64,000 bases of DNA from Apostichopus japonicus. Its lineage: Eukaryota; Echinodermata; Holothuroidea; Aspidochirotida; Stichopodidae. Shown here piece after piece: positions 1 to 64,000 of the stretch; position 1 is the first letter of the stretch; every line of letters begins with the position of its first letter. The DNA is taken from NCBI RefSeq assembly GCF_037975245.1, contig NC_092561.1:17427001-17491000 (forward strand), written 5' to 3'. Below the pieces are notes generated by a model that did not search any database, was not told the DNA's origin, and worked only from the letters and a program-made list of their open reading frames with translations. Made by a program: the position numbers and the translations under genes.

Positions 1-355
1 AATTCAATTGCCACACAAAAACCAAGGGTAATTTCTTTATATATTATATATCACTGATTAGATAATAAAAGGTGTTCAAGAACAAAGAATTACGTCATGT
101 GATCATTACTACGTAAAACCTTTCACTTGCACGCCCAAAAAGTACGTAAGTATTCATCAATCAGATATGTATTTGTTCAGTTCCGTGTACTATAGGTGAA
201 AGAGCTGACAGAATTGTAGAGATAAATAAAAATGTTCTCTATAAGAATCAATGAATGATCAATCAATAGTTTGCAATTATTAACATTTACTTAATTAATC
301 GCAGCTGGAACTTTCTTATTGTTTCTCATTGTTTTTCATAATGCTCTCTTCATAG
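1..355. other. no gene seen; left-edge intron or upstream DNA
   Basis: AT-rich sequence without a recognisable exon. It ends in a pyrimidine-rich tract and an AG at 354-355 that serves as splice acceptor for the first Ig exon, so it is most simply an intron of the receptor gene whose 5' part lies outside the window. Confidence 0.5.
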
Positions 356-10620
<10,265 letters not shown>

Positions 10621-11258
10621 ATGTGTTGAATTAATTTATATTTCTTCATTATTAAGGACACAATACTAGAATAACATAATTTAACGAGGTGATAAACAGT
10701 GGACCTAGTGAGCCAAGAATATTGCCGGTTTATACATTACTATTATTTTATAATTCCTTATATTCTAGCTTTACATTTATATCTTTATTTTCCAAATATT
10801 ACCTACATTTAAATTTTCAACAAAAGTTTATTGTATTTTCTTGATTATTCCTTCATGAGGAGAAAATAATAAAATAGTGCGTAAATACGACAAGTTGATT
10901 AACAGTAGGCCTATTGAGGGGAAAGTATTGCCAGTTTAAGCATTATTTTTTTCTTCCCTTTAAAAATAGTACCCATATCGAAATTGTCCTTTGTTGAAAA
11001 GCCTTGATATTGTTTATTTTAACAAGTTAAAAATTTATGAAAATCCCGATAAAGATTTATTTACACAATATTAGCAAGGAACTTTATTTCTATCATGGAG
11101 CATTGAACTCACAAAACTATGAATTGAAATTCTGTAATATCTCTTCTGTTACAAAAGGAAGTTCCTGTTTCATCCGGGACGGAAGATAGCTCACATTACC
11201 ATTGCTTAGCATTGGATCAGGAAGATGACTACGTTCGGTGTGGCAACACAACTTAAGA
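10621..11258. other. no gene seen
   Basis: AT-rich non-coding sequence downstream of the kinase exons. A short phrase about an AAAATAAT-rich stretch recurs at 10670-10700 and 10870-10930, suggesting an old local repeat. I see no exon or mobile element. Confidence 0.4.
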
Positions 11259-11750
11259 GTATCCGGTTGCCAATGCAGTAATATAACTACCTGTAACAGC
11301 AGCATTAGTAACAGTGGCCGTAGTTACAGCAGTATGGTAACAGTAGAACCAGTAACAGCAGCAGCAGTAGCAGCAACATGTAAATTCTTTAGTAGACGCA
11401 AGTGAAACAGTTCAAAACAGTGACAATAGTAACATTAGCAACAGTAAGACTACCAATAGCAGCAGTAGCAGCAGCAAATTCCAGAGTAGCAGCAGCAAAT
11501 TCCAGAGTATCAACAGCGCTTATATCAGCAGCATTAGTAACAGCAACATTAGAAGCACTAGTAACAACATGAAAAGTAACAGCAGCAGAAGTAATAATAG
11601 CAGCAGCAGCAGCAGCAATCTCCCAAGTAACAGCAGAACCTGCATCAGCATCATTAGTAATAGTAGCAGTGGTAGCAATAGACACAGTAACAACAATATT
11701 AATTACAGCAGCAGCAGAAGTAGTAACATGAGCAGTAATAATATATATTT
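11259..11750. repeat. degenerate CAG/AGT/AAC trinucleotide-rich low-complexity tract
   Basis: About 480 bp made of AGCAGTAACAGC-like triplets, the purine-rich strand being +. It opens serine/asparagine-rich and alanine/threonine-rich frames on both strands that are composition artefacts. No conserved protein is present. Confidence 0.8.
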
Positions 11751-11937
11751 AGCCATCATAACAAATTTTAATTTAATTTAACCTTGTCCAAGTTCAACAT
11801 TTGCTATACCATACACAACTATTCTGAGATAATGCTATATTCCTTGTAAACTATTTCCTAAAACAGCCTCGTAAGTGCTGAATTGGAAGTGGTTAACAAA
11901 ACACACATACTTAAGTAAACTTTAGTATACCTTTGAC

Positions 11938-12157
11938 ATGTTTCATATGTCCAATGTTTATAGCTATATTACTTTATTAACTATATGTACTATGCTCTTA
12001 AGATAATCTTCATTGCATTACTCTCAAAATCTTTAAGCATATTGTGATCAGTATCTGGTAATTGTTTGCATCTTTTAATAAGTTAATGAGTAAGTTTCGT
12101 TGTACTTTGATTACGGTTAGTGTTTGCAAAGGTGAATCGTTACATATACTTGAATAA
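11938..12157 (+). repeat. direct repeat, left copy (pairs with 13073-13297)
   Basis: Shares long phrases with 13073-13297, such as TTCATAGCTATATTACTTT-like and AATAAGTTAATGAGTAA followed by TTTCGTTGTACTTTGATTACGG. The two copies flank a LINE fragment. They are diverged, roughly 80-85% by eye. Confidence 0.7.
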
Positions 12158-12189
12158 ACTTTAATATACCTTTGACCTTTGTTAGTTTG

Positions 12190-12895
12190 CCAATGATCAG
12201 TCAAATTATCAGAGTTCAGTGAATGATATAGTCTCAACCTTTGATCGGAAGAATCTACTGCTCAATCCAGCAAAGTTCAAGGAAATGTGCTTTGCTAACG
12301 CTAGCATAAAGCACTGAGGTCTCTTATCGGCAGGATCAAGTAAGGTTGAAATACATGGGTCGAATGTAGAGCGAACGTCAAAGTGACTACTTAGGGGTAT
12401 GCATAGATGATAAACTGACATTCAGTTGTCATATATCGAAGGCATTGAGTAAAGTGTATTACATGTGTCCAGCTTGGCTTACGTAGTATCTTTCTTCAAT
12501 GAAGGTGCAAAGGAGAGTGTTTTCCGTTCTTTCATCTTGCCACACATTATATATGCTGTACCTGTCTGGTATCACTTCATTTCCGCTAAAGATAAATCCA
12601 TACTGATAAAATTCCTTATGTATGCATCACAAATACTGCATATCGACTATCAATCATTAAGAGAGGAAGTAAATGAAGCTGCTAGGAAAGACTTCGTCAG
12701 AATGACAGAAAAAATCAGGAATGACGAAAAACACCCACTGCATGTCCCACTTATGAGTCATCTAGTGAAGTCAACCAGAACCCTCAGAAATCCAAATATC
12801 TTGCCCAAATATATAGTTCAACTGTATAGAAATTCGTTCATATACCGTGCAGCAATGTTTATACAATTTGATAGTTTAGAACCTTTATTATAGTT
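12190..12895 (+). mobile_element. LINE fragment (reverse transcriptase thumb and C-terminal part)
   Basis: Frames at 12215-12320 (NLLLNPAKFKEMCFAN) and 12465-12893 (SFILPHIIYAVPVWYHF, then RNSFIYRAAMFIQF) match the region after the catalytic box of a non-LTR reverse transcriptase. The first part is broken by stops and shifts; the second is a 142-codon open frame. The family differs from the LINE at 2-5.6 kb. It is flanked by the direct repeats at 11938 and 13073. Confidence 0.65.
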
Positions 12896-13072
12896 TCAGT
12901 AATGACTATTTCATCATTTTATGTTTAAACCATTTAACAATCTTATTTTACTTACTTACCATTTCCATATCATTTGTTTAATCTTAACAAGAACTGTTTT
13001 TTGATATACGCCTATTTATAAATATTTTATATTTATACTGGTTTAAAATAAATCGAAATAAATCTAAAACAG

Positions 13073-13297
13073 GTTTCATATAGGAATATCCAAGTGTTCA
13101 TAGCTATATTACTTTGATTACGCATAGTGTTAACTCTATCTGTACACTGTTCTTAAAATAATCTTCATTGCATTATTATCAAATCTTAAAGCAAATTATT
13201 ATCAATATCTATTGATTGTTTGCCTATTGTAATAAGTTAATGAGTAATTTTCGTTGTACTTTGATTACGGTAAGTGCTACCAAAGGTGAATAGTTTT
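13073..13297 (+). repeat. direct repeat, right copy (pairs with 11938-12157)
   Basis: Second copy of the roughly 220-bp direct repeat described at 11938, on the other side of the LINE fragment. Confidence 0.7.
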
Positions 13298-13339
13298 GAA
13301 CTTTTTTAATCAGTCAACGAGATTGTTTGTTTGTTTTAG

Positions 13340-13477
13340 TATCAAGTAATATCTAAAGATTACACAAAGATCAGTACAAACTTGCTGTATTGTTCAGACC
13401 TACATTCGGATTCAACGTGGACTAATATGTTGTTTCATGTAGATATTCTAGAGGCGGTTTACATCTCTAAACGGTAA
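13340..13477 (+). CDS. candidate C-terminal tail exon of the receptor pseudokinase
   Basis: The acceptor TTTGTTTTAG ends at 13339. In phase 0, which is what the donor at 10600 would deliver, the next 45 codons are open and end at TAA 13475-13477. The product is tyrosine-containing (DYTKIS, LLYCSD, AVYISKR), plausible for a cytoplasmic tail. A random frame of this length is not rare, and the alternative is read-through to the stop at 10618, so this is tentative. Confidence 0.35.
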   Translation, partial: YQVISKDYTKISTNLLYCSDLHSDSTWTNMLFHVDILEAVYISKR

Positions 13478-14373
13478 ATATATACCCATTTGTATTGTTT
13501 TTTAAAGATATAAACCTGCGCTTTCACTGTGCGATGTTATCGATTAATGCCTTCACAGAAAACTTCGATCAAAGTACATCATACAATACTAGTGTGCTAA
13601 ATATGTCTAAACCAATTCCAAACATATCTAAATATATGTACGAAAAGCTACGGGTAATTTTGAACGGGTATATCTTCGTTGCAACAAATGTATGCAGAAC
13701 CTCGAAGTGAAGGTTTCTATGGTGTTGACGTAACATCTCCGACCAATCATGAACGACTTTTTACGCACACATGCAAAGCTGTTTGGGAAAAAATTCGAAC
13801 CCGCGCCTCCCGCTTTACATGCGGACACCCTAACCGTATAAACATATATACATGCATGTATACATACATTATTATTACAGTAAGCTTTGCGGGCTATTTC
13901 AACATAAAGGGTGATTATCATAAATATTTCAGTAGCAATGCGGACAATATCCTTCAAGGCAAGTTCCGAACAAACGCTTTAAATCGTTCAATTTACTCAC
14001 TTTTTGAAGTTTTATAAAGCATGAAACAGCCTCAAATACATTTAATAGCAAAACTGTTTCTACAACTGTTGATGGGTAGTTACAGATAAGTTTAACTTTG
14101 TTTTCTTTCAAGTTCCTAAACTAAGATTTCTTTAGTTTTCCCTTTCTTTTTCCCTGTATTTATTGTTTTTCTTTATCTCTTCTGGTCTATTTTGTAATGT
14201 GTAGCTGCCTGTGAAACCATTTATAGTTTCTTCAGCTTTCTTCTTATTCCCTTATATTGATCCTTATTCCATGTTTTCGTCAAATGGAAGAAATTGAACT
14301 GAACATATAGATGCATCTTTTATAATGCATGAGCTCAATTTGTTGATGTTTTGCATAAATTTTGTTAACAGAT

Positions 14374-14449
14374 ATGGCAAACAGTTCACGAAGATGTGTC
14401 ATCGTTTGCATGTTACTACAAGTAGGCGTACTCGCAGGACACAACGAAG
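14374..14449 (+). CDS. signal-peptide exon of the multi-Ig receptor
   Basis: ATG at 14374 opens MANSSRRCVIVCMLLQVGVL followed by AGHNE, then a GTAATA donor at 14450. The basic start, hydrophobic core and small residues before a probable cleavage site are typical of secretory signals. It ends in phase 1, the normal junction between a signal exon and the first Ig exon. The next compatible exon on this strand is 18775. Confidence 0.65.
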
Positions 14450-16270
14450 GTAATACGTGTATATTCGTATCATTTCGAGGACGTAAATTTCTGTCAGGCA
14501 CGGCACCTCAATTTGAGGACCCCTCGAATTGATGTGTGTATAAACACACTGTGCGCTGCATATGTGTATTTTATGCACAAAGTGTACGTACAGTAATACA
14601 CATGGGAACTACAGCAACGGAGGACGACCCATCTTGGCTGGGTTACTAACAGTTTTTATTTCTTGTTTGTGGTAGCATTTAGCAAATCCAGTATTGGTTT
14701 CCTTTGGGACAAGTATGTGTGTAACGGCTACGCAATAAGTGGTTTATTAATAAGTGGTTTATTCATGGCTTTGATAATACTAAAAACAAATTACATATAG
14801 AAACGTTTTTACAATGATACGTTGAAATGAACACATTTTAATGCGTTTGGTTACACTTATATATGCCGCCGCCAGTGGCAAACCTTTCAGGCTTCCAGTT
14901 AGACTCCAAGATTAACCCCCTTGAATGAACCTGTCTCGTTGACAGGAGGCATGGGAGCACATGATGACAAAAACGCAAACCAGCACTATCTTGATAGAGC
15001 GCACAGTTATGTTTCATAGTATTCAAAGTCCGAGTATAAGTCTAATAGTTTATAGGGTAACCACATGTCTCTAGTTTATTATAACCTGTCTTGTGGGCTA
15101 ATATTAGACTGCCTAACAGCAAAACATCAAATTAACGATTTCAAAACCTGACCAACTTGAAGTTTCCTCCATTCTTTTCCTTTACAAAATGCATATAAAT
15201 GTTGACAGTTTCCATTACCGAGCACTAATCAAGGTCTGTGATGCTTAGATGCTATTCAAAAACTACTTGTCCTCAATGAACAACAAAAGATCTGCAAAGA
15301 ACCATATTTCTAACAGTAAAACTTTGGAAGTATTTTCATCATATTATTTTGTTACGACCCGCCCCCCCCCCACCCCCAAATCTTGTCAAAGTTTGAAAGC
15401 ATGCTTCATGATAAGCATTTTTGTTTTGCACTTATTGCGAAAGATGTTCTCGTACCGAAACATTGACGTACAAAACTCGTCAAACCAGTTCCAAAAGGGT
15501 ACCATTGTCTCCCACTACTGGCTAATATCATTCAGAAGAATGTTCACCTACTTCAAGGCACCGAACGCCTGAAATCAGTTTTCTCAGAACAACCAGTCAT
15601 CGCTTTTAAAAGACCCAGTAACCTACGGTTTATTTTAGTTCGGGCATCCTTTCGGGATGACACCCCATTAGGGGAAAGCAAAACAGAAACTACAGGGTCA
15701 TCGCCCTGTACACAAAATTGCAAAACGTGCTTACTTGTCGATTCGACTTGGGCCTTTCAGAGCAACCAAACCAAACGCACGTTCCAAATTCGGCATAAAA
15801 TAAACTGCCTATCCAAAAATGTCTTTTACCTTGATAAGAATATTTCTGGGAACTAAACATAAAGACCACGGCACCATTCGGTTTAAACATCAGAAACGAT
15901 TTGCCGTCTCAGATAAACCAAAACAGTTCCTTTGCAATTACGACAGAATCGGATTAAAATAATCCGACACGGATTAAAATAATCCGGTTTTCTGAAACTT
16001 CAGCAGAAATCAGTAAGTAGCTTCGACTTCACAACCATACCGACACTCTTTTCTATAAAATAGTTTCAATTCCGGCTACTCCTTGTCACTTTCGGTGATC
16101 ATGCACTGAAGAACTAGCTGAAGAAAGCTAGTTCTTCAGTGCATGAAAGCTGCAAACACCAAACATTGGCTGTTTTACTTTCAATCACTTACCTAATAAA
16201 ATTATTGCATCTCACTCGAGATCAGCCTTTCTCTAAATGTAGCATAGTTGTTTAACAGTTTTCCGTTATT

Positions 16271-16339
<69 letters not shown>

Positions 16340-16748
16340 CCAAGCCGTAAATAAGATTGGATGTGTAGCAAGTGGTATGACAGATATATAGTAATTCAAT
16401 AGAGAATAACACTATTTACGGCTTGGCTTGCCTAAAGAGTGGTTATTCTGTGTAAAATTGTCAGATTTAAAGCGTCAGGGGTGCACTCTGTACAATCATA
16501 ACACTTGGGTAATACGCCCTTCATGACAGTTATTCAAAGCCAATTTATACGCTTTAACACACCAGTAGAATCACTGGGGTCGAGTGGTACGGACTTCGGT
16601 TCGTGACGCGAAGATCCGGGGTTCGATTCCTACCTTCGCCTGATGAGTCCCAGAAGGACGAAACCGGTCGTGAAGTGGAATTTTTCTGGTGTGTTATTCT
16701 TTATTGAATTACTATATATCTGTCATACCACTTGCTACACATCCAATT

Positions 16749-16837
<89 letters not shown>

Positions 16838-16933
16838 GTCTGATGATCGCTCAACGCGTGAAACTCTGAGTAACAACTAGTAGTGTTTCACTTGGCTCAA
16901 CTATTCTCAACATATAAATACATTAATTACATA

Positions 16934-16987
<54 letters not shown>

Positions 16988-17346
16988 GGTTATAGCTAGG
17001 AGATTGTGAGTGCTGGTTAAATAAATTTGCGAAGCGTAGCGAGCGTAGCGAGCGAAGCTCTCGCATCTCACGTACAGCTAGACTTCGTTTTACACTGATT
17101 TTAGCTTACTTTTCATGATGATTTTTGCTACTTTTCAGATTTACAATTGGTAAATAACAGAAAAAGGTGACGTTATTATCATGTTTTACGGCAAGGGAAA
17201 GATAAATTTGTTACTTTTGTTGTATTTCACAAGCATTTTACTATTTTTTTGTGCCGGCCAGTGGACTGTTTATTCACTTCCAATGCCGGCCGGCAGGCGT
17301 GAGTGGCGGTTACCACCGGCCGCCGCCGGCCGGCGTGGCTATAACC

Positions 17347-17418
<72 letters not shown>

Positions 17419-17754
17419 GAAAATCGTAATGAGTTGGAAAAACAAGAACAGTGAAAAAACTTTCAGCCTCCACCGGGATTCGAACCTTCCGGGGGGCCTT
17501 CCGCTCTGTACGCGGACACCCTAACCACTAGGCTATGGACGCTGATTGTATGTCCAGAGGTTCGAAACCGGTAAGGAAGATCGTAATTCCACTGTAGGCG
17601 TTTGTCACCTGTATCGAACAATACTAGTTCTGTTTTTGGTGACATATTTTGCCTTACTCTAGAGATCAAACATGATGCTGACCAACTCGAAATCATTTGT
17701 GATTCCTAAAACCGGATCCCGAAAGAGATACTTTGAACAGACTTTATGTTAATG

Positions 17755-17809
<55 letters not shown>

Positions 17810-20800
17810 GTGGGTGTGTGGTGGGGATGTATATTTATAGTGTGAATGTGAAATATAAGTGTCTATATAACTGTCAATAAAGGCGTATTTCGCACGTGTT
17901 ACGATTGCAAAGAGTGCACCCTGATGCTATTGAATCTGACAATGTACACATCAATATTTGTTCCTTATATATTAATACATTATACCTATTAATAGAAACT
18001 GCGATAGGCTTGATAATGTAGAACTGTGGAGAATCCTGGCAGCATCAAACCAGGGATGTCTTTAGCTGCTGGCTATAGTTATTTCGTTCGGTTGTGCCCA
18101 TAGTCGTAGGAGGCGGGGGCTGGGGGGTGCCCCCAACTTAACCGAGCATTTTTGTGAAAATTCGGGAAATAAGCTTAGATTTTTCGGGCACCTACTGAAA
18201 GAAAAATAAATTGCAAGATGTACCGTAGCAAATTCTCGTTGGTAATTAATATAAAGTTCTAAACTTGACCGAATTTTACGCCATTACTAATGTAAAAGAG
18301 AGTTTTGACATAATTGGCCCTCCATGTTTTTTCTCCATCTACAAAAGACACTTCGTTGTTTACATTAGCATCCCACGGTATACTGCGCAACTTTCACGGA
18401 CCGTACGGTACACGATGTCATGCGATGTAATAACCGATGCATGCCTATATGATATGTGCATTAAGAAGTTGAACGCGCGGAGCGCTGGAAAATGTTGGCT
18501 ATATTTTTCGGGCAAGTCGTTACAGCCCCCACCCCCCCCCCCCCCATCAAATTGGTCTTCTACGCCTATGGTTGTGCCAAACCAATAAATATAGTTGAAA
18601 TTTTACTTTTAGACCTCATCTATCGTACTATTCGTGACGTATTGCGTTTCCCCTTTACTTATTTATGATAATTAGATTAACTGCAGCTTTAAAATATCGA
18701 AAAATCTCTCCAATAACTTTCGGTCTAGATTTATACTATTTTTGACATTCATTTGCATATACTCTTCGCCATAGAAGCCTTTGCTAATATCAACTGCCCG
18801 TCACCACAATATGTAGTACTTGGTAGGACAGGACGGCTTGTCTGCAGCTTTCCGAATATATTTGCCGCTGTTTTTTGGAAATACGAACAGGGAGACGAAA
18901 CGTCTTCTTTGGTGGGTCTCAAAGGTACAATAAAGGGAGGACCTGGCTATGAAAGTGGAAAATATGACATTCATTCAAATGGCTCATTAATAATCAACGA
19001 GGTGGGAGTGGAAGACGAGGGTATCTACGTGGTGATATTTATTACTTCAGAAGACAACATAGCAGATTTTAGAATCACAGTGAACGTAACAGGTGAGGGG
19101 TGCTCAGTTTTATCCACTTTAAATGTGGGAACTCATCATAATTGTAATGGAAGACTCTTCTTATCATATTTTATTTAGATTTCTGCAATTATACCGTAGG
19201 TAACGCAAACAAAAATAAATTAAAAAGAATAAACGAAAATGGTGAAAATTTGCGATACAGACTCCAGTCCAATTAGGATTTGATTGTAAAACTTTCCCAA
19301 GGTGAACCAAATATTATTACCTTGCTGTTAAAATTTTACTTGGTGTAGAGATGAATCTAGACAGACGTATTTCGCACTAATTTATCTGATTGCACTTACT
19401 CTTCACTATACAGATTACCATAGAAGCCCATTTGGCGATCTTTACTGTAAAACGCCACAATATTTGCAACTTGGCCGTGCTGGACAACTTGACTGCAAAT
19501 TTCCGGAAACTTTTCATGGGGTAATTTGGAAGCAGGAAAGGAATGGGCGGCTATATATTCTAGTGGCAAAACAAAATTTACTGAAGAATGGACAAGGTTT
19601 CATATATGGTTTATATGATATACACCCAAATGGATCACTGAAAATACACGAGGTTCAAGCAACAAACGATGGGATCTACGAGGTAACGCTGGTAACCGCA
19701 GAGGACAACATTAGACATGCAAGAGTAACCTTGGTAACAACAGGTAAAGGCGTGTTCCCTTTCATCCACTTCTGTTGTTGACAATTACCCACTTTTGTTA
19801 GGGATGTTGGGATCTAAGCATCTTTCTTTTATTTCTTGATGTAACTTTTATTTTTGTAAACTAAACTAATATCAAAATGAAACTAAGATGTTAAAAACAA
19901 AAATTCAATTTAAGATACAACACAGATCTTATTGATTATACTATATGGAGTGTTTCTTGTGTAGTGAATTTTTTACCTACTCTTCATTATAGTGTTGTCG
20001 AAACAGAATCACCCATACATAAACCTATGTGGAGAAGAGGATCACTGTTCTCGTCGATATGATCCAGGAACCCCTATTTACTGCTCATACAATCACTCCA
20101 GACCTGCTGTTAACCTCAACTGGTACATAAGACACCCTAGTAATGACACGTTACTGCGAGCCTCATTCAAATACGAGGCAGATTCGAACGAAACATTTTC
20201 GTCGATTTCGAGATTAAACATGGAGGACTTTGCAGTTGGTAGCTTTGTGTTTCTCGTCTGCGTTGCTGATGGACCACCATTGACATTTGATACCATAGAA
20301 AGCTGGTTGATATTGGATACATCCCCGGAAATCTACAAAATTTCGAACGATGTAAGCATTTCAAAGATGGACGTCCAATTTCAAGGAAATACAAGGCTCT
20401 CTTGCAGTGAAATACAGCCAACCCTTGAAGCTGTTATTTGGTTATCTGTGGATTTGACAGGTTTAACATCAACTTTAGTATATTCCATGTATCACACACC
20501 GCACGGACGGTACTATACAGATTCCAACGTTTACTTTGATGACAAAAGTACTGACATTGAGTTATTCCGTGTAACTCGCGAAAACGAAAAGATATACGTG
20601 TGTCTTTCTACCAACGGTACTCATACTGAAGTAATGGCTGCATTTCAACTAGCAGTATATGGTAAGAAAACCGAATGACATTTCAATTAACAACATTATT
20701 GTTAACTATTAACCGAAGAATGTTTCTGTACAGCAAAGTCAGATTGACGTGACACTCTTCCAAAAGGGGTGATATGTTTATAATCTATAACTTTTCCTAT

Positions 20801-23800
20801 AATTTTTTCATCATTATAGTCAATTTGTTCTATCCGGTATAGGTTTCTCGCTATTTGCCAGTTTATGCTTACTGTATGTCCTCCTTGAGTACCCATGTTA
20901 AACATGCGTCGCTTCTTCAATCACAAGTAGAAGGTTATGCAATTTATTAAAATAATGAATTATAAATGCAAATTGCTTTACTATTGTCTTTCAAGTGTCC
21001 AATCCAAGGTAAAGTTATTTCAAAGCTGTTTACATTGCTGGATGTGTTAATAACATAATAACATACTTTGTAAAGAAAGCAACGCAATATATAGCATGGG
21101 CACGAAAACCAAACTTGATCCACTCTCAATCCAAGTTCCATTACATTGAGAATATAACCTTATGATCACGATGATGTTACGTCACCAATGACTTGGAATG
21201 AAAATAGATACTGCACATGATTCTGGGATAAGCAGCAAGGAATCAACATATTTTATAAATATAATTGTTATTTGCACAGTGGTATAGGGACAAACACATA
21301 TCACGACAACAAAGTGAAAACATTGGTTCTTCTGCTGTCAAAACTAGAATTTCAAGTAAGAATTGCCTATAGTCAAGCACTTCGTCGTCGTCGCATTTGC
21401 TCTAACAATTCCTCTCCCATTCGCCATACAGATGCTTTGGAACGAAAATGGTGAAAATTGCGATACAGACTCCAGCCCATATAGGATTTAATTGTAAAAC
21501 TTTCCCAGGGTGAACCAAATATTATTACCTTGCTGTTAAAATTTTACTTGGTGTAGAGATGAATCTAGACAGACGTATTTCGCACTAATTTATCTGATTG
21601 CACTTACTCTTCACTATACAGATTACTGTAGAAGCCCATTTGGCGACTTTTACTGTAAAACGCCTCAATATTTGCAACTTGGCCGTGTTGGACAACTTCA
21701 CTGCAAATTCCCGGAAACCTTTAATGCGGTAACTTGGAAGCAGGAAAGAAATGGACGGCTATATAGTCTAGTGGTACTACAAAATTCACTGAAGAATGGA
21801 CAAGGTTTCATATATGGTTTATATGATATGCACCAAAATGGATCACTGATAATACAAAACGTTGAAGCAACTAACGATGGGATCTACGAAGTAACGCTGG
21901 TAACTACAGAGGACAACATAATACCCGCAAGAGTAATCTTGGTAACAACAGGTAAAGACTTGTTCCCTTCAATCCACTTCTCTTGTTGACAATTATCCAC
22001 TTTTGTTTGGGATGTTAGGATTTAAGCATCTTGCTTTTATTTCCTTAATGTAACTTATAGTTTGGTAAACTAACTTAATATCATAATGCAACTAACATGT
22101 TTTAAAAACAAAAATTCAATAAGATACAACACAGCTATATATAGTATGCTATATGGAGTGCTTCCTGTGTCGTGATGTTTTTTACTTACCCTTCATTATA
22201 GTGTTGTCGAAACAGAATCACCCATACATAAACCTATGTGGAGAAGATGATCACTGCTCTCGTCGATATGATCCAGGAACCCCTATTTACTGCTCATACA
22301 ATCACTCCAGACCTGCTGTTAACCTCAACTGGTACATAAGACACCCTAGTAATGACACGTTACTGCGAGCCTCATTCAAATACGAGGCAGATTCGAACGA
22401 AACATTTTCGTCGATTTCGAGATTAAACATGGAGGACTTTGCAGTTGGTAGCTTTGTGTTTCTCGTCTGCGTTGCTGATGGACCACCATTGACATTTGAT
22501 ACCATAGAAAGCTGGTTGATATTGGATACATCCCCGGAAATCTACAAAATTTCGAACGATGTAAGCATTTCAAAGATGGACGTCCAATTTCAAGGAAATA
22601 CAAGGCTCTCTTGCAGTGAAATACAGCCAACCCTTGAAGCTGTTATTTGGTTATCTGTGGATTTGACAGGTTTAACATCAACTTTAGTATATTCCATGTA
22701 TCACACACCGCACGGACGGTACTATACAGATTCCAACGTTTACTTTGAAGACAAAAGTACTGACATTGAGTTATTCCGTGTAACTCGCGAAAACGAAAAG
22801 ATATACGTGTGTCTTTCTACCAACGGTACTCATACTGAAGTAATGGCTGCATTTCAACTAGCAGTATATGGTAAGAAAACCGAATGACATTTCAATTAAC
22901 AACATTATTGTTAACTATTAACCGAAGAATGTTTCTGTACAGCAAAGTCAGAATGACGTGACACTCTTCCAAAAGAGGTGATATGTTTATAATCTATAAC
23001 TTTTCCTATAATTTTTCCATCATTATAGTCAATTTGTTCTATCCGGTATAGGTTTCTCGCTATTTGCCAGTTTATGCTTACTGTATGTCCTCCTTGAGTA
23101 CCCATGTTAAACATGCGTCGCTTCTTCAATCACAAGTAGAAGGTTATGCAATTTATTAAAATAATGAATTATAAATGCAAATTGCTTTACTATTGTCTTT
23201 CAAGTGTCCAATCCAAGGTAAAGTTATTTCAAAGCTGTTTACATTGCTGGATGTGTTAATAACATAATAACATACTTTGTAAAGAAAGCAACGCAATATA
23301 TAGCATGGGCACGAAAACCAAACTTGATCCACTCTCAATCCAAGTTCCATTACATTGAGAATATAACCTTATGATCACGATGATGTTACGTCACCAATGA
23401 CTTGGAATGAAAATAGATACTGCACATGATTCTGGGATAAGCAGCAAGGAATCAACATATTTTATAAATATAATTGTTATTTGCACAGTGGTATAGGGAC
23501 AAAAACATATCACGACAACAAAGTGAAAACATTGGTTCTTCTGCTGTCAAAACTAGAATTTCAAGTAAGAATTGCCTATAGTCAAGCACGTCGTCGTCGT
23601 CGCATTTGCTCTAACAATTCCTCTCCCATTCGCCATACAGATGCTTTGGAAAAATACCTTACTGACAGGGGCCAAAGTGCCAGAAGGGTGCGTGAAGCCA
23701 TTCAGAGAGTCCGCTCCCTTTCCAGATCATCTACTTTGGCAGTGAAGAACAAAAGGGACGAGATTGCGACAATAAGCTCCCCCTGGTTGTTACTTTCCAC

Positions 23801-26800
23801 CCTAATCTTTTTCCTCTTCAGCAAATCACCTCTAACAACCACAACATACTCCTCACTTCAGATAGACTCCAACGAGCCGTCCCTGAAAAACCCACCATCG
23901 CCTACAGACGACCACGCAACCTACGAGACCTTCTTGTGCGTGCTGCTGTTCCACCTCTAACTTCTAACCATACACCCATGCAGCATGGTACTTTCAAATG
24001 TGATCGTACTTCGAGATGCATCATCTGCAGCCACTACATTGTTGAATCCAATTCCATCACCAGCCACAGCATGCAACTCACACACAAGACTAAGGGTCAC
24101 ATCACTTGCACAACCACTAATGTCATCTATCTGATATCTTGTAGAGTTTGCTGCAACCAGTATGTTGGCGACCAAAAAAAAAACGACCCTCAAGAAGCGA
24201 TTCTGTGGTCACAGATCCACAGTCAACACCATGAAGACTGAGACCCAGTTGGAGAACACTTTAACCTTCCCAACCATACCATTAACGATATGTCCCTACA
24301 GGGGATTGAATCTTTAGGTACCCGTCCTGACTTAGTAGGAATCAGCAGAGAGAGAGAGAGAGGCTCTGGATGCTACGCCTTCGCACCATTTAACCTCATG
24401 GGCTCAACATTCAGGAAGGACATGACTAACGTTTCTTCTATCCGCCCCTCCTTCTCCCTTGCCCCCCCCCCCCATCACTCCTCTTCTCATAGCTCTCTCT
24501 AACCATTTTTTCTCCACACCTTTCTGTCTTTGTCCTTTCTCCAGTTCATTCCCTACCCCCCCCCCCCCTTAATCCTCTCTTTGTCTCTCAACTGTTTATC
24601 TCCTACAGTACCTCTCCTCTTCCCTTGCTAGTTTCGTTCTTTCTTCTCTCCATTCCTTGTCTACCAATTCCTTTACATCTATCTTTTTGTGTTCACAACG
24701 CTCATTAACCTGTCTGTATTCTGTGCGTGTTTTTGTCCCTTCTGTTACTGTTACTTGTCATTTAGCCTTTGAAGAAGATTCTGCTAGAATCGAAACGTCA
24801 GGTTAACTTACTTTTACACATTCTCTTACACAGGCTCTCTAGTGGATAAGCAGTTTGCTAACAGTTTTATTTTATTTTAAACTAGAATTACAACAGAGAC
24901 TTTGAGACAACCAGTTTCACGGTGGCAACATAAAGAAATAAATGACAACATGAACATCATATACTGAATTGCACTTAACAATAAAGACACATGAGAGTAA
25001 ACCAATTAGTTTGAATAGCATAATAATATATGGAAAGGTCCTTTATGCATGCGTGTATGTATTTTAGATCCTCCTGCAAGCAGGAACTCCCGAAGAAGCC
25101 TCCTTGGCTTATCAAAGCCGCAAGCTGACCGAAGTCAGTCTCTTTCATATTTTACGTCCATGATTATGAATTGTCAATTGTCAACAACTCTTTCACTGGA
25201 CGACATACATTAATCTTGGAGTGACTCGAACCGGGGACCTTATGATTGGAAGGCACCGGCGTTAACCAATGAGCTAACACTCCTCAATGTATCAGTTTTG
25301 ACAGAACTTTAACTTGTCATAACTCAAAAGCTTGTCATAATTCAAAACAAAATTGCAATGTTTAAGTTCACGAATTATACACATCAATTCGATTCTCGCT
25401 GTTCTCAAGTTCTCAGCCCTCGAAGTGAATCTCGTCTGTTGGACTTGACTTGAACTCATGCAGCAGAACTTAATGTGGACATTTGATAGACTTTAAAAGT
25501 TAATTCGACTTTCTTATTGTAAAATATTGCCATTCCAAGTGTCATGCTTTGTATTCTCCCCGTCAACCAACTACGCATACCTTCGAATTGCATGAAGCTA
25601 AAAGGAATAGGTTCTAGTACAATGATGTCTTAAATATAGAATAAGGATCTTTCTTAATGGGTACTTTTTTATTAGAACATGCCTTAGTAAGTATGTGTAA
25701 ATAAATTTCAAAATAACCCTGGTTCCTGATTTGTTTTATGTTACTTTTGTATCATCTGCAGTACCTCCATTACCTCCTTACATCGAAGTCGACGCTTGTT
25801 TCAAGGATATGGCAGATTGTCAACTTAGTAGTCAAAAGGGAACCTTAACCTGCTGCATCTCTCGCGTTTACAACAACGTTAAACTGGCAACAAACATAAG
25901 AGACAAATCAAAAATCTCAACAAGCAATGAAAAGCAAAGCAGGCAAAATACTGGGGATGGTTTCGTTGATCACTGTGTTACATTTGACTATGAGCTTCAC
26001 CAAGACATTTGTGACTACCCCGTCAGATTATTTTGTTTTGCACGGACTGAAGGAGGATTAGAAATTGTGCCCAACAAGGAAATTACCTTTATGAATCAAG
26101 GTAAGTGTACGATATCAAAATTGATATCAAAATACGAATATCTGCACGGTTGTTTACGTTTATTATATACCAATATTTTACGCCATGATATAATATCAAC
26201 TAAAAGAGTAACGTTTTAAGAAATGTTGAATGTCAAGCAAATTGTAAAAACGAAGTGAAATATGAAACCTGAAATTAACAGAACTTGCTCCCTGAAAGGA
26301 GAAGACATTTTAATTACGGCAGACTTTTCGAACCCGTGTGTTAAAGTGTGTCAACGAATTAGTGAGGTAAAGCGAAAGTGGGCTAAGCAGCGTGCGTTAT
26401 TAAACTTAAGTCACTGAAAAGTACAAAATAAGTATCACCTATGACCACATTAAGGGACGAGATTCAAAAGATACAATAAATTTGATCGTCTGTAGCGGCA
26501 AATTTTAACACATAACAACACTGTAAAGATTTGAGTTCAAACTGGGGGGGGGGGGGGGGGAGAGAACACAACAGATGCAGTTGTCATGGGGAGGTGTTCA
26601 TCAGCGGCTACATAATGTTATAGTATTTTAGTTCCACTCAGCAATTTGATAGAATTGTTTAAATATTTTGTGAACGTCCTAAAAATATATTTTGCTTGCT
26701 TTCTCCTTAGAAAAATGTCAAAATGACATTCCGTCGTTACACCCAGTCGTTATGTTCCCGACATTGGGAGTTTTTGCAAAAGTGATTGTTGTCTTGGTGA

Positions 26801-27315
26801 TAATTATTGTGTCCTTGTGTTCAAGGGTAAGTATTGTACACGTCATCAATATTGAAGTTAACAACCTGTGACTCCGTACTCTGGTACTTAGTGTACTACT
26901 AGCATAATCTATACCTGGACTCGCACTAGCCTTCATAAATTTGTACTCGTGCTTTGGAAATCTAGCATAGACGGATTAAGTACTCGTTCTTGCCCTTATA
27001 GCTTTCTACTTGTTTTCACATCAACGGAAACTCTAACTGTATTCTTATACATGCTGATGTACTCATATTACACTAGCTGCCATGGGTGCAAGTATCATAT
27101 ACAAGATATTTAGTAAAGCCGTATTGTACTTAAGGCGATTTAGCTGTTCCGAAGACAAACGTCTGTCCCGCAAGAAGTTCCAAAATTACCACAAAAACGA
27201 AGTAATGTCCAAGTTTGGAACTCTACAGGACTATTTCATTGACGATTTAAGTATAATGGACGTTGAGGATATACGTATAGTTAACAATTACGACTGTCTT
27301 TTGAGGATATTTTAA
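14374..27315 (+). CDS. multi-Ig transmembrane receptor gene
   Basis: Predicted exons: 14374-14449 (signal peptide), 18775-19092 and 19414-19743 (V-like), 19993-20661 (two Ig), 21622-21951 (V-like), 22202-22870 (two Ig), 25762-26100 (Ig), 26711-26826 or 26830 (transmembrane), 27077-27315 (tail). All ectodomain junctions are phase 1, so exons can be added or skipped without breaking frame. Nine Ig-like domains are expected if all exons are used. No kinase exon was found downstream, so this looks like an adhesion or recognition receptor. It lies head to tail with the Ig pseudokinase gene and probably shares ancestry with it. Linking the signal exon to the rest across a 4.3-kb repeat-filled intron is inference. 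Confidence 0.7.
15512..15856 (+). mobile_element. Penelope-like retroelement coding fragment
   Basis: An open stretch of 114 codons without an ATG. It carries blocks typical of the end of the Penelope-like polyprotein: LLANIIQKNVHLLQG, SEQPVIAFKRPSNLRFILVRAS, a cysteine pair in CTQNCKTC, and INCLSKNVFYLD, the start of the GIY-YIG endonuclease. The rest of the GIY-YIG domain is missing. The family differs from the copy at 23.6-24.9 kb. It lies in the first intron of the multi-Ig receptor. Confidence 0.7.
16099..16146. repeat. perfect 21-bp hairpin with 6-nt loop
   Basis: TCATGCACTGAAGAACTAGCT at 16099-16119 is perfectly complementary to 16126-16146, with loop GAAGAA. Stem length is in the small-RNA-precursor range, but the loop is short and flanking pairing is weak, so a terminal structure of a mobile element is equally possible. 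Confidence 0.85.
16273..16338. repeat. (TA)n microsatellite
   Basis: About 66 bp of pure TA repeat. Its long Tyr/Ile frames on both strands are artefacts. Four further TA tracts follow within 1.5 kb. Confidence 0.97.
16353..16413 (+). repeat. inverted repeat, left arm (pairs with 16693-16757)
   Basis: Roughly 60 bp including TTGGATGTGTAGCAAGTGG is the near-perfect reverse complement of 16693-16757. The two arms enclose the hammerhead ribozyme and are themselves flanked by TA tracts, so the whole looks like one mobile unit. Confidence 0.85.
16572..16633 (+). repeat. tRNA-like (SINE-type) segment upstream of the ribozyme
   Basis: GGTCGAGTGGTACGG resembles a polymerase III A box and GGGTTCGATTCC at 16618-16629 matches a B box, about 45 bp apart. 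The cloverleaf is not complete, so this is a tRNA-derived promoter of a SINE-like unit and not a tRNA gene. It abuts the hammerhead directly. Confidence 0.5.
16634..16675 (+). ncRNA. hammerhead ribozyme (type I-like, short stem III)
   Basis: All core blocks are present in order: stem I strand CTTCGC (16634-16639), CTGATGA (16640-16646), stem II GTCC/GGAC (16647-16650 with 16656-16659) and loop CAGAA, GAAA (16660-16663), a minimal stem III (C16664-G16667), the cleavage triplet GTC (16667-16669), and the second stem I strand GTGAAG (16670-16675). Stem I pairs in six positions with one G-U. Cleavage is predicted after 16669. No core residue departs from consensus. It lies between inverted repeats and next to a tRNA-like promoter, so it is probably part of a small non-autonomous element. 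Confidence 0.85.
16693..16757 (-). repeat. inverted repeat, right arm (pairs with 16353-16413)
   Basis: Reverse complement of the left arm with only a few mismatches; ends against the second TA tract. Confidence 0.85.
16749..16834. repeat. (TA)n microsatellite
   Basis: About 86 bp of TA repeat directly right of the inverted-repeat arm. Confidence 0.97.
16938..16983. repeat. (TA)n microsatellite
   Basis: About 45 bp of TA repeat, followed by the phrase CAGGGTTATAGC, whose inverted form precedes the next TA tract at 17338-17350. Confidence 0.95.
17350..17415. repeat. (TA)n microsatellite
   Basis: About 66 bp of TA repeat. A GC-rich block with several GCCGGC palindromes (17260-17335) lies just before it, in strong contrast to the AT-rich surroundings. 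Confidence 0.97.
17466..17955 (-). mobile_element. diverged second copy of the ribozyme-associated repeat family
   Basis: The 17880-17955 segment is the reverse complement of 16437-16515 with moderate divergence, so two units of one family lie in opposite orientation. A minus-strand tRNA-like sequence with A box GCCTAGTGGTTAGG and B box GGTTCGAATCC occupies 17466-17545. A decayed hammerhead-like phrase (CTGATTG, CGAAACCGGT) is on + at 17543-17575. A (TA)n tract at 17757-17802 interrupts the unit. Outer limits are approximate. Confidence 0.5.
17757..17802. repeat. (TA)n microsatellite
   Basis: About 45 bp of TA repeat inside the second repeat-family copy. Confidence 0.95.
18099..18570. mobile_element. 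hAT-type MITE with perfect 8-bp target duplication
   Basis: The ends CATAGTCGTAGGA and TTCTACGCCTATG are imperfect terminal inverted repeats. GTTGTGCC occurs directly on both sides (18091-18098 and 18571-18578), an 8-bp duplication as made by hAT transposases. The 472-bp body has C-rich and G-rich runs and no transposase. It lies in the first intron of the multi-Ig receptor. Confidence 0.85.
18775..19092 (+). CDS. V-like Ig exon 1 of the multi-Ig receptor
   Basis: Acceptor CCATAG, donor GTGAGG, phase 1 to 1, 318 nt. The domain has the B-strand cysteine (LVCSF), tryptophan (FWKYE) and a V-set-like end (SLIINEVGVEDEGIY), but the F-strand position after GIY reads VVIF with no cysteine. An additional cysteine lies about 15 residues before the first (NCPSPQY). 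The same arrangement recurs in the exons at 19414 and 21622, so it is a family trait. Confidence 0.75.
19414..19743 (+). CDS. V-like Ig exon 2a of the multi-Ig receptor (duplication unit 1)
   Basis: Acceptor ACTATACAG, donor GTAAAG, phase 1 to 1, 330 nt. V-set-like pattern with LDCKF, VIWKQE, GSLKIHEV and NDGIY, followed by EVTLV where a cysteine is expected. The N-terminal extra cysteine is in LYCKTPQY. It differs from the copy at 21622 by about 35 of 330 bases (my count), about three quarters of them changing the amino acid. Confidence 0.8.
19993..20661 (+). CDS. double-Ig exon (duplication unit 1)
   Basis: Acceptor CATTATAG, donor GTAAGA, phase 1 to 1, 669 nt. Two Ig-like domains share one exon. 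Domain 1 has IYCSY, LNWYI and FLVCVAD plus an extra cysteine pair (NLCGEEDHC). Domain 2 has RLSCSE, VIWLS and IYVCLS. Sequons NHS, NDT, NET and NGT suggest heavy glycosylation. The copy at 22202 differs by about three bases. Confidence 0.85.
21345..21441 (+). mobile_element. truncated Penelope-like fragment at the duplication junction
   Basis: The frame RIAYSQALRRRRICSNNSSP is a Penelope-like polyprotein block and is identical in kind to 23554-23650. It stops at the junction where unit 2 begins, so the retroelement insertion is older than the tandem duplication and the breakpoint lies inside it. Confidence 0.65.
21622..21951 (+). CDS. V-like Ig exon 2b of the multi-Ig receptor (duplication unit 2)
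   Basis: Same boundaries and phase as the exon at 19414, about 89% identical in DNA. Amino-acid differences number about 21 and are spread over predicted loops and strands; they include an additional cysteine (DYCRSPFGD). The F-strand cysteine is again missing (GIYEVTLV). Confidence 0.8.
22202..22870 (+). CDS. double-Ig exon (duplication unit 2)
   Basis: Same structure as 19993-20661 and near identical, with changes giving GEDDHC for GEEDHC and one D to E change later. The donor GTAAGA and the following intron are also nearly identical to unit 1. Confidence 0.85.
23554..24880 (+). mobile_element. Penelope-like retroelement, 3' part with GIY-YIG domain and ribozyme-like tail
   Basis: Coding remnants in several frames run RRRRICSNNSSP, TDRGQSARRVREAIQRV, PTIAYRRPRNLRDLLVRAAV, a cysteine motif (CDRTSRCIIC), and the GIY-YIG nuclease start NVIYLISCRVCCNQYVG. 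The later nuclease parts (PVGEHFNLPNHT, RERLW-like) are in shifted frames. This protein order is that of Penelope-like elements with a C-terminal GIY-YIG endonuclease. The reverse transcriptase proper is absent. The 3' tail (24520-24880) has the hammerhead-like motif at 24765-24805. Frameshifts make the copy dead. Confidence 0.8.
24765..24805 (+). ncRNA. hammerhead-like motif in Penelope tail (copy 2)
   Basis: GCCT (stem I), TTGAAGA, stem II GATTCT/AGAATC, GAAAC, GTC and AGGT (stem I partner). Relative to copies 1 and 3, stem II carries a C-G to T-A pair exchange, which keeps pairing. The core has T for the first C of CTGANGA and almost no stem III, so activity alone is doubtful; such minimal forms are thought to act as dimers. 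Confidence 0.6.
25040..25283 (-). mobile_element. tRNA-derived SINE (copy 1)
   Basis: Read on the minus strand from 25283: GTTAGCTCATTGGTTAACG is a polymerase III A box region and GGTTCGAGTC a B box, followed by a body of about 150 bp and a TA/TATG-rich 3' tail at 25040-25066. A second copy at 37471-37714 is about 90% similar by eye. It lies in the intron before the last Ig exon of the multi-Ig receptor. Confidence 0.75.
25762..26100 (+). CDS. membrane-proximal Ig-like exon of the multi-Ig receptor
   Basis: Acceptor ATCTGCAG, donor GTAAGT, phase 1 to 1, 339 nt. Cysteine-rich (DACFKDMADC, LTCCIS, DHCVTF, DICDY, LFCFAR) with an Ig-like spacing between LTCC and LFCF of about 60 residues but no clear core tryptophan. 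It starts with a proline-rich linker (PPLPPY). It directly precedes the transmembrane exon. Confidence 0.7.
26711..26826 (+). CDS. transmembrane exon of the multi-Ig receptor
   Basis: Acceptor TCTCCTTAG ends at 26710. The exon encodes a hydrophobic span (VFAKVIVVLVIIIVSL) followed by CSR. The strong donor GTAAGT at 26827 ends it in phase 0. A weaker donor GTATTG at 26831 would end it in phase 1. Only the latter keeps the long open frame of the next exon. Confidence 0.7.
27077..27315 (+). CDS. candidate cytoplasmic tail exon of the multi-Ig receptor
   Basis: Acceptor ACACTAG ends at 27076. Entered in phase 1, it is open for 78 codons to TAA at 27313 and encodes a basic-then-acidic tail with tyrosines (SIIYKIF, LQDYFIDDLS, NNYDCLL). 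Entered in phase 0, it gives an 18-residue tail ending at a TAA near 27133. Which is used depends on the donor choice in the preceding exon. No kinase, ITIM or death-domain pattern is evident. Confidence 0.45.
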
Positions 27316-27889
27316 TATCCCGATATTATTCGCTATTGAAACACCATGAGACTTTAACTTGACGAAGAGTCAAGTTTCATTTTAAGTGAGATAACAGGTC
27401 GAACTTGAACATTTTCAAATTACGTTACAAGTACTTGACACTTGCATGAAAAAGTTTCTGGGAAGATCAAATATATTTCTTCATATTCACTAACGTTTAT
27501 ATGGTGCCAAACTTCTAGTTTACTAAATTGCTAGCACGCCACTAGATTGGGTTATACCTGACCTATCCTCAAAAGATGTTTGAAGCGGTTTCCTTTTTGG
27601 CTTTAAATCATCGGGGAAGACTAAGTTATTGTAAAGTTTCAACCCACCCACCCCCCCCCCTCCCCTGCCCCGGCCCGACACGCAAACACGCAAACACACA
27701 AACCCATCCTGACCCACCCTCTTCATTCTCATTTGGACACAATGCAGGTGATTGTGAAATCAGTCGGCCAAGTACTTGTTTTTGATTTATATATGTAACT
27801 TGAAACCGGAAGGTTCGTTACCAAGCGTCATTTAGGGCAAACGTACAACTCACCATGAATAGTGTAAGATTAGCCCCTATCTGAGATTT
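27316..27889. other. no gene seen; probable 3' UTR or intergenic
   Basis: AT-rich DNA with a C-rich run at 27645-27675. No exon recognised. Confidence 0.4.
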
Positions 27890-28480
27890 ACGGTAAATCA
27901 GAATATCTGATGAAATTGGGAACACCTTTGAATGGAAGCGAATCTGAATAACATCAAAATTGTCTTCTAACGATTCATGGTCATATAAAGCAATTCGTTA
28001 ATGCCCAAAATATTTACCGTTAGATCATTATAATTGACATACTTTTAACATTTGTATCCACTTTAGAACCGGCAGTAAAAATCGACCAAATCTAACAGGA
28101 GAGCCAAACAGACTTTCAACGATAGCGATTCTGGGTAACACCATCATTGTCTTCTAAGGAGTCACGGTCATAAAAAGCAATTCGTTAATACCCAAAATAT
28201 TTACCATGACAACTTTATAATTGACATACTTTGAACATTTGTATCCACTTTTGTATCAACGGGAGCACAAATCGACCAAATCTATTAGAAGAGCCGAAAC
28301 GACTTCAACGACAGCGATTCTGGATAACATCAAAATTTGTCTTCTAACGATTCATGGTCATAAAAAGAAATTCGTAAATGCCCAAAATATTTACCATTAT
28401 AATTGACATACTTTGAACATTTGTATCCACTTTTGTTTCCACGGGAGCACAAATCGACCTTAGCCAATCTATAAAAGGAA
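27890..28480. repeat. tandem repeat, about 185-bp unit, three copies
   Basis: The phrase AACATTTGTATCCACTT recurs at about 28048, 28234 and 28418, with CCCAAAATATTTACC and GCGATTCTGG also repeating in step. Copies differ by small indels. Confidence 0.85.
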
Positions 28481-30768
28481 GGAAAGGACTTGTGCCTTCA
28501 CAGTTTTCAAACGAATATTGTAGAAGAAAGAGATTCGCAAATATTACAGCATTGACAATTAATCAAATTATTATTGGGGTGCAATGACTAGTACATTATT
28601 AAGCCAACTTATGACATAAAAAATTCCGCATTATTAATGCAGATAACGATAGTTTCAGTACCATTAACAGAAATGTGCTTGTATTTTTTTAAATGCAACG
28701 GTCTCTCCCGTTGCCGTTAAAATATCTGTAACCAGATGTTTTAAACCTAGGTCTTAATACTCAAGGTTATTCGTGCTACAGCCGTGAGCGGTAAACGGTT
28801 CATGAATTTAAGAGGTATCATGAGTCATTTGTACTTTTATACTTTTGTATATATTTAATTTTTCAGTTTTTAGGGAGTGAAACTCTTCAAGAAACCCCCG
28901 GTTTTTTAGTTTTACTTTCTGCTACTTCATTGCTTATCAAGTTATTACTATTATTAAATATTTGTAAATAGGTACCATTCAATGTTGTTAGAAAACAAAT
29001 AAACAAAACGAAAACTATAAACCTTTTGTTTTGTTCTCTTTTGTTTGGTAGACGTTGAACAACCTGTTCAGACAGCGAATCGTCACGCCCGACGTCACGC
29101 CAGCGAATCGTCAGCGAATCGACGTACTATATAGTATAGTGCAATAGAAACCGCTTGTATTTGTTTACTTATCTTCTCGCTATTCTCAGTTTTCTTTCTT
29201 TTTATGTTTAAACAATTTTTCTATTTTCTGTTGATATTAAAGAGAAATATGTCAAAAGAAAGTTTCCACTCGTCATCATGAGCAAGATTAGCACGTCGAA
29301 TACAACTGACGCTCTACTTTTCAGTTACTAGTCTCATTCCCCGTAGCATGATGTACCAAAAACTAAGATTCGTGGACACCCCCCCCCCCCCATCCAACAA
29401 ACATAAAGCAGCGTGCGAAGCGAATGCAAATGACGATTCTTGACTAGACTTCATGATGTAAAATGTCAAAGAAACACAATAATATACCAGATCAGGAACT
29501 GTGTAAATAATCACTTCTGAAAATAAGTAAAATGCGTCAGAGCCTAAACTATAGAAAAATGTACAACTTTAGGGATGACATTTTCGCTTCAGTTATACTC
29601 CATCATCACTGAGTGGTAATAGATATAGGACATCCAACGTATGCATTACGGCAAAAGATGGAGTCTGCATTATGTTTACGTGTAATCTACACACTGCAAA
29701 TTGGACGCCAAGTGCCTGATAGGGACCAGGGACAACTCACTGGCCTCCTTTTGGCACACTTACTTTCTATTTGTGATTTTTCCTCCAAAATTGTCCCGTG
29801 CTTCCTTACTGATCCGGAGCCCGGGTTTGATCCTCTCCCCTACACCCTGCTTCACGTCAAGCCTGAATACAGACACAATCTTTCCAGCTAATATGGGGAA
29901 CTTACATATTTCTCTTTCAACATGAGATATATCGAAGTACTCATTCAGGCGTAGATGAAATGAAGGCGGATTGAAAGGGATAGAGGAATTTTGGAAATTC
30001 ATTGGTTAAATGTTGGTAAAGCAGTCCGTCGGAAGAGGTAGGTATACTACTTGGAAATATGTCCCATTCTAACTCAAATCTAGACGGCCATGTAATGAAA
30101 ACGAGTGTCAAGATGTAGACCAAGACTAGAAGATATATCGAGAGGTGAGTAGGCTATAGTATGGCTGAGATGCTGAAGGGAAGGAGGACGCTAGGGCGGA
30201 ACGAACTTTCGGAACACCTAATATTAGTTGAAAAATTCTAATGCTCAAGTGGGCACAAAATACTCGACAGAGAGAGGGAATTCAATTTCAATTGACTTTA
30301 TTTCAAGTCCCTAGATTGGGTGCAGGGCGAAGCCAAGAGAAGCTGTTGGATGTTTATATATTTCTTGTTTTCTCGTGGCGACTTAGAATCACTCAAGCAC
30401 ATATCAAAAGAAGGAATTGGGTTTCTGTGGAAGGTATCCCAAGCCCGGAAGCTGCAGTGCACTGAGAACGTTCTATGTTTCAACTTAAGCATAGAAATAC
30501 ATTCCAGAGGTTCCAATTTCATTATGGGGTTTCAGGCGAAGAAGCCCGCGGAAGGTGTAGCATTTTAAATTTTAAGCCTAAAAATTATCCAAATAAATGA
30601 AACTTGAATGTAGAACTATAGGAGAGTCAGTTTTAGTTTAGGCCTACCGCATCCGACTTGTGGGGATTAGGGCAATCATCGAGATCCCCCCCCTCCCCCT
30701 CAACCCCATATGCCACCACTCTCTTTTTTACTAAACTAAAACTAAACTAAATCTTCTTGAATGCTAAC
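28481..30768. other. no gene seen
   Basis: Non-coding DNA with short features only: a repeat of CAGCGAATCGTCACG-like phrases near 29070-29120 and C runs at 29382 and 30685. Open frames between 29.6 and 30.6 kb are short, overlap on both strands and match no family I know. Confidence 0.45.
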
Positions 30769-30776
30769 AATTAACC

Positions 30777-31440
30777 CAAGGGCGGCGGAACCGGGGGGGC
30801 ACAGGGGGAACGTGCCCCCCCCACACTTTTCCTCAGGTAAAAAATTTGCCCTTTTTCTACATAAAAATTGAGGTGTCTCAAGTTAGCAATTAGAGGCCAG
30901 GGAACCAGAATGAACACTCGGGGAGGGCCGTTTCCGGCCATCTGAGGGGTTTGCAAAACCAAAAATTTTCTTGTACGCTCCGCGCCAACCGATGGTGGCG
31001 CTCCGCTCAGATAGTCGTGCATACAACTTTGCAAATCCTGGATACGCCCCTGACTTTTAATGAATTTAAGTGGGTCAAACTCAAAGCTATTTCGAATGAA
31101 AAAAAAATTGTTAAGATATTATCAAGAAATAAACTCTAATTCAGATGATTCCTACATTAGCAACTAGCATGTTTTCACCTCACTTTGTCTCAAAAGAAAA
31201 CTTGTTCTTTGTGTCCCAATTTGCACATTGGATATTGCAGTGCTATATGCATATTTTCCTTGAGGGGGGGGGGGGGGGGGCGTTGATGGAGTGATGTGTA
31301 TATGCAAATAAGTTAATACAATAAGAGTTATAAAGGGTACTGAATATAAGGCTGCATCAGTCCAATCGAATTTCTGCAAAGTGCCCTTTGATGTCGGTGC
31401 CCCCCCCCCCCCCAGATTGAAAGTGCTTCCTCCGCCCTTG
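30777..31440. mobile_element. hAT-type MITE with near-perfect 8-bp target duplication
   Basis: The ends CAAGGGCGGCGGAA and (reverse) CAAGGGCGGAGGAA form terminal inverted repeats. AATTAACC (30769-30776) and AATTTACC (31441-31448) are the flanking 8-bp duplication with one difference. The body of 664 bp includes a motif (TTTTCTTGTACGCTCCGCGC) that recurs at 43190, 54150, 54330 and 54920. No transposase. Confidence 0.75.
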
Positions 31441-31448
31441 AATTTACC

Positions 31449-31960
31449 GACGTCGACATTTGAAATGCAAGTTGAACCTACATATAAGTGTAAAAACCGA
31501 TATAGTCACCTCGACCCATTTTAGTACTAATTGCTGCTTTCTGCACATATTTCAATGAAACATATTCAATTGTTGTGAATTCGTAATTCGTTTTACACCG
31601 TTTTTATAGCTCTTATCAAACAATCGATAAATTCTGTTGTCCTGTTAGGCTGTTTTACATAAGCATATAGTCATCGTCGTATACATAAATAATTCGATGC
31701 GTATAGGCGATATGTAATCGAATCTTATGCAAGTGACATTACAAAGTTGCGTAAGTGAAATGTAAGTATACATATGAAGGTGCGCCCTCGAGATTTGTAT
31801 GCGAACTTTGAAAGTCCTGTTTGCCCAAAAGATTACGGAGGAAAAATGTCAGAATATCCACAAGCTTCATCTCATTGATGGTTTATCTTCGATCACTACA
31901 ATACTTTGCGACTCGATTCAAGGAGACAGAGGTTGAGAGCGGATCAGTCGGTTCGTTGTT
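31449..31960. other. no gene seen
   Basis: AT-rich DNA without recognised exons or repeats, ending at the tandem repeat that surrounds the fold-back element. Confidence 0.4.
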
Positions 31961-31964
31961 TGGT

Positions 31965-32640
31965 TTTTCGTTTTTTCTTAAAAAGGTACTTACTTTGGGT
32001 GACTTTCGCGGCTCTATTTTACAACCTAATTATATATGTAATTGTAAGCCATTAATCTATGTTAGGCCTAGGCTAGGCACGCAACTAGTAAGTATTATTA
32101 GTAATAGGACCCAGATCAGTCATGGCCTACAGTACAGGCTGCAGTAAGCCTAGGGTCTAACTCTAAGTTGAAATAATGATGCAAGCTTACGGGAACGTAC
32201 AATAACCGTTAGTCTGCTACAGCTGTCTTTAAATTTATGAGGCTACGTTCATTAAGTAAATGCCAACATTATAATTGGCCTTCCTTAAGTTAGTGTATGA
32301 TTTACACTTAGGCCTAGTTGTTTAGTAGGCTATATAGTCTCTAGAGGTAACTAAGTTGCCTATAGCTCTCTGCTGTTATTTGGGCTAAGCCTACTATTAA
32401 GTAGTCTACCTGCACACCAAGCATGCCATACATGAAGCCTTGGCCACACCTAAGCAATACAAAAAACTGCTCCAGACTACATTAACACATCTCAGTTACA
32501 CATCAATGATCACTATAACGATATTCAGGTCCCTGGAAAACCGATATCGTTGGAGTTGCACCAGGAGCGACTTTTCCATCTTTCTCACTCTGTTGGTATT
32601 TGGTTTTTCTTAAAAAGGTACTTTGGGTGACTTTCGCAGC
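31965..32640 (+). repeat. tandem direct repeat around the fold-back element, left copy
   Basis: A unit of about 640 bp starting near CTTAAAAAGGTACTT is followed by the first 40 bp of the next unit, where the fold-back element is inserted at 32641. The unit resumes at 36152. Shared phrases include TATGTTAGGCCTA, GCACGCAACTAGTAAGTATTA and ATATTCAGGTCCCTGGAAAA. Copies differ by small indels and substitutions. Confidence 0.85.
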
Positions 32641-35600
32641 TGGGTCAATCCATGCCAAATCAACAGTGGCCTCCACGTCGACCCTCTCAGAATCGCCTGA
32701 AATTGATATGGTGTCTTGCCATATGTCTCAAAGGATGAAATTGGGCCAAAAAAAAATTTAAAAAATTTTCGTTGCTAGGATACGGCCCCGCCTAGCAACC
32801 AAATCCAGATTGCATTTTAAGAGCACTTAATTTGTGTCAAGTTTGGAGGCATTTTTTGCATAAATGTAAAGTATTTTATGTCTGATATTGCAGATATTGT
32901 GGAAGACATGTGGCCAGTCTTCGAATTTAGCTAATTTTGAGGAAAATTTACGGTCTCAATTTTTCGTAACAGGTAATTAAAATGGCAGAAAATGAGATAG
33001 GGGTCTTTTCTGGCCCTACTTTGAGTGTGCTCTATATTCACAAGCAGAGGCATGTTTGAGTTTTAATTTCCATAGGATCCTTGTCCAGTGGTAGTTGTAC
33101 GGGAAAAGTGCAAAAAAAAAGTCAAGCGGGTCGTACGTTTTACGAACAGCGCCCTCAAACTTAAGAAATCTCACTTCTGGCCCTAATTGGGGGTCCATTT
33201 TGGGCCTGTGGGTATTTTTTTTTTTTTTTTTAAATAGCATTTTTCAGGAGCGTATTGACCCTATTTTTAAAAACTAAAGTCAAAAAGTTGTGTATTTTGT
33301 GTTATCTACTCAAATTTACGACTCGAAAATTGCGAAAATCACTTCGTTCATACAGTATGTATGAAAATGCTTGCACAAGCCGATTTGAGTAATTCAAATG
33401 ACAACAACTTCTTAGCATTAGCATACAGGTGCTTAACAATTAGGAGGGTGGTCCACTAGCATAAGGACTACACATAAACTGCATTTTCAGGGTCATATGC
33501 CCAACAATGCCTGTGAACAGCGCCCTCAAACATCACATTTTACCAATATTTTGGGCTATTTTGGGCATTTCAAGGTCAAATTTGGTCACAATTAAAAGTT
33601 TTTTTTTCGGTTTTTAATACAAAATTAGTAAGATATGTATAGTTATGATGCACAGAATGAGCTAAAACATCTTTTATATTAGTTATTAATGCTCTGATGA
33701 GCAGCTTAAAGTGGCGTATATGAGAGTTACATCAGCTCTACAGAAACATGCTTGCGAGGGCAAACAGTGGTAAAATTGTATCTTCATTCAAGGAGATGTT
33801 AAACAACATTAGAAACTATTGAAATGTATTTATTAAAAGTGTTCTGTCTAATACTCTTTGACTCCCTCTCACCCCCACCCCCCCCCCCCAGCACCCTCCC
33901 CATAGTGCACTATGCAGATTTGTATACACACAGTATGTGACTGACTTTTACTGCATAGAGACTGCATAAACATGCATTCAAGGTATACTGAATTATTTGG
34001 TATGGTAATCTTCTGCTTCAAATTGTCTATATGCATGTAACCCACCCCTCCCACCCACATCCTCTACCCAACCCTATATCAGAATAGAAAATTGTGAACC
34101 AGTGCGTACAGTGTGCACTATATATGTGTGTACATGTTCTGTACAGTGTTATTTTACACCAAGCAAATAAATACACACTGTCCATAATCATGTACAGTAT
34201 ACACACTGTACATGTATGTACTGGTTAAAAATTCCTTTTAAAATATTAAAAGTTTTTTAATTTAGTGAATTAGCAAATGCATACACTTCATTGCAAATAT
34301 TTAAAAAGACATTGAAATATGCACAGTATGCACTATGCAGTGTGCACTATATATGTGTGTACATGTTCAGTACAGTGTTATTTTTCACCAAGCACTTTTA
34401 AATAAACAACTGTCCAAAATCATGTACAGTATACACACTGCACATTTATGTACTGGTTAAACATTCCTTATAAATTATTGAAAGTCTTTTAATTTATTGA
34501 ATTAGCAAAAGCATACACTACATTTCAAATATTTAAAATGACATTGATATATGCACTGTATTGAGTGGAGTGACCAGTACACAGTGTGTACTGTACATGA
34601 TTGTGGACAGTGTGTATTTATTTGCTTGGTGTAAAATAACACTGTACTGAACATGTACACACATATATAGTGCACACTGTACGCACTGGTTCACAATTTT
34701 CTATTCTGATATAGGGTTGGGTTGAGGATGTGGGTTGGAGGGGTGGGTTACATGCATACAGACAATTTGAAGCAGAAGATTACCATACCAAATAAGTCAG
34801 TATACCTTGAATGCATGTTTATGCAGTCTCTATGCAGTAAAAGTCAGTCACATACTGTGTGTATACAAATCTGCATAGTGCACTATTGGGAGGGTGCTGG
34901 GGGGGGGGGGGGTGGGGTGAGAGGGAGTCAAAGAGTATTAGACAGAACACTTTTAATAAATACATTTCAATAATTTCTAATGTTGTTTAACATCTCCTTG
35001 AATGAAGATACAATTTTACCACTGTTTGCCCTCGCAAGCATGTTTCTGTAGAGCTGATGTAACTCTCATATACGCCACTTTAAGCTGCTCATCAGAGCAT
35101 TAATAACTAATATAAAAGATGTTTTAGCTCATTCTGTGCATCATAACTATACATATCTTACTAATTTTGTATTAAAAACCGAAAAAAAAACTTTTAATTG
35201 TGACCAAATTTGACCTTGAAATGCCCAAAATAGCCCAAAATATTGGTAAAATGTGATGTTTGAGGGCGCTGTTCACAGGCATCGTTGGGCATATGACCCT
35301 GAAAATGCAGTTTATGTGTAGTCCTTATGCTAGTGGACCACCCTCCTAATTGTTAAGCACCTGTATGCTAATGCTAAGAAGTTGTTATCATTTGAATTAC
35401 TCAAATCGGCTTGTGCAAGCATTTTCATACATATGAACGAAGTGATTTTCGCAATTTTCGAGTCGTAAATTTGAGTAGATAACACAAAATACACAACTTT
35501 TTGACTTTAGTTTTTAAAAATAGGGTCAATACGCTCCTGAAAAATGCTATTTAAAAAAAAAAAAAAAAATACCCACAGGCCCAAAATGGACCCCCAATTA

Positions 35601-36151
35601 GGGCCAGAAGTGAGATTTCTTAAGTTTGAGGGCGCTGTTCGTAAAACGTACGACCCGCTTGACTTTTTTTTGCACTTTTCCCGTACAACTACCACTGGAC
35701 AAGGATCCTATGGAAATTAAAACTCAAACATGCCTCTGCTTGTGAATATAGAGCACACTCAAAGTAGGGCCAGAAAAGACCCCTATCTCATTTTCTGCCA
35801 TTTTAATTACCTGTTACGAAAAATTGAGACCGTAAATTTTCCTCAAAATTAGCTAAATTCGAAGACTGGCCACATGTCTTCCACAATATCTGCAATATCA
35901 GACATAAAATACTTTACATTTATGCAAAAAATGCCTCCAAACTTGACACAAATTAAGTGCTCTTAAAATGCAATCTGGATTTGGTTGCTAGGCGGGGCCG
36001 TATCCTAGCAACGAAAATTTTTTAAATTTTTTTTTTGCCCAATTTCATCCTTTGAGACATATGGCAAGACACCATATCAATTTCAGGCGATTCTGAGAGG
36101 GTCGACGTGGAATCGACCCAAAAATCTGTTGATTTGGCATGGATTGACCCA
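32641..36151. mobile_element. 3.5-kb fold-back (long inverted repeat) transposon
   Basis: The ends TGGGTCAATCCATGCC and GGCATGGATTGACCCA are perfect inverted repeats. The inverted arms run about 32641-34215 and 34577-36151, about 1.57 kb each, nearly identical by eye apart from small indels (for example an extra 15 bp or so near 36115). The loop of about 360 bp contains a further partial copy of the inner arm. Comparison with the uninterrupted repeat junction shows the insertion point and suggests a 2-bp duplication (GC). No transposase frame exists, so it is non-autonomous; I cannot name the superfamily. Any transcript would fold into a long dsRNA. Confidence 0.9.
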
Positions 36152-36735
36152 GCTCTATTTTACAACATAATTAAATATGTAAGCCATGAATCTATGTTAG
36201 GCCTACTGTAGGCTAGGCACGCAACTAGTAAGTATTAGTAATAGGACCCAGATCAGTCAGGGCCTACAGTACAGGCTACAGTAACTGAGTGAGCCTAGGG
36301 TCTAAGTTGAAATAATGATGCAAGCTTACGGGAACGTACAATAACCGTAAGTCTGCTATAGCTGTCTTAAAATTTACGAGGCTACGTTCATTAAGTAACT
36401 GCCAACATTATAATTGGCCTTTCTTAGTTAGTTGTATGATTTGCAGTAGTTGTTTAATAGTCTCTTAGAACTAAGTTGCCTAGCTCTCTGCTGTTATTTT
36501 GGGCTAAGCCTACTAAGTATTAAGTAGTCTACCTGCCCAGCAAGCATGCCATACGCCTCGGCCACACCTAAGCGATACAAAAAATTGCTCCAGACTGGTG
36601 CAATTTAAGTTGCTTGAGTTACACATCAATGATCACTATAATGATATTCAGGTCCCTGGAAAACAGATATCGTTGGAGTATCACCAGGAGCGACTTTTCC
36701 ATCCAGCGACTTTTCCATTTTGTCACTCTGTTGGT
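36152..36735 (+). repeat. tandem direct repeat around the fold-back element, right copy
   Basis: Continuation of the second tandem unit after the fold-back insertion. It ends with CACTCTGTTGGTATGT, a possible splice donor, 540 bp upstream of the first CUEDC2 coding exon. A 5' untranslated exon of CUEDC2 here is possible but unproven. Confidence 0.8.
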
Positions 36736-37272
36736 ATGTTAATATTTAGACACGTGTTACTGTATCATGTAATTGTTATACACTGACCGGTGAGATTCCT
36801 CCGAATAGTTAACGTCAAAGTAGCAACATCTCTGTAAAGATCGAATTTATCAAGCATACTACAGGGATCTGTTTGTTTGTGTAAATATTGGGATACATTA
36901 TGAGGCTTTTAATAGCCGCAATAAAATTTTCTTGCAATACCAAATTAATAATAAGAAGAGACTGTTCATCTAGACTGATTTTCAAGCCAGGCACAGAAAA
37001 ACTTCCAAATGACATTTTTTGGTGATCATTTTGTAGAGATTCTTATTTTCACTTGAAACAATCCTACTGTACATTTGTTGCCACAGTGTAGACTATGTAT
37101 AACGTGTACCTCTCTGCCCACTGTACCTGTACTCACTATATCAAAATGACCTCATCACAGTAATGGTGAGGTACATGTGCCTTACTACTGTATTTACAAC
37201 ACCCATGTTTCCTATTGTTACCATTAATACCATTATATGTATGAGTATTTCCGAATGTTTGCTCTTTTCCAG

Positions 37273-40200
37273 ACTGAACACTTGTCAGAGGTGCACCAGT
37301 AGTAAAGAGACCACTGGGTCAGCAAGATGTATGACTTTGACCCCACAGGCTTGTCAAGTCATGAACTTAGAGTACTAAAGGCATTGTCAGACTTTATAAC
37401 TCATCACCAACCAGAGTCTTCACTCAGGTATTAAAATAACAATAACTGATCAGCTGTTACAGTATAGTGCATATGTATGTATGTATGTATATTAGATCCT
37501 CCTGCAAGCAGGAACTCACGAAGAAGCCTCATTGGCTTATCAAAGCCGCAAGCTGACCGAAGTCAGTCTCTTACATTCATATTTAACGTCCATGATTATG
37601 AATTGTTAATTGTCAACAACTCTGTAACTGGACGACATACATTAATCTTGGAGTGTCTCGAACCGGCGACCTTATGATTGAAAGGCACCGGCGTTAACCA
37701 CTGAGCAAACACTCCATATAGGCATAGTCAGCAGGAATTTAGGGTGTGTCAGGCATTGTCAGACTGTATAGCTCATCATTAGCTTAGCCCACCCTCACAT
37801 AAGGTAACATTGTTCATAGATAGTTTCTGTATCATGTGTGTGGACATTACCCCATTTTACCAATATTTTACTTCGCATCTTAAGTGGTAAAATTTTTGAT
37901 GCACACAACAGTGTCTGTGTTGTTAAAATGTGCACCAACATTGTTCTAGTTAACTCGTCCAGTGCAATGTCTATAGGGTTGTCGCTAAATACATTACAAG
38001 CATTTGATGTCTAGAGGGCGCTGCAAATACGGGTGGCTTTCACTGAGATCAGAAGGGATTGTTTTAAATTTAGTACAGTGTTACCATACTGTAGGTAATG
38101 TGCGTTCCATTACAATGTCATCAATTGTACAGAGTTCTTGATGGAGCTCAAATACTGATGATCCATCTGAATTATTGTTTTTATTGATAACACATTTATT
38201 ATTGTTGTTCTTTCAGTGCGATTGACAACATCGTCCTGATGTACGTCGTTGGCGTTCTTGAGGACGTTGGTAACGACGATGACTTTGACATTGATAACTT
38301 TATTGAGATGATAGCTGCATATGTCCCTGGCTTCCAAGCTATTGATGTGTAAGAATTATGTTTCATGTACCAGTATTAACCAGGCATATTTAATAATTAT
38401 ACCTACCTGTACTACTGTGTAACAGGATTCCAAGCTATTGATGTGTAAGATATAAATATGTTTTATGTACCAGGCAATATTTTCTAAAGTTCTATACCGA
38501 CCTGTACACAGGCTTCCAAGCTATTGATGGGGAAGTATAATGTATGTGAATAATACTCAGAGTTCCAGCTATTAAAGTAATAAAAGAAAAGTTCTTGCTG
38601 ACATGGAACCCGAAACTGTTTGCCCAGTTAAGACGGCTAAGCTTAAATTGCATAGGCAACATTTTTGAATGTTTATATTCTATGTTATACATGTCAATAT
38701 GTGAATACTGCCACCCCTTTGTGGATGTCGGTGGTTAATTTGCAGCAACCATTTCGTTTAGTCCTCCTGACCCCTCTAGCATCACGAGGATACCAGTTTG
38801 AAACTAGCAGACATTTAGAACGGACGAGAGACACAACCACAAATGAAAAACCAAATGTTTTTTTCTAGTGCATAATCAGCAAGTCTGATGAGATACTCAA
38901 AAATGGTCTTGCGAGAAATTGTTGTACGGTAGTGACATATTTAAAATTGACCAGCTCTAGCTAGAAGAACGGCTGGAGGGTATTGCATATGACACACAAA
39001 AGTTAAAAGTGACCGAATCATTGATATCAAACCCTGATTGATAGCAATGATTTACTGTAAAAGTGACCGAAACATTGCTATCAAACCCTGATTGATAGCA
39101 ATGACATACTGTACGCTTAAATTTGTTCGCTGAACACCAGCAGTCTTTCATGCAAACCCTCACAGGTTATTACATCAATTTCTGGAATCACCAACAATCT
39201 AATGTACCAGTTATCAAAGTGTGTATTTATAATGCAAATTCCAGTTGTAATGTTGTGCATAATACATCTTTATATAATACACAAGCTGTTCTGTGTTTGC
39301 ACACATAGCAGTGTAATAGCAGATTCATTTAATAAATAATTAATTTAAACACTTTACAGTACAGCTTGCAAAAGTCACTACAAACTACAACATGTCTATA
39401 TTTCAGCAATATCACAAAGTTTATGAAATTGTTTTGATTCCAACTTCAAGTTTACCCTCTCTGATTTTCTGTTTCTATTGTATAGTGCTGTGGTGTGTGA
39501 GTGGATCTTTGAACTGAGTGAGAAACTAAAGACAACCACTGATGGTGAGATCTAGTGTATACTACAGGATATAGGCTAAATGACACTAAGGGAAATAGGC
39601 TACAATGAAGCTAAGGGTAATAGGCTAGTGTATACTACAGGAAAAAGGCTATATTCTTCAATTTGTATATTAATACAAACACAGGTCTGTTTGAACAACA
39701 GAGGAGAAGCAACACCAAACATAAAGCTCTTAGATGAAATATGAATTGAGATATATTTGAAATGAACAATTACCCCCATATACCTAAAGAAACTCATCCT
39801 CCATTGCAGAGATATTGGGATTTATAGGTTATATCACTGTTGGGTGTCATTGTAGCACAGGGAAGGGAAATCTTGTACATATTGCATTTCTTGGTCTCAT
39901 TTCATAAATTCTAACCGAACCATAAACAGTTTTTCCGGCATAAGGTGACGTTAGGAAACTTATTAAACAAATATTTAGATCCAGCATTTGAGAAAGTCAT
40001 CTGTTATTACCAGAAATAAACATTGTTATAAATATAAAAGAAAATTATCATAACTTCAAGCATATGTGGAACTTCTATGATGTCATTCATTACTGATGAA
40101 TTCATGTTTGCTTACATTTGTCAGGGAATTAATAAACTATAGATTTGTTTAAAGTAAATGTTTACGTCTACTTTGTTACAAATATACATAGTGAATTCTG

Positions 40201-43200
40201 TTTTTCATTTCATTAACCTTTGTAGATGACGAAGTTGATATGAAAACACCCGATCGTGATTCTAATCTTGAGAGCCAGCCACAGGCTGAAAGAGTGTCGG
40301 ACTTATCCAGTCAGGTATGTTACCATGTCTTATTTAATCACATTTTACGCTGAAGTAAATGTTAACTATCTTATGCATCTGAGTAGTTAATTTTTTCTTC
40401 TCTCTCTGCTCACTTACCTGTCTCTCACCATTGTAGTATACTCTTGTTTCACCTCTAAAATGTCAATTTCTATGTTAACCCCATCATCCCCCACCCCACC
40501 TCCCCAAGTCACCACCACCAATCTCTTCCCACTTTTGGTGTTCCCCTTCGGGTTTGTACTTCCCAACTTGTTGGATGAGTTTTCCAAAAACTTTCGTCCA
40601 ATCACGATGAAAAGTGACCCGTGGCTCGCATTATTTGAGTTAGGGTTTGGCATTGTTCAATCTAGTATAATTTGCGTGTCAAAAGCTTTGACGACCCAAA
40701 AGAAGGGATTTTCAGGTATTTTATCTACAATTTACAGCTTCTCAAGGGCCATGGATTATGTGATTTATTTAAATCATTTTATTCACATCAAGTCCTCAAT
40801 CCAAGTTAGCTTTCATGCATTCTTATTATCAATTCTGATTGGTTGGGTCTGGTGGGTTGTGGCTACTCCCTCATGAATATTTATGTCTGTTTTGTGACTC
40901 AATAGTTTATCAATTTGGTTTTTTTTTTTTAACATAATGTCGTTTAACTTTTTATTAAATTCTTATCATTTTTACAGAATTATCATTCTTCCATTAACAA
41001 GGTTCATTCTGGTCAAACCTCTGAGCAAGGCGACTGTCCTACCGAAACATTTAAGAACATTTCTCGTAGTTTAGTTACTGTTGCGAATGCTTCTCCTGAT
41101 GTGGATCCATCAGACCACAAGATACTGCAGAAAAAAAATCTTTGTAGCATAAAGGAATTGGAGGATGGAGATAAGGAGAGATTGATGGAAGATTCGAATG
41201 AGATGCCCGTCTCTGCAATGCAGGATAAATTGTTGGCTTCTGAATTGAAAGAACTGGAAGGAGAAACATCTCCTGAAGACTCCAGCATTTGGGAATCGAG
41301 CTATTCTCGAGGGGACGAGGAGGAGGAGGAGGAGAATCAATTCCAGATGATTCGAGAAATTGTACCAGATGCCAGCCACGAGGATATACAGAACAGTTTA
41401 GCATCTTGTGGAGGAGACTTGGAGGAAGCTCTAGAGATGCTTGTAGAAAAGATGACCTTAAATGAATCTAGAGGAAGAAAGAGAGATGAGAAGTCAGACA
41501 CAAGTCTTCATACTCAGGTGACATTGCTTGTTGTCCCTCTGTCATTTTCCTTACATTTTCCTCTTTATCTTTTCATCCTTGTTCTTGTTCTGAACTTGTC
41601 CGTGTTTGAATACAGCATGGTTATTTATTTTCTCTGGTGTTACTGATCGATATATCCGTGTTTGTTACAGCATGGTTACTTAGTTTTCTTAAGTGGTGTT
41701 AGCATATGTGAATGTGATAAACTCATTTATATAGTTTAATGTGATAATACAAATAAACCCATCAAACTTGTATTTGATTTGGTAGTATTTGTATTATAAA
41801 CCTGTTACTGAGTTTGGTGATGTATAGCAAAAACTATAAATCCTTTTGGGTCGGATAAACTCATCAAGTTTCATGTGATAGTACTCCTACTACTGTAAGT
41901 TGTGGGTTGAGCTCAATGAAATCAGTATTGAGTTTTAGCCTGATAGTACTAGTCTTATAAATGTGTATATCGTGTTAATCTAATGAATTCAGTGTGATTT
42001 TATTTGTAACATGTAATACTTCGATAAAATCACATATTGTAAAGATGAACTTGAACAGTTTTCACATATTTATTGTATTCTTCCATCTACTATTTTATAA
42101 AGACTGCAAACATCGTTGGTAAATTACTTCTCAATTCTTATCCTGCCCAAATCTTTCTCCCACCTCCCCTCCTCTTTTCTATGCCAAACTGATGGTTGGT
42201 TAGTCCCGTTGTTTATCTGTGAAGATTCAATTTTCCCTCTTGCACAATGCATAGACTTAAACTGTACATCAACCATATGATATGTAACAATTGTTTTTTG
42301 GGGGTCTTTTTGTCATCTTTTCCAGATAATCTTTAAAGCAAAACCAAACAACAAGGAACAAAAGCAGAGACGAAGAAGCAAACACCAGAAAGCAAAGAGA
42401 GACAGGACTCCATCACATCAGGACACGTTAATTCCGGGAGAAGAGAGCAACATTTTGCCAAGTTCCGTAAAACAGGTGAGTGTCTTGTAGCATGTTTGCG
42501 TCCTTAAGTTACGGGTGTGTGGGCGGGGGAAGTGGGAGGCGGGTCAGTGATTTATTTTGTTTTCGTTGGTCATAGTTTAAGATGAATTACGTTTAAATCT
42601 GCCTTTGAAGCCATGGTCAAAGTGTGCAATTGGATTTGCTGATATATCTGTGAACCATTACCCACGTTTCAGAGTGAACATCTTACTTACAGAGGAAGTA
42701 CATACATATTGTAGCTCACTGACAGTGTTTCAGTGGGGGTATATATAATTTGCCCAACTATCATTTCTAAAAGTAGTCTTGATAAAGTTGATACTGACAT
42801 AGGAACATCTCCTACTATGCAAGTAGTACACCATGGCACAAACCCTGTCGCTGGCTCATTAGATGCAATGTTTTACTTTTTAGACAGTTGGTGGTGTGTT
42901 AACATGGTCCTGTATTCAAATAGATCAGAGCACAAACTGCCTGATGAGCGTTCTTGCATTAATGTCAAAAAGATTTATTGTTCTTGCATTAATGTTACAA
43001 GGGACCTTTCAACCAGACAGACGCGTAGCCTATGGGGGGGCAAAGGGGGCAACCACCCCCCCCACCCCCTTGAGCAAATTTTTTGGTATTTTTTTATGAT
43101 ATCGCTAGTGATTTCAAAATAGAAAAATGCTTAGATGCAACAAACAAGGCCTGGGAAGTGTCATTTCCAGCGATCTGGGACGCATTTTTGGCAAAATTTT

Positions 43201-46200
43201 CTTGTACACTTCGTGCCAACCCATGGTGGTGTACGCTTAGATAATTTGCCTACAGGCTTCGCCCCTCCCTTGGCAAATTCCTCGCTACACGCCTGCCTGG
43301 AGAAACATCATTCCATAGCCTATATTTGCATGTTACTTTTCGAATGGTAGTCGTAATGAGCTATTTACTCTCTCAAATTTCCGCCAAAAAAACATCACCA
43401 TGTTCATAAAATATTTACTATTTCTAATTTCTCCATAGAGCTCTGTCAGTGAGGACAATGAACGGATTCTGTTGGAGCTTTTTCCAGCAGCTTCTCACAT
43501 AGATGCTCAGCAGTGTCTCTCGGTTGCTAAGGGAGAGATTGAGGTCGCTGTTCAACTTCTGATGGAGAAGGTTAATTCTGGTGAAGTTCAGAGAAAATCT
43601 GTCACAGATCCAGTAAGTCTGGGAGAGATAAGCATTAGCCTCACTGCAGGCATATGAAAACATTTCTAAGCCTATTTTTTTTGAGAGAGAGAGAGAGATG
43701 CGTCAGAGAAGACAAGACTAATTCCGGTTAAAATGCTGTTGCTTTATTGTGGGTTCTAGTCTTAAGGTTACAGGCCATGAGACCGAAGGTCCGCGAGACC
43801 GAAGGTCCGCGAGACCGAAGGTCCGCGAGACCGAAGGTCCACGAGACTGAAGGTCTGTGAGACCGAAATTAATAAAGGTCCGCGCCAACGAAGGTCTTCG
43901 AGACCGAAACTATTACTAGGCCTATAATAGTGGTAAGACAAATATTACTACCGATAATATGGCGTTGATAAATTGCAAAATTAAAAAAAATTTACAGCCA
44001 TTTCTTTTCAGAGGGGATGCCAGTGACTTGCCCAATGGGACTGGGATGGCTTGCATTGATACTAGGCCTCCACCAGTGGCGTAACCAACTTTTCCGGAAA
44101 ATGTTTTGTTCAAACAATTCTTTCTTTCTTGTGTGCTTTCTTGTTGTTCTAGTATGTGCATGGAATCATAAAATGGTGTCACTTGGCTCTGACCTTCAGC
44201 CTGGCCGGGCTATCGATGGACCATTCATAGACCATTGGTCTTGCGGACCAACGGTTTGCCTAAATTCGGTCTCGTGGACCTTAGGTCTCGTGGAATGCCC
44301 CAAGTCTTACAGGGGTATTCCATTGGCAGCCAATTAACAGTTAATACAATTAATTTTCAGCCATGTTTGAAAGTTTGATTATCCATTCATACAGGCTAAA
44401 CCCCCACCATCGCCACAGATAACAAATTGTTTTCTGATCCTTTTGATATTTATAGTTTCCAAGGTCAAAGGTCATAGACGACAAAACACAGAGGGAGCTG
44501 TTACTGCAGAAATATGCCTTTGTTGACGCAGAAGATCACACCAAGGAACATAGACCATTCCTGCCAAAGTCTGTGAGTTTCTGGAATTTATTTGAATGTA
44601 ACTGGTTTTCATTTTCATTGTCAATCTTCCTAGAGATGTTTTAATCTACCTCCCCCACAAACACAAATAATATACTAGTGCACACATATACACAGCATAT
44701 TGCTAATTTAAATATGCAAATTTATATATTCAAGAAAAAAAATTATATATTCAAATTTACATATTTCAGCAAAAATTAACTGCTTCAAGAAGTAAATATT
44801 CACAACAAAGATTTTGTAGTTTATAGTCATAGTTTGGGGCAAAAATAACATTTTTATTGATCCATAAGGCATATATTATCCAGGTTTACCATATGACCTT
44901 TCATAGCAAGAGAGATGGGGCGGTGAGAAGACTAGCTTGGGAGACAATAATTGCTTCACAGCAAGTTTTTAATGAGCAGAAAATCTCGTGGGATAGGGTA
45001 CATTGTTACATTTAGTAATGAAATCCTCACCAGCTTCTTTAAGTATTCAGTATTGAATCAGTATTCAAACGTACACTCAAGACCTTAGGTTCACCACTTA
45101 AAGGGTGTGAAGACTCGCGCAAAAAAGAAACGTCTAATGCCGGTAATCTGACCTAGTTTCAAATGAGGTGTAACAGAAGTGTTAGTGTTGGAAAGAAATA
45201 TAATTAGACACTAGTGTACAGTCAGTACATACAGCTGCGGTCAATACCCACAGCACAGTGTACAAACGATACAGCGATGGACATCTCAGGTCCAGCTAAA
45301 GATAACAACGTATCACGTTTCATTACTGTACTGTCTGCATTTTGTAGCGACACGAACAAAAAGTCGCTTGCAAGCAAGGGAAAGTTAACTTTTGCAGATG
45401 GCCGCACGCGGTTTGCGGCGAGTCTTCAATGCCTTTAATGTTATTCTTATTGAACAATAAGATAAATTATACAGAAATTGTGACAAATTGTCAATTTCCT
45501 AATGTTAGGGATTATCAGAGAAAACACATTAAACTTATAATTCATAACACTAAGACTCCATCAAGCCTATTGGCTTTATCTTTCTTTAATTTTTTACAAC
45601 TCATTTACTGTATCCTAAAGACTTTGATATTGTCATTGTTACCATGGTTTCTCTCAGTTATAGATTATTAAAGGCATCTAATTGTCTCAAATATAATGCA
45701 TTCTCCATGAAGTTAATGTTCTATTATAGAATATTTATGATTTGAGTAACAGTTCAAACTTTAAGTGTTACTGATCTATACAAAGACATGTGCTGTGTTA
45801 CTCACTAAATGTTGAGTTAAAACTGTAGATAATCGAATATTGTTGGTTACCCACCCTGGAGAAGGCAGCGATTGCAGCTGCCAGCTAGCTTGAAGATGGT
45901 GGGAAGAGGGGTGCAGTGTGGTCCTCTCTAATGCTTCTGCAATTTTCCAAGAAAAAGAATACAAACATTTGCTGTCCTGTCTTCGTTGGACCCAACAGGG
46001 TCCCAGCATGTACCCCAAGTAACCCCATAGGTACCAGCATGTACCCCATAGGATCCAAAGTTAAGTCCTCTTGTGATGACAACATTATGATAGTATTCTT
46101 GATTTTGGCATTATTCCATTCATCGTATTTCTCTGTGCATTATTTTAGTTTTGTTTTGTTTTGTTTTTTTCAGGAGAAAAAGAAGTTAGTCCGTTACTAT

Positions 46201-46257
46201 GACAGCAAACCAGTCACCAATAAAGGAGAGAAGTTCTTTGAGTTAAAGGGTACCTGA
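37273..46257 (+). CDS. CUEDC2: CUE domain-containing protein 2 homologue
   Basis: Exons 37273-37427 (ATG at 37327, after an in-frame TAA), 38217-38348, 39486-39544, 40226-40314, 40978-41517, 42326-42475, 43439-43612, 44456-44572 and 46174-46257 give 481 codons in one frame. Vertebrate CUEDC2 binds ubiquitin through a CUE domain and modulates NF-kB, steroid receptor turnover and the spindle checkpoint; that is family knowledge. The N-terminus matches (YVVGVLEDVG, EMIAAYVPGF), as does the C-terminus (LLLQKYAFVDAEDHTKEHRP, KKLVRYYDSKPVTNKGEKF). It is much longer than the 287-residue human protein because of an acidic middle region and a second CUE-like domain at residues about 247-286; the canonical CUE is about 361-397. 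It ends at FELKGT, lacking the conserved tail after GERF, so a further exon could be missed. Confidence 0.9.
37471..37714 (-). mobile_element. tRNA-derived SINE (copy 2)
   Basis: Minus-strand SINE with A box, B box and a (TATG)n tail at 37471-37494, matching the copy at 25040-25283 over its whole length. It lies in the first coding intron of CUEDC2, antisense to the gene. Confidence 0.75.
38327..38540 (+). repeat. tandem copies of an exon end and its 5' splice site in CUEDC2
   Basis: TTCCAAGCTATTGATGTGTAAG, the end of CUEDC2 coding exon 2 with its donor, recurs about 96 bp downstream (38428) and again, with a changed donor, about 85 bp further (38514). Each intronic copy follows a CAG, so a cryptic mini-exon is conceivable. 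Confidence 0.8.
41335..41456 (+). other. first CUE-like domain of CUEDC2 (extra domain)
   Basis: Encodes FQMIREIVPDASHEDIQNSL then GGDLEEALEMLVE, with the CUE hallmarks of a hydrophobic-Phe/Val-Pro start and a final Leu-Leu-like pair. It follows a run of glutamates. The human protein has one CUE that matches the second copy in exon 43439-43612 better. Confidence 0.7.
43018..43295. mobile_element. MITE-like repeat in CUEDC2 intron
   Basis: The ends CAGACGCGTAGC and (reverse) CAGGCGTGTAGCG are weak terminal inverted repeats. The body contains G/C runs and the TTTTCTTGTACACTTCGTGCC motif shared with 30960 and 54150-54960. No clear target duplication was seen. Confidence 0.5.
43775..43915. repeat. 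16-bp minisatellite (GAGACCGAAGGTCCGC), plus inverted fragments at 44205-44300
   Basis: About eight imperfect copies of GAGACCGAAGGTCCGC. The related inverted phrase GGTCTCGTGGACC recurs at 44270-44300, so the block may once have been the ends of one element. Confidence 0.85.
45098..45438. mobile_element. TTAA-type MITE (copy 1) in the last CUEDC2 intron
   Basis: Bounded by TTAA on both sides, with ends AGGGTGTGAAGACTCGC and (reverse) AGGCATTGAAGACTCGC. 341 bp, no transposase. TTAA targets are used by piggyBac and some Kolobok-like transposases. Copy 2 at 46700 is in the same orientation. Confidence 0.8.
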
Positions 46258-46699
46258 TCATTTCTTCCACACTGGAAAATAATACTTTAATGGACAGAGA
46301 TTAAATTATCGGGTACCGCATCGCCACATTCTATGCAATGTGGGCAAATTGCTATACAAGTTCAAAGATGTATCGTTGCTTTTGTGCACAGGAACCATAT
46401 CATTCTACATGAGACAAGAGTTCGGAACATTCAAACTGGCTTCACAAAATCTGAACACTCAATAACTCGCTGATGTAATGTTGTATTTTGATGAAATTCC
46501 AAGTACAGATACATTAATAGCTAGTTGATGTTTACATTCCCAATGCATTTCAAGGATAGATTTACACAAGAAGGATATATGGTGAAGCTTCTTAGGATTA
46601 CCTACCATGGAGATATCACAGCCTACCCACTGAGGTCCACTTCCTAGAATGAGGGTGGGTTTCATAGGTCTGAGTAGCTTACATTCAAGCAAACGTAAT

Positions 46700-47059
46700 T
46701 TAAAGGGTGTGAAGACTCGCGCACAAAGAAACGTCTCATGCCGGTAATCTGACCTAGTTTCAAATGAGGTGTAACAGCAGTGTAAGACACCACCATCCAT
46801 TCCAGAAACTACACACACAGCTTGCTACCGTCTGTAATTAGACACTAGTGTACAGTCAGTACATACAGCTATGGTCAATACCCACAACACAGTGTACATA
46901 GCAGCGATGGACATCTCAGGTCCAGATAAAAGATAACAAGATATCACGTTTCATTACTGTCTGCATTTTGTAGCGACACAAAGAAAACGTTATTTGCAAG
47001 CAACAGAAAGTTTGTCAGAGCGCGGCACACGGTTTGGGGCGAGTCTTCAATGCCTTTAA
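46700..47059. mobile_element. TTAA-type MITE (copy 2) downstream of CUEDC2
   Basis: Same ends and TTAA flanks as copy 1, about 360 bp, about 85-90% similar by eye. The two copies flank the final CUEDC2 exon. Confidence 0.8.
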
Positions 47060-47926
47060 GTCAAGTTAGTTACAACTAAGAGTATCCTTTTATTTATTTA
47101 TTTCCGATTTTGTTAGGAGGGGGGGGGGCTGGGATATCACCTGTCAATGTCAACAATTAACACATGTGGAATTTATTAACTTTTCTTTAGTTTTCAAACT
47201 CCTTTCAAGAAATAGAAAGTCATTCCTCAAATTTGTATTCCTTTCGTGAGAAACAAACCTTATAGAAATTTATTAATTTTCAATATCTTAGCTATGTTAA
47301 AAGGCAATATTACACATTCTAGCAGCTAAGTGCTTCAACAATGTTATTTCAGACAATGTTTTTTAACTTTATTTTCACCATATTTATGTTCTTTCATCTC
47401 AGTTGTTAATGATTATTTCGAAGTATATAGTGGGAAAAGGACTCCTACTGATTTTACAATATTTTGTTGTATTTATACAATTTTAGCCAATTTTGTGTCA
47501 AAGTGGTTAAGTTTATCCATGCCAACAGTTTGTGTTGCAATTCTTAGTGCCAACCAGGCTTAATAAAAAATATTGGCATGGTTTCATTATTTATTTATTT
47601 ATTTCTTTACTTATTTTTCAAATGTCTGTCCAAAATAGAAAACCATTCCTTCCAATTTAGTATTCCGAGAGAAACTAACGGCTATTTTTTTTGTCCTTTC
47701 GTCATCAGGAAATTTTCTTACATGTTGTTATTGTAATGTTCTGATGATTTGATTCCAAATAAACATCAGAAAAAAATCTGGGGAGAATTTGCTTTCGAAA
47801 GAGAAAATCAGTCTGAGCATCTTGCTGGAGTTTTCGTTCAATTGAAAGCCTAAATATTGCAATAGGTGGCAAGATGTTAAACTTGGCAGGTTTTGTAGCA
47901 AATGTCAACATAAAGCAAACCAGTGT
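47060..47926. other. no gene seen; possible CUEDC2 3' flank
   Basis: AT-rich DNA with a G run at 47119 and an AATAAA at 47562, which could be a polyadenylation signal if the CUEDC2 transcript extends this far. No exon recognised. Confidence 0.35.
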
Positions 47927-48549
47927 TTAAGCAGCATTTTGCATCCTTTTCTATGGCTTTTCTCAACCTCACTGATTCCACTATGCCATAACGACACACA
48001 TAACTAGCTTATCTATTCAAATCTTACTTCAAATGGTTGCATAAAAGTCGAAAAACCTACAAATTTCAGCTTTGTTTCTTCTCGAAGATATTTTCCCTTG
48101 GGATTCAAATAAACCTTGCCCATAATATGAATATTTAAAAGCTACGAACATCATTGGCCAATACGTAATACAACACCATGCTTGATTGTGTAGATTGTCT
48201 ATGGCAGTTGTACCAGGGAGCTGTTAGAGTACCAGCTCGCTGGTTGTACCAAGTTACCAACTCGACGTTTTGAATCTATTTTTAGCAATGGCTCATATCT
48301 AAACCTGCATCTCTGATTGGTTGAATTCAAACTAGTGGGTTGGGGGAACTGTTTGCGATTAATATTAAATGTGTTGTCGAAGGACACTTTTGTCATTATC
48401 TGCAAATGTCCTTAATTACTTGCCAATTAATGCTTTTGGCAGGGAAAAAACTTGGATTATATCTTAGTGTGCTGTTTTGTGATTGATATATGTAAAAAAC
48501 TTGGTCAAAAAAGTGGAAAATGGCGACAATACTTAAAATGCTGCTTTAA
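47927..48549. mobile_element. TTAA-flanked MITE with GCAGCATTTT ends (copy 1)
   Basis: TTAAGCAGCATTTTGC at the left and TTAAAGCAGCATTTTAAG (reverse) at the right are terminal inverted repeats with TTAA flanks. A long segment (48116-48549) is the reverse complement of 63547-64000, showing a second copy. No transposase is visible. Confidence 0.75.
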
Positions 48550-49177
48550 GTCATAGAAATACACAGATGTTTTGGGGGGTTTTCTTCCAAATTTATAGCT
48601 AATTTTGTAATTTCCAAATTGGGATCAGGAAATAATTTATCCAATATCACAAAATGGGCTTATTGCTCTACAGGTGTAAAGAAGTATAGCAGTTTTTGCA
48701 GAAAGGAAACAGTATTTTATAACAGAAAACTTCAAAGCCTTCCAAACTGTTACACAAAATCCGAATACTAAATTATTCGCTGATTGGGATGCGGCTGAAT
48801 ATGAATACCCTGCAGTTAATGATTTATCCAATTCAAGGTTTTACAATAAAAGTGGAAACTAAATCAAATCATTTTACTGTTAGTGTGCAAGTATGACAAT
48901 AATAATGACATCACATCTGTTTGCTTCAAGTTCACTGTGATACAAAAATTTGACAATTTTAATTATCAGTATCTTGAAAATGCTATATAGAAATTGAATG
49001 CAAGCTAAAGTATTATCTGGGATTGCAACCAATGGCTGGATGTAGTTCAGTTGGTACAGCACATGACTTATTATTCTGAGGTCCTTTGAAATATAGTGTA
49101 AAGGGTTAGCAATAAGACAACCAAGAAAGCAACATGTCAAGCAAAAAAGAGAATCGCTTTATCTGTTTTTTTTTTTC

Positions 49178-49191
49178 TTTTATTCTTTATT
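49178..49191 (-). promoter_or_regulatory. polyadenylation signals of RPL36A
   Basis: On the minus strand two AATAAA-type hexamers occur at 49191-49186 and 49183-49178, about 195 nt after the RPL36A stop codon. Confidence 0.55.
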
Positions 49192-49384
49192 TGACTTCCA
49201 CTTCAAATAATTTCTGGTTTATGTATTGTTTGGTGACAATGACTAATTGAAGTTGAAATATTCAGCTTTCTATTAGGTTGAATGGGGAGATTTCCATGTT
49301 ATGTTGAGTACTGCAGAGTGTGCAGGCCAAGATGTCTCTAGAATCAGTCCAGTGTGATACAGTGAAGTATGGAGCTTCTGTATC

Positions 49385-52300
49385 TTAAAACTGGATCATT
49401 TGTCCCTGTGAAATGAAGAAGAGAGATGGAATATTGAATAATAAATACATTCAAATTTCAAGTTAAACAGTAACCTAAAGTCACGTTCCTCTAAAAAATC
49501 CTGGAAGGCATTTCATGTATATCCTACAGCGAGGAGGGGGGGGGGCTCGCAATAAATGCCCCCCCCCCCCAAATGGCTAAAAATCTTGCACAAATTTGCT
49601 ATGCCTGCCATGAAGGCCATAGGTTTGAGCACATTGCTCAGTGCAAATAAGAGCTAATGGACTGATATGTAAAGAAGGTAAAGTGCAGCATATGCACATA
49701 AAATACAATGAATATTAATGTGATACTTCAACAATACAATGAATATTAATATCATACTTCAACAATACAATGAATATTAATATCATACTCCAACAATACA
49801 ATGAATATTAATGTCATACTTCAACAATACAATCATCGACCTTCACCTCATGGACAAACTTTGCCCGCAGTATTATTGAAAATCCTACCAGAATTCTCAC
49901 ACATTGTTGCAAATTAAATTTCATGACTCTTAAGTTCTAAGACCAAATTTAGAAATACCTCAACGTTTTCCCAGAACGTGAAACTTCTGATATTTTGTCC
50001 AAGTGTGCAAATATTCATGGAGCAACAACTTCATAGAATCATCACATTTTCCATAACTTTTGATTTTTTTCACTCCTTTTCCTGCCCTTTGCGGATCCTC
50101 AAATCTTTTCGAATCTCCACATTTCTTCCATGACCATGGGAACTAAGAGTAAATAGGCCTAACATTTGGTACATTCTTTGGTGTTGGGGCATGTGAAGTG
50201 GGCCTGAAGTTAGATTTCCTGTGGGCCCAAAGTTAGATTTCCTGTGGGCCACCAGATCAAGTTTAGTGCCCACTCCTTGTTGTACATCTCATCTCATGAT
50301 GGCTGATGATACACTTACCTTCCTCTTCTTATCTCCTCCAAGCTCAAAGTGTTTGCATCTCTTGATGGGCAACTGTTTCCTGAACTTGCACTCGGCGCAC
50401 TCCATCCTTAAGACAATCTTCTTGGTCGTCTTGGCCTATGAGGGAAGAACAGACAATAGCTCTGAAACAAATGCACTATTCACTCATCAGTCTCCCCACA
50501 TTTTAAGTATTTTATTACGCTCCTGGGTATGAGTTAATTTACAGAAGCACGTCATAGCTTGACAGTGGACAAAGCGTCAGGAGTCCTCAGGACCCATCGG
50601 TTTAACATTCTAACCTCTGAGGAGGCGCCAGGTAATCCTCTTCAATCCCCAAGATATGATTGTCTATCCACAATGTGTAAGATGTGGAGAATAATATTGG
50701 CGAATAATCCCGCACCTTAGAGGGAACACTGAACTGAAGTCAAATTCATACGAAAGAAAACGTTACTAACTAACATACAATATAAATATAAAAAAAAGAT
50801 GGAATGGCAATATTGTTCAAAACATTTCCAGCGGGGCTGATTTATTACAGCAACCTTCCCGCGCTGGGCCGTGGGTGTCCGTGTGACCCTTATACCCTGA
50901 AGTGTGCGAAACTAGCCATTGGCATTGCCCTTGTGAGTGGGTTGGGGACACATCATTACTTGTTATATTGTGACTAAAATTGCGAGCATGCTCTCTGAAC
51001 ATTTTCTTTTGTTTCTGAACCTTTTTTTTTACAGATGTACTTCTTTTCCTTTGTGTTTTTTATTTATTTTTCGTAATTTCGTCCCGATTTTTTCCCCCTA
51101 TTTTTCTCCGATTTTTTTTTTCTCCAGCCAGGATCCATTGTGGATTTCCTGTGAACCTGGTTTGCAAGGTTTTCAGCACTGAACATAACATTGGTAGGCA
51201 GCAAATACCACAACAAATAAAACAGCGGTGTCCTGTGCTATATTCCTTGGGTATTTAAACTATCCATTCTTTTTAAATATATCCTTTGAAGTACTGGACA
51301 GAACTCTCATCCAAATCCACAACAGAAATGACAAAGCTGTGAGTGATTTTCTTTACAGGAGCTTTACAGTTAGATATTATTGGTTATTTAACCTTACCTT
51401 CTTTCTGAAGATAGGCTTGGTCTGTCCTCCATAACCCTCCTGTTTTCTGTCGTAACGACGCTTACCTGTCAGAAGAAAGCGAATTAATTGAGTGTTAAAA
51501 ACAGATGGTGAAATTCCAGACCTCAATTAGGACTTTTGTTTTTCAGTTCCTCATTTTACCAGATCTGCTGATGATTCAGGAAACCTTTTAAACTTTAATA
51601 AACGTGAATCAGCGCTCAAATCAACAAACAGTACTGACGGCAAACTGCCATCAGTGCCTCTACCAACTGAGAGCACTGTGTCCCTTTAATCAAATTGTTG
51701 GTGCCCTCGTAATGACCTAGATCAGGGCTTACATGAGAGACCATCACTGGACATTCTAGCATATTTAGGTGCATACTAATGAACCCAGACGAAATCTATG
51801 AACCTGTTACTTTAAAGTAGCACCCTTGCTTTGCAGGTATGCCCAAAATCAAGACTAGTATGTCAGAGAACTTTCAGACTAGTTTTGCTGATTTGAGCTA
51901 TAAAGATTTTGTACTTGGCCGCATCAATCTCCCTTACATTCCCTAGACACATAATTCTCTAGAAGACAAAGTGTTTTCGCTAAACCGATCTATCATATTT
52001 ATCAATACTTTTGAAGTCTCAACAGTATATTGCTTTCACAGGAACCATGGTACAACTGAACCGTTGCCTCCTGTGACAATGTTACCCACCATGAAAATCT
52101 AATACTTAGGACTCCATTGTATACATTACTTAGATAACTTAAACCAACAATTTCACAGACCTACAACAGTACAGCTGAAGTTTTTAATTATCCTTGGCTA
52201 AATCTTATTTTTGACAAATTTTGAACAGCAATACTTGATATTTACTCAAGGTGGATTATGACTTTCTTTAAATTTTATGGACTTTATTCTTAAGCTAAGA

Positions 52301-53674
52301 AAACCTCCAACTGACTTACCTTGTGTGTACAGAGAGGCCTTGCCAGCCTTATACTGGGACACTTTGTGTGTCTGGTGCCTCTTGCACTTTTTGCAGTACG
52401 TTCGTCGTGTCTTTGGTACATTCACCTGAAAAAAATAAAGATGAGAACTAGTTTCTATTTCTGAGTAGGTTTAATAAGTGGGGTGGGGGGTTGGGGGAAT
52501 TAACTTCAAGATGGAGAACATTTTGAGCAAGAATAGTTTAGAATACAGCAGACTCCTAAAACCTTATTACTAGGCCTAAAAGTAATGCTACTCGCTGAAC
52601 CTCAGCATAGAGGGCAATGGAAAATATAAAATATGTATCATTTGACGATCTTGAATATATGGATAACAGGTACAACTTTCTGATGTTGCATTTCTTGTAT
52701 AGCCTAACCATAGGCTAGCCCTATATCTATTGTGCCAATAGAGTACTAGTAAATGTCCTAAAGTAGACCTTGCAGCAGGTAGCCTAGGTAAAACAGTTCA
52801 CTGCAGCAAGCCAAGTTAATTTTGGGCCCCACCCCTGGAAAAGTTGTCTACTCTCGGATTCCATACAAAAGATGTAGGCCTACCAATCGAATGTTTTTAT
52901 GCAGCTCATCACACACACTACACTGTAGTGTAACTTGGCCAAAGTGGCTATTCTTATGACTAGTTGTAAGAATAATTTCCGACTACGCATGCGCAGTTGC
53001 TATTTGCATGACTAGGAGTACTATCTTTACGACGAGGAGTAACAATAATTTGCGGTTAGGGTAAGGGTTAGGATTGAGGATTAGGGTTATGTTTAGGGTT
53101 AGGGTTACCCCTACTACATGCGCAGTTGTTTATTTACTTTACTGCGCTTGAATTTGCCTTTGTCGTAAGAATATAAATAATTGTTACGACTCGTCGTAAG
53201 AATAGCCACGGCCTAATTTGGCGACCCATTTATGTGCACAGGAGTGCATAGGCCTAAGTCGACAAGTGTGGGTCTCGCCAAGTTTTAGTGGGAGCCTGGT
53301 CTGCTTAGAGTACCACTGAGGTCTTAACAATGAAAACAAAAGGTATTACATTGCTTCATAGGAAATCTCTTTTAAACGTAATCATATCCTTTTACTTTTG
53401 TGTAACAAACAGTCTAGCCTATCCGTGTTTGACAGCAATAGAAATTGTTTAACACAAAATACTTAAGGAGTAGATTCGCGAATTAAGCACGATCACGGGG
53501 AGTTTCTTTTACTTTTCGATCTTTTAAGATAAATTTAAAAGGAGAAATATGGCACAAATAAACAAAATGATCTTTAGCTATAATTTTTGTAACATTTGGG
53601 CAGCTTACTATGGACGATTATAAGGATGTGCCACGATTTGATATTTAAGATTATATGTAACAACTGCTCACCAT
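49385..53674 (-). CDS. RPL36A: 60S ribosomal protein L36a/L44 (eL42)
   Basis: Minus-strand exons 53674-53672 (ATG only), 52425-52320, 51465-51398, 50435-50319 and 49405-49385 (stop at 49387-49385) join in frame to 104 residues. The protein starts [15 protein letters not shown], has the zinc-binding cysteines (CKKC, CAEC) and continues with [26 protein letters not shown] and GQMIQF. eL42 sits at the E-site of the large ribosomal subunit. The 106-residue human protein has a two-residue-longer region around the second cysteine pair. The intron directly after the ATG (ATG/GTGAGC) and a pyrimidine-rich leader fit a housekeeping ribosomal gene. Introns hold a MITE at 52944 and a tandem repeat at 49705. 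Confidence 0.95.
49705..49835. repeat. 32-bp tandem repeat, four copies
   Basis: Unit about ACTTCAACAATACAATGAAT plus ATTAATGTCAT, four nearly identical copies in the last RPL36A intron. Confidence 0.9.
52944..53209. mobile_element. MITE with telomere-like TTAGGG core, in RPL36A intron 1
   Basis: The ends GTGGCTATTCTTATGAC and (reverse) GTGGCTATTCTTACGAC form terminal inverted repeats. GGCCAAA (52937-52943) and GGCCTAA (53210-53216) are a probable 7-bp target duplication. The centre (53055-53107) is a run of TTAGGG-like repeats. Confidence 0.75.
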
Positions 53675-53709
53675 TTTGACTACTGATAAAGAGGCCGAAA
53701 GAGGGCGCC
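53675..53709 (-). promoter_or_regulatory. 5' leader with TOP-like tracts of RPL36A
   Basis: Immediately upstream of the ATG on the minus strand lie CCCTCTTTCGG and CCTCTTTATC, C-starting pyrimidine runs typical of 5' TOP mRNAs. The exact transcription start is not known. Confidence 0.55.
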
Positions 53710-54055
53710 AATGAAGAATTGTTTTAAGGGACTGCAGTAGAAACGAACGAGGGCTGGTATTCTATGGATGCCCTTCTGTGCAAACTTTTCAACTAACTTG
53801 TGGGTAGAGTGGCCTAATTAGTAATTTGCAATCACTGCCACGCTACGGGGGAATGGGGGCATTTACCATCCCCACATATTACCCCTTGTCCCCCAGTTGT
53901 CCCAAACCAGATCTGGTACTTATCCAAAATATATAGAGCTGGACTTTGTATTAGAAACAGCTTCCAATGCAATGCATTAGACTCTGGATGCATTCATTTC
54001 ATTTTTTTTTTGGCCTCTCCCCCACCCAGTTTCACCACCCAGATATGGTACTAAA

Positions 54056-55994
54056 CAGTGGCGGAGATTTCTTGTCAGAAGTGGGGGGGTTGCAGGCCAT
54101 GGATGAAATAAAAAGTCATAACTGCTGGCTCACTATCTAAGTGGAGCGCCACCATAAGTTGGCGCGAAGTGCACAAGAATTTTTTGGCAAATATTGCCTC
54201 CCAGATTGCAGTAAATGGCACTGCCCAGGCCTTGAAAAGCTGGATTTAACCAGGGGTGTATGCAGGATTTTCTAACCCGGGGGCGCGTATTACTATCTAA
54301 GCGGAGCGCCACCATTGGTTGGCGCGCAGCGTACAAGAAAATTTCTGGTTTTGGTACCCCCAGATCAACGGAAATGGCACTTGAAATGGCTTGAAACTGA
54401 CCAACCATATGTACACTTTTGCCTGACAACCAAGTTTTTTCCAAATACTTTTTTTCTCATCTATAACCTTTTTGAAGATTGTCACCAGTCACACATCATG
54501 TTCGACTTCATCACATATCCTGTGGATCATTGCTTTTGTAGGTGATTCTTCATCGCGGCCCACAATATCCGTCAGCCCCACTGTTCAGAATTTGAAAATT
54601 CACAATTCTCGTGAATAAATTCACTTCAAAACATACCCATAATGTTGCACAAAATATCATCTATGGACAACCGATATAGAAAAACCTCCTTCAAACCCTA
54701 ACAGACGGGTCAAAATTGCACGAGTATGATGAAGTATGATGAAGAATGTTGGTTAGGGAATTTTCGAAAATTCAGACGGCTACTAAAAAATTTCGTTGAA
54801 GGAAATAAAAATATACCAGTTATTTCCGAAACCGAACACTACACACATCGACAGTTTTGACCATGGGCGCAGATCAGTCTTGGATAATGGTGGGGACGCG
54901 TGTCTGTTCTATGACACTATCTAAGCGGAGCGCGACCATGGGTTCGCGCGTAGCGTACGATTTTTTGGGGCAAATATACCTCCCAGATCGCCGGAAATAA
55001 CACTTCCCAGACCAAATGATGTTCCTAAACCTCCTTAAGTTTTAGATCTCATTGCTTAGAAATTTAGTTTGGAGAAATACATGGGCGTCTGCAGAAAGAA
55101 AATCAGGGGACAAATAATCCAAGTAGACTTTTGTATATACGATGGGTCTGGGGTCCTCTCCCAGAAAACAAATATAGACTGCCGCAAATGCGATTTCCGT
55201 CCTATATTTAACAACTGTGGATAAAATACAATAAAATGAGAACTGCTGCATGTCATTTGCACAATGCTGGATCAAACTGCGCCAAAGTTCCATACAGGGG
55301 AACTTGAAATGCAAAGACAAATTGGTGGGGACACGGTATATCATGTCCCCACTACTGAAAAAGTTGGTGGGGACGCGTCCCGCTGTCCTCACCAGGATCT
55401 GCGCCCATGGTTTGGAGGCTGTTTATCGTGGAACGCCATTTTCATGCTCACTGATATGATGTGATATCTACTGTTTGCTTTACAAATTCGAATAATTTTG
55501 TCACTGTTCCTCTTCTTCTTCCCGTTTTCTTGCCGTATTTTCTACTCCATCCTTTTCTCCTTTTCTCTCTTTCTTCTTTTTCTTTTCCTTCCTTCACCTC
55601 GTTGAAGTTGGCAAGTGTATACAGTTCCAAAGCTATTCAACAGCAACAAAACGTTATTTTGTGTATTTCTGTTGTGGGGTGAAGTTAGCGCTATGAGCTA
55701 CAAGTTCCAATGCGCAAGGTGGGGGAAAGGGGCTAGAAATAATGTGTCGGTCAATTCTAACTCGGTTTTCTGTCGTTAATTGTTGATGTAGCCTACCAGG
55801 TAAAAGGTTGAAATGACTTTAACAATTTCAAATTTAATAATTTGATTTATTATGCCATTTGGAGCACATAACATAGGCTATAACAGAACATTACTGGCAA
55901 AAACTAGGGGGGGTTGATTGTGTGGGCCAACCCCCCCTCTTCAAAAAGTGGGGGGGTTAAAACCCCCCCAACCCCCCCTGTTTCTCCGCCACTG
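54056..55994. mobile_element. hAT-type non-autonomous element, 1.9 kb, with perfect 8-bp target duplication
   Basis: The ends CAGTGGCGGAGA and TCTCCGCCACTG are perfect terminal inverted repeats. GTACTAAA flanks both (54048-54055 and 55995-56002). G-rich runs adjoin both ends. No transposase frame is present; the body carries other elements (54862-55409) and a repeated GGAGCGCCACCAT motif. Confidence 0.9.
54862..55409. mobile_element. nested terminal-inverted-repeat element
   Basis: CATGGGCGCAGATC at 54862 is the exact reverse complement of GATCTGCGCCCATG ending at 55409. It lies inside the larger hAT-type element. Flanking 8-mers (GTTTTGAC and GTTTGGAG) match only partly, so the target duplication is eroded or the limits are off. 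Confidence 0.65.
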
Positions 55995-56002
55995 GTACTA
56001 AA

Positions 56003-57390
56003 TTAGTGCATTTAATCAAATGATTTACCTTAATTGAGGGGGTTACATACTGGGTAGGTCATGGTGGGTAATTGATAGGCTCAGTACCTATAGCCTAAAA
56101 CAATTTGCCATTACTAGTGTTGAACTTTAAGTTGATATTCCAATCAGGTCGACCACTATTTGTATTGCTCAAAGCAACCTGCGCTCAGTTTGTCAAATTT
56201 CGAAAACAATTTTTGCTCGCCATAAAATTGCAATGTTTTAGGAACGTTTCAGATATGTAACAAATTTCAATGATAGCACCATGTTGCGTCTCATTCATTT
56301 TACTTGTAGACAATTCCCAAACGGGAGGTGAGACATCCCATCCGCTAAGACCCCTCACGTATACCAGTGTTATATCCCCCCCCCCACAAAGCATTTCTTG
56401 CCCCCCCCCCCGATTGTCTAGGCTGTTGCCGCTATTGGCTATTACTTAGATTCGAGAAATTAATACAATACGAGAAGTATGTCGGTAATTTACGAAACAT
56501 TTCCCACGCAGGACAGTCCAACCGTATAGTTATTCCGTAAAAGGGTTTAATACATGAAGAATTATTAGCGAAGCATATGCTCAGATAAATTCGCTTGCAC
56601 TTTGCAGACATGAGCACAACTGGACTTCCATATTGTTGATCATTAGAAACAATGTTTTGAGTACCGGGTTGCTCTTCTGTATTAATTTACCTGATATTCG
56701 TGAGAAACGGCTGTTTCGATACCCACGAATCGACTATCAAAAGTGGCTGGAGTTCAAAGTCTAACAGACTGACCATTAAAGCAGGCCACCCTCAGGTGCA
56801 TCGCAAAACTCAATATAAAAAAAAGAAAGAAAAAACTGATAGTCACAAGCCCACCATAACAACGTATACAATACCATTCTTTCTTTCTTCAAGAAAATGG
56901 GTCCGCCATTAACATGGAGCGTTAAGAACATATTATTAGAATTTATGAAAGCAATTGATTAACATTAACATTCATGACTGTTCTATTTATTTAGGCGGAC
57001 CTCATCGTCAATAAGCTTGAAGCAATCCAGCAATTATGAATAATATGTTTTCAATTTTCTTTGATCCAACACTGCGTAGGTCTGTATGAGTGAAGTTTGG
57101 CTCCAAAACAAATATAATGCAGATAATTTTGATCAACGTTTCACTTTTTGGCAATTAAATTGGTTGAACTGTCGTTATTTGACATCATTTGGTGTACAAA
57201 CGTTACCAAATTAAGTTGGATATATAAATATGTACCGAGTGTTGGGTTAAATGTTTACCCACCTTTAGATGTATGATATATGGTTCCTGAAAGTTTGAAT
57301 CTGTAATATGTGTTGATGTATAGTGTTGATAAACCTCTATAACCTACACGTTCAATTTTTTTGGCCTCGTTTACTCTTCAAAAAGAAATT
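56003..57390. other. no gene seen
   Basis: Non-coding DNA with C runs at 56368 and 56401 and a purine-rich AAAGAAAGAAAAA stretch near 56820. No exon or repeat recognised. Confidence 0.4.
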
Positions 57391-57398
57391 AAATTCAT

Positions 57399-58056
57399 CA
57401 CTGGCGTAGGAAGGTATTTTTGTCAGGGGGGGGGGGCTGATTCATGATGGATTGTGATCGCCGTCCTGGGGGAGGGGTCTTAAAATTTTCCAAAGGGGAG
57501 GGGGATCCCCTCCCCTTTGGAAAATTTTTGAACAATTAGAGGCCATTAGATGCTGTTTAGTGCCACAAATGTCTGAATTTGTAATACAATTTTCTCACAT
57601 TTACTGATTTACTTTACTTTGCCAGGCGTGTACGTGCTATACGTGATATGCATGAACTACGGAGCAGCGGCGATAGTGCATGTACTATTTCAGCACGTAT
57701 GCCTGACCTACCGTACATGAACAAAACAAACGGAGTTCTGTACACACTGTAGCGTATAAGCTAGCACAACCTAAACATGCAGCACATTGGTCTGGACGAG
57801 GTTCGATCCTGACTTTTTTTGACGGTATGCTCAAACGCTAGCGAATTTCCGGCGGAGATAGTGATTCCCAATAATCGCAGTACTAAACAGCCTGAACAAT
57901 GGTGAAAGACTACGTTCTGAATTTCAGAAAATAGTTCAAAAATGAAAGGTTTTTTTTACCCTCGACGACTTGGGGGGGGGGTAGGCATACTTCCGCCCCC
58001 ATGTTTTCAGGTGGGGGGGGGGCTGTCGCCCTAACCCCCCGCTTCCTACGCCCTTG
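57399..58056. mobile_element. hAT-type MITE with 7/8 target duplication
   Basis: The ends CACTGGCGTAGGAAG and (reverse) CAAGGGCGTAGGAAG are terminal inverted repeats. AAATTCAT (57391-57398) and AAATTCAC (58057-58064) are the duplication with one change. 658 bp with G runs near both ends and no transposase. Confidence 0.75.
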
Positions 58057-58258
58057 AAATTCACGTCATGTAAAGTTATTTATACTTTTGTGTTCATATA
58101 ACAAATATCCCCCCTCTGTATGTTAAACGCCCCCAATCAACTTTCTAAATTAAATGAGTTTATTTGAAAAAGTATCTCCTCAAAATTAATCAGGTTTTCT
58201 TGAGAAGAAATTCTGATAATTTTAAGAATGTGTACCTGGTAATAACTAATGACAACAA

Positions 58259-58530
58259 ATGACCTCTCCTCTTCCCCTCCTGGTTTCTTTCTTCACTCCA
58301 TCCTTTGTCTACTAATCCTCTTACATCTATTTCTTTGGGGGTTCACCCTGCTCACTAACTTGTTTTTATTCTGTGTCTGTATTTGTCCCTTGTGTTACTG
58401 TTACTTGTCATTCAGTATCTGAAGAAGATCCTGATAGGATCGCAACGTCATGCCCACTTACTTCCACACATTGTCTTACACAGACTCTTTAGTGGATAAG
58501 CAGTTTGCTAACGGTGTTTGTTTTATTTTA
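58259..58530 (+). mobile_element. Penelope-like element 3' tail with hammerhead-like motif (copy 3)
   Basis: Same C/T-rich lead and end (GGATAAGCAGTTTGCTAACG) as copies at 855 and 24520. The motif at about 58417-58457 has the consensus CTGAAGA and stem II GATCCT/AGGATC, but GCAAC for GAAAC. Stem I is GTAT/ATGC, different in sequence from the other copies yet still paired. Confidence 0.6.
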
Positions 58531-59410
58531 ATTTTAATTATGAATGACAACATTACGGCGTTTTTTCTTTCTTTCAATATGAACATTAACTCTCGAGAAG
58601 AGACGTGCGTTTTATAAAAATAATGTGTCAAAAATACGAATGTACAATAATCACTGCACAAATCAAACACCTATGTAGGCCTACTATTAAAAAGATACAG
58701 CAAGGAATTTACAATACATAATTCCCAATATTTATCGTATTAACAAATGTTCTATTAAAACATCCGTACTTAGAAAGACTCAGCCAATGAACGAGTCTGT
58801 TTCTTTTAGAAAACTATATGTAGTAACATAACACATATTTTGATTGGTTTATTTATACTACGGTACAGTAGGGATTTCTAAGATTCTCTTCATTGTCGTT
58901 GCAACACTTCAGCTCTACACCTACTCAGTGTGACACATTGACATTAATCGAAGTACAGTAACTAGGTTGCACGACGCTCAATCAATTAGTTACACTCGAC
59001 TCAAGCACTCTCACAGCCACACGGTACGAGCCTTGCCTCACACAGCCTAACGTAGTCACGGAATTATCCACCGGGATTTAGTACCAAGTCTATTTTCTCC
59101 TTTATCAAACGGATATCAATTGAAATAAGGTAAGCATGTAGTTAGTTAACAAAAACATGCCTTAATCTATTTTCCAATGATTGTCGTGTCATTCCTCAAC
59201 TAGTGACGGTAGATTGTCTGAAGTCTTCGTCAGGTCCAAAGTAATACTAACACTAACGGTAGGCCTAGCCAGTAATAATACTAGGTCTAGCATAACATTA
59301 GGCTGTCACTGTCTCCAGCAATGGCTAGCCGAAGGTCCTGACTCTGTGGACCATGGCAATAATGTCTATGAACATAAGAGCATTTTTAAAGCCTACTAAG
59401 TACTAGGGCG

Positions 59411-60010
59411 GGAGTAATTATAGAATACAGGGCCACTCGATGATACTATCTGAGCATCCGCATGCGCGGATGCTCAGTCTCACCCCAGTACGTATGTGAG
59501 TAAAAAATGTCAAAGTCCCAGTTCTTTCTTTTTGAGTGGATGCGCGGATGCGTGGATGCGGAGTCAAAAATTTCCTAAGTCCTTTTAAGAACGACACACT
59601 ATTGATGTGGAATATCTTCGTACATACGGGACTTTCAGTATTGGAAATACGTGATGGTATAGGGCCTATGTCGAAACTTTTCGAAAATTATTTAAGTCCA
59701 TTCCTAGTACTCCCGGGGTGGATGCGCGGATGCCCGGATGCGGAGTCAAAATGAAATACGTGATGGTATATGGGGAAACTTTCGAAAATTATTTAAGTCC
59801 ATTATGGGGAAACCTTCGAAAATTATCTAAGTCCTTTCCTTGTACTCCCGGGGTGGATGCGCGGATGCGCGGATGCGGAGTCAAAATAAAATACGTAATG
59901 GAATTTTAGAGGGCGCCATACGTGTACGGACATGTACAGACACACCGCGCATCCGCGCATCCGGATGCTGGGAAGAGTTAATGAATGGCCCTGTATTCTA
60001 TAATTGTACC
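59411..60010. mobile_element. MITE with AATTATAGAATACAGGGCCA ends and internal GGATGCG repeats
   Basis: AATTATAGAATACAGGGCCA at 59416 is mirrored at 59986-60005. Inside, three copies of a unit containing GATGCGCGGATGC and GGAGTCAAAAT recur at 59536, 59718 and 59850. A shorter relative is at 60541-60680. Confidence 0.7.
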
Positions 60011-60540
60011 CTAGGGCGACCACAAATACTAACAGTAGTAATGCTAATGTTTGCCTTGGGCTAACACAGGACTATCCACTAGCCTAGGTTAAATAAGGCT
60101 ATCATTATTTTTGGTTGAGAAAGCCAAACTTCACAGCAGATGACCAGAAGATATTAGTAACAAATGAAGGTAAACAAAGCAGTCTGTAGCTCTACTTTAG
60201 TCTAGGCCCAATGTTTGGCAATTGCAAACCCCCACTCCTCCCCCCAAAACCCCCTGGGGATCACTGCCATTCAGGAAAAGGTTCATGCCCCTTCTATAGG
60301 CCTAGTTGGGTTCATGCAACATTTTTTATACTTCTGTTAATGAAAGAATGAGGATATGCAAAGCTTATGTAGGCTAGCTCTGTAAGTTAATCCAACCTCA
60401 TTATAGTTGAAGGTTGATTGTCGTGATTAGTTGATGTATTTTGTCTGGGGTCTAACAATCGTGAAGGAGATATCAAATTAGTGTTTTCCTATATGTCCAA
60501 CATTAGGCAGTATAGTCCGCCAAATAGGTAAACTGCCAAG

Positions 60541-60680
60541 GAGTAATTATAGAATACAGGGCCACTCAATGATTCTATCTCAATGATTCTATTTTAGAGG
60601 GCGTCATACGTGTATGGACATGTACAGACACACCCCACATTCGGATTCTAGGAAGTGTTAATGAATGGCCCTGTACATTC
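60541..60680. mobile_element. deletion derivative of the 59411 MITE
   Basis: Same terminal phrase AATTATAGAATACAGGGCCA at the left, and CGTCATACGTGTATGGACATG and AATGGCCCTGTA at the right, with the centre missing. Confidence 0.7.
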
Positions 60681-61576
60681 TGTCATCCATATGACACAAC
60701 CTTTTGTTGGTTGTCCTAAATTTGTACAGTAAATTAGTAATAATAGAAATAATTTGGAACAAGAGCAAACATTCTGCATTTGATATTAAGGGAATCCTAC
60801 AGCTACACATTTTCAACTTGTACAACAGTATGTGTATTGTGCTGGTTTCAGTATAAATATTGTGCAAACAAGTATGTGCAATTTTATTACATGAAATTTC
60901 AGGACCTATCGTCCCGATGTCAACTCTCGCATTCAGGGTACCTCAGTGTCCTGTCACTCTGCATATGTAACAACTATGTCTGATTAGTATTTTGAACAAG
61001 AACCGTTTAAGTTTAGTAAAGGAAGGCTGCTTTTATTCGTTCAGAGATCTCTACAAATTGCCTGACAATTTTTCAAGAACCTTAACTGTTTATCCAGATT
61101 AGTTACAGTAGTACCTATTTCAGCCAAAAAGACAATAGAGATTATCTAGGCAGATCAGTAGTGACCATTGTGTGCAACTGCAGAGCACAAAAGATTGTCA
61201 TATATGCAGCCTAGCTGCAAGATGCTGCAGCCCCCTCAGCATCTTACTTTTGACATCAAGGAGGTATAACGAAGGAAGATCTCTCTTAGGGCAAACCAAT
61301 AAAAGGAGTAGTTGTTCAAGTTCAAGTTGCATGGCCCATTCATTTGGAATGGTCAGTATTCTGTGCAGTTTGGTATCAAAACGCAATCTTTCTAGGCTAG
61401 AAAGTTTTGAAGGTGAATGGTGTCTGATAAAATATGAGTTTAATTTGCCAATGGATGATTCTTGTACTTTATACTCAAGGATGTACTGTACTTTGGGTGA
61501 TCAGTTCACAAAGGACAAAGAAGGTAAAATGATTGTTGGTTATATCATACAAGTGTTATCAGGAGTATATAGCTGC
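60681..61576. other. no gene seen
   Basis: An open frame at 61172-61630 runs into the tandem repeat that follows, has no recognisable domain and serine-rich composition; I do not call it a gene. Confidence 0.4.
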
Positions 61577-61902
61577 ACCTTGTTATGTATTATGTTGCAT
61601 CTCCGGGGGGGGGGGGGGTACTGTAGGTGAACTCTGCTCTGGTGCTTATGTGCTGACTGCACACTGAACAACTAATGGTGACATTACTCAACTTACACCT
61701 TTTTATCCATTATTTTGCACCTTTGGTGGGAGGGGGAAGGGTACTCTAGGTGAACTCTGCTTTGGTGCTTATGTGCTGACTGCACACTGAACAACTGGTG
61801 GTGACATGACTCAACTCGCACCTTGTTATCCATTATTTTGCACCTTCAGGGATGGGGATGGGGGGGGGGGAAGGAGGGTACAGGCAGTCTGCTTTGGTCT
61901 AT
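61577..61902. repeat. about 120-bp tandem repeat, two and a half copies
   Basis: Units begin ACCTTGTTATCCATTATTTT and contain GGTGAACTCTGC and TGCACACTGAACAACT. Each holds a variable G run. Confidence 0.9.
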
Positions 61903-63546
61903 AACTTATATAGAAATTGCCAGTTTTAGGTTGAATTGGCTTCAGTGGAAACAGTTGAGCACCTAGCGCTCTCAACTGGAAGTCGACAGTGTGCGGTGGT
62001 CCATGAATAACTCTCTGTAGTTTCATCAAACGTTACCAATCATAAATACATACAATTCTTACCTACTGTATACTATCACCGATTCTCCACAGAAAACAGC
62101 AGTTGTATGTGTTTATAGTCATTCAGTGTGCTGGGGAAATAGTTGTATCGGCATGGGTTTTCACTAAAAAACTATCAAAAACTGGGTTGGCCATGGGAAA
62201 GCTGGTTAGGGTCAGTGTGTGATGGACTTAACTTTATAATCCCCTCCCAGGGGTGAAGACCTTTGAAGTCCAAAGTAAACCCAAGATTTCTTTCTTCACA
62301 AACAGCTTTGAGTGTTACTGTACAGGTCTGATTCATGCACAGTAGTATACAGTAGGCCAGGTCCACCCTAGGCTAGACTATTGTCTTGCATCTGTTAAGG
62401 TTAAGGTTAAGGTGGTAACACTTGGTAAAGCGCACATTACAGCATCTGTACAGTATGGATGTGTGCATGTACTACAGCATGTCTAAATTGCAAGATATGT
62501 TACAGAAAGTCCTTGTTGGTTATTTTATGAGCAGTCCTATGCAAAACACCAGGTTACACCAAGGAGTTTCCATAGCAACACCATTTCTGTGTACACCATT
62601 TCTGTGTAGATAACTTGCCAGTACTGGCCTAGCTAGTAGCTAAGGTTATCACAGGTCATTTATCAGTTCCATCAGAGACTGTAATATAACCCTGTCATAC
62701 GAAACTAGATCCAAGATGGTGTTTGACCAACAAAGCAAACTAAAGCTGTGAAACTACATGTCATCTGATCCATTGTTTAATTATCCTGCAGGTAACCTTG
62801 TCATAGCCAATAGTGAGAAGGAATAAAAACCAGAAAGCCCAAAAAAAAACATGGGCTGTCTGACCTCCTATAGGTAGATGACCTACAAATTGAAATTTTT
62901 CATAAAGGTGCCATTTTATGTTCAAAAAGGCTAATTGAATTCAGCACAAAAAATATGATCTTTGTTTTATTTCTTTATTTTTTTGTTTTGTTTAGTTACA
63001 GTACATTCTTTACACACCTTGAGTGTTTCAGCATGTTACCACAATAACAACAAATTCTCATGGATGCAAATAGTAACCGCGGTGATAAATTATAGGCTAC
63101 TCTGGGCATCAATAAATACTGTCAGCATTTTATTGCTTGTGAAAATTAACAGCCCTTTTAAGGAATGTGACAAGTATTTTCAAATGTTTGCTCCAATCTA
63201 AGACAAGAGTTCTCAAAAATTGGTGGAACGTTGGAAAAAGCATATTATTGTAATTTCTGGATCAATTTAAAAGTACCTCACACAAACTTGATTGATATGA
63301 AACAACAAAAGGAAGGAAAAAAGTGTTTTGTATGTTTGTTCCAAATTTATTTCTTTGTATTACGAAGTGAGAAGGAGAGAGAAAATTTGATCAAGTTTAA
63401 CTTTGAGGCCAGAGAGAGTTATAACTGTCATTATTAAATGCGCAATGCAGAGAATTTTGACATTTGCCAATTGTTGTGTCTGGAGTCAGTGAACCTGGTT
63501 GAGACTGGAATGTTAGTTTGAATTGCTGCAGACTGTGTTTTTCATA
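61903..63546. other. no gene seen
   Basis: AT-rich non-coding DNA with short repeats such as GTTAAGGTTAAGG near 62396. No exon recognised on either strand. Confidence 0.4.
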
Positions 63547-64000
63547 TTAAAGCAGCATTTCGCGTTTGGTCGCCGTTTTCTACTTTTTTGACAAGTCCAT
63601 CGAGATTTTAACATATATGAATCACAAAACAGCTAACTAAGATATTAGCCAAGTTTTTCCCTTCCAACAACGTTAATTGGTGAGTAATTAAGGATATTTG
63701 CAGATAATGAGAAAAGTGTCCACGACAAATTCCACACTTAAAATTAATCGCATACAGTTCCCCAAACCCACTAGTTTGAATTCAACCAATCAGAGATGCA
63801 GGTTTAGGTATGAGCCATTGCTAAAAATAGATTCAAGACTTTGCGTTGGTACAACCAGGGAGTTGTTATGGAACTCCCTGGTACAACTGTCATATAGACT
63901 GTACACAAATCACGCATGGTGTTGTATTACGTATTGGTCAATGGCGTTCGTAGTGTTTAAATATTCATATTATGGGCGAGGTTTATTGGGATCCCAACGG
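63547..64000. mobile_element. TTAA-flanked MITE (copy 2), cut by window edge
   Basis: Starts TTAAAGCAGCATTTCGCG and is the reverse complement of 48116-48549 with moderate divergence. Near 63846-63890 it holds a hairpin around GGGAGTTGTTATGGAACTCCC. It continues past the window. Confidence 0.75.

Follow-up and report, generated by a model that had tools for sequence, protein, structure and literature searches.

We analyzed a 64,000-nucleotide stretch of the Apostichopus japonicus genome (C1:17427001-17491000; here called the window). It holds one full copy of a 338-nt unit, together with an inverted piece of the same unit, between TA microsatellites (Table 1). The unit carries a type I hammerhead ribozyme motif and a tRNA-like part, and a second element with a hammerhead-like motif adjoins the right-hand microsatellite. 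Positions in the unit are given as q numbers (window position minus 16412), with 16413-16750 of the window serving as the ruler. In the window, 16413-16750 is not overlapped by any open reading frame of at least 120 aa, counted from stop to stop.

Other features lie farther away. The minus strand bears a retrotransposon, apparently a LINE, at 2012-5564 (RVT_1, E = 6.5e-35), and the plus strand bears repeated open frames resembling Ig-domain exons, in two near-duplicate sets, at 18729-22887. A TA-flanked tRNA-like sequence occupies the minus strand at 17465-17542 (34.7 bits, which is above the Rfam cut-off; tRNA-Cys according to ARAGORN). Sequence similar to it follows the 338-nt element at another locus (L001), and it is perhaps another SINE. 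Mirrored ends (CAGGGTTATAGC ... GCTATAACCCTG) between TA arrays at 16986-17349 resemble those of a small TA-targeting DNA transposon, and a short telomere-like GGTTAG array is found at 53054-53107.

Table 1. Features of the hammerhead locus in the window and coding fragments beside related copies at two other loci.
Feature	Coordinates	Strand	Basis
(TA)n array left of element	16273..16338	.	Tandem Repeats Finder, 33 copies
Inverted partial retrozyme copy (about q279-338, then q1-16), head-to-head with full copy	16338..16412	-	Complementary arms; blast
Full retrozyme monomer, 338 nt (q1-q338)	16413..16750	+	q338 joins q1 directly in other copies
CACACCAG, left side of stem enclosing tRNA-like part and hammerhead	16558..16565	+	Inverted repeat, fold
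A box (GGGTCGAGTGG; most copies TGGTCGAGTGG)	16577..16587	+	Consensus scan; majority of copies
B box (GGTTCGATTCC), overlaps distal stem I	16620..16630	+	Consensus scan
Type I hammerhead ribozyme	16634..16675	+	Rfam Hammerhead_1, 36.2 bits
TTTTT, possible pol III terminator (q269-273)	16681..16685	+	T runs counted in monomer
CTGGTGTG, right side of enclosing stem	16686..16693	+	Inverted repeat, fold
UA-rich place 1, 3' end of many copies (q297-309)	16709..16719	+	40/71 occurrences, 38-mer sample
UA-rich place 2 (q321-338), where other copies have their 3' end; (TA)n next in window	16742..16750	+	27/71 occurrences, 38-mer sample
(TA)n array between retrozyme and second hammerhead element	16751..16834	.	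Tandem Repeats Finder, 42 copies
Hammerhead-like motif of family 2 (second in window), cleavage predicted after 16872	16833..16879	+	Motif scan; 24 aligned copies
Family 2 repeat copy, bears second hammerhead	16833..16938	+	At least 48 genome matches (40 of 804 candidates scored)
Older retrozyme fragment (q37-121), 83% identical	17867..17950	-	blast
Coding fragment, Penelope-like look, upstream of family 2 hammerhead	L029:7552-8376	+	Likeness of fragments
Coding fragment, Penelope-like look, upstream of family 2 hammerhead	L030	minus	Likeness of fragments

The initial annotation had read the core blocks of a near-consensus hammerhead at 16634-16675, and the blocks are found there. In an Rfam covariance search of the window, the whole Hammerhead_1 model (RF00163) aligned to exactly this interval with a score of 36.2 bits (E = 2.1e-5), above the gathering score of 34 bits. 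A match to Hammerhead_HH9 at 16623-16690 (37.4 bits) fell under that model's own cut-off of 52. A strict motif scan requiring all three stems returned two hammerheads in the window, 16634-16675 and 16833-16879, both on the same strand. The annotation had named the first of them; the second, like the 338-nt monomer and the inverted piece to its left, was absent from it. The same scan returned none on either strand of 60 simulated 64-kb windows (first-order Markov), in line with the annotation's view that such a motif would very rarely arise by chance. C17 is base 16669, which places the predicted cut between 16669 and 16670 (q257/q258), as had been proposed. Stem I extends past a UAC/U internal loop, where 16625-16630 pairs with 16677-16682. 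As judged from its sequence, 16634-16675 is a genuine hammerhead motif for which self-cleavage is predicted. Elsewhere in the window, 77% of the 26 bases at 17554-17579 match part of the hammerhead core (16650-16675), through chance or as a dead remnant.

To characterize the copies of this element, we searched the A. japonicus genome (671,581,487 bases in 35 contigs). RF00163 matched at least 59 places at E ≤ 0.001, 50 of them above the cut-off (74 of 66307 candidates scored), and the same profile search gave a match in none of 14 control genomes. The sequence around the hammerhead (16556-16696) had at least 45 matches (40 of 1081 candidates scored). The 38-mer q258-295, which immediately follows the predicted cut, had exact occurrences at 102 places, and its reversed control had none. 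All three counts are lower bounds for the family. Related copies with a conserved core, which the annotation had anticipated, are thus numerous: the core was intact in 42 of the 54 copies that cover it and broken in the other 12, these copies not having been selected for it. Divergence at core sites was 3.0%, versus 5.1% at other sites, a small difference. Two-sided changes were seen in five stem pairs, compared with 1.7 in shuffled alignments and three to five in slid controls, among copies picked by Rfam; the covariation signal in the stems is weak, and the way in which the copies were chosen accounts for part of it.

The copies themselves revealed what kind of repeat this is. A plain SINE of 140 nt was rejected on inspection of the Rfam loci, in which sequence runs on into the next unit; among these 59 loci, sequence 3' of the hammerhead can run into sequence standing 5' of it. 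A q338/q1 junction with 0 to 2 nt between units was present in 16 of 69 loci, with 0 nt in 11, and 13 junction-bearing loci remain once repeats (L039/L041/L042 and L066/L067) are removed. A query spanning the junction had at least 40 genome matches (40 of 580 candidates scored), and two genome places carry two junctions each, 341 and 339 nt apart. Direct spacings of copies were 341, 341, 339, 340, 340, and 352 nt, of which 340, 340, and 352 come from the 38-mer list. In the 38-mer sample (see below), 13 of 71 rows, from 10 loci, exceed one unit in length. No LTR was seen in the copies inspected. The seamless direct tandem of 338-nt units therefore marks a non-LTR retrozyme and not merely a SINE-sized piece. 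The annotation's picture of a hammerhead within a small repeat holds for the repeat and its many copies, but not for the SINE size, the unit being a tandem-forming monomer of 338 nt. Several near-identical copies also occur at G000:C1:12105673-12119566, in a local array of larger repeats (L039-L042).

We consider it likely that 16413-16750 is a full-length, non-autonomous, non-LTR retrozyme, the RNA of which carries a type I hammerhead and passes through a circular or tandem cycle at TA repeats. The motif, the 338-nt period, the seamless junctions, the copy ends, the TA flanks, and the orientation bias described below are direct observations. This reading is much surer than the choice of a partner enzyme, or that between a circle and uncut RNA, both of which are taken up below.

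The annotation had also noted a tRNA-like A/B box directly upstream of the hammerhead. Both boxes were recovered: the A box matches 10 of 11 consensus bases, with the first base deviating in the window copy, and the B box matches 11 of 11. Their starts, 16577 and 16620, have the proper spacing for a tRNA-derived SINE, and such pairs of boxes appeared 0.0 times per window in 100 simulated windows. Divergence was 3.0% in the A box and 4.5% in the B box, compared with 5.1% at other tRNA-like sites, a conservation that says little because the copies are young. The TTTTT at q269-273 is the sole run of four or more T in the 338-nt monomer, and by general rule we take it to be a candidate pol III terminator. 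Pol III starting from the A box would presumably terminate at this run, having passed the hammerhead but before a whole unit was complete and before either of the places where copies end; templates would therefore come from read-through or from another polymerase. The boxes are perhaps a pol III promoter of the retrozyme, to judge by their apparent match to one. A pol III promoter has reportedly been described in Sm-alpha as well, in work attributed to Ferbeyre in 1998.

We then considered how the RNA might fold. A 17-nt inverted repeat (16555-16571/16680-16696) underlies the stem around the tRNA-like part and the hammerhead. The segment 16550-16700 folds more stably than shuffled sequences (z = -3.2; 1/200), and the fold of the 338-nt circle is modestly better than that of its shuffles (z = -2.2; 3/200). 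In 15 of 25 copies, the predicted best fold keeps the native hammerhead (at least 8 of 10 tested pairs). The window copy keeps 0 of 10, its hammerhead being buried in the predicted fold because the tRNA-like arm pairs with 29 of the 42 hammerhead bases. The idea that this arm blocks the hammerhead across the family was rejected, the effect being seen in the window copy and not in most of the 25 copies. According to these models, ribozyme activity in this context is probably poor for the window copy and probably good for the family.

Loci chosen with Rfam favor good hammerheads, and hence we drew a second sample by the 38-mer q258-295 alone, which sits wholly after the cut. It was drawn from 100 of the 102 places and covers 60 loci, out of 71 stretches selected, with 71 occurrences in all, including six repeats of other loci (L113, L133, L136, L139, L140, and L148); L146 and L148 overlap loci of the first sample. 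By construction, 3' ends before q295 cannot appear in it. Two UA-rich places, which read ACUAUAUAU and UUCUUAU and lie about 31 nt apart, account for the 3' ends of 67 of the 71 occurrences, and the remaining four reach the edge of the sequence examined. In 54 of these 67, a (TA)4 run starts no more than 6 nt from the 3' end; a run that finishes equally close to the 5' end is seen in 8 of 71. The simple reading of UA-rich 3' places with adjoining TA repeats is that TA ends of cut DNA served as primers. In the 59 Rfam loci, the earliest 3' end was at q263 and none lay at q269-273, the TTTTT. Inserts running from a pol III start to a terminator or an A-rich tail, as expected of a SINE, were not found in either sample; in the 38-mer sample, which can show ends from q295 onward, 3' ends lie 24 to 69 nt beyond TTTTT, and templates therefore ran past it.

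The 5' ends were informative about the template. Both samples have many single, dispersed copies whose 5' ends vary in position. In neither the 59 Rfam loci nor the 38-mer sample do 5' ends concentrate sharply at the cut or near a pol III start, while 7 of the 59 Rfam loci begin at q144-152. Of the 71 occurrences in the 38-mer sample, 66 continue through the predicted cut for 8 nt or more on its upstream side; in 11 the sequence goes more than 257 nt past it, and in 6 at least 338 nt. Copying of a cut RNA from q307 would halt after 50 nt at q258, which is mostly not what we see; the bond was thus intact in the template. Mostly, then, the template was either a closed circle or RNA still uncut at the time of copying. 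The other five occurrences end 1, 3, 3, 6, and 7 nt from the cut. Evenly spread ends would give fewer, and this slight excess may leave room for some cut templates.

Many copies meet an inverted partner, and nearly always in one orientation. Abutting inverted pairs in the 38-mer sample were head-to-head in 25 cases (21 after removing repeats) and tail-to-tail in none, and these counts were the same with a gap limit of 30 or 100. The first sample gave 24 to 0, or 16 to 0 without one repeat and without L083-L090, which had been taken partly for being pairs. Tail-to-tail pairs would enclose TA arrays and may be missed with short gap limits; unaffected by this is the count of pairs under 700 bp in the 38-mer list, with 11 head-to-head, 3 direct, and 1 tail-to-tail. 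At the joints of the 25 pairs, 1 to 6 nt are shared in 14, 2 are flush, and 9 contain 1 to 24 extra nt. The outer end of the inverted partner is at q307 in 9 pairs, at q330-338 in 13, and at q312, q278, and q92 once each. The window provides an example, with 16338-16412 inverted and 16413-16750 forward; the inverted piece comprises a 57-nt arm that is 98% complementary and a 16-nt arm that is 100% complementary. This orientation bias suggests the pattern left by priming from both DNA ends. In L1, such priming is called twin priming.

The second hammerhead in the window belongs to a different repeat (family 2). Rfam did not report 16833-16879 up to an E value of 5, because stem II begins with a U-U mismatch. 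This mismatch, at 10.1/11.1 at the base of the stem, is conserved in family 2. Among 24 aligned copies (26 extracted copies minus 3 with gaps, plus the window copy), position 17 is T in 14, A in 9, C in 1, and G in 0, in agreement with the hammerhead rule that position 17 is not G. Family 2 copies, too, have TA at their ends, and the end lies at one of two alternative sites: the near one in 15 copies (L027 being doubtful) and the far one in 5, with 1 copy ending elsewhere. Pairs of this family at 26 loci are head-to-head in 4 cases and tail-to-tail in none. Both families occur at the same TA loci, like the window, in L032, L045, L048, L069, L078, L014, and L027.

In two of three loci inspected (L029 and L030, not L031), family 2 adjoins upstream coding fragments that are alike at 90%. 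Going by their motifs, we take these fragments to be the putative end of a Penelope-like protein. The L030 fragment matched Pfam RVT_1 below the cut-off (E = 0.0045; one locus), Pfam gave no match for the presumed endonuclease part, which in a Penelope-like parent would be of GIY-YIG type, and Pfam and PDB searches with the presumed Penelope-like proteins returned nothing firm. A structure model of one of these proteins was too poor to inform (pLDDT 39). On sequence grounds, we slightly favor the view that the partner enzyme of the retrozyme is that of the Penelope-like element represented next door by family 2.

These observations can be arranged into a possible cycle. RNA would be made from tandem retrozyme copies, perhaps by pol III through the A/B boxes. 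The hammerhead would cut this tandem RNA into 338-nt units, and the units would be closed into circles. An enzyme made elsewhere, probably supplied by a Penelope-like element carrying the neighboring hammerhead family (16833-16938), would cut DNA at a TA microsatellite, and the TA ends of the cut DNA would prime on UA-rich places of the retrozyme RNA. With priming possible at both DNA ends, head-to-head junctions between two copies of unequal length would be frequent. Within this scheme, cleavage, circles, promoter use, and the Penelope-like partner are predictions drawn from the genome. In its fullest form, which we put forward tentatively and think may well prove wrong in some part, the element is a retrozyme that has captured a pol III promoter of tRNA type. 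A Penelope-like enzyme would copy its circular RNA, with priming from the two ends of a TA microsatellite that has been cut; these TA ends would anneal to the two UA-rich sites, built into the RNA as imitations of the two Penelope-like start sites.

The most serious alternative is that the template is an uncut linear multimer, that no circle is involved, and that the hammerhead plays no role in insertion, as for the anole Penelope-like element in vitro. The 66 of 71 occurrences that cross the cut are what this account predicts, as are the six rows reaching at least 338 nt upstream, which require either that two cut sites stayed intact or that copying went round more than once, and unprocessed RNA was indeed the main substrate of the anole enzyme in vitro (PMC11167929). 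Against it stand the hammerhead core, kept in most copies that were not chosen for it, and the circles formed by metazoan retrozymes elsewhere, as described in the retrozyme sections of PMC7229834. Genome scars alone cannot choose between the two. On balance we lean toward a circle as the template, and regard uncut RNA as a possibility to be taken seriously if a less probable one.

A tRNA-derived SINE with an incidental hammerhead, mobilized by a LINE by way of the pol III transcript, would explain the exact B box, the A box, the run of five T, and the tRNA-like arm, as well as the common dispersed single copies with variable 5' ends. It does not fit the direct tandem junctions, the copies longer than a unit, the whole unit of 338 nt, or the 3' ends of templates that ran beyond the terminator, and no sharp cluster of 5' ends marks a pol III start in either sample, although 7 of the 59 Rfam loci do begin at q144-152; we judge it unlikely. 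Far less probable still are two further readings. The arms in the window, 57 nt long, 98% complementary, and flanked by TA arrays, look like the terminal inverted repeats of a cut-and-paste (MITE-like) transposon targeting TA, a candidate that was rejected when arms proved variable and tandem junctions were found: arm extent varies by locus, inner ends fall anywhere in the monomer, the joints are irregular, and many copies have no inverted arm. That the hammerhead is a chance or dead motif would agree with the predicted misfolding of the window copy and the broken cores in 12 of 54 sampled copies. It is hard to square with the Rfam match above cut-off, the 60 simulated windows free of motifs, the 59 or more genome places against 0 of 14 control genomes, the native fold in 15 of 25 copies, and the 42 intact cores.

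The preferred retrozyme reading places the element in known company. Metazoan non-LTR retrozymes, as presented in the retrozyme sections of PMC7229834, have a type I hammerhead, a unit of 170 to 400 nt, direct tandems, and neither LTR nor coding region; circular RNA has been reported in tissue, and a target-primed circular template and a Penelope-like partner have been proposed as a hypothesis (Cervera and de la Pena 2020). The A. japonicus element resembles them in its 338-nt unit, its spacings of 339 to 352 nt, its single type I hammerhead, its direct tandems, and its lack of LTR and ORF. Unlike those described in that source, many of its copies are single or shortened, lie between TA repeats, and form head-to-head pairs. 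It further differs in its tRNA-like A/B box, the words pol III being absent from the main text of PMC7229834, and copy ends were tested more widely here than in the retrozyme sections of that paper. Plant LTR retrozymes have LTRs and type III hammerheads, as stated in PMC7229834. The A. japonicus element shares with them a hammerhead and a non-autonomous nature (PMC4918200), but it has no LTR and its hammerhead is type I.

The initial annotation had likened the layout to that of Sm-alpha. Sm-alpha (W36.2) of Schistosoma mansoni is a SINE-like repeat with an active type I hammerhead, as stated in the relevant part of PMC8490949. The A. japonicus element, too, is a repeat with a type I hammerhead. 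The comparison is fair as one of layout but does not carry over to a SINE-sized unit.

Other parallels point toward Penelope-like elements. Both strands are cut and extended by the anole Penelope-like enzyme, which has a preference for AT-rich DNA, initiates within its RNA at two sites 30 to 40 bp apart, and can dispense with hammerhead cleavage (PMC11167929). The two alternative 3' ends of both A. japonicus families are like the optional 30- to 40-bp tail of the anole element (PMC11167929). Family 2, beside Penelope-like coding fragments in two of three loci, is like the Penelope-like hammerheads in the portion of PMC7761336 concerned with them, whereas it differs from the minimal ones there in its fuller stem III and its conserved U-U at 10.1/11.1.

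Animal retrozymes, their circles, and Penelope-like partners as a hypothesis were thus already known. Within the open-access literature, outside which most subscription papers lie, we found no paper that connects hammerhead retrozymes to a promoter of tRNA type or to TA-primed insertion from both ends. For the hypothesis on how retrozymes re-enter DNA, and by whose enzyme, the A. japonicus family allows a test from genome sequence alone: its members are numerous and of recent origin, they have defined landing sites and consistent TA flanks, each insertion allows the cut site to be traced, and the bias in orientation points to priming at both DNA ends. If the A/B boxes work, they would also answer which polymerase makes retrozyme RNA, at least for this family. 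If the proposed cycle is true, the head-to-head scars would record a both-strand reaction that has so far been seen only in vitro, for one Penelope-like enzyme.
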